DNA from: Pyrinomonadaceae bacterium | GTDB taxonomy: Bacteria > Acidobacteriota > Blastocatellia > Pyrinomonadales > Pyrinomonadaceae | Reading direction: 5' to 3' | NCBI GenBank assembly: GCA_014534425.1 | Contig: JACVRN010000015.1 | Coordinates: 1-64,000, forward strand | Length of the DNA stretch: 64,000 nucleotides | Shown here: one piece after another, positions 1-64,000 of the stretch | Layout: each line of letters opens with the position of its first letter | Position numbering within the stretch: the first letter of the stretch is position 1 | Notes under the pieces: generated by a model | Told to the model about the DNA's origin: nothing | Database searches by the model: none | What the model saw: the letters and a program-made list of their open reading frames with translations, nothing else | Program-made: the position numbers and the translations under genes

Positions 1-91
1 GTCTCTGCCGCCGGTAGCTCCACATAACAATCGCCCAGAGAAGGAGACCTCCGAGCAGGAAGAGCATCAGGCTGCGTAAGAATGAGCGCAT
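1..91 (-). CDS. N-terminus of a membrane-anchored protein (partial, runs off the window start), possibly the partner of the MBOAT acyltransferase
   Basis: Reverse complement from 91 reads MRSFLRSLMLFLLGGLLLWAIVMWSYRRQR..., an N-terminal TM segment, 13 nt downstream of the MBOAT stop codon. Confidence 0.5.
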   Translation of the reverse strand, partial: MRSFLRSLMLFLLGGLLLWAIVMWSYRRQR

Positions 92-104
92 CGTTTTGAG
101 CGGT

Positions 105-1565
105 TCAGAATTGATAATAGTAAAACTGGCTGACGACGAACGTGCCGAAATAAAGTATCAGGAAAATCAGGGCGTAATAAGTCAGCCACCTGAAAGCCCT
201 GGGCCATGCGTCCAGGTTGACCTTCGAATAATATTGCAGCCCATCGACTACGGCGAAGCCCACGAGGAAGAGAATCAGCTTTCTCCCCGCGAGCGGATAT
301 TCCGGGTACGGGCGCAACAATTCGACAATCGAATAGTAAGCATGGATGTTCAAAGCGTCCGAGAAGATTTTCCTGAGTATCAGGAAAGCCGTCTGCAAAT
401 TGGGCGCACGAAAAAAGACCCACGTCAGGCAGATAAAGAGAAACGTCAGCAGTATCTTTAAAGATGTTCCGAGCCGCGAGCGAAAGTCTTCTCTGACTTC
501 GACCGCGCCTCTCATTTTTCTTCGCCGCACGGACGCGGGCAAAACTGCTACGCCGTTGATGCCGCCCCACAAGACGAAGTTCCATGATGCTCCGTGCCAG
601 AGACCGCTCAGGATAAAAGTTATAAGCACGTTCAAGGCTCTACGCAATCTTGAGCTTCTCATCCCGCCGAGCGAAAAAAAGAGATAGTCCCTGAACCAAC
701 TCATCAAAGAGATGTGCCAGCGACGCCAGAACTCTGCGGGCGATTGCGAGAAATAGGGATGCGCGAAATTAGGCACCGATTCCAGCCCAAGCAGCCTGCC
801 CGTTCCAATCGCTATGTCCGAATAGGCTGAGAAGTCGCAGTAAATCTGGAAGGCGAAGCAAAGGGTCGCAAACAGCAGTTGAGGCCCTGGCCGCGTCTGT
901 GCCTGAGAGTAAGCCAGATTCACAACCGGCGCGAGGTGGTCTGCCATCACCATCTTTTTGAAGAGGCCCCAGACTATCTGCCTGCACCCCATGACCGCCA
1001 ACGGATAATCGAAGCGGCGCTCATTGAGTAGCTGTTTGAGAAGATTGCCCGCCCTGTCAATCGGCCCCGCGAGAAGTTGCGGAAAGAAAGCTACGTAGGC
1101 CAGGTAAGCTGCGAGATTATTTGTAGGCTCCCTTTGCCGCCTGTAAACATCAATCGTGTAGCTGAGCGATTTGAAGGTATAAAAGCTTATGCCCACGGGC
1201 AGGATAAGATTCAGGAGCAAAGGGTCTGTGTGCCAGCCCAGTGATTCCGCCACACGGCGAAAATTCTCCGCGAAGAAATTGAAGTACTTGAAGAGGGCGA
1301 GCACGCCTATGCCACTTGAGATGCTCAGGGCCAAGAGCGCACGCCGCGCGCTTAAAGAGCGTGCGCGGGCCAACGCTAACCCGACGCCGAAATCTACGAG
1401 GCTCGTGTAGAGCAGCAAAGCACCGAAGCGCGTGTCCCAGGTAGCATAAAAAAAGTAGCTGGCAATGATGAGTAAAACATTTTGCGGGTCTCTTCGCTTC
1501 ACAAGCCAGTAGAGGGCGAAGCAGATGGCGAAGAAGAGAAAATAGGTGGGAGTGGTGATTGCCAT
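105..1565 (-). CDS. MBOAT family O-acyltransferase (AlgI-like)
   Basis: 486 aa multi-TM protein with DFSAYSDIAIGTGRLLG, FWRRWHISLMSWFRDYLF and LWHGASWNFVLWG. Confidence 0.9.
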   Translation of the reverse strand: MAITTPTYFLFFAICFALYWLVKRRDPQNVLLIIASYFFYATWDTRFGALLLYTSLVDFGVGLALARARSLSARRALLALSISSGIGVLALFKYFNFFAENFRRVAESLGWHTDPLLLNLILPVGISFYTFKSLSYTIDVYRRQREPTNNLAAYLAYVAFFPQLLAGPIDRAGNLLKQLLNERRFDYPLAVMGCRQIVWGLFKKMVMADHLAPVVNLAYSQAQTRPGPQLLFATLCFAFQIYCDFSAYSDIAIGTGRLLGLESVPNFAHPYFSQSPAEFWRRWHISLMSWFRDYLFFSLGGMRSSRLRRALNVLITFILSGLWHGASWNFVLWGGINGVAVLPASVRRRKMRGAVEVREDFRSRLGTSLKILLTFLFICLTWVFFRAPNLQTAFLILRKIFSDALNIHAYYSIVELLRPYPEYPLAGRKLILFLVGFAVVDGLQYYSKVNLDAWPRAFRWLTYYALIFLILYFGTFVVSQFYYYQF

Positions 1566-1578
1566 GTCTCAGGTCGAG

Positions 1579-2433
1579 TTAGAGCTTTCCCGAAAAGCGG
1601 TCGCTCTTGATGGCAAGAATCATTGTGCGTGGAAAGGTTATGGTCAGGCGCTTGTAAGAGGCGGCAGAATAATCGTGCTGCTCAAGCACAAGGTCAAAGC
1701 CGGAGCGCAGCAGGGCTTTGAGGAGCGATTCCTTTGTGAGCCAAAAGGAACTGCGATTTGAGTAAGAGGCCCAGAGCTGGTCTTCACGCTCCGCTCTTTC
1801 GTCATACTCAAAAAACCAGCGCCCCTCGTAAACTTCGTCCACGTCTTTCATAGCCACAAGCGGGCCAAGCTTGAGACGCGTATCTAGACGAGCAAGCCCC
1901 TCGTCTTCAGTCGGGGCGTAGTGCGAGTCGACTATGAGAAGGCTGCGGGTCGCTGCTGCTACCTGTCGCAGCCATGCGCTCGGACTGTCCAGGTGATAGA
2001 GGATGCCGAGCGCGAGCGTGACATCAAAGATGCCGAACCGCTCGCGGGTAAAATTTTTTACGTCGTCCATCTCGAAGCTCAAATTACGCAGCCCGAAATG
2101 CTCTTTCAGGAGTTGCAGTTTCTCGAAATTCTTCCAGCGCGCTTCAATCCCCGTAACATTCATGCCGAGTTGCGCGAGCGCGAGCGCAAAGCCTCCTTCA
2201 AGGCTGCCGAGGTCAACCGCGCTGAGGGCCGCGAAGTTGTCCCTGTAAAGAAAGCGCAGGACGCGCAGGATTGCCTTCAGGCGCAAGTCCGTCTCTATGA
2301 AATCGGGCTGGCCCGGCATGGTCGTCACCTCTTCGCTCAAGCGTACATTGTGTGAAGTCCAAAGCTGGCTTGCGAGCCGCCGCCGCAATTCCTCATCAGG
2401 TAAGGTCATCAGACGCTCCACGAAATTAATCAA
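1579..2433 (-). CDS. Class I SAM-dependent methyltransferase
   Basis: AVDLGSLEGGFALALAQLGMNVTGIEA and FDVTLALGILYHLDSP motifs. Confidence 0.85.
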   Translation of the reverse strand: MINFVERLMTLPDEELRRRLASQLWTSHNVRLSEEVTTMPGQPDFIETDLRLKAILRVLRFLYRDNFAALSAVDLGSLEGGFALALAQLGMNVTGIEARWKNFEKLQLLKEHFGLRNLSFEMDDVKNFTRERFGIFDVTLALGILYHLDSPSAWLRQVAAATRSLLIVDSHYAPTEDEGLARLDTRLKLGPLVAMKDVDEVYEGRWFFEYDERAEREDQLWASYSNRSSFWLTKESLLKALLRSGFDLVLEQHDYSAASYKRLTITFPRTMILAIKSDRFSGKL

Positions 2434-2438
2434 CGCAT

Positions 2439-5420
2439 TCAGGGCTTCGGCGTGCGCTCGAATTTTAGCGAGCCGTTACTGTGCGGTACCCAACGGGTCT
2501 TCCACTTGGCTTCAAAGCGGCGACGATTCTCGTCAAAGAGCGCCGCGTACTCGCCCGTCTCAATCAGCTTTTTGAAGGCAGCCTGCCCGAAGTGATGCAC
2601 GAAGGCATCTGCCGCGCAAACGACCTTGTAGCCAGCAGCCTTCACGCGCTCCGTGTAATCGTCGTCTTCAAACATCCCTACGCCGAACTGTTCGTCAAGC
2701 GGGCCGACGCGCTCAAAGGTATCGCGGCGCATAGCAAGGCAGAACATAGCGAGCATGCGTATGCTTGCCGACTCCGATTCATGAAGACGTGCGCGCTCCG
2801 ACGCGAACCTTTCCATCTCCGACCATGTCTTGTAATCCACTTCTACCTTAGCTTCGTTCCCGACGAAGTTTGTGACCGGGCCGACGATGCCTACCTGCGG
2901 GTCGTCCAGGTGTTTTAAGAGAAGCGTCAGCCAGCCCGGCGGGACTACAGTGTCGTTATTGAGAAGCACGATATACTTGCCGCGACTCATGCCAATGCCC
3001 TGATTGTTCGCTCTGGCAAAGCCTTGATTGTCCGGGTTGAGTATGACGTGAATATTCGGGTGAGTGTCCGCAAGGCGGCGCAGGAATTCAGGAGTCGCGT
3101 CCGCAGAGTTGTTGTCTATGACTATCACCTCGTAGTTTAGGTATTCGGTGTTGCGAAGGATGCTCTCAAGGCAGAGCATGTTCAGGGCCAGATTGTTGTA
3201 GGTGACTATGACTATGCTCGCAAGCGGCGTGGCTTCGGAAAGCGAACCGATTATTGTTTCGTACCTATCGCGCCAATCATTGCGGCTGGCGAACTCTCTG
3301 CGGCGCTCTCTTATTTGAGGGTCATCTTCGTGTACGGCTGCGTCGAGTTTGTCGAGGAACTCCTCTCGACTTCGCGCGATGTAAATATAGTCTTCGTAGG
3401 ATTGAAGCTCGGAGAGCGCTACGGAGACTACGGGCTTGCCCGCGCTCAGGTACTCGTACATCTTCACGGGGTCTGTGGCGTGCGTGATGCGGCTGAGCTT
3501 GAATGGAATCAGGCAGGCGTCGAAGTGATAAAGATATTGCGGCATAGTTTCGTAGGGTTGCTGACCGAGAAGCCGCACGTTCAGCAGCGACGAGAGGCGC
3601 GAAACGTCAACGTCGAAGACTCCGCCGAGCAGGACGAATGAATATTGGGGCCGCTCGCTTGCTACGTAGGTCATTAGCTCTACGTCGAACCAGTCGGCAA
3701 TTGCGCCGAAGAAGCCTACGACCGCGCGGGAGTCCTTTTTAATAAGCTCGTTCGGCTGGCAGCGTCTCTCGTAATATTCAAAATCGACCGCGTTTCGCGC
3801 CAGCGCAGTAGGCCCTTTCCTCTCTCTGCCTTTATCGAGCAGGCTAGCGGAACTTACAACCAGCAGGTCGCAATCCCTCACCAGTTCATGCTCGGCCCTT
3901 GCGACCATTTGTGTGACGCCGGGAAAATCTTCCCACTCGTCCATGCAGTCGTAAACGACAGGCCAACCCCATCTTTCTCTCGCCGCGAGCGCAACACGCG
4001 TCCAAGAAGGAGTCATGACGTAGCCTATTGCCCCATCAATGTTGCACGCGAGCTTTAGTTCATTCAGAGACCGAAGCAGGGAGTCCGCGTTCGTGCCTTT
4101 GACCACTTCCTGATTGATGCGCGGCTGGTGCTCGGATGCCAGCGTCACCTCGTAAACGTTCTTCTTAATCTCCGTCAAAGAGAAGCGCGGGTGTGCTTGA
4201 GGGGGAAGAACTTCTTTGAGCTTGATGAGAAAAACCCTGTGGCCGTGCGCGGCGAATTGCGACATTAGCTGTTGCGGTCGCTGGTATCTGAAATCCCAGT
4301 CGATAATCGAAAAACAGATTACGTCCGTCTTGTGAAGAGGCGCGGGCGCTTGCTTCTCAAGAAGCTTCAATATCTGTTTACTGTCCGGCGATGGAAGCAG
4401 AGCTATGGAATCCTTTAGCCGGTCGCTCATGCAGGCTTTGGGCGCGACGGGCGCGCACGTCACAAGGCTTTCGACTTCGCTCTGCACTCCGGGGCCGTGC
4501 CCGTTGAGACGCTTTCTCAATGGCTTAATCAGCCTGTCATACACAGGCTCGAAAAAGCGCATCTTGATGCGGCCAAGCCTGTTGGCCCAACGCCATGACC
4601 TTGTGTTGAGAATCAGGTTTAGCCTTGTATCAACCGCCGTGAGTTCCGCCGAAAGGGCGTCGATTGTCTCCTGCTGCGCGGCTATGGTCTTTAACTGCGC
4701 GTCGCTTTCATGCTCTTTATCCGGGCGAACCTGAAGGCGCTGGCCTAGCTGTGAAAAGTACTCGCGCACAATTGATTGCTCTTCCGGCGTTGCCGACAAG
4801 AGCTTGTCCAGAGCTTCGGGCGTGCGGGAGCCTGTCGCAAGCAGTCCCAATCCGTGCTCGTGCTTGAACTCAAAGTGCGGGTAAATCTGTTTGAGTTCTT
4901 CCCAGAGCCTACACACTCCTGAGTCGCGCACCGTTATGTTGTGAAGAAGCAGAACACCGCGCTCGCCGTTCATCTTTGGCAGCCACGTTTCGAAGTCGTG
5001 CGTGACCGCTTCGTAAGTGTGAAGGCCGTCTATGTGAAGCAGGTCAATCGTGCCGTCTTCAAAATCAGAGACGGCGTGGTCGAACCTGCTCTGTATGAGA
5101 GAAGAGAACTCGCCGTACAAAGGGTCGTGATAGGCGCGCAGGTCTTTCAGGGCTTCCGCGCCGTCGTGGAATCCGTCCTGCTCGAAGTCTTCCCAAGTAC
5201 CTACGGCTAAGCAGCGCGTCTCCAAATTCAGTTCTTTGACGGCCTGACAAAAGGCGCAATAGGAAACTCCGCTAAAGGTGCCTAGCTCGACCAGCAGGCG
5301 CGGCCTGAGAGCATCCACCAGAAACATCCCGAAAGGAATGTGCGCGGCCCATGCGCTTAGGGTAAGCCTCTGCGGGTAAGAAAGTGAGACGGGATAATCC
5401 AGGGGATTGAACTTTGACAT
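2439..5420 (-). CDS. Three-domain protein: class I methyltransferase, GT4-like glycosyltransferase and GT2 glycosyltransferase
   Basis: 993 aa. N-term [16 protein letters not shown] / [15 protein letters not shown]; middle [26 protein letters not shown]-term [22 protein letters not shown]...[14 protein letters not shown]. Confidence 0.85.
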
Positions 5421-5479
5421 TCTCTTGCGACCGATTCGATAAGCGTAAAAAGCGGCTTACGGTTTAGACCTACAGTTTC

Positions 5480-6760
5480 TCACTCGACGCGCTCCCACGA
5501 AGAGGCCATGAGAACAGGGCCATAAACGGGGCTGTATGCCTCGCCGTTTCCGAAACTGTTGCGCCAGATAACTTCAAACCACGCGGCGTTGTGCAGCCCG
5601 TCAATCATGCCCTGGTATTTATTATCAAGGCTCAAGCTCAAAAGGTATCTGCCGCTCCCCAGTTGTAGCTGCGGCAAGCAGCAGCGAATGCGGCTTGGGC
5701 CTTCTATGTCGGGAAAGCGCTCTTCCTGAAAATAGGTGGCGGCGGTAGTGATGCGCTGGCCCGTGCTGTCTTCTATGGAGAAAGCGATTCGGGGTTCGCG
5801 TATAGTCGAGTTGGGACTGATTAGCATCTCCGCGACCATAGCGTCGCCCGGATGAAAGCGCATGGTCGGCGCGTCGCTGCCGTTGTAGAGCGTCAGGCGT
5901 TGTATGACGGGCTGGCAGCCTGGCAGTCGCGCGGGGTGATTAGATAAATCGAAATCTCCATCCTCCGACTGTGAAGCATCGTTCAGGTAACGCGAGGTGA
6001 CGGAAGAACTGGAGCCTTCTTCGCTCAGCCTGCCCGACTGAATGAGAAAGACTCTGCTGCACATCTGCTGTATGGCAGCCATGTTGTGGCTGACGAAGAG
6101 GACGGTTCTGCCGTCACGACTGACCTCTTTCATCTTCCGCAGACATTTATTCTGAAAAGCAGCGTCGCCTACGGCCAGCACTTCGTCGAGCAGCAGAATC
6201 TCAGGGTCGAGGTGAGCGGCGATGGCGAAGGCCAGGCGCAGGTACATGCCGCTTGAGTAATGCTTGACGGGCATCTCCAGAAAACGCTCCATCTCGGCAA
6301 AGGCGACTATCTCGTCAAACCTTCGCTCTATCTGCTGCCGCTTCATGCCCAGAAGAGCGCCGTTGAGGAAAATATTCTCGCGCCCCGAAAGGTCTGGATG
6401 AAAGCCCGTGCCGACCTCCATCAAACTGCCCACGGTTCCGTACAGGTCTGCATAGCCTGCGGTCGGTCTGGTGATGCGCGAGAGGATTTTAAGCAGAGTG
6501 CTTTTGCCTGCGCCGTTGCGGCCTATGATGCCTACGACTTCGCCTGGCCGAATCTCGAAGCTCACGTCACGAAGCGCCCACAGGTCGTCTTCGCCATCTC
6601 TTCTACGGCGCGAGAAGGGCGATGCGAGCTTTCCCATGAACGCCTCTCGCAGCGTAGGAGCAGCGATTGAGCGTTGGCCCAGGCGGTACAGCTTGCTCAG
6701 CTTCTCGACTTTGATAATCGGTCTCATTAATTCAGGCCGCTCGTCTCTTCGGCTAAACAA
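5480..6760 (-). CDS. Polysaccharide ABC transporter ATP-binding protein (Wzt-like)
   Basis: Walker A GRNGAGKST, signature YSSGMYLRLAFA, Walker B ILLLDEVLAVGD, and a C-terminal extension typical of Wzt-type cargo-binding domains. Confidence 0.9.
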   Translation of the reverse strand: MFSRRDERPELMRPIIKVEKLSKLYRLGQRSIAAPTLREAFMGKLASPFSRRRRDGEDDLWALRDVSFEIRPGEVVGIIGRNGAGKSTLLKILSRITRPTAGYADLYGTVGSLMEVGTGFHPDLSGRENIFLNGALLGMKRQQIERRFDEIVAFAEMERFLEMPVKHYSSGMYLRLAFAIAAHLDPEILLLDEVLAVGDAAFQNKCLRKMKEVSRDGRTVLFVSHNMAAIQQMCSRVFLIQSGRLSEEGSSSSVTSRYLNDASQSEDGDFDLSNHPARLPGCQPVIQRLTLYNGSDAPTMRFHPGDAMVAEMLISPNSTIREPRIAFSIEDSTGQRITTAATYFQEERFPDIEGPSRIRCCLPQLQLGSGRYLLSLSLDNKYQGMIDGLHNAAWFEVIWRNSFGNGEAYSPVYGPVLMASSWERVE

Positions 6761-7679
6761 CGTCTGCGAAGCTCTCTTCGGCAGAGTGAAACGCGTAGGT
6801 TGAATAAACCAGCAGCGCGCCCGTGACTATGACGGAGAAAGCAATGCTCGGCCAATCAAGCTTCAGGTTGAAAAGACAGGCGCGCATCCCCTCTATGATT
6901 CCAACCAGTGGATTGAGCGAATAAACCGAGCGCCACTTTTCAGGCACCACGCTGGAAGAGTAAACGATGGGCGAGGTGAACATCCAAAGTTGAAGCAGGA
7001 CGGGCAGCAGCGTGCCTACGTCTCTGTACCTGACGTTCAGTGCGGCAGACCACAGGCCGCAGGCCACTGCGAGCAGCGTCAACTCCGCGACCAGCGCAGG
7101 GAATAACAGCAGCTTCCATGAAGGCTCAAAGCCGTAATAGAAGAGCAGTGCGAAGAGTATGACGGCTGCCACGCAGAAGTCCGCCAGGCGAACGGCGACC
7201 GATGCCGCCGGAAGAAAGAGGCGCGGGAAGTAGACTTTGGTTATCAAATGCGCGCCGCCCACAAGGCTCTGGCTGCTGCTCAAGACGGCGTTGTTAAAGA
7301 AGGCCCAGGGCAGAAGCCCCGCGTAAACGAAGATTGAATAGGGCAAGCCGCTCGAAGGCACTCCGACCAGCATGCCCAGAAAGACTGTAAAGATAAGGGC
7401 CATCAAAACCGGTTGCAGGACTACCCACGCAGCGCCCAGGGCAGCCTGTTTATAACGCGCCTTCAAATCTCTCCAGACCAGGAAATAGAATAGCTCGTGA
7501 TACTCCTGCAACTCTCCAACATCCAGCAAGGCCCACGCTCGCGCCGGTCTAATCCTGATAACAGGAACACGGGGCAGCGCGTGCGTTGAATGAGAGCTAC
7601 TTGATGGAAGGGCAGGGCCTTCATCGGGGCCGTATTCGAGCTTTTCGGAAACTAACATCGTATTGCAGTCTGAATTCAC
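6753..7679 (-). CDS. Polysaccharide ABC transporter permease (Wzm-like, ABC-2)
   Basis: LVWRDLKARYKQAALGAAWVVLQPVLMALIFTVFLG; overlaps the Wzt-like gene by 8 nt. Confidence 0.9.
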   Translation of the reverse strand: MNSDCNTMLVSEKLEYGPDEGPALPSSSSHSTHALPRVPVIRIRPARAWALLDVGELQEYHELFYFLVWRDLKARYKQAALGAAWVVLQPVLMALIFTVFLGMLVGVPSSGLPYSIFVYAGLLPWAFFNNAVLSSSQSLVGGAHLITKVYFPRLFLPAASVAVRLADFCVAAVILFALLFYYGFEPSWKLLLFPALVAELTLLAVACGLWSAALNVRYRDVGTLLPVLLQLWMFTSPIVYSSSVVPEKWRSVYSLNPLVGIIEGMRACLFNLKLDWPSIAFSVIVTGALLVYSTYAFHSAEESFADVV

Positions 7680-7834
7680 GCGGCGAATGTTCGAAGGGAT
7701 TTAACTCATGCGAGGCGAGTCTACTCAAGCAGAGTTACAGGCGTCAAGACTCACACTTTGACGGTTGAATGCGATTGATGTGTAGGGGCACAGAGAGTTG
7801 AATCTTTCTTTATCCCTCAAGCATACTGTCTTAC

Positions 7835-8487
7835 ATGGGACGCACAGTTGTTGTCGGAGACATTCATGGCTGCTATGACGAGCTTCTGGACTTGCTGGAA
7901 AAAATCTCATTCGGCAGCGATGATCGTCTAGTCTCGGTCGGCGACCTCATCGTCAAGGGCGAGAAGAACAGGGAGGTGCTTGAGCTTTTCATTTCGGACA
8001 AACGCTTCTCGGCAGTTTTAGGCAATCATGACCGGAAGATGCTTCGCCACTGGAAGGGCAAGAGGGTTTCGCTCAAGAAGGCGCACGAGGATGCGATTGC
8101 CGAATTGGAAACCGGCAGGGAAAAGTATGCAAGCTATCTGGACTCCCTGCCGCTCGTTATAGAACTGGACAATCATCTGGTCGTGCATGCGGGCGTGCGA
8201 CCCGGAGTTGCCATAGGTGAGCAGGCGGTAGAGGATTTGACGGAGCTTCGCACGCTCGGCGCAGACGCACGAGTAGAGAAGGCACGCCCTGGTACGAAGA
8301 GTATGCGGGCGAGAAGACTGTTCTCTTCGGCCATTGGCCTGCGCCGTTGCCCAGGCGCGGGCCGCATGCTTTAGGGCTGGACACGGGCTGCGTCTACGGC
8401 TATCAACTGACGGCTTACATTATTGAGACCAATGAATTGGTAAACGTGCAGGCCCGACGCGCTTATGACGTGCCGCCTCAGAAATAA
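7835..8487 (+). pseudogene. Metallophosphoesterase (PrpA/Ser-Thr phosphatase-like) interrupted by an apparent frameshift near 8260-8280
   Basis: GDIHGCYDE, VGDLIVKG, GNHDRK motifs. ORF ends at 8374, but the family-like C-term TPWYEEYAGEKTVLFGHWPAPLPRRGPHALGLDTGCVYGYQL...PPQK* continues in another frame to 8487. Confidence 0.75.
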
Positions 8488-8502
8488 AGAAGAAACACAC
8501 GA

Positions 8503-9507
8503 TTAGCTTCCGGCGGGTTGATGCGTCCGTGTCTCTTGAATACTCTCTTTGAGCCTTGAGTAAAAGCCCGTGGCCTTCCAGTCTGACCAGCGCGACAGCG
8601 CATTGCTGTAATGCTTGGTTCGCTCTTTGACGAAATGTTGAAGGAGCCAGAGGTCGGACGCGTGTTCCGTCACCTGCTGGCTCAATGCGCTGCCAGCATC
8701 AAGCGCGACGGCGCTTTCATTCTGCGCGTTGAGCCTCGCGCCAAGGTCGTCAATCCAGACATCGCAATCGTGCAACTCTCCGAGAGAAGTTTGTAGCTCG
8801 GCTATCTCCTTGGCGAACTCCCTTAATTCCTCTCCCAAACAGGGCGAGAAGAGTTCAAGGGAATAGCGCAGCCTCTTGGCGGCAATTCGCATCTCGTGCA
8901 GAGGCTCCACGTCGAAGGGGTTGAAAAGGCTGCTGCTCAGATCATCCAGTTCCCTGTGATGAGACAAAATCACTTCCCGGCCCATCTCTCTAAATGTTAA
9001 GCCTGTGTCCGTGCTCTCTTTCAAGTTGTTCGCCCTGCTCGCCGCAGCTTCCAGAAGCCAGGACGTGAACTTTTGTTGAAGCTCGCTTATACCTTCATCC
9101 GAGATTGCGGCTTGCAGGTGCTCGCGCGCCGCCGCTTGACGCCTTCGTCTCTCTTCTATGAACTGTTTGATTCCTGCTGCGGCCCCTTTCTTGGCCCTAC
9201 GCCTGAGCTTCTTCAAGGCCACTATCGCCACGTCTTCGTCGCGCACCGAGCCTAGAGAGCGCGCAATCTCTTTAAGCTGTTTGCGCGGCGCTTTGCCCTC
9301 GTTGAGAAAGGGGGCGAAGTCGCGCAGGAGGCTTCGCAAACGGCGCGACGCGACGCGCATGTCGTGTACGCCCTCAATGTCAGACCAATCCAGCGCCTTC
9401 GCTCTCAACTCGCACATCTCGTCCAGCCGAGTTCGCAGGATTAAGTTGATGTTGAAGAAGGCGTCGGCGTTACAATCCAGTCCTTCTATTTCTCTTGCTT
9501 TAGCCAT
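8503..9507 (-). CDS. CHAD domain protein
   Basis: Repeated conserved-His helices VHDMRVASRRLRSLLRDF and LHEMRIAAKRLRYSLELF. Confidence 0.88.
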   Translation of the reverse strand: MAKAREIEGLDCNADAFFNINLILRTRLDEMCELRAKALDWSDIEGVHDMRVASRRLRSLLRDFAPFLNEGKAPRKQLKEIARSLGSVRDEDVAIVALKKLRRRAKKGAAAGIKQFIEERRRRQAAAREHLQAAISDEGISELQQKFTSWLLEAAASRANNLKESTDTGLTFREMGREVILSHHRELDDLSSSLFNPFDVEPLHEMRIAAKRLRYSLELFSPCLGEELREFAKEIAELQTSLGELHDCDVWIDDLGARLNAQNESAVALDAGSALSQQVTEHASDLWLLQHFVKERTKHYSNALSRWSDWKATGFYSRLKESIQETRTHQPAGS

Positions 9508-11089
9508 AGCTGAAAGAAAGTTTGCAGTTGAAGGCGCTCTCGAAGAGGTCGCCCTTCTGTTCGGCTGCCAGAATCTCTTTATCGCAATCCAGCCGACTCT
9601 CCAACTGCATGTGAATCATCTGGCCGCTCTTTGTGCAGCGCACCTCCCGTATGCGACAGTCGTAACTTTTATCCAGGGCATCGCTGATGCGAAGGATTGC
9701 CCCCAGGCGGCAGACCGTCTCACGATCCGCCTGATTAAGAATAGAGTACTCCGTGTGCCGCTCCTTCGGCGTTGGCCCGCGATGATAGCGCGCGATGTTT
9801 GCTATCACCAACCGCTCGGCCTCCGAGAAGCCCGTCAACTCCGAGAACTTAATCAGATAGAGCGAGTGCTTGTGATGCGACTCGTGCGCTATGTGATAGC
9901 CCACGTCATGGAGGAGCGAGGCCGCAGACAGCAGTATGCGTTCCCGCCGAGCCAGTTTATAGAGCGGGGCCAGTTGGTCGAAGATGGCTTCGGCTAGGCG
10001 CGCCACATGAAAGGCGTGCGCCTCTTCGTAACCGAAGCGGCGACCAACGGCGTGAACGCCGCGAAGTCTCTGGTCTGCTATGTCCGGCACGGGCGGTCGC
10101 GCTTCGGCCTCCAACTCTCGCAGCCTCTCTATAATCACGCCTTCACGAAGCGCCCAATCGCAAGTACGCATGACGTTGATTGCCAAGGCGTGCATAGCGC
10201 CTTCGAGTATCTGGCCGCCTGCAATGATAATCTCGGAGCGCTGATGGCTGATGCCCGGCTGGCCGCGCCGCTCTGAAAGATTCATCTCCGCCAGGCGCGC
10301 GTTGAGGCGTTCGAGTTGGTTGAGTGGAATCTCCATGCCAGCAGGTTGCGCCGCCTGCGATTTATTGTCCGCGTTTTTTAGCTGTCGCAGTCGCAGGACT
10401 TCACCCAGCGCCAGAATCGTGCCGGAAGTTCCGGTCGCGTACTGCCAGTAAGCGGGCTTCAATTCGCGTGCTGGACGCTCAAGCGCTGCGGCGACCTCGT
10501 TCCTTAGGGCGCGCAACTCTTTCGGCTTAACAGGGTCGGACGCGATGAACTCTTCGGTCAACCCCACGGCTCCCAGCTTGACCGAGAAGAGTTGCTTCGG
10601 CACGCCGTCTCTGACCAGAGAGATTTCCGTGGAGCCTCCGCCGATGTCTATGTTGATTAAGGAAGCGCCCGTGGGGACGCAGCCCTTCGAAGCCGCAAGA
10701 CCTATAAGACGCGCCTCTTCTATCGGAGAGAGCACCTCTACGCGAACACCCGTCTGCCGCTCTATCTCGTCTATGAACTCGTGGGAGTTGTCCGCTTCTC
10801 TGACGGAAGCTGTGGCGACGGCCACCACCTGTTCCGCGCCGCGCGCCTCTGCAATCGAGCGAAAGCGCTTGATGCAATCGGCTGCGCGCTCCGTGGCGGA
10901 CTTTGAGAGATGTCCCTGGCGCAGAGTGTTGTGCCCCAATCGTACAGCCTCTTTCTCGCGGGCCAGCACGGCGAACGAATCGCTGGCAGCAGCATCTACG
11001 ACCGCCAGCTTGATGGAATTAGAGCCTATGTCAATGGCAGCAAGTTTCAACCCCGTGGGCCTCCCCAGGTCAGCTTTAAAAAGCCTCAC
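9500..11089 (-). CDS. Ppx/GppA exopolyphosphatase family protein with C-terminal HD-type region
   Basis: AAIDIGSNSIKLAVVDA, INIDIGGGSTEISL, ATGTSGTI and SAASLLHDVGYHIAHESHHKHS. Confidence 0.92.
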   Translation of the reverse strand: MRLFKADLGRPTGLKLAAIDIGSNSIKLAVVDAAASDSFAVLAREKEAVRLGHNTLRQGHLSKSATERAADCIKRFRSIAEARGAEQVVAVATASVREADNSHEFIDEIERQTGVRVEVLSPIEEARLIGLAASKGCVPTGASLINIDIGGGSTEISLVRDGVPKQLFSVKLGAVGLTEEFIASDPVKPKELRALRNEVAAALERPARELKPAYWQYATGTSGTILALGEVLRLRQLKNADNKSQAAQPAGMEIPLNQLERLNARLAEMNLSERRGQPGISHQRSEIIIAGGQILEGAMHALAINVMRTCDWALREGVIIERLRELEAEARPPVPDIADQRLRGVHAVGRRFGYEEAHAFHVARLAEAIFDQLAPLYKLARRERILLSAASLLHDVGYHIAHESHHKHSLYLIKFSELTGFSEAERLVIANIARYHRGPTPKERHTEYSILNQADRETVCRLGAILRISDALDKSYDCRIREVRCTKSGQMIHMQLESRLDCDKEILAAEQKGDLFESAFNCKLSFSYG

Positions 11090-11152
11090 GCAATATTAAC
11101 ACTTACTTAATCTACTTGAAGCGTACTAAATCGGCGGGTATAAGATAAGACG

Positions 11153-11647
11153 ATGAAGACGCTGCTACTTTTAAGACACGCCAAGTCCAGTTGGAAAGAG
11201 CCCGAGTTGAGGGATTTCGACCGCCCTTTGAATAAGCGCGGCGAGAAGGCAGCCCCGCTCATGGGGAAATTTATGAAGGAGCGCAAGCTCAAGCCGGATT
11301 TGATTATCAGTTCGCCCGCCGTGAGGGCAAGACGGACGGCGGCGCTCGTGGTCGAGCGCGCAGAGCTTCAGGCAGAGTTGCGCTATGACGAGCGCATATA
11401 TGAAGCGGACGTGGAAGCGCTGCTCAAAGTCGTCTCGCAGATTGACGACGGGGCGGAAACGGTTCTGCTGGTCGGTCACAACCCAGGATTTCAGGAGCTA
11501 CTAAAATTTCTGACGGGCGAAGAGCATGAGTTTCCCACGGCTGCGCTCGCGCTCATCTCTCTCAAGCTGGATAAATGGAGCGGCGTTCAGCAGAACACGG
11601 GGCGCTTAAAATGGCTCGTCACTCCAAAGAGCCTTGAGAAAGAGTAA
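11153..11647 (+). CDS. Histidine phosphatase (SixA-like)
   Basis: LLLLRHAKSSW...DFDRPLNKRGEKAAPLMG, LLVGHNPGFQEL. Confidence 0.9.
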   Translation: MKTLLLLRHAKSSWKEPELRDFDRPLNKRGEKAAPLMGKFMKERKLKPDLIISSPAVRARRTAALVVERAELQAELRYDERIYEADVEALLKVVSQIDDGAETVLLVGHNPGFQELLKFLTGEEHEFPTAALALISLKLDKWSGVQQNTGRLKWLVTPKSLEKE

Positions 11648-11665
11648 CTTTCATCTACGGCGCGC

Positions 11666-12097
11666 ATGAAACTCAGGCCCGCGTGGTTCTATAATCAATC
11701 CGGCGTCATCCCGTATAGGTTGACGAATGAGGTGTTGGAGATAATGCTCATCACCTCAAGCCGTCGCGCGCGTTGGATTATCCCTAAGGGCATAGTCGAT
11801 GCGGGCAGCACGCCGGAAGAGTCCGCGCTTAAAGAAGCGTACGAAGAGGCTGGCATCAAGGGCGAGGCGTTCACACAGGAGCTTGGCGAGTATGAGTACG
11901 AGAAATGGGGCGGCGTCTGTAAGGTTAAGGTCTACCTGATGCGTGTCGAGAGCGTGCTTGAGCGCTGGCCCGAAAGCGGCGCGCGTGATAGACGCTGGAT
12001 GACGGTCGAAGAGGCCGCTTCGATGGTCAAAGAGGCGAAGCTCAAAGAGCTAATCCTTTCAGTTCCCCATAGCCTCGCACGGCTTAAATTGTTATGA
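11666..12097 (+). CDS. NUDIX hydrolase
   Basis: NUDIX box GIVDAGSTPEESALKEAYEEAGIKG. Confidence 0.9.
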   Translation: MKLRPAWFYNQSGVIPYRLTNEVLEIMLITSSRRARWIIPKGIVDAGSTPEESALKEAYEEAGIKGEAFTQELGEYEYEKWGGVCKVKVYLMRVESVLERWPESGARDRRWMTVEEAASMVKEAKLKELILSVPHSLARLKLL

Positions 12098-12132
12098 TTG
12101 ACGGCCAATCAAAGAAAGGCGTCCCGTAAGTT

Positions 12133-12390
12133 ATGACTATCATCAAGCGTAAAACAAAAAAGAAGATTACGAAGCAAATCAAGAAGCTTGTGAAAAAGCA
12201 CGGGCCAGAGATTGCCACGGGATTGGTCTCCAGCATCGTAGCCGGAATTGCCGCCGCCGCAACCGCCCCGCCGGATACGGACGACGCTGGGAAACCTAAG
12301 AAGAAAAAGAAGACGGAAGCGAAAGCGAAGGCTAAATCGGCCAAGAAGGCTGAGAGCCGGAAGTCCAAGTCTCAGACGAGCGAGGCGTGA
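12133..12390 (+). CDS. Small protein with short hydrophobic segment and Lys/Ala-rich tail, function unknown
   Basis: 85 aa, basic N-term, IATGLVSSIVAGIAAAATA, tail KPKKKKKTEAKAKAKSAKKAESRKSKSQ; overlaps the next ORF. Confidence 0.65.
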   Translation: MTIIKRKTKKKITKQIKKLVKKHGPEIATGLVSSIVAGIAAAATAPPDTDDAGKPKKKKKTEAKAKAKSAKKAESRKSKSQTSEA

Positions 12391-12407
12391 GCCGCGAAGG
12401 AGCAAGG

Positions 12408-12986
12408 ATGGCGGAAGCTGTAAAAAGGAGCGCGGCCCGCGCCGCTCTGGCTGAAGAGCAGTCGGGCGCGACCACGAAAGACTCTCTCCAGCGTCAGATG
12501 GAAGAGGCGCGAGAATCAATCTCGCAGACCGTGACGGACATAAAGGACACGGTCGTAGAGCAGTACAACTCCGTCAAAGAGACGGTCGCAGACACGCTCG
12601 ACTGGCGCGAGCAGTTCCGCAATCACCCTCTAGTCTGGTGCTTCGGCGCGCTCTCAGTCGGCTACGTCCTAGGCAACAGCGTGATTAACGCCTTCACAGA
12701 TGCCAAGGGCGAAGACAAACTGCTCTCGCAACTGGCAGCGCTCGGCGACCGCTTCACGGACGAGCTATCCAAACAGGGCATGAGCATCCTAGCGCCCGCG
12801 CTCACCGGAACCGTCCTGGTTCCAGTCCTGGCAAGCAAGATAAGCGAATTAACCGGCGTAGACCTCTCCGAATTGACGAATCAATTGATGGCGTCAAACG
12901 GCGATTCCAGAAAACCGAAATCCAAGCGCAAGAAAACGAAGGCGGGCGCGAAAAAGCAGGGCAAGAAAAAGAAGAAGAAGGTCTAG
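12408..12986 (+). CDS. Unknown protein with amphipathic N-term and poly-Lys C-term
   Basis: ORF extends to 12387, but ATG 12408 follows GAAGGAG with suitable spacing. ESISQTVTDIKDTVVEQYNSVKETVADTLDWREQFRNHPLVWCFGALSVGYVLG and tail KSKRKKTKAGAKKQGKKKKKKV. Confidence 0.65.
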   Translation: MAEAVKRSAARAALAEEQSGATTKDSLQRQMEEARESISQTVTDIKDTVVEQYNSVKETVADTLDWREQFRNHPLVWCFGALSVGYVLGNSVINAFTDAKGEDKLLSQLAALGDRFTDELSKQGMSILAPALTGTVLVPVLASKISELTGVDLSELTNQLMASNGDSRKPKSKRKKTKAGAKKQGKKKKKKV

Positions 12987-12995
12987 GACTTTACT

Positions 12996-15143
12996 TCATT
13001 CATAGACGTTGACGCGTCCTATGAAATGCATCTGGCTGTCTAGCGTCTCTTCGCCTTTGGCGGGGCGGACGCGCTCGTAGGTGCCGTCGGGCATCAGCCG
13101 CCGCGCCTTGACGTTGTCGCGCAGGTAGACCTCAAGTATCTCTTCTTTCAGGTACCTCTTAATATTTTCATCTTTGATGGGCGTGACGACCTCCACGCGG
13201 CGGTTGAGGTTGCGCTGCATCCAGTCGGCAGAGCCTATGTAGGCTTCGTCCTCGCCGTCGTTGGCGAAATAGAAGATGCGGCTGTGCTCCAGGAATCGCC
13301 CGACTATGCTGATGACTTGAATGTTGTCGGAGATGCCGTGCACGCCCGGCCTCAGCATACAGATGCCGCGCACAATCAGGTCAACCTTCACTCCTGCGCG
13401 CGAGGCTTCGTAGAGCGCGCGAATGATTTCCGTATCCGTGAGGCTGTTAATCTTTGCGATGATGCGAGCCTCTCTTCCGTGGCGCGCGTGCTTTGTCTCG
13501 CGTTTGATGAGCGCCATCATGCGTTCTCTCAGGTGCAGAGGCGCGACCATTAATTGACGATACTTGTCCTGCCACGAATAGCCCGTGAGGAAATTGAAGA
13601 GGTCTGTCGCGTCGGCCCCGATTTCCGGGTCTGCCGTGAAGAGGCCAAGGTCTGTGTAGATGCGAGAGGTCGTAGGATTGTAGTTGCCCGTGGCGACGTG
13701 GACGTAGCGGCGCAGGTGCTTTCCTTCGCGGCGCACTACGAGCGCCACCTTGCAATGCGTCTTTAAGCCCATGAGGCCGTAAACTACATGCACGCCCGCG
13801 CGCTCCAACTGCCTGGCCCAGACGATGTTGTTCTCTTCATCAAAGCGCGCCTTTAGTTCCACCAGCGCAGTGACCTGCTTGCCGCGCTCAGAAGCTTCCA
13901 TCAGCGCACGCACGATGGGCGATTGCTGGCCCGTTCGATAGAGACATATCTTTATAGCCAGCACGTCTGCGTCCATGGCCGCCGCGTTGATGAAATCCGT
14001 GACGGCTGTAAAGGAAGTGTAAGGATGATGAAGCAGCACGTCCTGCTGTTTGATGGCGTCGAAGATTGTACGGCGCTGCTGCAAGATTGCCGGCACTGCG
14101 GGTTGAAAAGGCTTGTCCTTCAATTCGGGCCGATCCATCTGGTACAGCGTCATCAGGTCTGGTATGTCCAGAGGCCCTTCAATCTCGTACACGTCGTCTT
14201 CTGCAAGCTCAAGCGAGTTCATCAGGTACTTCACCATCTTCGAAGACATCTTCGAAGATACTTCAAGACGAACGGCCATGCCGAAGCGCCTGCGCCTGAG
14301 ATGCTGCTCCATAGTCCGCAGCAAATCTCCCGCCTCGTCTTCCCTAAGCTCTATGTCCGCGTCGCGCGTCACGCGGAAGAGATGGCTCTTGCCCGTACGC
14401 ATTCCCGGAAACAGGTGCGAGAGGTTGACGGAGATTAAGCTGCCCAGGTAGGTGAAGCACGAGCCTGAATCGCCAACGGGAACAAGCGGCGAGACCGTGG
14501 GCGGAACTTTGATGCGCGCGAATCTTGGCTCCGCAGTCAGGAGCGGGGACGGCGCAGGCTCGCTTCCTTCTGTCGCTTTGACCGTCAGCCCAAGATTGAG
14601 ACTGAGGTTTGAGATATAAGGGAAGGGATGGCCCGGGTCTACGGCCTGCGGCGTAAGGATTGGAAAAACATTTTCTATAAAATACTTGTTGGCCTCGCGC
14701 TGCTCCTTCTCATTCAATTCGCTGTAGGGAAGTATGGTGATGCCTTCGGCCTTGAGTCGCGGCAGCACCTCTTCGCGCATGCATCGCATCTGTTCCTTAA
14801 CCATAGGATGCAGGCGCTGGCTTATCTCCCTGAGTTGCTCTGCGGGCGTCATCCCGTCCGGCGAAGGCCCCACGACTTCCTCTTCCAATTCTTCCATCAA
14901 CCCCGAAATGCGAATCATGAAGTACTCGTCCAGGTTGGTCGAGAAGATTGAGAGGAATTTGAGCCGCTCCAGTAAAGGCTGAGACGGGTCGAGCGCCTCT
15001 TCCAACACACGCCGGTTGAACTCCAACCAGCTTAGCTCTCGATTAAAGAGGAACTTCTTGTTATGCAGAATCGTCTGGGGCAAAGTGATTTTTGATTCTT
15101 TGCCCTCAGCTTCCGCCTGAATCTGTTTGCTTGTGCTTGCCAT
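12996..15143 (-). CDS. ppk1: Polyphosphate kinase 1 (copy A)
   Basis: FNRELSWLEFNRRVLEEA, YVHVATGNYNPTTSRIYTDLGLFTADP, FLEHSRIFYFANDGEDEAYIGSADWMQRNLNRRVEV. Confidence 0.95.
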   Translation of the reverse strand: MASTSKQIQAEAEGKESKITLPQTILHNKKFLFNRELSWLEFNRRVLEEALDPSQPLLERLKFLSIFSTNLDEYFMIRISGLMEELEEEVVGPSPDGMTPAEQLREISQRLHPMVKEQMRCMREEVLPRLKAEGITILPYSELNEKEQREANKYFIENVFPILTPQAVDPGHPFPYISNLSLNLGLTVKATEGSEPAPSPLLTAEPRFARIKVPPTVSPLVPVGDSGSCFTYLGSLISVNLSHLFPGMRTGKSHLFRVTRDADIELREDEAGDLLRTMEQHLRRRRFGMAVRLEVSSKMSSKMVKYLMNSLELAEDDVYEIEGPLDIPDLMTLYQMDRPELKDKPFQPAVPAILQQRRTIFDAIKQQDVLLHHPYTSFTAVTDFINAAAMDADVLAIKICLYRTGQQSPIVRALMEASERGKQVTALVELKARFDEENNIVWARQLERAGVHVVYGLMGLKTHCKVALVVRREGKHLRRYVHVATGNYNPTTSRIYTDLGLFTADPEIGADATDLFNFLTGYSWQDKYRQLMVAPLHLRERMMALIKRETKHARHGREARIIAKINSLTDTEIIRALYEASRAGVKVDLIVRGICMLRPGVHGISDNIQVISIVGRFLEHSRIFYFANDGEDEAYIGSADWMQRNLNRRVEVVTPIKDENIKRYLKEEILEVYLRDNVKARRLMPDGTYERVRPAKGEETLDSQMHFIGRVNVYE

Positions 15144-15436
15144 CGCCCGTCGGTCGCTGCCCTTTTATAAAGGCAGATTCTTCTACTTAAAGATAGCACG
15201 TCAGATATTGAGTAGAGAAGAAAGAGATAAATACGGTGGTAGGTCAATTGTGCCTCTGTGGTGAATATCTATCTTCCTTGTTTGGGCTGATAAGCGGGCG
15301 CAAATGATTCATGTTATATTAAGGTGTGCCTGGATAAAGTGTCGGGGTAAGGGTTCATGTGATTCGCCTTTGAGGCGTGCGAATCCGAAGCCAAGGAGTA
15401 TAAGGAAGATACTGTATATTAATCGCGGAGATTTAA

Positions 15437-16279
15437 ATGAGTATCAAAAAATCTGCCATTATCCCTTATCGTACTGGCAGGAAGGGGCTGGAAATCTTGC
15501 TCGTCACAAAATCCACCAGCGACGAGTGGGTCATCCCTAAAGGAAAAATCGAAGCGCCTCTGAAGCCTTTAATCTCGGCGGCGAAGGAGGCGTTTGAGGA
15601 AGCTGGAGTCCTGGGCCGCCCTCACCCCATACGCGTCGGCAGCTTCAGCGATAATTCATCCGACGAGCCGATTCCGACTTTCCTTCTCGAAGTTGAAGTG
15701 GAGATTGACGAGAAGGATTGGCTGGAGAAGAACAAGCGGGAAAGGCTCTGGATTAATGCGGACGACTGCGCGGAGTACATCAAGGCGGACGACCTTCTGG
15801 CTGTGGTCAAAAGAGGCGTCAAGTGCCTGCGCTCCGACGGCGCGTATTTCAAGCGGGCTGTGAAGACCTACAGCGAAGAGCATCACTTGGAAATCGCTGA
15901 GATAGATGAAGACCACGCCGAGCTTATATTTATAATCCCTACGGATAGGAAGAAGCGGCTTTACCTTGCGCGCTATGATTCGACGGTAGAATTTTCGCTC
16001 CCTGGCTTTACCATCTTCAATTCCGAAGATGAAATCCCCGACGCCTTCTCTACGAACCTGCTCCAGCGCAACGCGAAAAAGAAGATTGGCTTCTGGTGCA
16101 TAGATAAGATAAAGGGCAAGTTTGTATATTCATTCATGCATAATGCGGAGTTGAAGCTCCTGGACGGCCAGCACTTCTTCAGCATCGTCTCCGGCCTTAT
16201 AGCCGAATCCGAGGCGATTGAAGAACTGATGGAAGAGATGTCCAAGAAGCAAATGGAGCGAAAGAAGCTAAGGTATTAA
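15437..16279 (+). CDS. NUDIX hydrolase with C-terminal extension
   Basis: GKIEAPLKPLISAAKEAFEEAGVLG NUDIX-like box followed by about 160 aa of unassigned sequence. Confidence 0.85.
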   Translation: MSIKKSAIIPYRTGRKGLEILLVTKSTSDEWVIPKGKIEAPLKPLISAAKEAFEEAGVLGRPHPIRVGSFSDNSSDEPIPTFLLEVEVEIDEKDWLEKNKRERLWINADDCAEYIKADDLLAVVKRGVKCLRSDGAYFKRAVKTYSEEHHLEIAEIDEDHAELIFIIPTDRKKRLYLARYDSTVEFSLPGFTIFNSEDEIPDAFSTNLLQRNAKKKIGFWCIDKIKGKFVYSFMHNAELKLLDGQHFFSIVSGLIAESEAIEELMEEMSKKQMERKKLRY

Positions 16280-16382
16280 CGCTCAGGTGAATCGCTAATC
16301 AGTCTCCCCGGCTTATTAATAAGTTTCGCCACATTCTATTTCTCTGTCAGGCCACGAAGGGTAAGGCGAAGTAAAATTAGAG

Positions 16383-18500
16383 ATGACAAATACCGATAAG
16401 CGGACTCCTCAAAGCGAGAAGAGCGGCGGCGAGACTTTAACGATTAAGCCGAATGACCCTGCGTCACTCATCAACCGTGAGTTGAGCCTGATTGAGTTCT
16501 TCCGACGCGTGCTTGAAGAGGCAGAGGACGAGACGCAGCCTTTGCTGGAGCGGCTCAAATTCCTTTCCATACTCTCATCCAACCTGGACGAGTTCTTCAT
16601 GATTCGCGTCTCCGGCCTGAAGGAGACATTCGAGGAAGGCGTGACGACGCGTTCGCCCGACGGCATGACGCCCGGCGAGCAGTTGAAGGAGATACGCGCG
16701 CGTTTAATTCCATTGCTTGTCGAGCAGACGCGCTGCCTCAAAGAGATTCTTCCCTTACTCCGAGACCAGGGCGTGATGGTCGCGCCCTTCGAGACGCTTA
16801 CAGAAGCGGAGCGGCAATCTCTCGAAAACTATTTCATGCGGAAGATTTTCCCCGTGCTCACGCCTCAGGCAGTAGACCTAGGCCACCCCTTCCCGTACAT
16901 CTCCGGCTTGAGCCTTAACCTGGGCCTGATGGTCGGCCCTGTCAGAGAGCACGGCATCACTCAATCGCTCACGGGCAAGCCCGACCCAAGATTCGCGCGC
17001 GTCAAATTGCCGCCGCTCGTCCCGCGACTGATTCCGGTCGAAGGCTCTAAGACAAAGTTTGTGCTGGTCGAAGAACTGGTGGCGGCCAACATAGGCGCGC
17101 TCTTTCCGAGAATGCATCCTGGCAAATGCTACACATTTCGCGTCACGCGCGACGCAGATGTAGAGGTCAGAGAAGACGAGGCCGTAGACCTCCTGCATGT
17201 CATGGAGCAGACCTTGAGAAAGCGTCACTTCGGCTCGCCCGTGCGGCTTGAGGCTTCAAGCGAGATGCCCGCAGAGATGGTCGAATATCTGGTTAGCGAA
17301 CTGGGCATCACGGCTGAAGACGTATACAGGATAGAAGGCCCACTGGACACCACGGGGTTGATGTCGCTTTACGGATTGGAGAGGCCGGAGTTGAAGGACA
17401 AGCCTTTTGAGGAGACGCTGCCTTCAGGACTGAAGAAGAAAGAGCCTATCTTCGACATCATAAGACGACAGGACGTGCTGCTGCATCATCCCTTTCATTC
17501 CTTCTCCTTCGTCACCAACTTCATAGAATCCGCCGCCCAAGACCCTGAAGTCGTAGCCATTAAGATATGCCTCTACCGCACGGGCAAGAACTCGCCCATC
17601 CCGCAATCGCTGATTGAAGCCAGCAAGAGCGGCAAACAAGTGACCGTGCTCATAGAACTCAAGGCGCGCTTTGACGAAGAGAACAACATAGAGTGGGCCA
17701 AGCAGTTGGAGGAGTTCGGCATTCACGTCGTCTACGGACTCGTGGGCTTAAAGACGCATTGCAAGCTGGCGCTCGTCATACGCAACGAAGGCGACGACCT
17801 GCGCCGCTACGTGCACATTGCGACCGGCAACTATAACCCCGTCACCTCTCGCTTCTACACAGACCTCAGCTTCTTCACAGCAGACGAAGAACTGGGAGCG
17901 GACGGCGCAGACCTCTTCAATTTTCTGACGGGCTTTTCAAGACAGAAAAAGTACAGGCAGTTGATGGTCGCGCCCGCCAACCTGCGCGACAATATTCTTC
18001 GTCTCATCAAGCGCGAAACCGAGCACGCACGCGCCGGCAAACCGGCGCGCATCATAGCCAAGTTCAATCGGCTGGCGGACACGGAAGTCATACGCGCTCT
18101 CTACGAAGCGTCGCGCGCGGGCGTCTCTATAGATTTGATTGTGCGCGGCGTCTGCATGCTCAGGCCAGGCGTCGAGGGCTTGTCCGAGAACATACGCGTC
18201 AGGAGCATAGTCGGGCGCTTTCTGGAGCACAGCCGCATCTTCTATTTTTCAAACGGCGGCGATGAAGAAGTCTACACGGGAAGCGCCGACTGGATGGCGC
18301 GCAACTTCGACCGGCGCGTCGAAGTCCTAGCGCCCGTCAAGGACGAGCGATTGAAGGCGCAGTTGAAAGAGATACTCGACATCTACCTTTCGGATAACGT
18401 GAAGGCGCGCAAGCTCCTGCCGGACGGCCATTACGAGCGAGTTAAGCCCGCGCCCTCCGAAAGAAGAATCAACAGTCAGACCTACTTCATAGGCAGCTAG
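16383..18500 (+). CDS. ppk1: Polyphosphate kinase 1 (copy B)
   Basis: INRELSLIEFFRRVLEEAEDETQPLLERLKFLSILSSNLDEFFMIR, YVHIATGNYNPVTSRFYTDLSFFTADEE, FLEHSRIFYFSNGGDEEVYTGSADWMARNFDRRVEV. Confidence 0.95.
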   Translation: MTNTDKRTPQSEKSGGETLTIKPNDPASLINRELSLIEFFRRVLEEAEDETQPLLERLKFLSILSSNLDEFFMIRVSGLKETFEEGVTTRSPDGMTPGEQLKEIRARLIPLLVEQTRCLKEILPLLRDQGVMVAPFETLTEAERQSLENYFMRKIFPVLTPQAVDLGHPFPYISGLSLNLGLMVGPVREHGITQSLTGKPDPRFARVKLPPLVPRLIPVEGSKTKFVLVEELVAANIGALFPRMHPGKCYTFRVTRDADVEVREDEAVDLLHVMEQTLRKRHFGSPVRLEASSEMPAEMVEYLVSELGITAEDVYRIEGPLDTTGLMSLYGLERPELKDKPFEETLPSGLKKKEPIFDIIRRQDVLLHHPFHSFSFVTNFIESAAQDPEVVAIKICLYRTGKNSPIPQSLIEASKSGKQVTVLIELKARFDEENNIEWAKQLEEFGIHVVYGLVGLKTHCKLALVIRNEGDDLRRYVHIATGNYNPVTSRFYTDLSFFTADEELGADGADLFNFLTGFSRQKKYRQLMVAPANLRDNILRLIKRETEHARAGKPARIIAKFNRLADTEVIRALYEASRAGVSIDLIVRGVCMLRPGVEGLSENIRVRSIVGRFLEHSRIFYFSNGGDEEVYTGSADWMARNFDRRVEVLAPVKDERLKAQLKEILDIYLSDNVKARKLLPDGHYERVKPAPSERRINSQTYFIGS

Positions 18501-18510
18501 GCCGCGTCTC

Positions 18511-20069
18511 TCATCGCTTGGCGAATGCGATCCGCTTGTTCGGGTAATCGAAGATGATGCGGAACGCTTGCAGGATGCCCACGCCTATGTTGCCCGCCGT
18601 GTAGTTGTCTGCGAATGCGCCCTCGCCGGAGCCTGCGAAATCAACTTCCAGATTGTCGAACTTGAGACCTGCAAGCTCGAACCACGCGAGCTTGCCCCTG
18701 CGAGAAGTGCGCGAGCCGCCGACGCCCGCCGAATTGCTCTCGCTCGTCTCGCGGCCCGCGAGAAGCTTAAAGCGCTCGACGGTCGGCGCGTGTATGGAGA
18801 GAGTCATGTAAGAGCCTGTGTCCAGCACGAACAGCCCCTCGCGGTCGCCTTCAAAGCGTGCGCGCACGCCCGGCAGCCGCCCACTGAAGAACAACTCCCG
18901 CCACGTAGCGCCCTCCAGCCTGTAGCTCGCTGGCTCATAAATGGCGACCGACTCGGCGGCAATGTCTATCTCCACAACCGCACGCGCGAAGAGGTCTCGG
19001 CCACAGATGCCGCCTATGGGAAGGCCCAAGCTGTCGGAAATGAATCCGAGGTTGGCCTCAAGGTAACGCGTGCCGGTCATCGTCAGCCTTCCGAGCGTGA
19101 AAGTCTCGCCCTGCCGGTAGCGCATTTTCTGCATGCCGAACGCGCCGACGGCTGCCGTCTCGCCGAGCGCGGGCATCCCCAAACGGTCAGCGACCTTCGG
19201 ATCAATCACCATCGCCGCCGCCCCTGTATCGAGTATGAACCATCCCACGTCTTTGCCGTTGACGAGCGGATGCACGAGCATATGGCCCGACTCTGTGCGC
19301 CGCACCTCCACGCGCGCAGGCAGCGCTTTGTTCCAGCGAGCGTCAGCCGGTTTCGTGGTGACAGGCTCGAACGGCTTGCGCGCTGCGGCGGTAGCAGGAA
19401 CGGCCACGAGCGAGTGAATCTCAAAAAAGCTCCTCACGCCGCGCGACGAGCGCGCGAGCCTGTGCGGGAAGCGGAAGCCCAACACCTCTTTGTAGTCGCT
19501 GAGTTCTATGACTTCTTCGCCGCCGAACGAAAGGCGCTTGACGCTTTTGGGAAGCCACGTCGCGCGATCTACGAACAGAGTCGCCTCAAGCAAACCGCCT
19601 TTGAGCGCGAGTTTGAGCGCAACCTGCTTGTCGTCGGTTTTCGCTGCGTCGAGCGAGACGGCGAACGGCCCGTTCTCGGCCAGCCAACGCGCGGAATGAA
19701 TCCAGGCGTAGAACTGCTCGGCCTCCATGTCCTGAAGCTCAAGCGTACGCGGCATCCCCGAAGAGTCCACTTCCCAAGTGGTCGCGCCGTTGAAGCCGCT
19801 TGTGCGCCCCAGAGGCCCGTCTATCTCTGAGCGGAATCGTCCATCGGGCGTGAACATGAAGGTGAACTTCGAGTCCATGCCGTGAAAACGTGCCGTGCCT
19901 TGTGCGACGACTCCGTTCTCCTGGCTTCGTAGTCGCTCGTAACCGACCGCCGCGCGTACACGAGAGAGCGCCTGCGCGGCTGACGTTACATCCTGAGCCG
20001 CAGCCTGCCCTACCGACAAGAAGAGCAAGCATGCTAGCAGAAAGAATTGTTTCATTCTTATCTTCATTG
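18511..20069 (-). CDS. Secreted retropepsin-like aspartyl protease with two DTG motifs
   Basis: WFILDTGAAAMVID and LFVLDTGSYMTLSI. Signal peptide MKIRMKQFFLLACLLFLSVGQAAA sets the start near 20069 rather than at the longer ORF start. Confidence 0.8.
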
Positions 20070-20081
20070 ATAGTGATTTCC

Positions 20082-21279
20082 TTATTCGTAGCGTAGTGCA
20101 ATCAAGGGATCGACTTTGACAGCCCTTCGCGCGGGGATGTAGCAGGCAACGAGCGCCACGACAAAGAGCAACGCGGCGACGACAGCGAAGGTGGCCGCGT
20201 CCGTAGCGCTCACGCCGAAGAGAAGCCCGGACATCAATCGCGTCAGCGCGAGCGCGAGCGCAAGACCAATCAACACTCCTGCGAGCGCAGCCGCGCTCCG
20301 CGCCCCGCTTGCACGTCCGGGTACTGCTTTTCAAGCCTGGCCGCGATGGCGCTCATCTGCTCTCCGGCCTGCTCAATTGTCACGCCCCGCTTTAGTCTTC
20401 CTATGACGAAGTAATCGCGGCTGCCGCGCGCGGTCTTCTCGCCTTCGGGGAAAACGAGCGGTGCCCAGACCTGCGCGTGCGAGAGCGTTGAAAGCGAAGC
20501 GGGCATCACGCCTATGATTGTGTACTTCTGCCCGTTGAGCGGGACGGTCTTGTCTATGATGGCGGGGCTAGCGCCGAAGCTCTTGCGCCAGAGAGCATCG
20601 CTTACGACTACGACCGAATCCTTTCCCGCTTCGTCCTCGCCCTTCGCAAACGTGCGGCCCATCTCCGGCTTGACACCCAGCACGTCGAAATAATTGGCCT
20701 CAACTCTCAAGCCGGAAAGGCGCTGCGGCTCGTCGCCCGCCTGCAAGTTGAAAGCGTCGTCGGCGTACGCGGCTATCCCTCGAAGACTGTGTTCTGCTCC
20801 TGCCAGTCGCGCAGGTTAGGAACCAACAGCGCCGTCTCGCCCGAAGGCTTATAGGTCTCGTAGAGCTTGACCAGGCGGTCAGGCTCCGGGAATGGAAGAG
20901 GCCGCAGCAGCACCGCGTTGATAACGGAGAAGAGAGCAGTGTTGGCGCCTATGCCAAGGCTGAGCGTGACGACGGCTATGAGGGTGAAGCCGGGCTGACG
21001 GCGCAGGCCACGCGCGCCGTAGCGAAGGTCTTGCAGGAAATCTTCCAGCACGGGCAGGCCGCGTCGCCTGCGCCACTCTTCCTGCGTCTGCGCTACGCCG
21101 CCCAGTTTGATGAGCGCCTGACGGCGCGCCTCCGCCGCGCTCATTCCTGCGCGCACGTTGTCGTCAACGTGCATCTGTATGTGGCTTTCCAGTTCTTCCG
21201 CCAACTCACGTTCACGTCTCTCGCGTCCGAAGATGCTGGCGAGGCGCACCACAAGAGCGCGCAGTTGTCCGGCGCGCAT
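20082..21279 (-). pseudogene. Degraded ADOP/MacB-FtsX-like ABC permease
   Basis: N-term [37 protein letters not shown]...[47 protein letters not shown], then a frame change near 20770, then YPDVQAG joined directly to C-term [33 protein letters not shown]...[18 protein letters not shown]; the middle TM region is missing. Confidence 0.85.
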
Positions 21280-21623
21280 CAAGACTCCTCTACCGTGTCG
21301 AAGAAGCGAGCCAGGATGGCGGTCGTGCGCTCCCACTCGCGCGTCTCTTCGGCTAGCTGTTTGCGGCCCGCGCGCGTCAGTTTGTAATACTTGGCCTTGC
21401 GGTTGTTGTCCGAGACGCCCCACTCGGACGAGACGTAACCTTCCTGCTCCAGCTTGAGCAGCGCAGGATAGAGCGTGCCGTAGTTGATAGAGAGCAGGTC
21501 GCCACTGGTCTGCTCAATACGCCGCGCTATTCCGTAGCCGTGAAGCGGCCCCATGGCCTCCAGCGTCTTCAGCACCATCAGGGCCAGTGTGCCCTGCCAA
21601 ATCTCCGTCTTGTCATTCATCAA
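21279..21623 (-). CDS. PadR family transcriptional regulator
   Basis: [26 protein letters not shown]...[40 protein letters not shown]. Confidence 0.92.
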
Positions 21624-22021
21624 GATAGCCTCCTATGGGTAAGGTATAGGAGTGTCTCACACTTCATATGGCAAAGCAATAGGAGTGGAGATTAAATTAA
21701 AGGAAGATTCAAACAGGATGGAGTTGTCGTCAATTAAAACTCGCGGACAGCGACTTTCTGCGGCATAATATAGGAACCGGCGACGGCATCCCGTTTCTAC
21801 CGATCAGCGTCACGGCGGGCAGGCCACGAATGTAACCAGGAGCTTCAAAGCGCTCTCTCCCGCGCAGAAGAACCAGTTAATCGCTTTCCTGAATTCGCTC
21901 TGACAACCAGGAGCCGGGACACGCGCCCTCAGAGGACATCCACACCAGCCGCGCCGTATGAGTCTCTGAGGATGCGCGTCCCGATGACAAATTCGACCCG
22001 TACCAGAAAGAGGTATTGATA

Positions 22022-23590
22022 ATGAGTAAAAGAGAGATTCCCCCACTTACTTTCAAGCTCACTAAAATTCTATTCCTGTGCGCTGCCTTGAGCGTAGGCA
22101 TGGTCTCTTCGGCCCTTTCGCAGGAAGGCACGCGTAACGGGAGTGAATCCTGGGGTAAGCTTTATGGGCCAGCGCCGCAGGCTCAGCTTCAATCAAGACG
22201 TACGACGGGCAGAGGCGCGGGCACCTTGGCGCGGCTTTTGTACTGGAATGAGATTGCGATTAACGCCTCGGGGCTTGACCATACGCCCGTGGCAGTCGGC
22301 GACACGCGCGTCTTCGGCGAGCAACTAGGCCCTGGCCGCGCGAGCCGCGCGATGGCTCTAGTTCACATAGCCGTCTTCGATGCGGTCAACGCTATCGCTG
22401 GCGGATACCGCAGCTACACGGGTATCAGTCCTGTGCGCGCAAGCACCAGCATGGATGCTGCCATAGCGCAGGCGGCGCACGACACGCTGGTTGCGCTCTA
22501 TCCTTCGCAGGCCGCGAGCTTCGACCAGCTTCTCGCGGAAGACCTGGAGCAGATACCCCTAGGCCGCGCCAGGGCTGACGGCATAGCTTTAGGTCAGCAG
22601 GCTGCGGCAGCCATACTCGCAATGCGCGGCGACGACCACTCGCAGCATGCGGAGCCTAAGGTCGGCATTGATTTCATCACCAGCAACGACGCGGGCAAGT
22701 GGCGTCAGGATCCAATCAGCCTGATTCCGCTCGCGCTCGGCGCGCACTGGGGAGAGGTGACGCCCTTTGTCATGCAATCCACTTCACAGTTCCGCGTGCC
22801 GCCCCCGCCCGCGATGGACAGCCCCGAATACGCGATAGCCTTTAATGAAGTAAAGCGCCTGGGCGGTGACGGCATCACCACGCCGACGGAGCGCACGCCG
22901 GAGCAGACGGAGATAGGCATCTTCTGGGCCTATGACGGAACGCCTTCGCTCTGCGCGCCGCCGCGCCTGTACAACCAGATAACGGTTCACATAGCGCAAC
23001 AAAGAGGAACGAACGTCGTAGACCTTGCGCGGCTTCTGGCGCTGGTCAATACGGCTATGGCGGACGCGGGCACTGCAAGCTGGGAGTCCAAGTTCTATTA
23101 CCAGTTCTGGCGTCCCATCACAGGAATACGAGAGGCGGATTTCGGAACAGGGCCTATGGGCGCAGGCGACGGCAACGCGGATACTGTCGGAGACCCGACT
23201 TTCACGCCGCTAGGCGCACCCGCAAACAACCTGACGGGGCCGAACTTTACGCCGCCCTTCCCGGCTTATCCTTCAGGGCACGCGGTCTTCGGCGGCGCGC
23301 TTTTCCAGACGCTGCGGAAGTTTTACGGCACAGACAAAATCGCTTTCACCTTCGTGTCGGACGAGTTCAACGGCACGACCGTGGCTAGTGACGGGAGCGT
23401 GCGCCCGCTCATAGCGCGCAGCTTCAAGACTCTCTCGCAGGCCGAAGAAGAGAACGGCCAGAGCCGAATCTACCTAGGCATACACTGGTCTTTCGACAAG
23501 ACGGAGGGAATCAAGCAGGGCAGGCGCGTGGCCGATTACGTTTTCGAGACGGCGTTCACGCCCCTGCGCGGGAAGTCCGGTAATAAATGA
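22022..23590 (+). CDS. Vanadium-dependent haloperoxidase / PAP2-like secreted protein
   Basis: N-terminal signal, FPAYPSGHAVFGGALFQTLRKFYG, YLGIHWSFDKTEGIKQGRRVADYVF. Confidence 0.85.
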   Translation: MSKREIPPLTFKLTKILFLCAALSVGMVSSALSQEGTRNGSESWGKLYGPAPQAQLQSRRTTGRGAGTLARLLYWNEIAINASGLDHTPVAVGDTRVFGEQLGPGRASRAMALVHIAVFDAVNAIAGGYRSYTGISPVRASTSMDAAIAQAAHDTLVALYPSQAASFDQLLAEDLEQIPLGRARADGIALGQQAAAAILAMRGDDHSQHAEPKVGIDFITSNDAGKWRQDPISLIPLALGAHWGEVTPFVMQSTSQFRVPPPPAMDSPEYAIAFNEVKRLGGDGITTPTERTPEQTEIGIFWAYDGTPSLCAPPRLYNQITVHIAQQRGTNVVDLARLLALVNTAMADAGTASWESKFYYQFWRPITGIREADFGTGPMGAGDGNADTVGDPTFTPLGAPANNLTGPNFTPPFPAYPSGHAVFGGALFQTLRKFYGTDKIAFTFVSDEFNGTTVASDGSVRPLIARSFKTLSQAEEENGQSRIYLGIHWSFDKTEGIKQGRRVADYVFETAFTPLRGKSGNK

Positions 23591-23624
23591 TTAAAACTTC
23601 TCCCCGTAGATGACCAGGGAGCTT

Positions 23625-23699
23625 GAAGGCGTAGAGACTGCAAAAGGGTGAGGGCTGCTACCTACTCAGCCCTTACCCTTTTGCAGTCTCTACGCCTTC
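23625..23699. repeat. Near-perfect 33-bp inverted repeat with 9-nt loop, terminator-like
   Basis: GAAGGCGTAGAGACTGCAAAAGGGTGAGGGCTG / loop CTACCTACT / CAGCCCTTACCCTTTTGCAGTCTCTACGCCTTC, one mismatch (G-U in RNA). Confidence 0.9.
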
Positions 23700-23798
23700 G
23701 TCATCTTCCGCCTCATGGCAACCAACCGGCAGCAGAAAACGTCAACTCTGGACAGGCTTGCACTTGAAAGAACCATCGCAAGGCCGGAAAGAGGTTGT

Positions 23799-25043
23799 AT
23801 GAGTTACTTCAAGGCGGAGGCCGGGCGCGCCGCCGAAATTATAAATAAGAAGCTGTTGAAGCCGTCGGCATTAGTTGTACTGCTCATGCTTATGTTTCTC
23901 CCGGGAACGCTGCAAGCCCAGTCCGGCAAAGCTCGCGGCAACACAGGCACGGGCAGCACTGGCATCAGTCGAGGGAACCAGACGGACGGCGCAGACGAAG
24001 GCGCATCCACGGGCAACACGAACGGTCAGGGAGAAGTGGTCGAAGGCGATGTCATACGCGTGAACACTACGCTCGTGACCATCCCTGTGACGGTCAAGGA
24101 TAGAAACGGCAGGTATCTACCAGACCTCGGCAAGGATGACTTTCACATCTTTGAAGACGGAGTGGAGCAGAGAATCGCCTATTTCGCCACCGTAGACCAG
24201 CCGTTCACGGTCGCCCTGGTCATAGACACCAGCAACTCTACCAACTTTAAACTCGAAGATATACAGAACGCCGCGATTGCTTTCGTCAACCAGTTGAAGC
24301 CGGAAGACCGCGTGATGGTCGTCTCCTTTGACGACAGCATAAGGTTTCTGACAGAGCCTACGAGCGACCGCGAGGCGCTGGTTCGCGCCATACGCCGCAC
24401 GCGCAACGGCGGCGACACACGCCTCTATGATGCCGTAGACCAGGTGCTCAGAGAGCGCCTCAAAAAGATAGAAGGGCGCAAGGCAATGGTGCTCTTTACG
24501 GACGGCGTTGATACCAGCAGCCGCAGGGCCACGTACGAAGGCACTCTGCGATTGGCAGAAGAGCAGGACGCGCTCTGTTATCCCGTGGCGTACTCGACGG
24601 AGAATCCTTTAGGCTCAATCGGCAGCCAGCCGCGCCTGCCTCTTCCCGGCGGTCGCGGCGGAATAATCATAAGCTCGCCTTACCCGCGCATACCCGTGCC
24701 CGGAACCGGAGGCGGCGGGTCAAACAACGAAGAATATCGCCTCGCACGCGCTTACCTGCTGGAGCTAGCGCAGAGAAGCGGCGGGCGATTCTACAACGGC
24801 GACACCCTGATGGGCATTTCCCAGGCTTTCGAGCAGGTGGCCGAAGAGCTTAGACGCCAGTACAGCATCGGCTATTACCCTAAGACTGCGGGAGCCATAG
24901 GGCAGCGTCGGCAGATTAAAGTCCGCGTCAACCAGCCCAATCTGGTAGTGACCGCGCGCGACAGCTACATCTTTTCTCAGGCTAAAACGACAGCGCCTGA
25001 GACTGGAAAAAACCCGTCAAATCCCTTCACGAAAGGAAACTGA
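23799..25043 (+). CDS. Secreted VWA domain protein, resembles the acidobacterial VWFA-related domain family
   Basis: IRVNTTLVTIPVTVKDRNGRYLPDLGKDDFHIFEDGVEQRIAYF, TVALVIDTSNST, AMVLFTDGVDTSSRRATYE; ATG at 23799 follows GGAAAGAGG. Confidence 0.85.
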   Translation: MSYFKAEAGRAAEIINKKLLKPSALVVLLMLMFLPGTLQAQSGKARGNTGTGSTGISRGNQTDGADEGASTGNTNGQGEVVEGDVIRVNTTLVTIPVTVKDRNGRYLPDLGKDDFHIFEDGVEQRIAYFATVDQPFTVALVIDTSNSTNFKLEDIQNAAIAFVNQLKPEDRVMVVSFDDSIRFLTEPTSDREALVRAIRRTRNGGDTRLYDAVDQVLRERLKKIEGRKAMVLFTDGVDTSSRRATYEGTLRLAEEQDALCYPVAYSTENPLGSIGSQPRLPLPGGRGGIIISSPYPRIPVPGTGGGGSNNEEYRLARAYLLELAQRSGGRFYNGDTLMGISQAFEQVAEELRRQYSIGYYPKTAGAIGQRRQIKVRVNQPNLVVTARDSYIFSQAKTTAPETGKNPSNPFTKGN

Positions 25044-25045
25044 TG

Positions 25046-25078
25046 CTGTAGGGGCAGGGCTTGTCCCTGCCCCTACAG
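25046..25078. repeat. Short perfect palindrome, terminator or REP-like
   Basis: CTGTAGGGGCAGGG CTTGT CCCTGCCCCTACAG immediately after the VWA stop codon. Confidence 0.75.
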
Positions 25079-25202
25079 TTATTATTTAGCATCTATTTTT
25101 CTCTCACGCGCATCGAACGGTTCGTTCCCCCTTCTTCATCCAATCTGCCCGCAGCCGCCTCAACGCCATAAGCTGCTCTCTTTGTTTTGCGAGGAATAAC
25201 CG

Positions 25203-26489
25203 GTGAAAGAAAGAAAAGCTAATCGTGAACTGCTAATTGTGACTCTCTTGATTGCCGTGAGCGTGGCGGCGCTTCTCTCGCTGCCCGCTCTGAAACGGCG
25301 CGGCGTGCGCGGCAGCCTGGCGGCTTACGTGCCGGGCGCTTCGTCAGTCGAAGCCGCAGGTGTAGGCTCCTGGGCGCAGGCTTTGAAAAAGATTAAGGAG
25401 GACAGGGGCGAACCCGTAGGCAAGCAGGCGAAAGTAGATGTCCCGCAGCAGTTGAAGCATTACAGCGACACGCGCCGCTTTCTGGCCGTCCAGGTCGCGG
25501 AGTGCGTAGAGCACGGCGTCGAATCACCGCAGGACTTCGTTGACCTGGCGGGCATGATAAAGAAGGGCGAGCTTGTAGAGTTGAAGCCCGTCACAGAGAA
25601 TTACGTGCTGGTCGGCGTCGGAGGTCTTGCCGACAAAGAGCCTTTCACGCGTTATGAAAACGGAAAGCGAATCGCCCTCTACAACGAAGCGGAGCTTGGC
25701 GCGGAGTACGCGCGGATAGAAGAGGCACGCGCAAATATTGAGAATGAAATCGCGGGCGCGAAGCAGGAGATAGCTTCGCTTTCAAGACGCGAGCGTTCGA
25801 AACGCGCCTCATTGCAATCTGAGCTTAATGAAAAAGAGAAGACGCTCAGGGCCTTGGTTGAAAGAAAGGAACTGCTCGACGATGCATACGGCACGCCCAA
25901 AAGACGGCAGCAGTTTCTAGGCTACGACGAGACAGTAGAGAGCCTGGCGCATGATTTCGGTGGCCGGTCTTACACGACCGCCGACCCGCGCTCGCGCCGC
26001 GAGATGAAGGTGCGTATGCTGAGTCACCTGAGGCCGGAAGCTCTTAAAGTTCTGGACGAGATTGCAGAAGCCTACAGGCAAAGGTACGAGCGCCCCCTGC
26101 CCGTAACTTCCCTCGTGCGCCCGGACGAGTACCAGCAGCAGTTGGGCAAGGTGAACCCGAACGCCACGCGAATCGAGACGCCGCCGCATTCCACGGGGCT
26201 GGCCTTCGACATCTTCTACGGCTACATGACCGCAGACGAGCAGGACTTTGTCATGAATTATCTGGCGCGGCTCAAGGACGAAGGGCGCATAGAAGTGCTG
26301 CGCGAGAATCGCAATCACTTTCACGTCTTCGCCTTCGTTGACGGGAAAAGACCGGACGAGTCTTTCGTGCGCGACTCGCTGGGCGGCGTCAGGCCGTCGA
26401 AAGCTAAGCCGGTCGCTGAGACCGAGCGCAAGGCTTCAAAGAAAGCGGATTCAAAGAAGGTTGAGAAGAGGGGTCGTCGCCGCCGCTAA
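25203..26489 (+). CDS. DUF5715-like / peptidase M15-like protein, membrane anchored
   Basis: PVTSLVRPDEYQQQLGKVNPNATRIETPPHSTGLAFDIFYGYM...NRNHFHVFAFVDGKRPDESF, N-terminal TM, GTG start. Confidence 0.7.
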   Translation: MKERKANRELLIVTLLIAVSVAALLSLPALKRRGVRGSLAAYVPGASSVEAAGVGSWAQALKKIKEDRGEPVGKQAKVDVPQQLKHYSDTRRFLAVQVAECVEHGVESPQDFVDLAGMIKKGELVELKPVTENYVLVGVGGLADKEPFTRYENGKRIALYNEAELGAEYARIEEARANIENEIAGAKQEIASLSRRERSKRASLQSELNEKEKTLRALVERKELLDDAYGTPKRRQQFLGYDETVESLAHDFGGRSYTTADPRSRREMKVRMLSHLRPEALKVLDEIAEAYRQRYERPLPVTSLVRPDEYQQQLGKVNPNATRIETPPHSTGLAFDIFYGYMTADEQDFVMNYLARLKDEGRIEVLRENRNHFHVFAFVDGKRPDESFVRDSLGGVRPSKAKPVAETERKASKKADSKKVEKRGRRRR

Positions 26490-26490
26490 G

Positions 26491-27633
26491 TCATAAGAGC
26501 AGAGTCTCCACGCGATGGGCGTGTACTTTATCTTCGCACGGAGACCACGCGAAGACTGTGAAGCGACCGTCCTGCGATGCTACAAGCGCCATAGAGTCGG
26601 GCTGATTCTGTACGAACTGTGCGGCGGACAGATGGCGCGTCCCGCCAAGTTGAAGAGGGTGAAGCGTCGTTGCCACGTCGCCTATAACGGGTTCGGTCAC
26701 AATCACCGTCTCGACCTCTTTGCCTCCTGCGCGCTCACGAATCTTCGCGCCGAAGGCCAGCAACTCGTAACGGTCGCTGATAACGGTCGCGCCGTCCACT
26801 GCGGTCGTACCCGCCACAGCCTCCACGGCATCAATCAAAGCCTCCTGCCACATGCGCCTGTTCTCTTTGCCAGCGCCGGGCATCATCAGCGCGGCCAACT
26901 CCATAAAGGGAGGCTCCACGGAATAGAGCACGGGCTGCACTATGGATTCGCGCCAGGCGCTTGAGCCGTGCGGGACTATCAGCAGGCTCCCGCCGCGCCC
27001 GTGCGAGCGCATGGAAGCCGCCAGTTGCACCAGCACGTTGACAGAGCCGTCGCCGGAATCAGGCGAGCCGAAGCCCAGCAGTGAAGTTAAAAGGGCAGGG
27101 CAGTCCGGCAAACTCGTGCCCTGTTCATCCACGACTTTAATCTGGTCGCCCTTGAGCACCACCACATTGACGAATTTGCCCTGCTCTTCTCCGCGACGAT
27201 ACTTGACCACCAGCAGCCCAGGCTCTATGACTTCAAGCACGAAGCAGAACCTTGGGATTGTGAGCGTGGTGCCCCACACGTAAAGCCCTCCGGCGTCGTT
27301 CCAGACGCCGAGGTGTATTCCGGGGCGCTCGACCGCAGGGGCCAGCCGCGTGAGAGCGGAAGGAGTAAGCGGCAGCACTCGCTCGAACCGCATAGCCTCT
27401 CCGGCCTGCTCCGGCGGCAGAAACGAGAGAGATATTTTTGGAGAGTAGCCTTCCTCGCGCCTGAGGCTGGCCCAGAACGCCGCGTCTATAATCGCTTCTA
27501 TAGCCTGAAGGCCGGGCTGCGGGGTGTCCGACTCGTGCTTCCCCTGTTCGCGCGCCGCCTGAAGATAACGCTCGAAGTGCGCGTGTACCGTAGGGGCAAC
27601 GATTCTGGCCGCCGGATATGAAGGGCCTGTCAT
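26491..27633 (-). CDS. DisA_N/DAC-like protein (DACNV-type candidate)
   Basis: C-terminal VDGATVISDRYELLAFGAKI...LGGTRHLSAAQFVQNQPDSMALVASQDGRFTVFAW, laid out like the DGA...GTRHR motifs of DAC domains. Confidence 0.6.
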   Translation of the reverse strand: MTGPSYPAARIVAPTVHAHFERYLQAAREQGKHESDTPQPGLQAIEAIIDAAFWASLRREEGYSPKISLSFLPPEQAGEAMRFERVLPLTPSALTRLAPAVERPGIHLGVWNDAGGLYVWGTTLTIPRFCFVLEVIEPGLLVVKYRRGEEQGKFVNVVVLKGDQIKVVDEQGTSLPDCPALLTSLLGFGSPDSGDGSVNVLVQLAASMRSHGRGGSLLIVPHGSSAWRESIVQPVLYSVEPPFMELAALMMPGAGKENRRMWQEALIDAVEAVAGTTAVDGATVISDRYELLAFGAKIRERAGGKEVETVIVTEPVIGDVATTLHPLQLGGTRHLSAAQFVQNQPDSMALVASQDGRFTVFAWSPCEDKVHAHRVETLLL

Positions 27634-27694
27634 AAATCCATTACAGCATCATCCACTCGAATGGGGAAGAGAATTATTAGAGGTTGAGATAATT

Positions 27695-27756
27695 AACAGG
27701 ATGGACAGGATAAAAGCAGAAGAGTTGATTCTCTTTTTTATCCTGTCTATCCTGTT
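27695..27756. repeat. Dispersed palindrome copy
   Basis: AACAGGATGGACAGGATAAAA ... TTTTATCCTGTCTATCCTGTT. Confidence 0.85.
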
Positions 27757-27920
27757 TGAATCTTCCTCGCATTATTGCCCGCATAAAGGGCTTTCACAAA
27801 ATTCTCAGAAAACTTTCAGAACATGGGCGGGCAAATCCACGCGTTAATAAATGGGTGGATTCGATAGTCCTTAAATAATTTTCCGGCCCCTTTCGGTGGG
27901 CCGCTACGAGGAGAATTGAA

Positions 27921-30389
27921 ATGAGGTACTTAATACTTGTGCTCGCGCTGCTTGTGATGTTTGCATTCGTGGGCCAGCAAAATAGTTTCGCCCAAGGGGC
28001 GGATCAGGCGACGCTTGTGGAGGGACTCGGAGACCTGAATCATCCCGTCACGACCGCTAACCCCGAGGCGCAAAAGTTTTTCAACCAGGGCCTGGCCTAC
28101 ATGTATGCCTTCAATCACGCGGAGGCCGTGCGCTCTTTCAAGCGCGCGTCGGAACTTGACCCGCAGATGGCTATGGCCTACTGGGGAATAGCGCTCGCGC
28201 TCGGCTCAAACTATAACTTGCAGGCGGACGCGCCGCAGCTTAAAGAAGCATACGCGAACGTGCAGAAAGCCCTGTCGTTATCGGCCAAGGCTTCGGAAGG
28301 CGAGCGCGCTTACATAGAGGCGCTGGCGAAGAGATATTCCAGCGACCCGCAGGCGGACAGGCAGAAGCTTGCCCTGGATTACAAGAACGCTATGGGCGAA
28401 GTGATGAAGCGTTTCCCGGATGACCTGGATGCCGCGATGCTCTACGCGGAGAGCATGATGAACCTGCGCCCCTGGAAGCTCTGGACGCCGGACGGCAAGC
28501 CCGCCGAAGGGACGGAAGAGATAATAGCCGTGCTCGAAGGCGTGCTCAGGCGCGACCCCAATCACATAGGCGCGAACCATTACTACATTCATGCTGTGGA
28601 GGCTTCGCCCAACCCGGAGCGCGCTCTGCCGAGCGCCGCGCGGCTCGCAAAATTAGCGCCCAACGCAGGCCACTTGGTTCACATGCCTTCGCACATCTAC
28701 TTACGCACGGGCGATTACAACGAGGCCGCGCAGTCGAACGCCGCAGCCATCATTGTTGACCGCGAGTACATAGCCAAGCGCGGCGCGGGCGGCGTCTATC
28801 CGATGATGTACTACAACCATAACGTGCATTTCCTGGCATCGGCCAATGCTATGAAGGGGCGCTATGCGGACGCCATCAAGGCTGCGCGCGAGTTGGAGGC
28901 CAACGTCAAGCCGCACGCCTTGATGATGCCCATGCTAGAAATGTTTACGCCTTACCCTATGGTAACGCTCGTGCGCTTTAACCAGTGGGAAGAGATATTG
29001 AAGATGCCCAAGCCGGACGAGCGTTTGAAGATTACTACCGCCTTCTGGCATTTCGCTCGCGGGATGGCTTACGCGGGCACGAACAAGCAGGCGGAAGCCT
29101 CCGCAGAGCTTAAAGCGTTTCAAGCTGTGGCCGCGAGCGTTCCTGCCGATGCGGGCTTCGGCAACAGTGGCGCGCAGGGCGTGTTGAAGGTCGCAGAGCA
29201 ACTGCTCGCGGGAAAAATAGCTTTCGCGCGTGGCGATAAGACGGCGGTTGAGATTTTGAAAAAGGCTGCCGAGGCGGAAGACGCCCTGGGCTACAACGAG
29301 CCGCCCGATTGGGACTTACCGGTGCGCGAACGCTTCGGCGGCATGTTGCTCTTAAGCGGCGACTACGTGGAAGCCGAAAAAGTTTTCCGCGCAGAGCTTG
29401 CCAAACACCCGCGCAACGGTCGCGCTCTGTTCGGCCTCTCTGAAAGCCTCAAGCGGCAGGGCAAAGACATTGCCGCGCAGATGGTTCAAAGAGAGTTTGA
29501 AAGGGCCTGGGCGACTGCGGACACGAAGCTCCGCGTGGAAGATTTGGCGGGCCTGAGGTTGAAACCCCTGGAAGCTTCTACAAAGAGTAATGCTGCTGCT
29601 TTGCGCTTCTCCGACGTGCGGCTCAAGACGGGCGTGCGGCTGCGTTACGCGGAGCAGGGAGACCCTGCGGGCCAGCCGGTGATAATGCTTCACGGCTATT
29701 CTGACTCGTGGTTCTCTTACAGCCGCATACTGCCGCTCATGGACGCGAAATATCACGTCTACGTTTTAGACCAGCGCGGGCACGGCGATTCAGACCGTCC
29801 GGCGGCTGGCTACACCTTCAACGATTTCGCAGCCGACGTGCTGGCCTTCATGGACGCGAAGGGTTTAAAAGAGGCTGCCATAGTCGGTCATTCGATGGGG
29901 AGCTTCGTAGCGCAGTACGTGGCGGCACAAGCGCCCGAACGAGTGACGCGGCTCGTACTCGTAGGCTCTGCGACCACGGTTCGCAACAACACGGTCTTCG
30001 GGCTGCGTGAAGAGGTCAACCGGCTTAACGACCCTGTGCCGGTGAAGTTCGTGCGCGACTTTCAAACAAGCATCCTCTCGCAACCTGTGCCGGGTGAGTT
30101 TATGGAGCAGGTAATCAAGGAGAGCATGAAGCTGCCCGCGCGCGTGTGGCGTGAAGTGATGGCAGGAATGCTGGCCTCCGGCGGCACGAATCGGTTGAGC
30201 AACATCAAAGCGCCGACCCTGATTATCTGGGGCGAGCACGAGACTGTCTTCCCTAGGGCCGAACAGGACGCCCTGATGGCAGCGATTCCGAAAGCGGATT
30301 TGAAGGTCTATCCAAAGACAGGCCACAGCCCCAACTGGGAAATGCCTGAGCAGTTCGCCAGAGACCTGAAGGAATTCATAGGCCAGTAG
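27921..30389 (+). CDS. Secreted TPR protein fused to C-terminal alpha/beta hydrolase
   Basis: N-term signal; AQKFFNQGLAYMYAFNHAEAVRSFKRASELDP TPR-like; C-term VIMLHGYSDSWFSYSRILP, DQRGHGDSDRP, VGHSMGSFVAQYVA. Confidence 0.88.
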   Translation: MRYLILVLALLVMFAFVGQQNSFAQGADQATLVEGLGDLNHPVTTANPEAQKFFNQGLAYMYAFNHAEAVRSFKRASELDPQMAMAYWGIALALGSNYNLQADAPQLKEAYANVQKALSLSAKASEGERAYIEALAKRYSSDPQADRQKLALDYKNAMGEVMKRFPDDLDAAMLYAESMMNLRPWKLWTPDGKPAEGTEEIIAVLEGVLRRDPNHIGANHYYIHAVEASPNPERALPSAARLAKLAPNAGHLVHMPSHIYLRTGDYNEAAQSNAAAIIVDREYIAKRGAGGVYPMMYYNHNVHFLASANAMKGRYADAIKAARELEANVKPHALMMPMLEMFTPYPMVTLVRFNQWEEILKMPKPDERLKITTAFWHFARGMAYAGTNKQAEASAELKAFQAVAASVPADAGFGNSGAQGVLKVAEQLLAGKIAFARGDKTAVEILKKAAEAEDALGYNEPPDWDLPVRERFGGMLLLSGDYVEAEKVFRAELAKHPRNGRALFGLSESLKRQGKDIAAQMVQREFERAWATADTKLRVEDLAGLRLKPLEASTKSNAAALRFSDVRLKTGVRLRYAEQGDPAGQPVIMLHGYSDSWFSYSRILPLMDAKYHVYVLDQRGHGDSDRPAAGYTFNDFAADVLAFMDAKGLKEAAIVGHSMGSFVAQYVAAQAPERVTRLVLVGSATTVRNNTVFGLREEVNRLNDPVPVKFVRDFQTSILSQPVPGEFMEQVIKESMKLPARVWREVMAGMLASGGTNRLSNIKAPTLIIWGEHETVFPRAEQDALMAAIPKADLKVYPKTGHSPNWEMPEQFARDLKEFIGQ

Positions 30390-30399
30390 CGGATTCAGA

Positions 30400-30480
30400 C
30401 AGGATAGGCAGGATAAAAGAAAGAGAACTTATTCATTCATTATTCATTTATTCATTCTCTTTTTATCCTGTCTATCCTGT
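30400..30480. repeat. Dispersed palindrome copy
   Basis: ACAGGATAGGCAGGATAAAAGAAAGAGAA ... TTCTCTTTTTATCCTGTCTATCCTGT with ATTCATT repeats in the loop. Confidence 0.85.
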
Positions 30481-30702
30481 TAATTTTCTTCTTCACTGAT
30501 ATATAATGCGGCGCATGAAATCGGGTAGGGGTTATGCCCCTGCCATTCACTAACGTCTAGCTGAACTCGCATGTTTGCCTTACGCTACATTCGACTTTTC
30601 ACCTCAACCCAAGCGCGGCAGATGCAAGGCTCGCCCACGGCAGGAGCCTGAAGCTGCGAGCGTCATACGCCGCCTTGAGCATAAAGACAGGAGGATTCCC
30701 CC

Positions 30703-31752
30703 ATGATTAGCAGAAAAGTAATGCGCGGCGCGCTTATTCTCTCCCTGGTTCTGTTCCTGAACTTTACCCCTCTGGCCCTGGGCCAAACTAATAAGAAGAA
30801 GAAGACGCAGAAAGTATTGCCGACAGGCACGCCCGTCATCTGGCGCGACCCCGGCGACATTTCCTCGCGTGATTTACGCTACGGCCCCGGCGCTGCTGAC
30901 CAAGCGCCGGTTGCGCCTTTCACTTTCGTAAGAGAAGAGACGGTCGGGGCATCGCCCAAGTTTCGCGTTAAGGATGCGCGGGGCGTGACCTGGACTGTGA
31001 AGACGGGCGTTGAAGCGCAGGCCGAAACAGTCGCCACGCGTCTGGTCTGGGCTATGGGCTATTTCGCGGACGAGGCTTATTACCTTGACCGCGTGGAGAT
31101 ACTTAACCTGCCGCGTCTCTCCAAGGGGCAGGAGTTTATAGAGAACGGTCGCTTCGTGCGCGGCGCACGCTTTGAGCCGAAGCGTAAAGAGGCCGTGCGC
31201 GGCGAGATTTGGGACTGGCTGAAGAACCCTTTCGTGGGGACGCGCGAATTCGACGGCCTCAAGGTGCTTATGGTGCTGCTAGCAAACTATGACACGCGGC
31301 TCGAAAACAATCGCATCATCTATCAGAAGAATCCTGAGACGGGACAGATGGAGGCGCGCTACGTGGTGATTGACATAGGCGCGACCCTGGGCCACGTCGG
31401 GGGCCTGGGCGGCACGCGCGTCAAGAACGACCTTGAGCATTTCAAGATGACCAAGTTCATCATCGGCGTTCAGAACGGGATGGTGGAATTCGATTACAGC
31501 ACCACGCCGAAGGGCGCGGGCAAGTTCGCTTCTATTTTCAGCCCCGGTTATGGTAAAAGTCAGGCAAACAAAGAGAAGGCAATGCGTCGTATCCCCGTCG
31601 AAAATGCACGATGGATAGGCGGGATGCTACAGCGTCTCTCGGACGAACAACTGCGGGACGCTTTCAGCGCTGCGGGCTATGATAAATCCACCATGGAAGG
31701 CTTTATCAAAACACTGCGCGAGCGCATAGACAGGCTGGCTAAATTGTCTTAG
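30703..31752 (+). CDS. Secreted protein of unknown function, candidate atypical kinase-like fold
   Basis: Signal peptide MISRKVMRGALILSLVLFLNFTPLALG; WTVKTGVEAQAETVATRLVWAMGY, LLANYDTRLENNRI, YVVIDIGATLG. Confidence 0.55.
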   Translation: MISRKVMRGALILSLVLFLNFTPLALGQTNKKKKTQKVLPTGTPVIWRDPGDISSRDLRYGPGAADQAPVAPFTFVREETVGASPKFRVKDARGVTWTVKTGVEAQAETVATRLVWAMGYFADEAYYLDRVEILNLPRLSKGQEFIENGRFVRGARFEPKRKEAVRGEIWDWLKNPFVGTREFDGLKVLMVLLANYDTRLENNRIIYQKNPETGQMEARYVVIDIGATLGHVGGLGGTRVKNDLEHFKMTKFIIGVQNGMVEFDYSTTPKGAGKFASIFSPGYGKSQANKEKAMRRIPVENARWIGGMLQRLSDEQLRDAFSAAGYDKSTMEGFIKTLRERIDRLAKLS

Positions 31753-31790
31753 CCTTGACACAGGTGAAAAGGAAGAGGGGAATTCGATTC

Positions 31791-32387
31791 ATGAAGCATT
31801 ACGGTTTGGCGCGGGGCTTCCGCCACGCTGGCTTGGCGGTTGCGCTCCTTCTGCTCGCGCTCATGAGCGCGGCTGCTCCCGCACGCATGGCGGAGACGCC
31901 TCCGGGCGTCACCATCAAAAACTTCGGAAAGGTCACAGACCACTACTATCGTGGCTCGCAACCCACGCGCGAAGAGTTTGAGCAACTGAAGAAGCTTGGG
32001 ATAAAAAGCATCATAGACCTGCGTAAAGATAACGTGCGGGAAGAAGCCGGTTGGGTCAAGGCTTTAGGCATGCAGTATTTCAACATCCCGCTCAAGTCCA
32101 GCGTCTCGCCGACCGACGAACAGACGGACTACTTCCTGGGGCTGGTCAATAACCCCGCGAACTGGCCCGTCTACATTCACTGCAAGGGCGGGCGACATCG
32201 CACCGGCGCGCTGACCGCCGTTTACAGAATTACTCAGCAGGGCTGGACTGCCGACCAGGCTTTTCAGGAGATGAAGGAGTACGACTTCAATAGCGGTTTC
32301 TTCGGCGGGCCAGTAGCGCAGAAGAAGTACGTCTATGCCTTCTACGAGCGCTATCTCGTATCGAAGGCAGCCAGCAGTCAAAAGTAA
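31791..32387 (+). CDS. Secreted tyrosine/dual-specificity phosphatase-like protein
   Basis: HCKGGRHRTG matches HCx5R(S/T)G; N-terminal signal from MKHYGLARGFRHAGLAVALLLLALMSAAAPA. Confidence 0.85.
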   Translation: MKHYGLARGFRHAGLAVALLLLALMSAAAPARMAETPPGVTIKNFGKVTDHYYRGSQPTREEFEQLKKLGIKSIIDLRKDNVREEAGWVKALGMQYFNIPLKSSVSPTDEQTDYFLGLVNNPANWPVYIHCKGGRHRTGALTAVYRITQQGWTADQAFQEMKEYDFNSGFFGGPVAQKKYVYAFYERYLVSKAASSQK

Positions 32388-32398
32388 AGCTAGATTCA

Positions 32399-32476
32399 AA
32401 CAGGGATAGACAGGATAGAGAGGATAAAAGAGAAAGCTTGCTTCTTCTTTATCCTCTCTATCCTGTCTATCCCTGT
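32399..32476. repeat. Dispersed palindrome copy
   Basis: AACAGGGATAGACAGGATAGAGAGGATAAA ... TTTATCCTCTCTATCCTGTCTATCCCTGTT. Confidence 0.88.
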
Positions 32477-32480
32477 TAAT

Positions 32481-35153
32481 TTATTTGCTAGCCCCTTCAA
32501 TCGATTGTGCGCCCGGATTACCTGTTCGCCGCATGAGTTCATCGAAGCGCGGGTCAGAGCGCAAGGGGTCTAGCTGCGGGTCTGTGGGGAGCCAGCAAGT
32601 CCACGCGTCACCTATGTTGACGGCCTCTTCAATAAGCGCGAGCGCACGCTCATGCTCATTCAGGCAACAGTAGACAAGGGCCAGGCAGTAGGGCGAGACA
32701 TAGCGCGTGCGTGACATTTCATCAAGCCGCTTGAGGGTGTCGCGCGCTTCATCGACAAGGCCCGCGCAGGCATGGGCGGCTGCGAGGCCGGTCAGATAAA
32801 GCTGCCCGTCGCCCGCCAACTCGACCGCCTTTTTCGCCTGAGCGATGGCCTCTTCATGCAGCCCCACGCACCTCAAGGCCCAGCTACAGACGATGCGACC
32901 GTAACCGAAGTGCGGCTCTGATTCTATTACCTTGCGATAGATGGCAAGGGCTTCGTCAAGTCTGCGCGAGTGGTAATAGCCCCACGCCAGAGACATGTAG
33001 GTGAGCGGCGAGACAGGGTCAAGCGCGAGCGCGCGATGAACTTCCCTGAAGGCTTCGTCAAAGCGCGCCTCCTGCATGAGCGTAAAGGCGTACCAGTTGT
33101 GGGCCGTGGCGCTGTTGTTATTAAGCTCTATGGCGCGCAGGTGATACTCTTCGGCGGCAATCCAATCGAAGTCGTGACAGACGGTAGCAAACGCCAGCGC
33201 CGCGTATCCTTCCGACAGCTTGTCGTCGAGCGCAACGGCCCGCTCGGCAGCCTCCTTCGCCGCCGCAGAGCTTTCTGCAAAGGGCATGATGCCGTAGATG
33301 CCCAGGAAGATGTAGTAGTCAGCGATGCCTGCGTAGGCGAGCGCGTAATCGGGGTCGTGCGCTATGGCTCGGTAGTAATCCTGAAGCGATTTGGCAAAGC
33401 CTTCTTCGGTCAAACTATGAAAGTGATAGCGCCCGCGAAGATAGGCTTCAAAGGCTTGCGCGTTGTTCGTGCCGCGCTTGGCGAGTTGCTGCTGCTCTTC
33501 GCCCGTGAGGCGCGGAATAAGCGCAACGGCCACCTGCTCTGAGATTAAATCTTCAAGCAGGAGCACGTCCGTCAGCTTCTCGTCGAACTTTCCGGCCCAA
33601 CGCGCCGCCTCGTCGCGCACGCTCAGAAGCTGAACGGTGACGCGAAGTGTGTCGCCCACGCGACGAAGATTCCCGTCAACGACGTAATCAACGCCCAGGC
33701 GACGACCCGCCTGAAAGGGGCCGCCCTCCTTGCTGTACTGCAACACGCTGCTGGTCGGCCTGACCACCAGGCGGCGCACGTTCGAGAGGCGTGTGATGAG
33801 CGCGTCCGCCAGCCCCACGCTCAGATACTCGTCTCCCGTATCGTCGTCGTCACGACGAACGCTCATCAGCTTAAAAGGCAGAACCGCGACCGAAAGCTCG
33901 CTGGTCTTTGCGCCCGTAGTCGCGCTCTCGCTTTTTGTGTACGGCGGAAGGTAAGCGGGCGCAACCACGGGCAGCCCTTCCAGGTAACGCACGATGTCGT
34001 CGCGCAACTCGCCCGCAGAAGCATAGCGGTCTTCAGGCGCTTTCCTCAGAGCCTTGAGAGTGATGCGGTCAAGGCTGCCCGCCAGTTGACGGCTCAGGCT
34101 TTCAGGCGTCTCGCAGCGCAACTCGCACAGGTGTCCTATCGTCGCGGCATCCTGACTGACGTACGCAACCGTCATCAGATTGTTTGAGCGCGTCACGGCC
34201 ACGCTAGGCTGCTCAGGCTCCTCTTCGCTGATGACCCTAGCCATCTCGTGAAGCTGTCGGCTGCGAAAGTTGTAGGGGCGATGCCCCGTCAACAGTTCAT
34301 AAAGCAGCACGCCTAAAGAATAAACGTCGCTCAGGAAAGTGACGGGCGCGCCTTGCACCTGTTCCGGGCTTGCGTAATCAACCGTCATCAAGCGCATTGA
34401 AGTAGCAGTCTGCGGTGCAGTGTCGGAAGCCAACTCGGAATCCAACAGCTTCGCTATCCCGAAGTCAAAAAGCTTCGGCACGCCGTCTTCTGTCACAAGG
34501 ATGTTCGAAGGCTTGATGTCTCTGTGTATGACCTTCTTGCGATGCGCGTAGTCCACGGCCTCGCAGACCTGACAGAAGAGACGCAGGCGCTCTTGCAGAT
34601 TAAGGCGACGTGAATCGCAGTAAGCATAGATGGGCTGGCCTTCTATGTACTCCATGACAAAGTAGGGTTGGCCTGAAGGGGTCGCTCCGCCGTCCAGGAG
34701 CCGCGCAATGTTGGGATGATCCAGAGCCGCGAGGATTCTTCTTTCGTGACGAAAGCGGCGCAGGACAAAGTCTGTGTCCATGCCGCGTTTGATGACCTTG
34801 ATGGCGACGCGTCTCTGGAACGTGTTGTCGGCGCGCTCGGCCAGATAGACCGCGCCCATGCCGCCGCGCCCTATCTCGCGCTCTATCTTGTACGCGCCAA
34901 GGTGCTGGCCTATGAGCGAGTCGCCTTCGCCGTCCAGAAGATTAGCCAGTTCGTGAAGGCCGCTTCGTTCGTACAGTGGGTCGTCCAGAAAGTCTCCGGC
35001 CTCTTCGTGCTGTGTGAGAAGCCGCTCGACCTCGCGGCGCAGCGAGTCATCACCGGCACAGGCCTTCGTGACATACTGCTCGCGTTCCGAGGGCGCGAGG
35101 TCAAGCGCCGTCTGGAAAATCTCTTCAATGTCTCGCCAACGTTCGGATGACAT
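32481..35153 (-). CDS. Ser/Thr protein kinase with C-terminal TPR region
   Basis: IGRGGMGAVYLAERADNTFQRRVAIKVIKRG, VIHRDIKPSNILVTEDGVPKLFDFGIAKLL, then a TolB/FlgO-like segment and TPRs. Confidence 0.93.
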   Translation of the reverse strand: MSSERWRDIEEIFQTALDLAPSEREQYVTKACAGDDSLRREVERLLTQHEEAGDFLDDPLYERSGLHELANLLDGEGDSLIGQHLGAYKIEREIGRGGMGAVYLAERADNTFQRRVAIKVIKRGMDTDFVLRRFRHERRILAALDHPNIARLLDGGATPSGQPYFVMEYIEGQPIYAYCDSRRLNLQERLRLFCQVCEAVDYAHRKKVIHRDIKPSNILVTEDGVPKLFDFGIAKLLDSELASDTAPQTATSMRLMTVDYASPEQVQGAPVTFLSDVYSLGVLLYELLTGHRPYNFRSRQLHEMARVISEEEPEQPSVAVTRSNNLMTVAYVSQDAATIGHLCELRCETPESLSRQLAGSLDRITLKALRKAPEDRYASAGELRDDIVRYLEGLPVVAPAYLPPYTKSESATTGAKTSELSVAVLPFKLMSVRRDDDDTGDEYLSVGLADALITRLSNVRRLVVRPTSSVLQYSKEGGPFQAGRRLGVDYVVDGNLRRVGDTLRVTVQLLSVRDEAARWAGKFDEKLTDVLLLEDLISEQVAVALIPRLTGEEQQQLAKRGTNNAQAFEAYLRGRYHFHSLTEEGFAKSLQDYYRAIAHDPDYALAYAGIADYYIFLGIYGIMPFAESSAAAKEAAERAVALDDKLSEGYAALAFATVCHDFDWIAAEEYHLRAIELNNNSATAHNWYAFTLMQEARFDEAFREVHRALALDPVSPLTYMSLAWGYYHSRRLDEALAIYRKVIESEPHFGYGRIVCSWALRCVGLHEEAIAQAKKAVELAGDGQLYLTGLAAAHACAGLVDEARDTLKRLDEMSRTRYVSPYCLALVYCCLNEHERALALIEEAVNIGDAWTCWLPTDPQLDPLRSDPRFDELMRRTGNPGAQSIEGASK

Positions 35154-35187
35154 AAAAAGCCGGGGATGAAAACAAGGGATGAAGAAA

Positions 35188-35250
35188 AGATTGATTCATT
35201 GGTTCATCGGTTCATTGATTCAATGAAGAAATGAAGAAATGAATCAATCT
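35188..35250. repeat. TTCATTG-rich palindrome at the 3' end of the sigma-factor gene
   Basis: AGATTGATTCATT ... AATGAATCAATCT; inner sequence resembles the loop of the copy at 59112-59219. Confidence 0.65.
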
Positions 35251-35813
35251 CCTTTCATCCTTCCGTAGAGCCAGGCGCGGGCCATGCGCCAGTGCCGCTT
35301 GACGGTGACAGCCGCTACGCCCAGCACTTCAGCCGTCTCTTCGGCTGACAGGCCGCCGAAGTAACGCAACTCGACTATGCGCGCCTTCTGCTCGTCAATC
35401 TCGGCCAGATCCGTCAGAGCTTCGTCCAGGGCTATCAACTCGCTGCTGCGTTCGACCGCTTTGTCAATGTTATCTTCAAGTGAGAGCTTCTGAAAATCCG
35501 CGCCGCGCTTGCCTGCGTTGTGCGCTCGCGCGTGGTCTACCAGTATGCGCCGCATCATCTGAGCCGAGACGCCGAAGAAGTGCGCGCGGTTCTGCCAGTT
35601 GGCGCGCGTCTGGTCAATCATACGCAGGTAAGCTTCGTGAACCAGGGCCGTAGGCTGTAGCGTGTGGTCGGGCCGCTCACGCCGCAGGTAATTGGCCGCA
35701 AGGCTTCGCAGTTCATCGTAGATGAGCGGCAGTAGCGCGTCAACTGCGGCGCGATTGCCGTTCGACAACTCCAGCAGCAGTTGCGTAATCTCTTTTGAAC
35801 CAGCCTCGGCCAC
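35244..35813 (-). CDS. ECF-type RNA polymerase sigma factor
   Basis: HTLQPTALVHEAYLRMIDQTRANWQNRAHFFGVSAQMMRRILVDHARA...RYFGGLSAEETAEVLGVAAVTVKRHWRMARAWL. Confidence 0.92.
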   Translation of the reverse strand: MAEAGSKEITQLLLELSNGNRAAVDALLPLIYDELRSLAANYLRRERPDHTLQPTALVHEAYLRMIDQTRANWQNRAHFFGVSAQMMRRILVDHARAHNAGKRGADFQKLSLEDNIDKAVERSSELIALDEALTDLAEIDEQKARIVELRYFGGLSAEETAEVLGVAAVTVKRHWRMARAWLYGRMKGD

Positions 35814-35928
35814 CTTCGAAAGCTTCCGTCTCTCAGAGTAAATTCGGCAACAGTATAAACAAAATCGGTTTGCCGGGAAATTCTTTGCCGCAAGAGTAGC
35901 GGTTCAGTTTGAATCTTCTTTCTAAATA

Positions 35929-35972
35929 CAGATGTTCCCGAGCCGAGCAGGAGCAGGGATCGGGAACATCTG
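35929..35972 (-). terminator. Possible terminator/attenuator hairpin after the radical SAM-WD40 genes
   Basis: Perfect 13-bp arms CAGATGTTCCCGA / TCGGGAACATCTG separated by 18 nt. Confidence 0.45.
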
Positions 35973-36020
35973 TGCGTTTAAGTTTTAATGAAGAACGAGG
36001 TCTTTACAGTCAGGCCATTC

Positions 36021-37067
36021 TTACATGCAGTTGCAGGTGCAGACTTCGCCGGGGCCTGGGCGGGTGCCGCAGGGAACCGTTCGGGTGCTGCTGCTTCCTC
36101 TGGAGCGTACCCTGTAGCCGCCCCCGCCTCTGCTACTGCTGCTGCTGCCGTAGCTGCGGCTTCTTCTGCGGCGGCGACGCCTGCGGCGTGTCTGAGCCAG
36201 ATTGAGGAAGAGAAGCTTTCCGTTGCTGAAGCCTGCGGTCAATAGCTGGCCGTCGGGCGACAGCGCCACGGCCTGAAGCGTGGCCTTTGATATTTCGCCA
36301 GTGGATTTGGCTTCGTTCTCCTTAATCATGTCGGACAATTCATCGGCAGCTATGCTGTCAACTGAGCCGTTGTTCCAGACGGTGATGGCTCCCTCGCTTG
36401 AGACTGCGGCGAGGGTCTTCCCGTTCGAGGTCATAGCCAGAAGCTCAACGTCACCGGCCTCAAGCTTTCTCTCGGCGAGCGTCCTGTCCTCTGACAGCGA
36501 CCACATGTAAATATCTTTCCCTGCGGCGCAGGCCAGATTACTGCCGTCGGGCGTGACGGTGATAGCGCTCACGGGTCGGCTCCCAAGCTTGCTTCGCAAT
36601 CCGGCAGGCAGGCTTCCTTCGCTGAGCGCGAGCATCATGAAATGGTCGGCATTGGACTTTTGCCCGTGGCCGCCTTCCTTGAAGGCGTGGGCGTTGTTCA
36701 GGCTCTTGTCCACGCTCCTGGTGCTCAGGAGTTCTGCGTCGGGCAGAGACCAGAGCGAGATTGTGTCGGAGTCAGAGATGGAGACAAGGTTCTTGCCGTC
36801 GGGCGTGATGCCCAGAGACATGACGCCCTCTCCGGCTGTCTTGAGCGAGGCGTTGATGGATTTCAGAAACGGCATAGCGGAAGTCCGCTCGTAACCAATA
36901 GAGACGAACAGAGCCGCAGCAGCCGCGCTGATGCCCGCCCCTAAAAAGCCACGGCGGTTAAAGTGCGCGTCCTGTTGTGTGTCGTTCACCGAAACTATTT
37001 CCGGCGACTCACCCGCATCTCTTTCAGAGACGCGACTGAGCTTGAATTGCGGTTTCTCTGAGTTCAT
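36021..37067 (-). CDS. Tat-signal WD40-repeat protein with C-terminal Arg9/Ser/Gly-rich tail ending VCTCNCM; candidate modified-peptide precursor
   Basis: NRRGFLGAGISAAAAALF Tat-like motif; about four WD40-like repeats; tail RRRRRRRRRSRSYGSSSSSRGGGGYRVRSRGSSSTRTVPCGTRPGPGEVCTCNCM, checked by reverse-complement translation. Confidence 0.85.
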   Translation of the reverse strand: MNSEKPQFKLSRVSERDAGESPEIVSVNDTQQDAHFNRRGFLGAGISAAAAALFVSIGYERTSAMPFLKSINASLKTAGEGVMSLGITPDGKNLVSISDSDTISLWSLPDAELLSTRSVDKSLNNAHAFKEGGHGQKSNADHFMMLALSEGSLPAGLRSKLGSRPVSAITVTPDGSNLACAAGKDIYMWSLSEDRTLAERKLEAGDVELLAMTSNGKTLAAVSSEGAITVWNNGSVDSIAADELSDMIKENEAKSTGEISKATLQAVALSPDGQLLTAGFSNGKLLFLNLAQTRRRRRRRRRSRSYGSSSSSRGGGGYRVRSRGSSSTRTVPCGTRPGPGEVCTCNCM

Positions 37068-37108
37068 AGCAGGCTCTCCTTAGACTGGTTCTTGGGGCTA
37101 ATGAAATT

Positions 37109-38479
37109 TCACGGGGCAGACCAGAAGACGCCCCCGGACTCGCTGATTTTGGCGAGTATTTGGTCTTTGGTTAATTCACGTATGATGTGGCAACGGTCGG
37201 AGCCAGCAAACTCTCCAGGCCCGTTGACCGTCAGCGATTTGTGATAACAATCGCCCGCGCATGTCCACTTGGCAAAGCAGCCCTGACAATATTCACGGTG
37301 CTGGACGGCTTGATTCCGCAGATTATTCAGGACGGGCAGGTTGAATCTATACCCCCTGGTTTGAGAGTCGGGCTGACCGTAAAAGAAGGTCTTGGCCCAG
37401 GTGTTGTCTTCCGAGAACACTTCGTAGCAGGCCGAAACGTTTCCGTCCGGGCTGAGCGCAAAGCTGTCCTTGGTGATGCCGCAGAAATGGTTCGTCAAGG
37501 TTCCAAGGCGCGCTGCCGAGAAATAAAGTTCGTGGCCGTGGGCATGAGCGCGCTCCTGAGCGGCGCGGAAAGCCGTGATGAATTCCTCCGTGTCGGCAGA
37601 AGGCGCATGCTCCCAACGCCCAATCTGATACGCTGGCTCGGCCTGTATCTTCGAGGGATGAAAGTTCGAGCAGATGAACTCTATGGCTGCGGGCAACGAA
37701 GGTATCTGCTCCAGTGTCACCGTCACACGCAGGCCGTAACGAAATCCCGCCTCGTCGAATCTGCGTATGGTGTGCATGACCCGCTCGCTTGAGCTTTGGC
37801 CCAAAACGGTTGGACGGTTCCTGTCGTGCGCTTCCGGCAGTCCGTCGAAAGAGATGGTGGCACCGTTCAGGTTACTCGTAATCCAATCTATCTGCGCGTC
37901 CGTCAACACTCCGTTGCTGCCCGTGAAAGCCTGCACCTTCAGACCCAACTCCGCAGCCTTTTGTCGCGCGTAATCCAGCGATTCGGTCATGACGCGCCAG
38001 TTGACCGTAGGTTCTCCGCCGCCGTGATAGGTGATTGAGATAGAGTCCTCTTTTCGCTTCAAGGCGTTCGCTGCTATGAAGTCTATGCCGCGCTTGGCTA
38101 TCTCGACGTTCATGACTTTCGTGGGCGTGTCGCCAGCCGAAGCATAGCAGTAAGTGCAGCGAAGATTACAGGCCGTGGTCAAAAAGAGCGTGGCCGACGT
38201 TGGCTCAGGGTTGCCACTGAAAGATGTTATGGGCAGAGTTTCAGAGCCTGCGTCCAGAATCTTCAGTTGCCGCAGAAACTCCACAAGCGAATTGTCCGGG
38301 TCTGCGCTTTCATCAAACACGCCCTCTTGCAGGTCTGCCAGAAAGTTGACGACTCTGGAATTAGCCACAAAGGCTGCGCGACGCAAAGGGGCGTAAACGA
38401 TGTAACGGTCTGTCTCAAGCGGGATGACGAAAATCTCTGCGGAGACAACCGGTGTATCTTTGGAGTGTAGCATCGCCAT
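37109..38479 (-). CDS. Radical SAM/SPASM domain protein, peptide-maturase-like
   Basis: TTACNLRCTYCYA (CxxxCxxC); SPASM-type cysteines CGITKDSFALSPDGNVSACYEVF...YCQGCFAKWTCAGDC. Confidence 0.92.
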   Translation of the reverse strand: MAMLHSKDTPVVSAEIFVIPLETDRYIVYAPLRRAAFVANSRVVNFLADLQEGVFDESADPDNSLVEFLRQLKILDAGSETLPITSFSGNPEPTSATLFLTTACNLRCTYCYASAGDTPTKVMNVEIAKRGIDFIAANALKRKEDSISITYHGGGEPTVNWRVMTESLDYARQKAAELGLKVQAFTGSNGVLTDAQIDWITSNLNGATISFDGLPEAHDRNRPTVLGQSSSERVMHTIRRFDEAGFRYGLRVTVTLEQIPSLPAAIEFICSNFHPSKIQAEPAYQIGRWEHAPSADTEEFITAFRAAQERAHAHGHELYFSAARLGTLTNHFCGITKDSFALSPDGNVSACYEVFSEDNTWAKTFFYGQPDSQTRGYRFNLPVLNNLRNQAVQHREYCQGCFAKWTCAGDCYHKSLTVNGPGEFAGSDRCHIIRELTKDQILAKISESGGVFWSAP

Positions 38480-38768
38480 AAAATTTACCCGTTGATCTGG
38501 TATCGAGTGGCCGGATGGAAATCGCGCGGCCCGATTGAAATGAACCGAGTTGAGAAACGGTAATACGGGTTAAGAGAGAAAGCCGGTTAATTAAATCTTC
38601 GGAAGTCGCCCGAAGCGAACTGGAACGGGTGCGGAATAAACGGAAAATAGTTGACTGACCAAACTCTTGTTTCCGTCGAACAGCGCAAAGAATATTCCTA
38701 AGAGTTATGCTAAGTCAATGCTTTTTCGTTACACCGAATGGAAAGAAAATTCTTCGTTTTAATTACTG

Positions 38769-38797
38769 TTGACACCTTCAGAACGTCAAGCTACCAT
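38769..38797 (+). promoter_or_regulatory. Possible sigma70-type promoter upstream of the FHA-ABC gene
   Basis: TTGACA - 17 nt - TACCAT. Confidence 0.3.
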
Positions 38798-39032
38798 ACG
38801 CGGCGTTAACTTTTGGCGTGCTGACCTTGAAATCTTTCTGCTGACGCTGCCGCGAGAGCCTTACTACCTGTTTAGCGGTCTTAAAATTCACGCCGATAAA
38901 TGTCCATGAATCAGCACCGTTGATGCCTTTCCATCAACCTTTTTCGCCATCAGCAGGAACGGTTAATCCGTCAGTCTCGCGCCATCCATAAGCTTCTCAA
39001 ACATAACTCTGCCAGAAAGCGAAGAGTGAGGC

Positions 39033-42000
39033 ATGAAAATCTTTCTTGCTGAAGAGCGCGACGGAAAGGCGCATGGCGAGCACGGCTTCGAGCGTTCAGT
39101 CATCAAGGTCGGGCGCGACAAGAAGGACTGTCAGATTATTTTCGATGATGCCAAGTGGCCTATGGTCTCGCGCCGCCACGCGGAGATACGCCTGGAGAAG
39201 GGGCGCTACCTGCTCGTCGACAACAACTCTACGCAGGGCACATACGTCGACGGAAAAATCATCAAGCAGCCCGTGGAGCTAAAGGCAGGGGCGCGCATAC
39301 AGTTCGGCCCGAACGGCCCCAAACTCTGTGTCGTCAGAATAGAACAGCCCGTAGTCTCCACCGCGCCGTCACCGCCCCAGCCTCAACAGCCGCAGCCACA
39401 GCCGCCCGCAGCTAAAGCGCAGCCGCAACCGAAACCGCAGCCACAACAACCTGCTGTAGCGCAGCAACCGCCGAAAGTTGCTCCACAGCCTCCCGCGCCT
39501 CAACAGCCGCCGCAACAGCAACGACCGCAGCAACCTCAGCCACAAGCACCGCAGCCGCAGGCGCAGGTGCCGCAGCCGGTGCAGCCGCAGCCTGCGCCGA
39601 AAGCCCCGGCTCAAAAAACGCCCGCTCCGAAAACGCCCGCGCAGGTTTCTCAGCTTCCGTCCATCGAATGGATTAACGATGTGACGGGACAGCTACAGCG
39701 CTTTCAAATCAGCACAGACCTGACGCGCATAGGCCGAGACCTCAACATGGATGTCAGGTTCGAGGGCAGCGCGGCGGTCGTCTCAAGGCAGCATGCCGAG
39801 ATTAAGCGCAACAACGGCCAGTTCGTGCTCATAGATAAGGGAAGCTTCAACGGCACCTATCACAACAGCAAGCGCATCACTGCGGAGACGCCCTTGCGCG
39901 ACGGCGACCGCATACAGCTTGGCATAGGCGGCCCCATCTGTCTCTTCAGAGACCCCGCGCACCCTGCAACGCATCCCGCGCCGACTCCTGCTCCTGCACA
40001 GCAAGCCGCCGCGCCTCCTGCGGGACAGCAGCAGCCTACAATCCTTGCGCCGACCTCTTCGCCCGCGATACAGCAGCCCGCGAGCGGAGGCGTGCACCTA
40101 GACCTCATAGACGAAGAGAGCTTCGACAGAAAGCCACAGATACAGGTGGGCCGCGCTCCCGGCAATGACATACAGCTCGAAGGGCTTCAAATCTCCAACC
40201 GCCACGCGCGCATCTCGCGCGAAAGCCTGGGCGTCTTCATAGAAGATTTAGGCTCTACCAACGGCGTCTATGTCAACGGCACGCGCATCACTACAAAGGT
40301 GCAGCTAAACCCTGACGCGGTGGTACAGATTGGCCCCTTTCTCTTCCAGATAGATTCGCAGCGCGTGGCCGTCTACGACACGCGCGCCAAAACTAGAATA
40401 GACGTGAAAGGCGTCACCAAGGTTGTGCGTAATCGTTCGGGCGCAGGCACCATCAAGCTGCTGGACGATATAGACCTCGTCATACAGCCTAACGAGTTCG
40501 TAGGCTTGCTCGGCCCTTCGGGCGCTGGCAAATCCACTCTCATGGACGCCTTGAATGGCATGCGCCCCGCGACCTCCGGCAACGTGCTGGTCAATAACCT
40601 AGACCTCTATCAGCACTTCGACTCGCATAAGCAATCCATAGGCTACGTGCCGCAGGACGACATCATTCACAGAGAATTGACCGTCTACCGCACCCTTTAT
40701 TACGTGGCCTATCTCAGACTGTCGCGCGACGTGACCGAGCCTGAGATTGATATGCTCGTCGGCCAGGTCATGGATGTCACAGGGTTATCAGAAAGAAGAG
40801 ACGTGCCCGTCGGGCAACTCTCAGGCGGTCAAAGAAAGAGAGTCTCCATCGCCGTAGAGTTGATAACAAAGCCATCGGTTATCTTCCTCGACGAGCCGAC
40901 TTCTGGATTAGACCCGGCGACGGAAGAGAAGATAATGAAGCTCTTCCGGCAGATAGCTGAAAGCGGGAGAACGGTAATCCTGACGACTCACGCGATGGAG
41001 AACGTCAGGCTCTTTGACAAAATCGTGGTTCTGATGAGGGGGAAGTTAGTCTGGTACGGTGCGCCGCACGAAGCCCTGCAACACGTCAAGGCTAGCAGCT
41101 TCAAAGACCTCTACGACAAGCTTGAGGCTCAAATCGCGGACGAGATAAATAGGCTTCCGCCGCTCCCCGCGAACGCCGCGCCTCAACAGCTACAGGCTCG
41201 CAAACAAGAGAAGGAGCAGATTGCCGAAAAGGTAGCCGAAGGCTGGAAGGCTCGTTTTAAGCAGACGGAGCAGTACAAGCGTTTAATACAGCAACCACTG
41301 GCGCAGGTGACTACGCAGTCGGCAAGCGCAGTAGTCACAGCGCCGCGCCGTCACACCGTCACCGACCGCATCTGGCAATGGAAGACTCTAGCCCAGCGTT
41401 ACTACGAAGTGCTGAGCCGAGACAAGCTGAACCTGCTGATTCTCTTCGGGCAGGCTCCCATTATAGCTATCCTGACCGCATTGGTGGTCGGCGCGAAAAG
41501 CCCGCGCGACTTTCCATACTTTATGCTCGCGCTCGTGGCTATCTGGTTCGGCACCTCAATCGCCGCACGTGAAATCATACGCGAGCGCGCCATCTACAAC
41601 CGCGAAAGGATGGTCAACCTCGGCATACTCCCCTACATAGGCTCAAAGCTTCTGGTGCTCTCTGTCATAGTCGGCGTGCAATGCGTGTTGCTCTTCCTCA
41701 TGCTCAAGCTCTTCGGCCTGGTAGGGTGGATGAAGATGCCGGGAGAGTTTTACGGGCTGCCCCAGCTTGCGTTGATGATACTGACGGGAATGGTGGGCAT
41801 CGCTATCGGGCTGTTCATCTCCGCGCTGGTGAAAACAAGTGAGATGGCTACGAGCCTAGTGCCTCTGATTCTGATTCCGCAGATTCTCTTCTCTGGACTG
41901 GTCGGCGTGCCCAAGGGAGTCTCGAAGTATGTAGGCGTATTGATGCCCGCGACCTGGTCTTTCGACGGGATGAAGAGGCTCTCTGCCCTGGATGTGCTGC

Positions 42001-42419
42001 GCGGCAAAGACGAAGGCGCGCAACCTTCTGCCAAGAATGAAGGGCGCGGTCTATACAAAAACGTGGAGCATCAGAACAAGCAGACAGTCAGGGAAGCGCA
42101 GGACGAGATTGATAATCACCAGACAAACGTGGAGCAGCAGATACAGGACTTCAAGAAGCGCATGGAAGAGTACCAGACCGAGATGGTCAAATATAGAAAT
42201 AAGCTGCGCGCGGACGAGCCTGTGAAGCCTGTTGACCCCGCCACGGAAAAGCCCAAGAAGCTTTCAGAGCCAGCGCCCATCCCGGACGACATGAGCGACT
42301 ACGTGGACTTTCTGCACCCCTGGGGAAGCGTGCGACTCGACGCCGCTCTCCTTCTGGTTATGTTTATAGGCTTCGTCGGCGGCACTGCGGCAGTGCTGCG
42401 CTCGCAGGACATCTGCTGA
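39033..42419 (+). CDS. Triple-FHA ABC transporter (ATPase plus ABC-2 permease)
   Basis: Three FHA cores (VSRRHAEIRLEKGRYLLVDNNSTQGTYVDG; VSRQHAEIKRNNGQFVLIDKGSFNGTYHNS; ISNRHARISRESLGVFIEDLGSTNGVYVNG), Pro/Gln-rich linker, GPSGAGKST, LSGGQRKRVSIAVEL, C-terminal TMs. Confidence 0.93.
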   Translation: MKIFLAEERDGKAHGEHGFERSVIKVGRDKKDCQIIFDDAKWPMVSRRHAEIRLEKGRYLLVDNNSTQGTYVDGKIIKQPVELKAGARIQFGPNGPKLCVVRIEQPVVSTAPSPPQPQQPQPQPPAAKAQPQPKPQPQQPAVAQQPPKVAPQPPAPQQPPQQQRPQQPQPQAPQPQAQVPQPVQPQPAPKAPAQKTPAPKTPAQVSQLPSIEWINDVTGQLQRFQISTDLTRIGRDLNMDVRFEGSAAVVSRQHAEIKRNNGQFVLIDKGSFNGTYHNSKRITAETPLRDGDRIQLGIGGPICLFRDPAHPATHPAPTPAPAQQAAAPPAGQQQPTILAPTSSPAIQQPASGGVHLDLIDEESFDRKPQIQVGRAPGNDIQLEGLQISNRHARISRESLGVFIEDLGSTNGVYVNGTRITTKVQLNPDAVVQIGPFLFQIDSQRVAVYDTRAKTRIDVKGVTKVVRNRSGAGTIKLLDDIDLVIQPNEFVGLLGPSGAGKSTLMDALNGMRPATSGNVLVNNLDLYQHFDSHKQSIGYVPQDDIIHRELTVYRTLYYVAYLRLSRDVTEPEIDMLVGQVMDVTGLSERRDVPVGQLSGGQRKRVSIAVELITKPSVIFLDEPTSGLDPATEEKIMKLFRQIAESGRTVILTTHAMENVRLFDKIVVLMRGKLVWYGAPHEALQHVKASSFKDLYDKLEAQIADEINRLPPLPANAAPQQLQARKQEKEQIAEKVAEGWKARFKQTEQYKRLIQQPLAQVTTQSASAVVTAPRRHTVTDRIWQWKTLAQRYYEVLSRDKLNLLILFGQAPIIAILTALVVGAKSPRDFPYFMLALVAIWFGTSIAAREIIRERAIYNRERMVNLGILPYIGSKLLVLSVIVGVQCVLLFLMLKLFGLVGWMKMPGEFYGLPQLALMILTGMVGIAIGLFISALVKTSEMATSLVPLILIPQILFSGLVGVPKGVSKYVGVLMPATWSFDGMKRLSALDVLRGKDEGAQPSAKNEGRGLYKNVEHQNKQTVREAQDEIDNHQTNVEQQIQDFKKRMEEYQTEMVKYRNKLRADEPVKPVDPATEKPKKLSEPAPIPDDMSDYVDFLHPWGSVRLDAALLLVMFIGFVGGTAAVLRSQDIC

Positions 42420-42437
42420 TTTCACCGCACGCGAGAT

Positions 42438-43046
42438 TTAGCGCACCAGAAGCGATTCGCGCGCGGCCTCGCTTGACTGGCTGGTGCTCATGCTGTTTTC
42501 GATTAGCTGGTCTATGTGCCTGCGGAACTCTTTCTGGAAAGAGGGACGCAGTTCGGGCCAGTGCATGACGAGGCGTTGTTTCTCCACGAAGTTCTTCAGG
42601 TCGTAAGCCCACGACGCGTAGATGTGCTTGTCGAGCAGATTGTTCTGCCTCTGATAGAAAACGTTCTCGTGAAAGATGAGCCACCAGTAGAGCATCATCT
42701 GATAGCGGTATTTGTCCACCCTGTCCAGGCGGTCATATTCAAACGCTCCACGCATCCACAACTCCGCAGACTCTCTGTCCTGAATAAGCTGCATGCTGAA
42801 GGGCGAAGACAGCCCTACGAGTTCCTGCGTGTTGGCGACACGCGTGAGCCTCGTCTGCTGTTTTAACTGCCACCAGATGAAGAAGACCGAAATGCCTACG
42901 ATGAGTGACAGGAGGATGGATGAAACACTAGCGGCACGCTCTAAATCGGAATATTTGATGACGTATAAGACACCCGCCACAATGGCTGCGATAACAAGAC
43001 CTATGAGCGCGCCCAACCCTCTTGAAAGAACTTTATTGTCAAACAT
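42438..43046 (-). CDS. Membrane protein of unknown function, two N-terminal TMs
   Basis: ALIGLVIAAIVAGVLYVIKY and ILLSLIVGISVFFIWWQLK followed by a soluble domain. Confidence 0.65.
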   Translation of the reverse strand: MFDNKVLSRGLGALIGLVIAAIVAGVLYVIKYSDLERAASVSSILLSLIVGISVFFIWWQLKQQTRLTRVANTQELVGLSSPFSMQLIQDRESAELWMRGAFEYDRLDRVDKYRYQMMLYWWLIFHENVFYQRQNNLLDKHIYASWAYDLKNFVEKQRLVMHWPELRPSFQKEFRRHIDQLIENSMSTSQSSEAARESLLVR

Positions 43047-43159
43047 GATTACCTTGATTAGACCTTACCATAGCAATACTGACACTCAACTTTACCATAC
43101 GGGCCATCGTGAGTGAACTTCACAGACGTTGGAAATTAACAGGTCTGCTTTGGATAGCT

Positions 43160-44164
43160 TTACCTTTTGCGGGATTTCGAGGACGGTTCGGCCTCTTCGG
43201 GGGCAGGCGGGCGATGGGGTTTCTTTTTCAGTTCCGCCAGCAGTTCGTCGTAGAGTTGCAGGAAACTTTCCTCGCGCACGAGCGAAGGCGGTCGCTCTTT
43301 GCCCAGGCGGCTGTTGAGGTCATCCGAGACGAAATAATTGTCTTCTTCTACGGGGCGCGGCGGAAAGACCAGCACGCGGTCGCCTAGCATCAGCGCTTCT
43401 GTGATGTCGTGAGTGACGAAGATGATGTTGTTCTTCTCTTCCTCCCAGAGTTGCAGAAGCATCTGCTGCATGTCTGCGCGCGTCTGCGCGTCCAGCGCGC
43501 CGAAGGGTTCGTCCATCAGCACTATGGGCAGCTTCATGGCGAGCGTGCGCGCGATGGCAACCCTCTGCTGCATTCCGCCGGAGAGTTGTTTCGGGTAAGC
43601 ATGCGCGCGGTCTTCGAGTCCTACTTTGCTGAGGTACTCTATAGCCACTTCGCGCCGTTGCTTGCGCGGCATGCCAGTGATGCATAGGCCGAACTCCACG
43701 TTCTCGACCGCCGTTCGCCAGGGAAAGCAGGTGTAGGCTTGCGGCACCGTCGCGGCCTCCGGCGTAGGCCCCGTGATAGTGTTGCCGAAGACCTCAACGA
43801 CACCGGAGTCCGGCAGTTGCAGGCCCGAAATCATGCTCAGCACAGTGCTCTTGCCGCAGCCCGACGGGCCTAAGAGCACTAGGAACTCGCCCTTCTTCTT
43901 TACTTCCAGTTTAAAATTCTTGAGAACGTCTACGCGCATTTTTGTGCGCGCGTCCGTGAACCACTTGCAGACCTTCGTGAGCTTAACGATAGGAGGCTCT
44001 GCGGGTTCTTCGGGCACGACCTCTTCCGCCGCCTGCTCCGCCAACTGTCGCTGCTGCTCTGCGGCGAGGCTCGGCGTCAAGGGAATAGTGGCCGGGCTTT
44101 CGTATAGGATTTCGTTAACTTCGGGGTCGTTCGTTTCTGACATGACGTTTACCAGTTGAACCAT
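43160..44164 (-). CDS. ABC transporter ATP-binding protein (NitT/TauT-like)
   Basis: LLGPSGCGKSTVLSMISGL, LSGGMQQRVAIARTLA, IVLMDEPFGALDAQTRADMQ. Confidence 0.93.
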   Translation of the reverse strand: MVQLVNVMSETNDPEVNEILYESPATIPLTPSLAAEQQRQLAEQAAEEVVPEEPAEPPIVKLTKVCKWFTDARTKMRVDVLKNFKLEVKKKGEFLVLLGPSGCGKSTVLSMISGLQLPDSGVVEVFGNTITGPTPEAATVPQAYTCFPWRTAVENVEFGLCITGMPRKQRREVAIEYLSKVGLEDRAHAYPKQLSGGMQQRVAIARTLAMKLPIVLMDEPFGALDAQTRADMQQMLLQLWEEEKNNIIFVTHDITEALMLGDRVLVFPPRPVEEDNYFVSDDLNSRLGKERPPSLVREESFLQLYDELLAELKKKPHRPPAPEEAEPSSKSRKR

Positions 44165-44997
44165 CTGCGGCGTATGATGTGTAGGATAAAGTCTGTTAAT
44201 GAACTGATGATGGCTATGACAATCAGCATTCCGTAGACCTGTCCGGGCTGGCTCAGTCTAAGGCCGTTGTTGAGGACGCCGCCCAAGCCAAGGTTAGCCG
44301 CGTTGCTGTTCAGAAATTCTGCCAGCACTATGTACGTCCACATGATGCCGTTGCAGACGGCTATGGCGTCCCAGATTTGCGGCAGCGCTCCGGGCAGCAG
44401 CACGCGCCAGATAATCTGCCAACGGCTCGCGCCCACGTCGAGCGCAACACGCGTGTAGTCTTCGCTCACTCCAGCGATGGCGTTCTTTACCAGAATAATC
44501 ATGTAGAAGATTGCGCCCAGGAAAATATAGAGTATCTTGCCGCTCTCGCCCAAACCGACCCAGAGTGTGACGAGCGCCGTCAGACCCGTGACGGGCACGG
44601 CCTTTACGCCATTGATTATCTTTCGCAGGAAAGCGTCCACGGGCGCAAACGCTCCCATCAGTACGCCTATGGGGACGCCTATGATGATGACGAAGAAGAG
44701 CGCCCGAATCACGCGCCAGAAGCTACGCATGATGGGCGGAATCAACTCGCCCCGCTCATATAGGTAGGCGAGGCTGCTTAGGATGTTGGTCGGCGTGGGC
44801 AGAGCGAACGGGCTAATCAATCCGCCGTAGCTCAGCACGCACCAGAGGAGCAGAAAGACCGCCACGCCTATCACGCCTATGGTAGCGTCCAGGCGCGGCG
44901 GCAATGTTTCCCGAATAGAGAAGCGCGCGGAGGAAAACCATTTCCGCGCGCCCCCTGCCGTTGGATAAACTACCTTGTCTTGAGTTGATAGGCTCAT
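44149..44997 (-). CDS. ABC transporter permease (NitT/TauT-like)
   Basis: BPD-type EAA-like region DVGASRWQIIWRVLLPGALPQIWDAI; multiple TMs. Confidence 0.92.
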   Translation of the reverse strand: MSLSTQDKVVYPTAGGARKWFSSARFSIRETLPPRLDATIGVIGVAVFLLLWCVLSYGGLISPFALPTPTNILSSLAYLYERGELIPPIMRSFWRVIRALFFVIIIGVPIGVLMGAFAPVDAFLRKIINGVKAVPVTGLTALVTLWVGLGESGKILYIFLGAIFYMIILVKNAIAGVSEDYTRVALDVGASRWQIIWRVLLPGALPQIWDAIAVCNGIMWTYIVLAEFLNSNAANLGLGGVLNNGLRLSQPGQVYGMLIVIAIISSLTDFILHIIRRRWFNW

Positions 44998-45010
44998 AGC
45001 AGCGATTTAC

Positions 45011-46525
45011 CTAGCTGACCGGAATCACCTTTACGTCGGTGCGTCGGTTCTTCTGCTTGCCCTCCTCGGTCGCGTTGTCGGCGACGGGATTTCTTGAGCC
45101 GTTGCCGACGGCTATGAAGCGATTCTTGTTGAACTTGTAGCGCTCCACGAGGTAGTCAATCACGGCCTGCGCCCGCGCCTTGCTGAGGGTTTCGTTGCCC
45201 GTGGCCGAGCCTGCGCTGTCCGTGTTGCCCTCGACGCGTATGTAAGCGTTGCTGTTCGTCTCGGCCAGCAGCGCCACGTCGTTGTCAATCACCTTCTTGG
45301 CATCATCCGTCAGCACGCTGCTTCCAGAAGGGAAGAGAATCTGAACAGGCTTTGTGACCATTCCCTCCTTCGTGGTGGTCGAAGCGGTCACGGTCGGGAG
45401 AGTGCCTTCCTTCTCTCTTTGCACCGGAGACTTGGCGTAAAGCTCTTTCAGGAAGCTCACGTCCTTGGCCGAATCTACGGGTGTGACGGAAGTGATGTAG
45501 CCCCGTTTGACCCACACGGTTCCGGCTTCGTTGAAGAGTTTGTCAAAGAGCACCTCGCCGCCGTCCAGACCGAACATCTTTGTGTTGTCGGTCATGTCGG
45601 CCCACTTCACAGTGCCGAGCGTGTCCATGACCTTCTTCTTGTCCTTCATGTCGCCGTAGAGCGACTCGTTCTCCATCAGAAGTTGCGCGGCCTTGTCGCG
45701 GTTGCGATTGGCTTCAGCCGTGCCGTCCATCCAACCGCCTATGAAGGCGGAGATGACATCCGGGTGGTCTTTGATGAAGTCCTCGCGTGCGACCATAATA
45801 TCTGCAATCAGATTATTCGCCGTCTCCGTCGTCACTAACTTGTGCGCCCCCGGCCTCTCCATCGCCAAAGTCACATCCGGCTCCCACACTACCGTCGCCG
45901 CCACCTGCTTCGAGATAAACGCCTGCCGAGCATCCAGCGTCGTGTCTTTGCCGACAAGGTTGTCTTCTATCTGCTTCTGCTCGGCATCACTGAGGCTGGA
46001 GTTCTTGAGGTTGTATTCCAGAAGCCAGTGTGAGGGAGTGAATTTGACGAGGGAAATCTGTTTACCCTTGAGGTCTTCAATCTTTTTGATGCTTTCGTCA
46101 GCGACTATGGCATCGCCGCCGCGTGACCAGTCCACCTGCATGATCGCTCTGGCCTTGACGCCGTTGCTGCTCAAGCCGGGTAGTTCGTTGGCCCAGTAAT
46201 CGACCGTAGACCAGACGATGTCCACGCCGTCCTCGCCGCCCTTGGCGAAGGCTTGCGCGCGTTGCGCGGGGTCTTCCAGCAGCAGAAACTCCACGGTCTG
46301 TTTATGCTTGTTCCAGTAGATGCAATCCTTATTCGGCTTGAATCCATTGTTAGCCATGATGCCGCCCATGTAGCCGGGCCATGAGACTATCCCGACCCTC
46401 AGGGGACGACCGAGCAGGCTGCCATCTTTACTACCCCCAAAGCAGCTACTCATTCCCATAGTACTTGCCAGAATAGCGGTCGCCACAACCAACAGCATTA
46501 TTCTGCGTAAAGTTTTCGGGTACAT
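45011..46525 (-). CDS. ABC substrate-binding protein fused to C-terminal OmpA-like domain
   Basis: N-term lipoprotein-like signal; RVGIVSWPGYMGGIMANNGF...; C-term ILFPSGSSVLTDDAKKVIDN...IRVEGNTDSAGSATGNETLSKARAQAVIDYLV...NRRTDVKVIPVS. Confidence 0.9.
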   Translation of the reverse strand: MYPKTLRRIMLLVVATAILASTMGMSSCFGGSKDGSLLGRPLRVGIVSWPGYMGGIMANNGFKPNKDCIYWNKHKQTVEFLLLEDPAQRAQAFAKGGEDGVDIVWSTVDYWANELPGLSSNGVKARAIMQVDWSRGGDAIVADESIKKIEDLKGKQISLVKFTPSHWLLEYNLKNSSLSDAEQKQIEDNLVGKDTTLDARQAFISKQVAATVVWEPDVTLAMERPGAHKLVTTETANNLIADIMVAREDFIKDHPDVISAFIGGWMDGTAEANRNRDKAAQLLMENESLYGDMKDKKKVMDTLGTVKWADMTDNTKMFGLDGGEVLFDKLFNEAGTVWVKRGYITSVTPVDSAKDVSFLKELYAKSPVQREKEGTLPTVTASTTTKEGMVTKPVQILFPSGSSVLTDDAKKVIDNDVALLAETNSNAYIRVEGNTDSAGSATGNETLSKARAQAVIDYLVERYKFNKNRFIAVGNGSRNPVADNATEEGKQKNRRTDVKVIPVS

Positions 46526-46564
46526 TTATCGTTCCTCCTCTGAGTTTGTCTGCCGAAAGTTCTG

Positions 46565-47416
46565 TTATTCCAGCAGGCCCTCCATGAAGTCCGTCTGCAT
46601 ACGAGCGAATTCACGGAAGCCCTCTATGAGCCACTCTTTGGCCCACCCACGCCCGCCTGGCCCGGCATAATAGCGTAGTGCGAGATTGGCACCGACCATG
46701 GCTGCGCTGAAGTGATCCGCCTCGACGCTGGTGTGAATCTGAATCCAGCGATAGGCTACGTTCTCCGTGCCGTTGATGAAGACCCTGCTCTCTCTCAAAT
46801 GTTTCACCAGTTCCGGGTGACGAGCGCGCAGAGTGCTGTCCAGGATGTTGAACTCCGCGTCGGCCAGAACCTCCGAGCCTATGTGAAAGCCTATGGCGTT
46901 CAGGAGCTTTCGCTCGTTCATGACGTGGCCGACGCCGTAGCCCGCGCGCACACGCTCGGTCGCCGCCAGAGTCGAATTGTTAGGATGAGAGACGCGATTG
47001 AGAGCCGCCGTGTCGTAGCCGTAGAAGGCTGCGGTCGCTTTCAGAGTCGCCTGCGCCAGCGTGCGATGAGTGCTCTGTTTGAGCATCAATGGATTGCCGA
47101 ACTCGTCAATCGCGGCGTAGAAAATCTCCGCGGCCACTTCCATGCTGCGGTCTGCGACCGCGTCCAACTCTTCTGCGGGGTCGCGGAAGATGTCCTGCCG
47201 GACTCCTATCTCGCCCGCGAGGCTTGCGACTCCGCCGCCGAAAAACGAGTTGAAATAGATGTAGCGGCTCAGCACGCGCAGCACCTCTTCGGCTTTAGAC
47301 ATACGCGCGAGGTGGCGCTCAAAGGTTAGATTGCCTGTGTGTGAGGTGAGAATTGGTTCGAGGTCGGCCCTCTCCAGTAACTCACGCGCTTCCATGATAG
47401 TTGCTTCAGATAGCAT
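46565..47416 (-). CDS. Heme-oxygenase-like / iron-containing redox enzyme-like protein, tentative
   Basis: Helical protein with FGNPLMLKQSTHRTLAQATLKA and WIQIHTSVEADHFSAA. Confidence 0.45.
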   Translation of the reverse strand: MLSEATIMEARELLERADLEPILTSHTGNLTFERHLARMSKAEEVLRVLSRYIYFNSFFGGGVASLAGEIGVRQDIFRDPAEELDAVADRSMEVAAEIFYAAIDEFGNPLMLKQSTHRTLAQATLKATAAFYGYDTAALNRVSHPNNSTLAATERVRAGYGVGHVMNERKLLNAIGFHIGSEVLADAEFNILDSTLRARHPELVKHLRESRVFINGTENVAYRWIQIHTSVEADHFSAAMVGANLALRYYAGPGGRGWAKEWLIEGFREFARMQTDFMEGLLE

Positions 47417-47509
47417 AAGCGTCCTCCAGTCTTGCGGCCTGTGGGTTAGGGGAATCGTGAAGCCCAGAGTGCCGCCGCTCTTTTTGTTAGCCTCGAATCA
47501 GCATCGAAG

Positions 47510-49699
47510 CTATTTATTGCTCCACATCTTGACCGTCTTATCTGCGCCGCCCGATGCGATTATTTTGCCGTCCGGCGAGACGGCGACCGAGTAAACTGCG
47601 CCTGTGTTCTGCGTCAACGCGCGCTTTGCAGCCCCGCCGTCGACGGCATCCCAGAGGTGAACAACGGTGTCGTTGCCGCCGCTTATCACAGTCCTTCCGT
47701 CGGGCGAGAAGGCCACGGCGTTGACTTCCGCTTTTGGCCCGCGAAGGGTCTTGTCCTGCGCGCCCGTCTCAGTTTTCCAGAGCACTACGGTAGCGTCGGC
47801 GGTTCCGCCCGCGAGCAGTTTGCCGTCGGGCGAAAAGGCCAGGGCCAGAACAGCGCCGCTTCGGCTTATATCCCGCTTGGCGCTCCCGCTCGCAACGTCC
47901 CAACGCTTGATGGTGCCCTTGTCCGTAGCAGCCGCCACGGTTCCGTCCGAAGAAGCTGCGACCGCTTTGACGGGGCCGTCCAGAGGGACGGAGCGTTGCG
48001 GCGCTCCTGCGGTGGATTGAGCGTCCCAGAATTTCGCCGTGCCGTCTTCTGCGCCGCTCAGGATTGTCCTGTTATCCGAAGCGAAGGCGACCGCGTTGAC
48101 GCGTCCCAGATGGCCGCGCAAGGTTTTGCGCTCTCCCGTCGCCACCTTCCAGAGAATCAGGTTATTGTCGGCAGTGCCCGCCACAAGCATGGTGCCGTCC
48201 GGCGAGAAGGCTATGGAAGTAATCTCGCCCGGCGAAGACTCGCTGGCTTTCGGCAACTCCATCTTGACGGCGTCGCCCGTGGCATCCCACAGCTTTATCT
48301 TCCCGCCCTTGGTGGCTCCGGCTATGGTGCCGTCCGGCGCGAAGGCCACGGCGGTTACTTCATCTGCTCCTGACAGGGATTTGAGATACGTGATGCCGCT
48401 ATAGTTGATGGCCTTCGCGCCTGAGCCGAAGAAGTACCAGCCGCCTACGCCTAGCAGCGCGAGCAGCAGCACCGCGCCAATCAGCATGAATATGAGCCGC
48501 GACGATTGACCGCTCCTGGTTGCGGTCGGCGTAGGCGAGTATGCAGGCGCGCTTCCGGTTCCGCTTCCGGTCGGGGGAGAGACGACCGGCTTCGCGGGAG
48601 GCTGAGCAGGCAGCCCGCCGCTCGGCAGCGTCTTGACAGGCGGCGGCTGAGGCTGAGTTACAAGACTGGGATTGTATATCTCTTCGTCCACGGCGGCGGG
48701 CGTTTGCTGAGCGGGCGGAGTCGAAGCCACCGCAGGAGAAGGCCCAGGCACAATCGGAGCCTGATTCTCAGGCGGTTGAGACGGCGGAGGCTGAACAGAG
48801 GTCTTTTTCTTCTCCGTCTGTTCGGGGACGACAGCCATGGGCGGCGCGGTTACGACTGGCTGCGCGTTGCTATCGTCATCGTCGTCTACAAACTTAATCC
48901 CTGGCTGCGAAATTGGCGGCGGCTCAACAGGAATGCTTCTGCCCGTGGACGGAATCTGGCCCGCCAGCAGAGCGTCCCAGTTGTCCGGCTGCCAAACGAC
49001 GCGCGCTGCCGCCGGTTTGGGCGCTTCCTTCGGAGGCTTCTTCGACCTGCCCGGCTTCTTTGCGCTCACAGGCGGCGCAGGAGCTATGTGCGCGTGAACG
49101 GAGATGCGTCTTACAAGCCGCGTGGTCGTCAGAAGGAAGCTGCCGTTGAGCAGCGTGTCCTGTGGCAGACGCTCAACGTGCAGGCGCACCTCGTTCGGGC
49201 CTTTCGTGAGCTTCGTAGGCTGCACCATGAGGCCGGAGACGCTGGATGAAAAGCGGCAATCCACGGGCACGTAGATTCTCAGTATAAGGTCGTGCTCGCT
49301 GCCAAAATCCAGGGAGCCTAGATGCAGCGAAGAAGGATAAAGCCAAGCGCCCTCTTCGTCGCACAGCCCTATGACGGAGCCGCGCACCTCCACGTTCTCA
49401 AGCTGAATCGTGCGGTTCGGCTCGACAGACAAAGCGCACTCGCCCTCTATGCGCGTGGAAGTGTCCCCGCCCGTGACTTCTATCTTCAGGTTACGCAGGA
49501 CTACGCCGTCGGAGAGAACGTTTATGACCGCGCCGTGACGCGCCCACACGGTTGCTCCCTGCCCGTCCAGGGTCATAGGGTGTTTGATTTCAATCGGCCC
49601 CGGGTACTCCTGCGGCGGCAGCTTCAGCGTCACGCCGTCGCGCAGTGAATCCAGCTTAGCCTGTAATGCTGCTCTTTCCTGGTCGTATTGTGAAGACAT
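47510..49699 (-). CDS. Membrane-anchored protein with N-terminal beta-helix-like region and C-terminal WD40 repeats
   Basis: LKLPPQEYPGPIEIKHPMTLDGQGATVWARHGAVINVLSDGVVLRNLKIEV; Pro-rich linker; TM RLIFMLIGAVLLLALLGVGGWYF; multiple FSPDG...LWD repeats. Confidence 0.85.
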   Translation of the reverse strand: MSSQYDQERAALQAKLDSLRDGVTLKLPPQEYPGPIEIKHPMTLDGQGATVWARHGAVINVLSDGVVLRNLKIEVTGGDTSTRIEGECALSVEPNRTIQLENVEVRGSVIGLCDEEGAWLYPSSLHLGSLDFGSEHDLILRIYVPVDCRFSSSVSGLMVQPTKLTKGPNEVRLHVERLPQDTLLNGSFLLTTTRLVRRISVHAHIAPAPPVSAKKPGRSKKPPKEAPKPAAARVVWQPDNWDALLAGQIPSTGRSIPVEPPPISQPGIKFVDDDDDSNAQPVVTAPPMAVVPEQTEKKKTSVQPPPSQPPENQAPIVPGPSPAVASTPPAQQTPAAVDEEIYNPSLVTQPQPPPVKTLPSGGLPAQPPAKPVVSPPTGSGTGSAPAYSPTPTATRSGQSSRLIFMLIGAVLLLALLGVGGWYFFGSGAKAINYSGITYLKSLSGADEVTAVAFAPDGTIAGATKGGKIKLWDATGDAVKMELPKASESSPGEITSIAFSPDGTMLVAGTADNNLILWKVATGERKTLRGHLGRVNAVAFASDNRTILSGAEDGTAKFWDAQSTAGAPQRSVPLDGPVKAVAASSDGTVAAATDKGTIKRWDVASGSAKRDISRSGAVLALAFSPDGKLLAGGTADATVVLWKTETGAQDKTLRGPKAEVNAVAFSPDGRTVISGGNDTVVHLWDAVDGGAAKRALTQNTGAVYSVAVSPDGKIIASGGADKTVKMWSNK

Positions 49700-49737
49700 A
49701 AAAGTTAAAGCGCGAATAGCAAATCTTAAGACTTGAA

Positions 49738-51195
49738 CTAAAGCTGAAGCATCTGCACTTCAGCTATTCTTCCGTGCGCGTCTTGGGACAATCTAAGCTG
49801 TGCGCCGTCCTTGAGCACCACGGCCTGTCCCGCAGGGACGCGGTTGCCGCCGGGCGAAGTCAAAGAGGTCAAATTCTTGTTCACCAGAATCCACTGGCCC
49901 TGATAAAACTGGCAGTAAGCCTGCGGCGTGCGGTCTGCCTCTTCGCCCGGAAACATGTTGTCATAGACGTGCCACTTGAAAAAGTATATGCCGTCGTAAA
50001 TGACAATCTTCCCGTCCTGAAACCACTGGCCCGGACGACTCTCCTTGCGTAGCTTCAGGATGGGGACGGTGCCCGTTATGCGCGTGTTGCAGAACGGGCA
50101 TTTGACGTTGTTCGTGTCATACAGCACGAACCACTTGTGCGAGCAGGAACGATTCGGGCACGGGTAAATCATATCCCAGGTCTTAATCAGAGCGCGTTCC
50201 CAGTCGGAAGCCGCAGGACGGTCGTTGGGCGAATGCAGCCCCTTCACGAAAGCCTGCATGAAGAGGCTCTCTAAATGCGGCCCCAGAACGGAGCAGGGAA
50301 TCGTCAGGTCTTTGGGACGATTCGACATATCCTGAGGGTTCTCGACAAAGAGCGCCTTGGAACCCATGCTCAGTTGCTCGTCCTCTTCCGCAGAAGAGGT
50401 GCTGTTGACCTTCGGCCCTCGAAGCGGGTGACGCGAGAGCAGGTATTCGTATATCAAAACCGGCAGCGCGTGCTGATCTGTCCTCACGCTCGGCAGTATG
50501 CGCTTCGGGTCTGTCAAAGGCAGGTGCATCGTCCCCAAGACTTCCGGCGCGATGTAACCGGGCGTGCCCGCAACGTCGGGCGGGAACAGGTTGGGAACGA
50601 CCAGCGAATCTATGTCTATGACCACGCTCTGCCCGGATGACGGGTCAACCAGTATGTTGCGGCATGAGAGGTCGGAGTGCGCCAGTCCAGCCATGTGCAG
50701 GCGGCGTACGGCACGCGCCATCAGAATGCAGAGCTTGAAATAGTTTATCCACGCGCCTCGCTCTTCGTCGGGCAGCATCCCGCGCAGCTTGGGGCTTGTG
50801 AACCATCGCCCTTCCTTCTCGCGCCCCGAAAAGGGGCCTTTGGCGAAGAAGTAGTTGGAAGGATAGGTCGGCGCGACGATGCCGACTTGCGGCTTGACGA
50901 CGATGGCTGTGGGCCAGCAGAAGAGCTTCTTGAAGTATTCGGCAGCAGCCGGTGTAACGCCCTGCGCGCCGCCCTGCGAATGCGGAATCGTGGGGTTGTA
51001 CTTGGTCAGAATGTATTCGAGCCGGGCCATGCGCTGCGGGTCAAGCCCTGCGGACTCGTTGTGGAAGAACTGCACGACGTAAGACCTGTCGGGGCTGAAG
51101 TAAGTTTTCTTCATGCCGCCTGCGGGCGGGTCGTCCGAGTAGACGTAATCAATAACGCGCCCGTCCTTGAGCGTGGCCTTCTCGACCTTCATCAC
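49738..51195 (-). CDS. TerY-P-type protein kinase-like protein with zinc-ribbon
   Basis: MAGLAHSDLSCRNILVDPSSGQSVVIDIDSLVVPNLFPPDVAGTPGYIAPEVL; CPNRSCSHKWFVLYDTNNVKCPFCNTRI. Confidence 0.82.
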   Translation of the reverse strand: MMKVEKATLKDGRVIDYVYSDDPPAGGMKKTYFSPDRSYVVQFFHNESAGLDPQRMARLEYILTKYNPTIPHSQGGAQGVTPAAAEYFKKLFCWPTAIVVKPQVGIVAPTYPSNYFFAKGPFSGREKEGRWFTSPKLRGMLPDEERGAWINYFKLCILMARAVRRLHMAGLAHSDLSCRNILVDPSSGQSVVIDIDSLVVPNLFPPDVAGTPGYIAPEVLGTMHLPLTDPKRILPSVRTDQHALPVLIYEYLLSRHPLRGPKVNSTSSAEEDEQLSMGSKALFVENPQDMSNRPKDLTIPCSVLGPHLESLFMQAFVKGLHSPNDRPAASDWERALIKTWDMIYPCPNRSCSHKWFVLYDTNNVKCPFCNTRITGTVPILKLRKESRPGQWFQDGKIVIYDGIYFFKWHVYDNMFPGEEADRTPQAYCQFYQGQWILVNKNLTSLTSPGGNRVPAGQAVVLKDGAQLRLSQDAHGRIAEVQMLQL

Positions 51196-53048
51196 ATCTC
51201 CTCCCGGTACAGGACAACGAGCGTCCGGTCATCGAAAGAGCCTCTCACCTGATAGGAATCGAGCCAGATTCGCAGCCTGTCCTTTGGTTCGTTCTCGGCG
51301 CACATGGGCTGGCCTTCGCCGCCCGCCAGCAGCAGTCCGGGGTCTTTGATTATCTCTTCAACGGTGCGGTCAAGCTTTTTGGCGTAAATGTCTATGGAGC
51401 GAATGTAAACGGTTTGCGGCTCGGCGCTGATGGTCTCGACGGGGACGGCCAACGCGGCAGCCTGCACTGCGTCTGGATTGGGAAGCTCCGTGCCCGCGAG
51501 GCTGGCATTTATATCCGGCATGCCGTCCTTGAAGTTGGGGCGCAGGATAGAATTGAGCACCAGGTCGCCGTAGAGCTTGAGCATTCCTGTAGGAGCGTTC
51601 GGGAAATAATCGTCCGCCACGCCGTCCGTCATCACCATCAAAGCACGAAGCTCGCCCCAGAAGCCGTTGGTCTTGCTCCAAAGGTTATTCTTCTCCAACT
51701 TCTTCTTGCTGATGAGGAATTCGGTTTGGCCCGCGAACTCGCCGCTATCGGCTATGCCCAGGAGCTTGAGCGCTCCGGCTTGGTCTATGGCCGCCAGCAT
51801 CCCGTCACCAATCTGGCATGTCATCACGAAGCTGTAATTTTTACCGTCGTAAGGAACGCCCGTGTGCGCTGCGAGCAGTAATGTTCCCGCAAGGTCGTCG
51901 AGCGTCACGGGCCGTCCCATCAACTCCGTGTACTCCGAGTTCTCTGAAAGCTCACGCGCTTTGTCTTCGACGGCCTTGTACGCCTCCAGCATGGCTTCGT
52001 GCAGCGCGCTGCGAACCGTATCAAGCTCTTTCTTGATGAAAACGCCTCCTTCCCTATCCTGTTTGAAGACCTCGGCCAGGTTAGACCAATCAAGCTCTCC
52101 CATGAAATGTTCTTTGAGCCGTTCGCGCAAGACCTCCACGGCGCGCTGGCAGGAGACTTTAGCGCCTATGCGAGAGAGCCGTTTGGAGCCTGCGCCGTCC
52201 GAGACGGCAATGATAGTCCAGGGGCTGGAGGTGTCGAACTCGAACCAGTCGTCGCAGTTCGTGCCTTCGTGCTTGTGCTTTTTGCCGCGCACGCGCGCTC
52301 CTATAATCTTCAGCTTCTCGTACGATTCTTCGGCGCGTGTCTCGTACTCGCCATGATTCTCAGGCTCGTTCGGCAGAGGCTTGTACTGCCACTGCGTAGA
52401 TGCCGCCGACGGCGTCATGCTTTCGCTTGTGCTTTCGGTTTGGTCACTCATAGGATTGCTGGCTTTGTTGCTCTCGTCATCTGATGCGGGCGCGGCCTCT
52501 AATTCATACGGCTGTGGCGGCCCCACGGCGGGCACAGTGTCCACTTCGTCCAGTACAGCCGCCCCGGAAATGTTTGAAGCGGGCGCAAAGCCTCCTGCGA
52601 CTGTGGAAGGAGCCGAAGCTTGGTCTACGGCTGTTGCTGCCGATTCAGCTTCGCCCGCTTCCGGCGTTTCGGGCGGTTGGGTAAGATAGACCGGAGCGTA
52701 GCCTTTCCCTGTAGTGGACTCGTCCAGAAACTGCGTAGCCCTATCTACCATCTGGCGAGACAACTCGTCCTGCTTCTTAAGGAATGACTTGAGTTCATCC
52801 CAGCAGGTGCGCGCACGGTCGTTCCCGCTCTCTTTAGACTGCACTATGCCCCGTTGGATTACGTCTATCAACGGCCAAGCTACATGAGCCGCAAACTCGT
52901 CAAGCCGTTCGTCTTTACCCAGCACCCAATCTTCTATCTCTTTCCAGTTACCCTTCGCGTTGTCTCCGTCCGCTTCGAGGCCCAACCACCACCTAATGGC
53001 TCCGGCGATTTGCTCTGCTGTCAGATTCATAAGGCCACACACTGTCAA
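51192..53048 (-). CDS. PP2C-family protein phosphatase with N-terminal extension
   Basis: KHEGTNCDDWFEFDTSSPWTIIAVSDGAGSKRLSRIGAKVSCQRAVEVL, MVMTDGVADDYFP; overlaps the kinase gene by 4 nt. Confidence 0.85.
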   Translation of the reverse strand: MTVCGLMNLTAEQIAGAIRWWLGLEADGDNAKGNWKEIEDWVLGKDERLDEFAAHVAWPLIDVIQRGIVQSKESGNDRARTCWDELKSFLKKQDELSRQMVDRATQFLDESTTGKGYAPVYLTQPPETPEAGEAESAATAVDQASAPSTVAGGFAPASNISGAAVLDEVDTVPAVGPPQPYELEAAPASDDESNKASNPMSDQTESTSESMTPSAASTQWQYKPLPNEPENHGEYETRAEESYEKLKIIGARVRGKKHKHEGTNCDDWFEFDTSSPWTIIAVSDGAGSKRLSRIGAKVSCQRAVEVLRERLKEHFMGELDWSNLAEVFKQDREGGVFIKKELDTVRSALHEAMLEAYKAVEDKARELSENSEYTELMGRPVTLDDLAGTLLLAAHTGVPYDGKNYSFVMTCQIGDGMLAAIDQAGALKLLGIADSGEFAGQTEFLISKKKLEKNNLWSKTNGFWGELRALMVMTDGVADDYFPNAPTGMLKLYGDLVLNSILRPNFKDGMPDINASLAGTELPNPDAVQAAALAVPVETISAEPQTVYIRSIDIYAKKLDRTVEEIIKDPGLLLAGGEGQPMCAENEPKDRLRIWLDSYQVRGSFDDRTLVVLYREEM

Positions 53049-53247
53049 ATTAAAGTGTGATATTGACGGAAGCGCTCATGTAAACATAAAGACCCCACGT
53101 ACGAGATTGTCGTGGCAACACCTCGCCCGACGCGCGACAGCGTCCATCATGGAACCAAGCTTGGATACGCTCAGGGCCGCCGGAATCATCTTCGGCTGGA
53201 ACTACGGCCGTAGGATTCCGGCGTCGAGCCGTTTTCCCCAAAAGGTT

Positions 53248-53886
53248 TCAGGGGACGAACTGGATAGTTGGCGGCGGCGGCGGCAGCGACACGGGCGTGT
53301 CCGGCCCTACCTGCTGAATGCTCTGCGAAGTCATCTTGATAGAGCTTGAGACCCACTTGAAGAACGCTTTCAGAGTGTCCGGCTGTAGGTTGTTGAGTAT
53401 GACAACCTCTTCGGTGATGCGCTTAAGTAAGTTGGCGTCTGCGCCCGGCCCGGCAGCGCACGCGATGATGTTGATTCTCTTCTGCTTGATGCGATCCGCA
53501 GCCTGTTCCCAACTGTCCGTAGGCTGCCCGTCGGTCATGAGAAAAACCAGAGGCTTCCAATCGCCCTTCTGCGTCGGCGTGGACTTCTTGACCTCGCGGT
53601 CTACGCACTGCTCAAGTTGAGTGAGCGCTTCGCCCAGCGACGTGCTTCCGCTCGCGTCCAGGTGCGGTTCCTGAAACATCATCAACTCGGTCAGGGGCGC
53701 TACCTGCTGTGCGCTGCCTGCGAAGGTGATGACGCTCATGTAAGCCGTCTCCAGCGCTTGCGGGTCGGTTTTCAAATCCGCTATCAGTGCTTTTACGCCC
53801 GCGCGCACGGCCTCAATCGGCTCGCCGTTCATGGAACCGGAGCAATCCAGTAAAAGGTAGACGGGCAAGCGTCGAGATTCAGACAT
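53248..53886 (-). CDS. TerY-like VWA domain protein
   Basis: LPVYLLLDCSGSMNGEPIEAVRAGVKALIADLKTDPQALETAYMSVITF...KPLVFLMTDGQPTDSW. Confidence 0.9.
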   Translation of the reverse strand: MSESRRLPVYLLLDCSGSMNGEPIEAVRAGVKALIADLKTDPQALETAYMSVITFAGSAQQVAPLTELMMFQEPHLDASGSTSLGEALTQLEQCVDREVKKSTPTQKGDWKPLVFLMTDGQPTDSWEQAADRIKQKRINIIACAAGPGADANLLKRITEEVVILNNLQPDTLKAFFKWVSSSIKMTSQSIQQVGPDTPVSLPPPPPTIQFVP

Positions 53887-54393
53887 ATTCTACATCCTTT
53901 CCTGTCAACTAATGTCTCGGAACCCCACCATCGTTACAACCGCGCGGCAGGGCGAACAATCGTAAGGTATAGAAGCATCAGGGTAGGTGATGTCAAAAAA
54001 GGTTAGCTTCACTTTGAGCAGCAGCAAATTTATTACGTATTACCCGCCCCGGATGTCCAAGCTATCGGCCTGGTCGAATGGTAGTTAAAGACGACGTTCA
54101 TAGGCCATTGCGAGATGTCGATGGTGGCTCTTCTTGATCGAAAATCTGACAAAGCGAACGAGCCACGAAAAAGGCTTGAGCGAACGATCAAGAGGACGCT
54201 TAAAATATTCCAACTGCTAGCGGAATGTCAAATTTTTTTGTCTTTCCGGCGAAATTAAGAGAGCGCTTCAGACCGCTCTCGCCGCGCCTTTTATTTCATG
54301 CTTAAAGCGTCGCGCCAAAACTCTTCCTATATTAGTGAGCGTGCGTTATATTCTGGGCTGCAATTCGTGGCTCAGTAGCCTTATGCCTTTAAT

Positions 54394-55440
54394 TTGAAGT
54401 TCAAGATGGAAAACTATTCTAGGCGACTCCCGGTCTATCTTCTGCTCGACACCTCCGAGTCTATGGCTGGCCCTGCCATTGAGGCCGTGCAGCAGGGCGT
54501 GCGAACTCTCGTCGGAGAACTGGCTACGAATCCGCTCGCGCTGGAGACGGCTTACATGAGCGTCATCACCTTCTCGCGCGAAGCCAAACAGATTATTCCA
54601 CTGACGGAACTCACACGCTTTCAGCCTCCGCCTTTGCGCGTTCGTCCGGGCACAGCGCTCGGCGGCGCGCTTCGCTTATTGTCCGAGCGCCTTCGCAGTG
54701 AAGTGATGAAAACGACCGAGACCACCAAGGGAGACTACAAGCCCCTGGTCTTTCTGTTGACGGACGGCCAGCCCACGGACGATTGGGAGCAGGCGGCTGA
54801 CAGCATCAAAGCTCCCGGCGCGAGCAAGACTGCGAACATCTATGCCATAGGCTGCGGCCCCGACGTGGACTCAGAGGTTTTGTATCGCATCACGGAGACA
54901 GTGCTCCTGATGCCGAACCTGACGCCCGAAGCCATACGCAAGTTCTTCGTTTGGCTCTCTGCTTCCGTGCAGGCCGTCAGCACAAAGATTGAGGCGACAG
55001 CCTCTGCAGGCGCAATCAATCTGCCCGCGCCGCCTTCAGGCGCTCTGGAAGTTGCGCCGAGGACAACAACTGCGGCGCGACGCGGCAACAAATCTCCCAG
55101 ACAGGTTTTCCTGCACGCGCTCTGTAGCAAGGTAAGGAAGCCTTACCTGATGAGATTCGTGCGGCGCGAATATGAAGAGCGCTACGATGCAGTGGCCGCG
55201 CACAAGCTGGAAGCGCTCGAAGAGGGAGACACGGAGCTTCTGCCTCCGATCAATTCGTCTCTGCTTTTCGGGTGCCCGTCTTGCCCTTACTGCGAAAATC
55301 CTATCGCTACCATGTGCCCCTGCGGCGCTCTCTTTTGCACGCCGCCGGGCGAGCCGCCCACGCTCGTTTGTCCCAAATGTAATTCAGAGCTTGTGATGGG
55401 CGACGGCAAAGATTTCGATATTACACGCGCGGACGGCTAG
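54394..55440 (+). CDS. TerY-like VWA protein with C-terminal zinc-ribbon domain
   Basis: LPVYLLLDTSESMAGPAIEAVQQGVRTLVGEL...PLVFLLTDGQPTDDW; C-term CPSCPYCENPIATMCPCGALFCTPP...LVCPKCNSELV. Confidence 0.9.
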   Translation: MKFKMENYSRRLPVYLLLDTSESMAGPAIEAVQQGVRTLVGELATNPLALETAYMSVITFSREAKQIIPLTELTRFQPPPLRVRPGTALGGALRLLSERLRSEVMKTTETTKGDYKPLVFLLTDGQPTDDWEQAADSIKAPGASKTANIYAIGCGPDVDSEVLYRITETVLLMPNLTPEAIRKFFVWLSASVQAVSTKIEATASAGAINLPAPPSGALEVAPRTTTAARRGNKSPRQVFLHALCSKVRKPYLMRFVRREYEERYDAVAAHKLEALEEGDTELLPPINSSLLFGCPSCPYCENPIATMCPCGALFCTPPGEPPTLVCPKCNSELVMGDGKDFDITRADG

Positions 55441-55479
55441 AGTGCTTTATCTAAAACTTTAATTTCAGAGGCTCGCGTC

Positions 55480-57060
55480 ATGCGGATAGTTTATTCGCAC
55501 TGGGGATTGGAGAGGGTGTTTGAGCAGGAGGACGCTTCGCAGATAATCATAGGGCGGCCCGAAGGCACGCGCGTTGACCTTGACCTATCCCCGGATGAAA
55601 CCGTCTCGCCCGCGCACGCGCGTCTGTGGGTCGAAGACGGGCAGTGCTGGCTTGAAGACATGGGCAGTCAGCTTGGCACCAAGGTCAACGGCGAAGAGAT
55701 AAAGGGAGCGGGCAAGCGCGCCATACTTCGCGGCGACCTCATCACCATAGGCAACACCAAGTTGAGGGCAGAGCTTACGGCCTCCGAATATTCCCAGGCG
55801 AAGAAGCCGCAGCTTAAAGAGATACCGAAGCCTCTCAGGGAGAACACGCCGAAGCTGGATGCGAGCGCGCCAGCCTTCACGCCCGACCACTCCGAAAGCG
55901 TGGACGCGGCGCGCAGGCTCGCGCTCTTCTACGAACTCCCGCTACGCTTCGGTGAAGAGACGCGCCTGGATGCGCTCCTGCAACTGATACTCGAAAGCGT
56001 CATCAAGGCAATCCCGCACGCGCAGCGCGGCGCGCTTCTTGTCAGAGACGAAGCGAAGGGAAAGCTTGCTCTAAAGGCGCACATCCCCGTGGGCAGCCCC
56101 TCCGTCTCTCTCTCCACGGCGCAGCAGGCCATTGAGCACAGGAGCGCTTTTATCTGGCCGCCGCCGCAGCAACTCCCGCAGGGCGTGATGGGAACGTCTG
56201 TGCCTAATACAAACAGCGTCGTTACATTCCGCATCAAGTCCGCCATGTACGCGCCGCTCCTTTGGAGAGGCAAGGCAATGGGTGTGCTGTGCGTGGACAA
56301 TTCCGAGAGCGGCTTTAACTTCAACGTCGAAGACCTAAGGCTGCTTCAGGCCGTAGCGCATCACGCGGCGATGGCCGTTGCCAATCTTCAATTGCAGGAG
56401 GAATGGCGCACGCAGGCCGAAGTGCTCAACAACACTTTGAGGCTCGTGTCGCCGCAGCTCGCGGGGCGACTTCGCCAGCAGCGCGGGCGTGTGCGCCTCG
56501 GCGGAGATTTCCGCGAAGCGACCATCCTCATAGCAGACATACGCGGCTTCACGAACCTCTCTGCCACCATGAGTCCGCACGAAGTAACGCAGATGCTCGA
56601 AGACTACTTCGGTCGCCTGGTGCCGCTCGTCTTCGAGAACGAAGGGACTGTGGACAAGTTCATAGGCGACGCCATCATGGCCGTCTTCGGCAGCCCGGAC
56701 TCGGACGAGCAACAACACCAGCACGCGGTACAGTGCGCTTTGGGGATGCAGGAGGCCATGCTCGAAGTCAACGCTCAGCGAGCGGCGCGCGGCTTGCGAA
56801 CCGGCGAGTTGGGCGTAGGCATTCATTGCGGAGAGGTCGTACACGGTTTTATAGGCACGCCGGAGAGGATGGAGTTCACAGTGATAGGCGATGCTGTCAA
56901 CCGCGCATCAAGATATTGCGACGGCGCGGGCGGCGGCGAAGTTTTGATTAGCCCGGACGTTTATCAATGGGTTTGGCAATCCGTGCGCGCAGAGCAGAGC
57001 AGCATCTCTACTAAACACGAAGGGCTTCTCTTCGCATACCGCATTGCGAGCATGAAGTGA
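55480..57060 (+). CDS. FHA-GAF-class III nucleotidyl cyclase
   Basis: IIGRPEGTRVDLDLSPDETVSPAHARLWVEDGQCWLEDMGSQLGTKVNG; GAF-like MYAPLLWRGKAMGVLCVDNSE; ATILIADIRGFTNLSATMSPHEVTQMLEDYF...VDKFIGDAIMAVFG. Confidence 0.92.
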   Translation: MRIVYSHWGLERVFEQEDASQIIIGRPEGTRVDLDLSPDETVSPAHARLWVEDGQCWLEDMGSQLGTKVNGEEIKGAGKRAILRGDLITIGNTKLRAELTASEYSQAKKPQLKEIPKPLRENTPKLDASAPAFTPDHSESVDAARRLALFYELPLRFGEETRLDALLQLILESVIKAIPHAQRGALLVRDEAKGKLALKAHIPVGSPSVSLSTAQQAIEHRSAFIWPPPQQLPQGVMGTSVPNTNSVVTFRIKSAMYAPLLWRGKAMGVLCVDNSESGFNFNVEDLRLLQAVAHHAAMAVANLQLQEEWRTQAEVLNNTLRLVSPQLAGRLRQQRGRVRLGGDFREATILIADIRGFTNLSATMSPHEVTQMLEDYFGRLVPLVFENEGTVDKFIGDAIMAVFGSPDSDEQQHQHAVQCALGMQEAMLEVNAQRAARGLRTGELGVGIHCGEVVHGFIGTPERMEFTVIGDAVNRASRYCDGAGGGEVLISPDVYQWVWQSVRAEQSSISTKHEGLLFAYRIASMK

Positions 57061-57068
57061 CGCAAAGA

Positions 57069-58973
57069 TTACGAAACTTTCCACAGGCGCACGGTGCCGT
57101 CCCAGCTACCGGAGGCCAGGCTTTCTCCGTCCAGCGAGAATTCTACGGCTGAGGTCACGTCGTCGCACATGCCAAGGACGCGCTTGTGTCCTGTCTCTAC
57201 TTCCCACACACAGACGGTCTTGTCATCGCTCCCGCAGGCCAGAAGTTTTCCGTCAGGCGAGAAGTGAACGGAGCGCACCACGCCGTCGCAAGAGCCTAGG
57301 ACGCGCATAGCATTTCTTTCCAGATTCCAGATGCGAACCTGCTGATCCCAACTGCCTGATGCTATGTAGAGACCATCGGGCGAAAAGGCCACAGACCAAA
57401 CGTCAGCGCTCTGTGTGTCCAGCGTGCGAGCTTCGGCGCTCTCTATGTCCCAGACCTGAATCGTTCGGTTGCCGCTCTCCGTGGCGAGACTGCGGCCATC
57501 GGGCGAGAACTGGACGGCCCAGACAACACAGTCGCTCGTGCCCAGAAGTTTGGGCTGGCCTGCGCCTGTTTCCCAAAGATGTATGCTGCCGTCGTTGCCG
57601 CCGGATGCTATGAGTCGCCCGTCAGGCGAGAAGTCCACCGAGCAGATTGCGTGTTCGTGCCTGCCCAGGATGGTCATGTGTCCAGATGGAACTTCCCACA
57701 ACCTGACTGTGTTGTCGCTGCTGCCGGAAACTATGCTTTTACCGTCGGGCGAGAACTTGACCGAAGAGACGTAAGAGAAACCGGACTCGTGAAAATCACA
57801 CTGGCCCAGGACAGTCACCTGTCCCGCGTGGCAGTCCCACAATCTAACTTTGTTGTCGTTGCTGCCCGAAGCTATGAAGCGGCCATCGGGCGAGAAGCTG
57901 ACCGAGCGCACGGAGCTTTCGCAATTTCCAAGCACGCCGTGGCGGCGATTCCTGACGGACGAACTGCTCTCGCGCGTCACAATCTCTTCGGTGTCAGCTT
58001 CAGAAGGGACGCCTGTTTGAGAGCTTCTGTCCGGGCCTGCTGTGACAAGCGGCTGGCTGTTGAGCAGGAGCAGGTAGTGCAGCGCTTCTCTGAGCGCCTG
58101 GCGCATCTCAAGCGCGTCCGCGAAGCGGTCTTCAGGACGCAACTGCATGGCGCGTGCCAGCACTTCTGAAACTTCCGGCGTGACCTGCGAGTTGACCTGG
58201 ATTGCGGGCGCAAGCGGGTCTGTCTGTCCCGCCCAGAGAAGAGTCGCGCGCGATGCGGACTCAATCGGGAACTGTCCTGTCAGCAGGTGATAGAGCGTAG
58301 CGCCCAGAGAGTACAAATCGCTTCTAGGGTCAGGCTCTTCGGCCAGAGCCTGTTCCGCTTTAATCGGATTGAGCTTCGACAGCAGGTTGAAAGATGCCAG
58401 GTCTGCTTTGACAACCTGTTCGAGCGGGGAATAGTTGGGCGAGTAGCCGAGTATGGGGGTGCCTGTGTTGAGGCTGGACATCTGCCCGGCCTTGCCGCGC
58501 GCCAGCCCGAAGTCCAGCAGCACAATCTCGCCTTCCGGCGTCAGCTTCAGGTTGGCGGGTTTGATGTCGCTATGGATGATTGGCTGCGGGCGGTTGTGCA
58601 GGTAGATGAGCGCGCCGAGCAGTATGTCTGCCCATCGCAGCACGTCGCGCGCAGGGAACGGAGTGTTCCTGCGCTCCATCATCTCTTCGGCCAGGCTCTT
58701 TCCGGCGAAGAACTCCATCACCAGAAATTGCCCGTCCTTCTGCGAGAAATGGTGCATCACCCTGGGAAGAGAAGGGTGGCGAAGATTAGCCAGCAGCTTT
58801 GCCTCGCGGTGAAAGGCGTCTCGCAATTCGGGAGCCTGAAGCGTGTTCTCTTTGACGGCGACCGTGCAACTGAGGTCACGGTCAATCGCCTCGTAGACTG
58901 CGCCCATACCACCTTTGCCCAGGAGTCGGACGATCCGGTAGCGGCCATTCAGAATGGTATCGGGTGCCAGCAT
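57069..58973 (-). CDS. Ser/Thr protein kinase fused to WD40 repeats
   Basis: LLGKGGMGAVYEAIDRDLSCTVAVKE, IIHSDIKPANLKLTPEGEIVLLDFGLARG, repeated FSPDGRFIASGSNDNKVRLWD. Confidence 0.93.
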   Translation of the reverse strand: MLAPDTILNGRYRIVRLLGKGGMGAVYEAIDRDLSCTVAVKENTLQAPELRDAFHREAKLLANLRHPSLPRVMHHFSQKDGQFLVMEFFAGKSLAEEMMERRNTPFPARDVLRWADILLGALIYLHNRPQPIIHSDIKPANLKLTPEGEIVLLDFGLARGKAGQMSSLNTGTPILGYSPNYSPLEQVVKADLASFNLLSKLNPIKAEQALAEEPDPRSDLYSLGATLYHLLTGQFPIESASRATLLWAGQTDPLAPAIQVNSQVTPEVSEVLARAMQLRPEDRFADALEMRQALREALHYLLLLNSQPLVTAGPDRSSQTGVPSEADTEEIVTRESSSSVRNRRHGVLGNCESSVRSVSFSPDGRFIASGSNDNKVRLWDCHAGQVTVLGQCDFHESGFSYVSSVKFSPDGKSIVSGSSDNTVRLWEVPSGHMTILGRHEHAICSVDFSPDGRLIASGGNDGSIHLWETGAGQPKLLGTSDCVVWAVQFSPDGRSLATESGNRTIQVWDIESAEARTLDTQSADVWSVAFSPDGLYIASGSWDQQVRIWNLERNAMRVLGSCDGVVRSVHFSPDGKLLACGSDDKTVCVWEVETGHKRVLGMCDDVTSAVEFSLDGESLASGSWDGTVRLWKVS

Positions 58974-59111
58974 CTAGCTTTGCCAAAGAAAGCAAAAAGT
59001 TCGTGAAAGAAATCCAGCGCCGAGCGTGTTCGGCCTTGTGAGCCGCGAAAGATATTACACCTGTTCCGAACGCAGTCAAGAGTGATGAGATTTAATGTGA
59101 AGGTGGCTTCA

Positions 59112-59219
59112 AACAGGATGGACAGGAAAAGAAGAAATTGATACATCGGTTCATTGTTTCATTGAATCAATGAACCAATGAAGAAATGAATTAATTCCTT
59201 TCATCCTGTCCATCCTGTT
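59112..59219. repeat. Large dispersed palindrome copy combining both arm types
   Basis: AACAGGATGGACAGGAAAAGAAGAAATT ... AATTCCTTTCATCCTGTCCATCCTGTT, inner palindrome of CATCGGTTCATTG/CAATGAACCAATG units. Confidence 0.88.
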
Positions 59220-59407
59220 AATTTCTTCCTGTAAGAATATTGACATCAACCCACGGCAGGAATATCTTTTGCACTCGTACTCTCATTGCTCCTCTTTTAG
59301 AAGAGCGAAAGGCTTGTCCGTACCCGGCACTTCAACCTCGTTCGTGCGCGCCTGAAACTTCGGTCACGCTGCGCGACATCAATTAAGAGATAAAGGAGGA
59401 GGAAGCT

Positions 59408-59713
59408 ATGGATAGCAATGTGCTAGCGAACCTGCGATGCCCCATGTGTCAACAGGGGCCTGTGGAAGCGACCGCCACCGTAGCCTGGATTAGAGGCTTC
59501 ATACTGGCCTATCAATTTTCCCGCAAGGTCGTCATAGGCTGTGTCCCTTGTGTGCGTAAACAACTGCTCGCGGAGGCTGGCAAGTCCGCCCTGCTCGGGT
59601 GGTTCAGCATCTCTGCCTTGATAGCCAATCCCTTTCTGATTACCTACAACCTGATTCGAGCCGCCACCGTCAGCCCTAACCAGCAGGCAGTGCTTCAGCG
59701 TCTCAGGGGTTAA
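59408..59713 (+). CDS. Small Cys-rich membrane-associated protein, function unknown
   Basis: LRCPMCQQGPVEAT...VVIGCVPCVRKQLLAEAGKSALLGWFSISALIANPFLITYNLI; two CxxC pairs. Confidence 0.65.
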   Translation: MDSNVLANLRCPMCQQGPVEATATVAWIRGFILAYQFSRKVVIGCVPCVRKQLLAEAGKSALLGWFSISALIANPFLITYNLIRAATVSPNQQAVLQRLRG

Positions 59714-59735
59714 AAGAGCCTAGGAGTTTTTCAAG

Positions 59736-60830
59736 ATGTTACTGCGAGAGGGTGATGTAATTGGTCGCAGCTATACGGTCGAGCGTTTCCTCGGCGAGGG
59801 CGCATTCGCGGAAGTTTATCGCGTCAAGCATCGCAACTTCGGGCGTCAGGCTATGAAGGTCTTCAAACAGCACGGCACGATTGAAGAGATTGACCAGCTT
59901 CTGGAAGAGGCCAACATCCTCTCAGGCATAGGCCACCGTAACGTGATACGCGTCTTTCACGCCGACATCATAGAGACGGATGAAGGCGGCAGAGGCTTCT
60001 TCACTATGGAGTACGTCGCCGGAGGAAGCCTGCAACAGTTCTGGCGCTCGTTCGGCGACCAGCTAGTCCCGGTCGAAACGGTCGTTGACATAGCCAAGCA
60101 GGTCTGCCAGGGCTTGAGCATAGCGCACTGCGGCGAACTGCCCATAGTACACCGCGACATCAAACCGCAGAACATCCTTGTGGGCTACGACGCGGGAGGG
60201 CTTCGCGCGTGCGTCAGTGACTTTGGCCTCGCGCGCCGCGTCAATCCACTGATGCTTCAGGTAAGCGCCAGGGGAACGCGCTGCTTCAAAGCGCCTGAGA
60301 CTTTCCGCGACCCCATGGGCGATTCTTACGCGGGCGACGTGTGGGCCGTTGGCGTCACGCTCTACCTTATGCTGACGGATCAGTTCCCGTATGCCCTGGG
60401 CCAGATGGAATCGCTCGGCATCAAGTGCTTCGACTGCCCGCTTGTTCCGCCCAGCCGCTACAATATTCGTGTAGACCCTGCGCTCGACCGCATTCTTTTC
60501 CGCGCGCTCGCGCTCGAAAAAGAGAAGCGGTACTCGAACGCCAAGGAGATGTTGGAAGACCTGTCGGAGTGGAAGCTTCAGCCCGTAGAAACCGGCAACG
60601 GCTGGTCTGAAAGCTCTTCATCCGAATCCAAGAGCATCTACGGCGAGCAGACTTCTGCGGACGAGTCTGCCGCGCTACAGATGGTCGAGCAGGCGATTCA
60701 GATTTCACGCCAGCGCAGCCGCCTGGGCGAAGCCGCAGACCTCATGGAAGAGGCTTTCAACAAGTGGCCCGCGCTGCGCGAAGAGTACGAGCCGCAGCTT
60801 AAGAACTGGCGGCGCGGCGTCGTCATGTAG
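59736..60830 (+). CDS. Ser/Thr protein kinase
   Basis: FLGEGAFAEVYRVKHRNFGRQAMKVFK, IVHRDIKPQNILVGYDAGGLRACVSDFGLARRV. Confidence 0.93.
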   Translation: MLLREGDVIGRSYTVERFLGEGAFAEVYRVKHRNFGRQAMKVFKQHGTIEEIDQLLEEANILSGIGHRNVIRVFHADIIETDEGGRGFFTMEYVAGGSLQQFWRSFGDQLVPVETVVDIAKQVCQGLSIAHCGELPIVHRDIKPQNILVGYDAGGLRACVSDFGLARRVNPLMLQVSARGTRCFKAPETFRDPMGDSYAGDVWAVGVTLYLMLTDQFPYALGQMESLGIKCFDCPLVPPSRYNIRVDPALDRILFRALALEKEKRYSNAKEMLEDLSEWKLQPVETGNGWSESSSSESKSIYGEQTSADESAALQMVEQAIQISRQRSRLGEAADLMEEAFNKWPALREEYEPQLKNWRRGVVM

Positions 60831-60852
60831 AGCGCGAAACCGCGAAGATAAG

Positions 60853-61365
60853 ATGGGACAAGCGAGCGACCAGACGAAGCCCCTGACCGCCGACGACGAA
60901 AGCGGCGCTCGCAGGCGAAGCCGCGCAGACTCGCTGTTGAATCTGAGCGCGGCCTCTTTGATGGAAGACGAAGAGGAGGCTCCGGCCAGCGCTTCGGCTT
61001 CCGCAGGGCAAAGCGAAGAGCTTATCAAGCTGCTCGCGGAAGTTGGCACGGGCCTCTGGCGCTTGCGCCGCAGCATGACGCTCTCAGCGACTTCCGAGCT
61101 GTCCGAAGAGTTGCAGCGCGCCTCTCGCCATCTGGAAGCTGTCATCAACGTGCTGGCAGAGGGCGGCATACAGATTCGTGACCACACGGGCGAGGCCGTC
61201 CCCGAAGGCGGCATCTACGCTCTCAAGACAGTGGCTTTCGAGCAGACGCCGGGGCTAAGTTCGGAACAGGTGATAGAGACAATCAAGCCCACTATCTACT
61301 TTCAGGAACGTATGATTCAGATGGGCGAAGTAGTCGTAGGCACGCCCGTCAAAACTTCTGACTGA
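60853..61365 (+). CDS. GrpE-like nucleotide exchange factor, divergent
   Basis: GTPVKTSD end; GGIQIRDHTGEAVPEGGIYALKTVAFEQTPGLSSEQVIETIKPTIYFQERMIQMGEVVVG resembles a GrpE C-terminal domain; next to Hsp70. Confidence 0.55.
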   Translation: MGQASDQTKPLTADDESGARRRSRADSLLNLSAASLMEDEEEAPASASASAGQSEELIKLLAEVGTGLWRLRRSMTLSATSELSEELQRASRHLEAVINVLAEGGIQIRDHTGEAVPEGGIYALKTVAFEQTPGLSSEQVIETIKPTIYFQERMIQMGEVVVGTPVKTSD

Positions 61366-61385
61366 GTATCATTAGAAGGAAACCG

Positions 61386-62543
61386 TTGCCGGATAATTCC
61401 ATCAACCCGCAGGAAGAGTTGCTTGAGTCCGTGCTTGAGGCGGCGCGGCCCCTTCTGTTTCGCGCAAACGCCTTTCGTCTTCTCGGACTCCACGTCTTTG
61501 CGACGGAGCCGGAGATTAAGAAGGAGTCGGACAAGGCGCGCATGATGGGAAAGTTCGGCGGGCGCACAAAGCGTGTCGTGGGGCCTCTGCCGCTAGACCC
61601 TCCGCCGGAGAGCGCCAGCTTGCTAGAAGCCGCGCAGCGCCTGCGCGACCCGGAGCTTCGTCTCATAGACGAGTTCTTCTGGTTCTGGCCCGCAAACGCC
61701 CGCGCAGGCAACGACGAAGCGCCGCTCGCCGCCTTGATACGCAGGGACGTTGAATCGGCCACAAGGATTTGGAAGGCGCAAGAGGACGCAAAGTTGAGGG
61801 GCTTGGCCTCGCACAACCTCGCGCTGATGTTTCACACGCTGGCTTTGGACATAGAGAACGCGCGCCACGAAGACCCTCTGGCGGGCGAGTTGAAAACGGT
61901 GCAGGAGGAGTACTGGCGCAAAGGCTTGGCGGAGTGGCAATCACTGCTCTCCGACGAAGGCTTCTGGGAACTGTTCGCCGAGCGAGTCATAGAACAGCAC
62001 GACCCGCGCGTGCCCGAAAACTTCGCGGAGCGTTTTAAGGCCACGCTGCCTGCGGCGCTTCTCTTGATGACGGCGCAGCTAGCTCTGTCGGCAGCCGGGC
62101 GGGGCGCGTCCCAGGAGGCAGAGCTTTACGGTCGCATGATGAGCGAGTCGGGCTTTGGCCGCGATGCTATGGAAGAATCATGCGCTCGCGTGGTGAAGCA
62201 GGTCGACACAGAGCTTCAGGCTTTGTGCAAGACCGCCAGAAGCGAAGCTCTGGCCGAGACGACCATCGCCCACGAAGTCGCGGGCCGCCTGCTTCAGCAA
62301 TCGCGCGCGTCGCTGGATGCCATAGGCGTCATGCTGCCCGCAGACGACCCTGTGCGTAATCGACTGCGCGATGAGGTCGCGGCTGCGGCCAACGATTGTT
62401 TGATGGCTTACTGCGAAGGGATTCCTGACTGGAAGGCGGCGCTTGAGTTGGTCGGGCAGGTGCAAGCGCTGGCCGTCAGCCTCGCGGTGCGCGCCCGCAC
62501 GGAAGACCTGCGAATATTTCTGCTGCGCTTCGCTTACAGATAA
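61386..62543 (+). CDS. Unknown helical protein between GrpE-like and Hsp70 genes, J-like candidate
   Basis: LFRANAFRLLGLHVFATEPEIKKESDKARMM resembles a J-domain start but lacks HPD; non-ATG start likely. Confidence 0.45.
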   Translation: MPDNSINPQEELLESVLEAARPLLFRANAFRLLGLHVFATEPEIKKESDKARMMGKFGGRTKRVVGPLPLDPPPESASLLEAAQRLRDPELRLIDEFFWFWPANARAGNDEAPLAALIRRDVESATRIWKAQEDAKLRGLASHNLALMFHTLALDIENARHEDPLAGELKTVQEEYWRKGLAEWQSLLSDEGFWELFAERVIEQHDPRVPENFAERFKATLPAALLLMTAQLALSAAGRGASQEAELYGRMMSESGFGRDAMEESCARVVKQVDTELQALCKTARSEALAETTIAHEVAGRLLQQSRASLDAIGVMLPADDPVRNRLRDEVAAAANDCLMAYCEGIPDWKAALELVGQVQALAVSLAVRARTEDLRIFLLRFAYR

Positions 62544-62558
62544 CGGGAGAAGAAGAGC

Positions 62559-64000
62559 ATGGAGCGTATGACGATTGACTTCGGCATTGACCTTGGCACC
62601 ACCAACAGCGCCATTGCGCTCGCCAAGGGTAATAACGAGGTCGAAATCATCAAGAACAACGAAGGCTCCGAGTACACGCCGTCCGCCGTCTACATTGATA
62701 AGAATAACGCGCTCATAGTTGGCCGCCGCGCCAAAGAGAGGCTGGACGTTGAGCCGGAGAACGCGCGCTCGGAATTCAAGCTACAGATGGGCACGAACGC
62801 CGAGTACGTCTTCGCGCGAAACGGGCGGCGCATGAAGTGCGAAGAGCTTTCGGCTGAAGTCCTGAAATCACTTAAAGCGTCGGTCAAGCAACGCACGGGC
62901 GAAGACGTGAGCGCTGCTGTCATCACTGTTCCCGCCGCGTTCGAGCTTCCGCAGTGCAACGCCACGAACGCCGCCGCACAGTTGGCCGGAATCAGTTTCA
63001 GCCCGCTACTGCAAGAGCCTGTCGCAGCCGCCCTCGCCTACGGTTTCCAGACGCGCAGCAACAAAGTCTTCTGGCTGGTTTACGACCTCGGCGGCGGAAC
63101 ATTCGATGCGGCTGTCATTAATGTGCGCGGCGGAGTGATTCAGGTCGTTAACCACGCGGGCGACAATCACCTCGGCGGCAAGCTGATTGATTGGGCCATA
63201 GTGGAAAACCTGCTCATCCCCGCGCTCGTTAAGAAAGAGAAGCTGACCGATTTTCGCAGAGGGAATCCGCTCTGGGCCAAGGCCATAGCAAAGCTCAAGC
63301 AGGCTGCCGAAGAGGCAAAGATAAGCGTCTCCGCAGACGAGACTACGAACATCCAGATTGAATCTCTCTGCGAGGACGACAACGGCAAGAGGATTGATTT
63401 CGACTTCGACCTCTCGAAGTTGGACGTGGAGAAAATCGCGCGCCCCTTCATCCTGCGCTCCATAAACATCTGTCAAAAGGTTCTGGCCGAACGAAGACTT
63501 GGGCCCGCCAACGTCGAGAAGGTGCTGCTGGTGGGCGGCCCCACGCTGATGCCTTACCTGCGCGCTCAAGTCGCGGACGCTAAAGAGGGCCTCGGCATTC
63601 CTTTGGAGTACGGGCTTGACCCTTTGACCGTGGTGGCGCGCGGCGCTGCTCTCTTCGCAGGCACGCAGCGCAACGAACCCGTCATGCCCTCGACTCTTCC
63701 ACTCGGACAGTTCGCTCTTGAAATCGGTGAGTACAGCCCTGTGGGCGATGACACGGAGCCTTTCATAGGAGGCCGCGTATATAGCAGCGATGTAGATAAC
63801 CTGACGGGCTACACGATTGAGTTCATCAACAGGCACGCGTCCACGGGCTGGCGTAGCGGCAAAGTTCAGCTTGAGCCGGATGGAACTTTCATGACTACGC
63901 TCTGGGCCGAGCGCGGCAAGCAGAACGTCTTCGACATAGAGCTTCAGGATGCGACCGGCGGCGCACGCGAGATTACGCCTCGCAGCCTGCCTTACTCCTT
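62559..64000 (+). CDS. Hsp70/DnaK-like protein with non-canonical C-term (partial, runs off the window end)
   Basis: Open frame from ATG 62559 to the window end, absent from the ORF track: IDFGIDLGTTNSAIALAKG, VITVPAAFELPQCNATNAAAQLAG, WLVYDLGGGTFDAAVINV, KVLLVGGPTLMPYL. Confidence 0.92.
   Translation, partial: MERMTIDFGIDLGTTNSAIALAKGNNEVEIIKNNEGSEYTPSAVYIDKNNALIVGRRAKERLDVEPENARSEFKLQMGTNAEYVFARNGRRMKCEELSAEVLKSLKASVKQRTGEDVSAAVITVPAAFELPQCNATNAAAQLAGISFSPLLQEPVAAALAYGFQTRSNKVFWLVYDLGGGTFDAAVINVRGGVIQVVNHAGDNHLGGKLIDWAIVENLLIPALVKKEKLTDFRRGNPLWAKAIAKLKQAAEEAKISVSADETTNIQIESLCEDDNGKRIDFDFDLSKLDVEKIARPFILRSINICQKVLAERRLGPANVEKVLLVGGPTLMPYLRAQVADAKEGLGIPLEYGLDPLTVVARGAALFAGTQRNEPVMPSTLPLGQFALEIGEYSPVGDDTEPFIGGRVYSSDVDNLTGYTIEFINRHASTGWRSGKVQLEPDGTFMTTLWAERGKQNVFDIELQDATGGAREITPRSLPYS

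Follow-up and report, generated by a model that had tools for sequence, protein, structure and literature searches.

What would a radical SAM enzyme do beside the gene of a large, probably exported repeat protein that ends in a short cysteine motif? The question is raised by a same-strand gene pair in the window, the whole stretch of 64,000 nucleotides analysed here from a Pyrinomonadaceae bacterium, in which a gap of 41 nt separates the gene for a radical SAM/SPASM enzyme from that for a Tat-signal WD40 protein ending PCGTRPGPGEVCTCNCM. A previous sequence-only reading had proposed the pair as a candidate unusual RiPP-like system, with the propeller as an oversized leader or carrier and the tail as the modified core. 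Its two same-strand genes, 41 nt apart, are both present as open reading frames where it had placed them, and the unit and its enzyme comprise the following features.

37109 to 38479, minus strand: radical SAM/SPASM enzyme gene, predicted tail maturase (456 aa)
38255 to 38440, minus strand: N-terminal beta-beta-beta-alpha-alpha domain of the enzyme (about residues 14-75), putative RRE, from the secondary structure of the model
38147 to 38170, minus strand: CNLRCTYC, radical SAM [4Fe-4S] motif (residues 104-111), its three cysteines invariant in 15 homologues
37190 to 37483, minus strand: SPASM-type cysteines C333, C351, C398, C401, C407, C411 and C430, all invariant in the 15-homologue alignment
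36021 to 37067, minus strand: Tat-signal WD40 protein gene with cysteine tail, predicted substrate (348 aa)
35928 to 35973, minus strand: 17-nt inverted repeat 3′ of the tail gene, candidate terminator of the two-gene unit

The inverted repeat past the tail gene is, from its sequence, a likely transcription terminator; with this at one end and, upstream of the enzyme, a gene on the opposite strand, the pair has the look of a complete unit. At 39033 to 42419 on the plus strand, in divergent orientation to the enzyme gene, three FHA domains are fused to an ABC ATPase and an ABC-2 membrane domain. Two more WD40-repeat open reading frames in the window (47513 to 49759 and 57072 to 58973, both on the minus strand) have no cysteine tail.

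The enzyme matches the Pfam Radical_SAM domain (3.3e-11) and combines the CxxxCxxC motif with C-terminal auxiliary-cluster cysteines, the two marks of a SPASM enzyme that had been reported before, with the Pfam SPASM model itself scoring 13.7 against a cutoff of 21.5. The best NCBIfam models were those of PapB, nif11-peptide, QhpD and SCIFF maturases, headed by the PapB ranthipeptide maturases (NF047865, 134 bits against a cutoff of 340), with QhpD (TIGR03906) at 123.8 bits (7.5e-36) against 453 and the SCIFF maturases (TIGR03974) at 113.9 bits against 425. None of the NCBIfam curated cutoffs was reached, and membership in known radical SAM families was rejected because all models score under cutoff. 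A viral origin was likewise rejected, the best match among viral contigs being just 30% identical. The AlphaFold model of the enzyme (pLDDT 83) finds its best PDB fold in CteB (5wgg, TM 0.68/0.70), spanning nearly the full length, and CteB is the nearest solved relative both by sequence and by fold. In the model the N-terminal strands and helices follow the order of an RRE, making this domain a probable leader-binding RRE, an assignment that rests on the fold as the Pfam PqqD scan of the enzyme gave no match.

The partner protein is built from five segments.

36957 to 37067, minus strand: pre-Tat leader segment (residues 1-37), with PEIVSV at residues 22-27 (36987 to 37004), an element kept in 20 homologues
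36888 to 36962, minus strand: twin-arginine signal FNRRGFLGAG and hydrophobic stretch, RR invariant in 20 homologues
36192 to 36854, minus strand: WD40-like blades, passenger domain (Pfam WD40, PF00400, 42.6 bits, weak)
36075 to 36191, minus strand: Arg9/Ser/Gly low-complexity linker, lineage-specific
36024 to 36074, minus strand: tail PCGTRPGPGEVCTCNCM (residues 332-348), motif A, predicted modified core from homologue comparison

Both the Tat-like motif (NRRGFLGAG) and the WD40 repeats described previously are there, the latter by the weak PF00400 match, and all four tail cysteines do sit in PCG...VCTCNC. About 20 homologous proteins show the tail motif, as the conserved element (TYTL)PCGSPIPPGAVCTCNCVPG or something very near it, and CTCNxVCTCxPV usually comes after it as a second element. 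The cysteine motif of the earlier description is thus real, while the Arg/Ser/Gly linker that it had included is lineage-specific and was rejected as a functional part, being not conserved among homologues. The window tail is a shortened copy of the conserved element without the second cysteine block found in most relatives. The first block alone is kept in the window and its nearest relative, G019, and the second alone in G074, which has no intact motif A, so that no single block is universal.

A local frameshift as the origin of the tail was rejected, since the other frames 3′ hold no continuation and the nearest homologue, from another genus (G019, locus L023), ends ...IPPGMVCTCNCVRVR at the same place. 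A tail arisen by chance was rejected on its recurrence in about 20 homologues and its conservation, with identity in each compared pair of 59-91% for the tail against 30-45% for the propeller, the least conserved part of the protein. L019 has a duplicated tail and L021 one that has grown into CTCVGQ repeats, as is often seen in RiPP cores. Three homologues (G056, G049 and G041) continue past the tail with an S74 domain (PF13884, 6.7e-10 for G056) that begins SDxxxK, with a Ser-to-Lys spacing matching the dyad reported for MYRF self-cleavage (PMC3742440), and by analogy these tails may become C-terminal after self-cleavage. A further tail in G171 (C11, E 2.9e-4) was discarded as a false positive, a domain protein without a tail.

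Enzyme orthologues at 58-78% identity occur in a few Acidobacteriota genomes and in MAGs labelled Verrucomicrobiaceae, Nitrospirales, Planctomycetaceae and Bryobacterales, and each of these loci has close by, in the same orientation, a gene for a Tat-type WD40 protein with a PCGSPIPPGAVCTCNCVPG-type tail. One set of 396 Acidobacteriota genomes was searched with both the tail and the enzyme profile, and the matches listed gave the tail in eight, the enzyme in ten and both in eight (hypergeometric p ~3e-15). In the class of the window the tail was found, among the matches listed, in 5 of 162 genomes, all five enzyme-positive, and in its family the enzyme in 2 of 119. Searches starting from the tail gave, again among the matches listed, 2 of 199 Planctomycetota, 3 of 195 Verrucomicrobiota and 1 of 148 Nitrospirota genomes, and all six were enzyme-positive, with the genes close together in five and the tail of the sixth (G466) at a contig edge. 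No tail without an enzyme gene was therefore present among the matches listed for the 396, 199, 195 and 148 genomes of the four phyla, a search that scored up to a set number of first-pass candidates per genome and that rare enzyme-less tails could escape. The criterion that the enzyme and precursor of a RiPP be encoded together and co-inherited thus agrees with the genome surveys, and the strict pairing suggests that the enzyme modifies the tail before the protein is exported.

The pair is sporadic, in at least five bacterial phyla, and its gene order varies, with the enzyme first in most loci and the tail gene first in G087, G171 and G745. Transposase-like genes lie beside or between the pair in L022 (7358 to 8116), L023 (6198 to 7166) and L077 (8105 to 10422), the IS21 pair of L077 being annotated and the others recognised by eye. 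Together the patchy spread, the changes in gene order and these transposase-like genes suggest horizontal movement of the pair. Enzymes linked to tails cluster together in the tree, in which several forks are weak and branches long. G094 has no detectable tail gene, though its enzyme groups within this tail-linked clade, and a Tat-signal protein of another kind lies downstream of the enzyme (L045). No tail was found in the enzyme-positive genome G117 either, where a divergent enzyme homologue adjoins a large protein with, by eye, repeated formylglycine-generating-enzyme-type domains (L046, 9153 to 12707).

More distant radical SAM genes were seen on two plasmids. In Caballeronia sp. NK8 (L078, 6170 to 6769) a 30%-identical gene adjoins that of a small protein with twin arginines and CSCNKESGCACVGHERCVCIG, which may represent the arrangement in a more remote form. 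On the Edwardsiella tarda colicin plasmid (L079, 3989 to 8650) a 29%-identical gene is accompanied by an ABC transporter, an S8 peptidase and a 59-aa peptide that ends CCRGGGVSMGGGLGGGGRW, a locus that looks like a conventional RiPP cluster.

If the tail is the target, where is the leader? An element of the form P-E/Q-I/V-V/Y/F-x-V/I/L precedes the Tat arginines in 20 of 20 proteins at nearly constant spacing, the TIGR01409 Tat model scoring the window protein at 15.8 bits, slightly under its cutoff of 16.7. The partner, predicted to be exported, is usually a beta-propeller, and the predicted model of the window protein is poor (pLDDT 58), with about four blades, given which its propeller, as modelled, is reduced or incomplete. 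On plasmid NZ_CP128402.1 of Ca. Chlorohelix (Chloroflexota), beside an enzyme of 33% identity, one WD40 protein and a neighbouring protein without any Pfam domain have the leader, twin arginines and tail in common. With the same leader and tail placed around an unrelated domain, the propeller is a replaceable passenger, the constant parts being the leader, Tat signal and tail and the middle free to change. The propeller was therefore rejected as the leader, a function that, judged from the sequences, is better placed in the PEIVxV-type element before the twin arginines, which is separate from the propeller in all homologues. The sequence-only reading thus survives in part: the tail as target of the enzyme passed the test of co-occurrence, and the propeller as oversized leader failed.

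The pair is probably a RiPP-like maturation system, in which an RRE-containing enzyme would read a pre-Tat leader and modify a cysteine tail on a protein that Tat then exports. The basis for this lies in the gene pairing, the conservation of leader, Tat arginines and tail, the passenger swap and the CteB-like predicted fold. Against it count the two enzyme-positive genomes in which no tail was found, G094 and G117, the want of one cysteine block common to all tails and the poor model of the window's WD40 protein. The RRE of the enzyme would bind the short PEIVxV leader ahead of the Tat signal and the enzyme would modify the C-terminal tail in the cytoplasm, at PCG..PPG..CTCNC and in most relatives also at CTCNxVCTC. 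Modification would precede export, after which Tat would carry the folded, modified protein across and signal peptidase would cut off leader and signal together, leaving the propeller or other domain as a passenger presenting the modified tail outside the cytoplasm. CteB, PapB and QhpD all make thioethers, and by this analogy a Cys-based thioether crosslink is the favoured modification, at about even odds. The tail might function in metal binding, in redox reactions or in surface chemistry.

The spacing of the tail cysteines (CxC and CxxxC) also suits metal binding, which CxC-rich tails could achieve unmodified, and export would take the tail to where disulfides can form. The tail may then be an unmodified metal-binding or disulfide-bonded element with the enzyme working on another part of the protein, such as a propeller residue, but this is unlikely given how strictly the enzyme goes with the tail, that Ca. 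Chlorohelix swaps the passenger and retains the tail, and that the propeller is the least conserved part. A classical small RiPP, in which the tail would be cleaved away as a free peptide and the propeller would be just its carrier, is less likely again. The repeat-expanded and duplicated tails of L021 and L019 resemble RiPP cores, and the S74 domains of G056, G049 and G041, with an SDxxxK like the MYRF dyad (PMC3742440), may free the C-terminal side of the tail; however, S74 cleavage would keep the tail on the propeller, and in most loci, that of the window included, neither protease nor ABC exporter adjoins the pair. That the two genes are adjacent by chance, with an unrelated enzyme function and a tail of low-complexity drift, would fit the low-complexity linker and shortened tail of the window but is strongly contradicted by the cross-phylum co-occurrence, conserved motif and altered gene orders, and is very hard to credit.

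Five loci are larger. Besides extra radical SAM genes, those of G171, G087, G466, L021 and Ca. Chlorohelix encode a helper of about 140-160 aa without a Pfam match and a small protein that is PqqD-like or unassigned. Their tails end in (H/S/H-)YW(H/Y)P(N/T), an ending found in five of five loci with extra radical SAM genes against none of 12 single-enzyme loci (p 1.6e-4, a value that ignores kinship and concerns a pattern first noticed in the same data). A bolder and tentative extension of the maturation reading, on balance doubtful, is that of a protein-sized RiPP class with its leader before the Tat signal, in which the enzyme sitting at the RR would act as a proofreading chaperone that delays export until the tail is modified, signal peptidase would serve as leader protease and the extra radical SAM enzymes of the larger clusters would act on the terminal YW(H/Y)PN.

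Should the RiPP-like reading hold, radical SAM peptide chemistry would extend to large proteins that leave the cytoplasm, acting on their tails, and the dedicated protease and exporter of RiPPs would give way to signal peptidase and Tat. It would also offer a testable solution to a difficulty raised for the MNIO bufferins (PMC12452194), namely how a protein is kept from being exported too early when the enzyme that modifies it and its export signal both act at one N-terminus. As the passenger is swappable, leader and tail may together form a tag transferable to other proteins, and the motif offers a search handle for an unannotated family in at least five phyla. No description of the pair was found in a search of mostly open-access literature, and it is as a provisional novelty that the pair extends known radical SAM peptide and protein maturation.

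The closest known systems include QhpD and QhpC in maturation of the quinohemoprotein amine dehydrogenase gamma-subunit, where a related SPASM enzyme introduces crosslinks at cysteines of a protein subunit that is bound through its N-terminal leader, and the product is exported (PMC7876137). QhpC, however, is small, with its leader cut by QhpE and export through the ABC transporter QhpF, whereas the predicted substrate here bears a Tat signal and a large passenger and would be modified at its C-terminal end. The ranthipeptide and sactipeptide maturases CteB and PapB have an RRE, radical SAM and SPASM architecture like that predicted here but act on short peptides that have neither signal peptide nor folded domain. 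In proteusins (PoyA/PoyD) a large N-terminal protein-like region precedes a C-terminal region that is the target of radical SAM modification (PMC8326336); that leader region is nitrile-hydratase-like, in contrast to the large domain here, a passenger predicted to be exported and swapped between homologues. Among MNIO systems, bufferins have a signal peptide within the recognition region and a Cys-rich target (PMC12452194), while the ChrH subfamily (ChrH/Dyb-type) modifies a C-terminal motif on proteins >30 kDa, repeat proteins included (PMC12636315). These systems use multinuclear non-haem iron enzymes with Sec or lipoprotein export, and where a bufferin cluster would hold a DUF692 enzyme the partner gene here encodes a radical SAM enzyme. 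The coupling of a radical SAM enzyme to a predicted Tat substrate, which none of the QhpD/QhpC, bufferin and ChrH-type systems has, is what sets the present pair apart from them.
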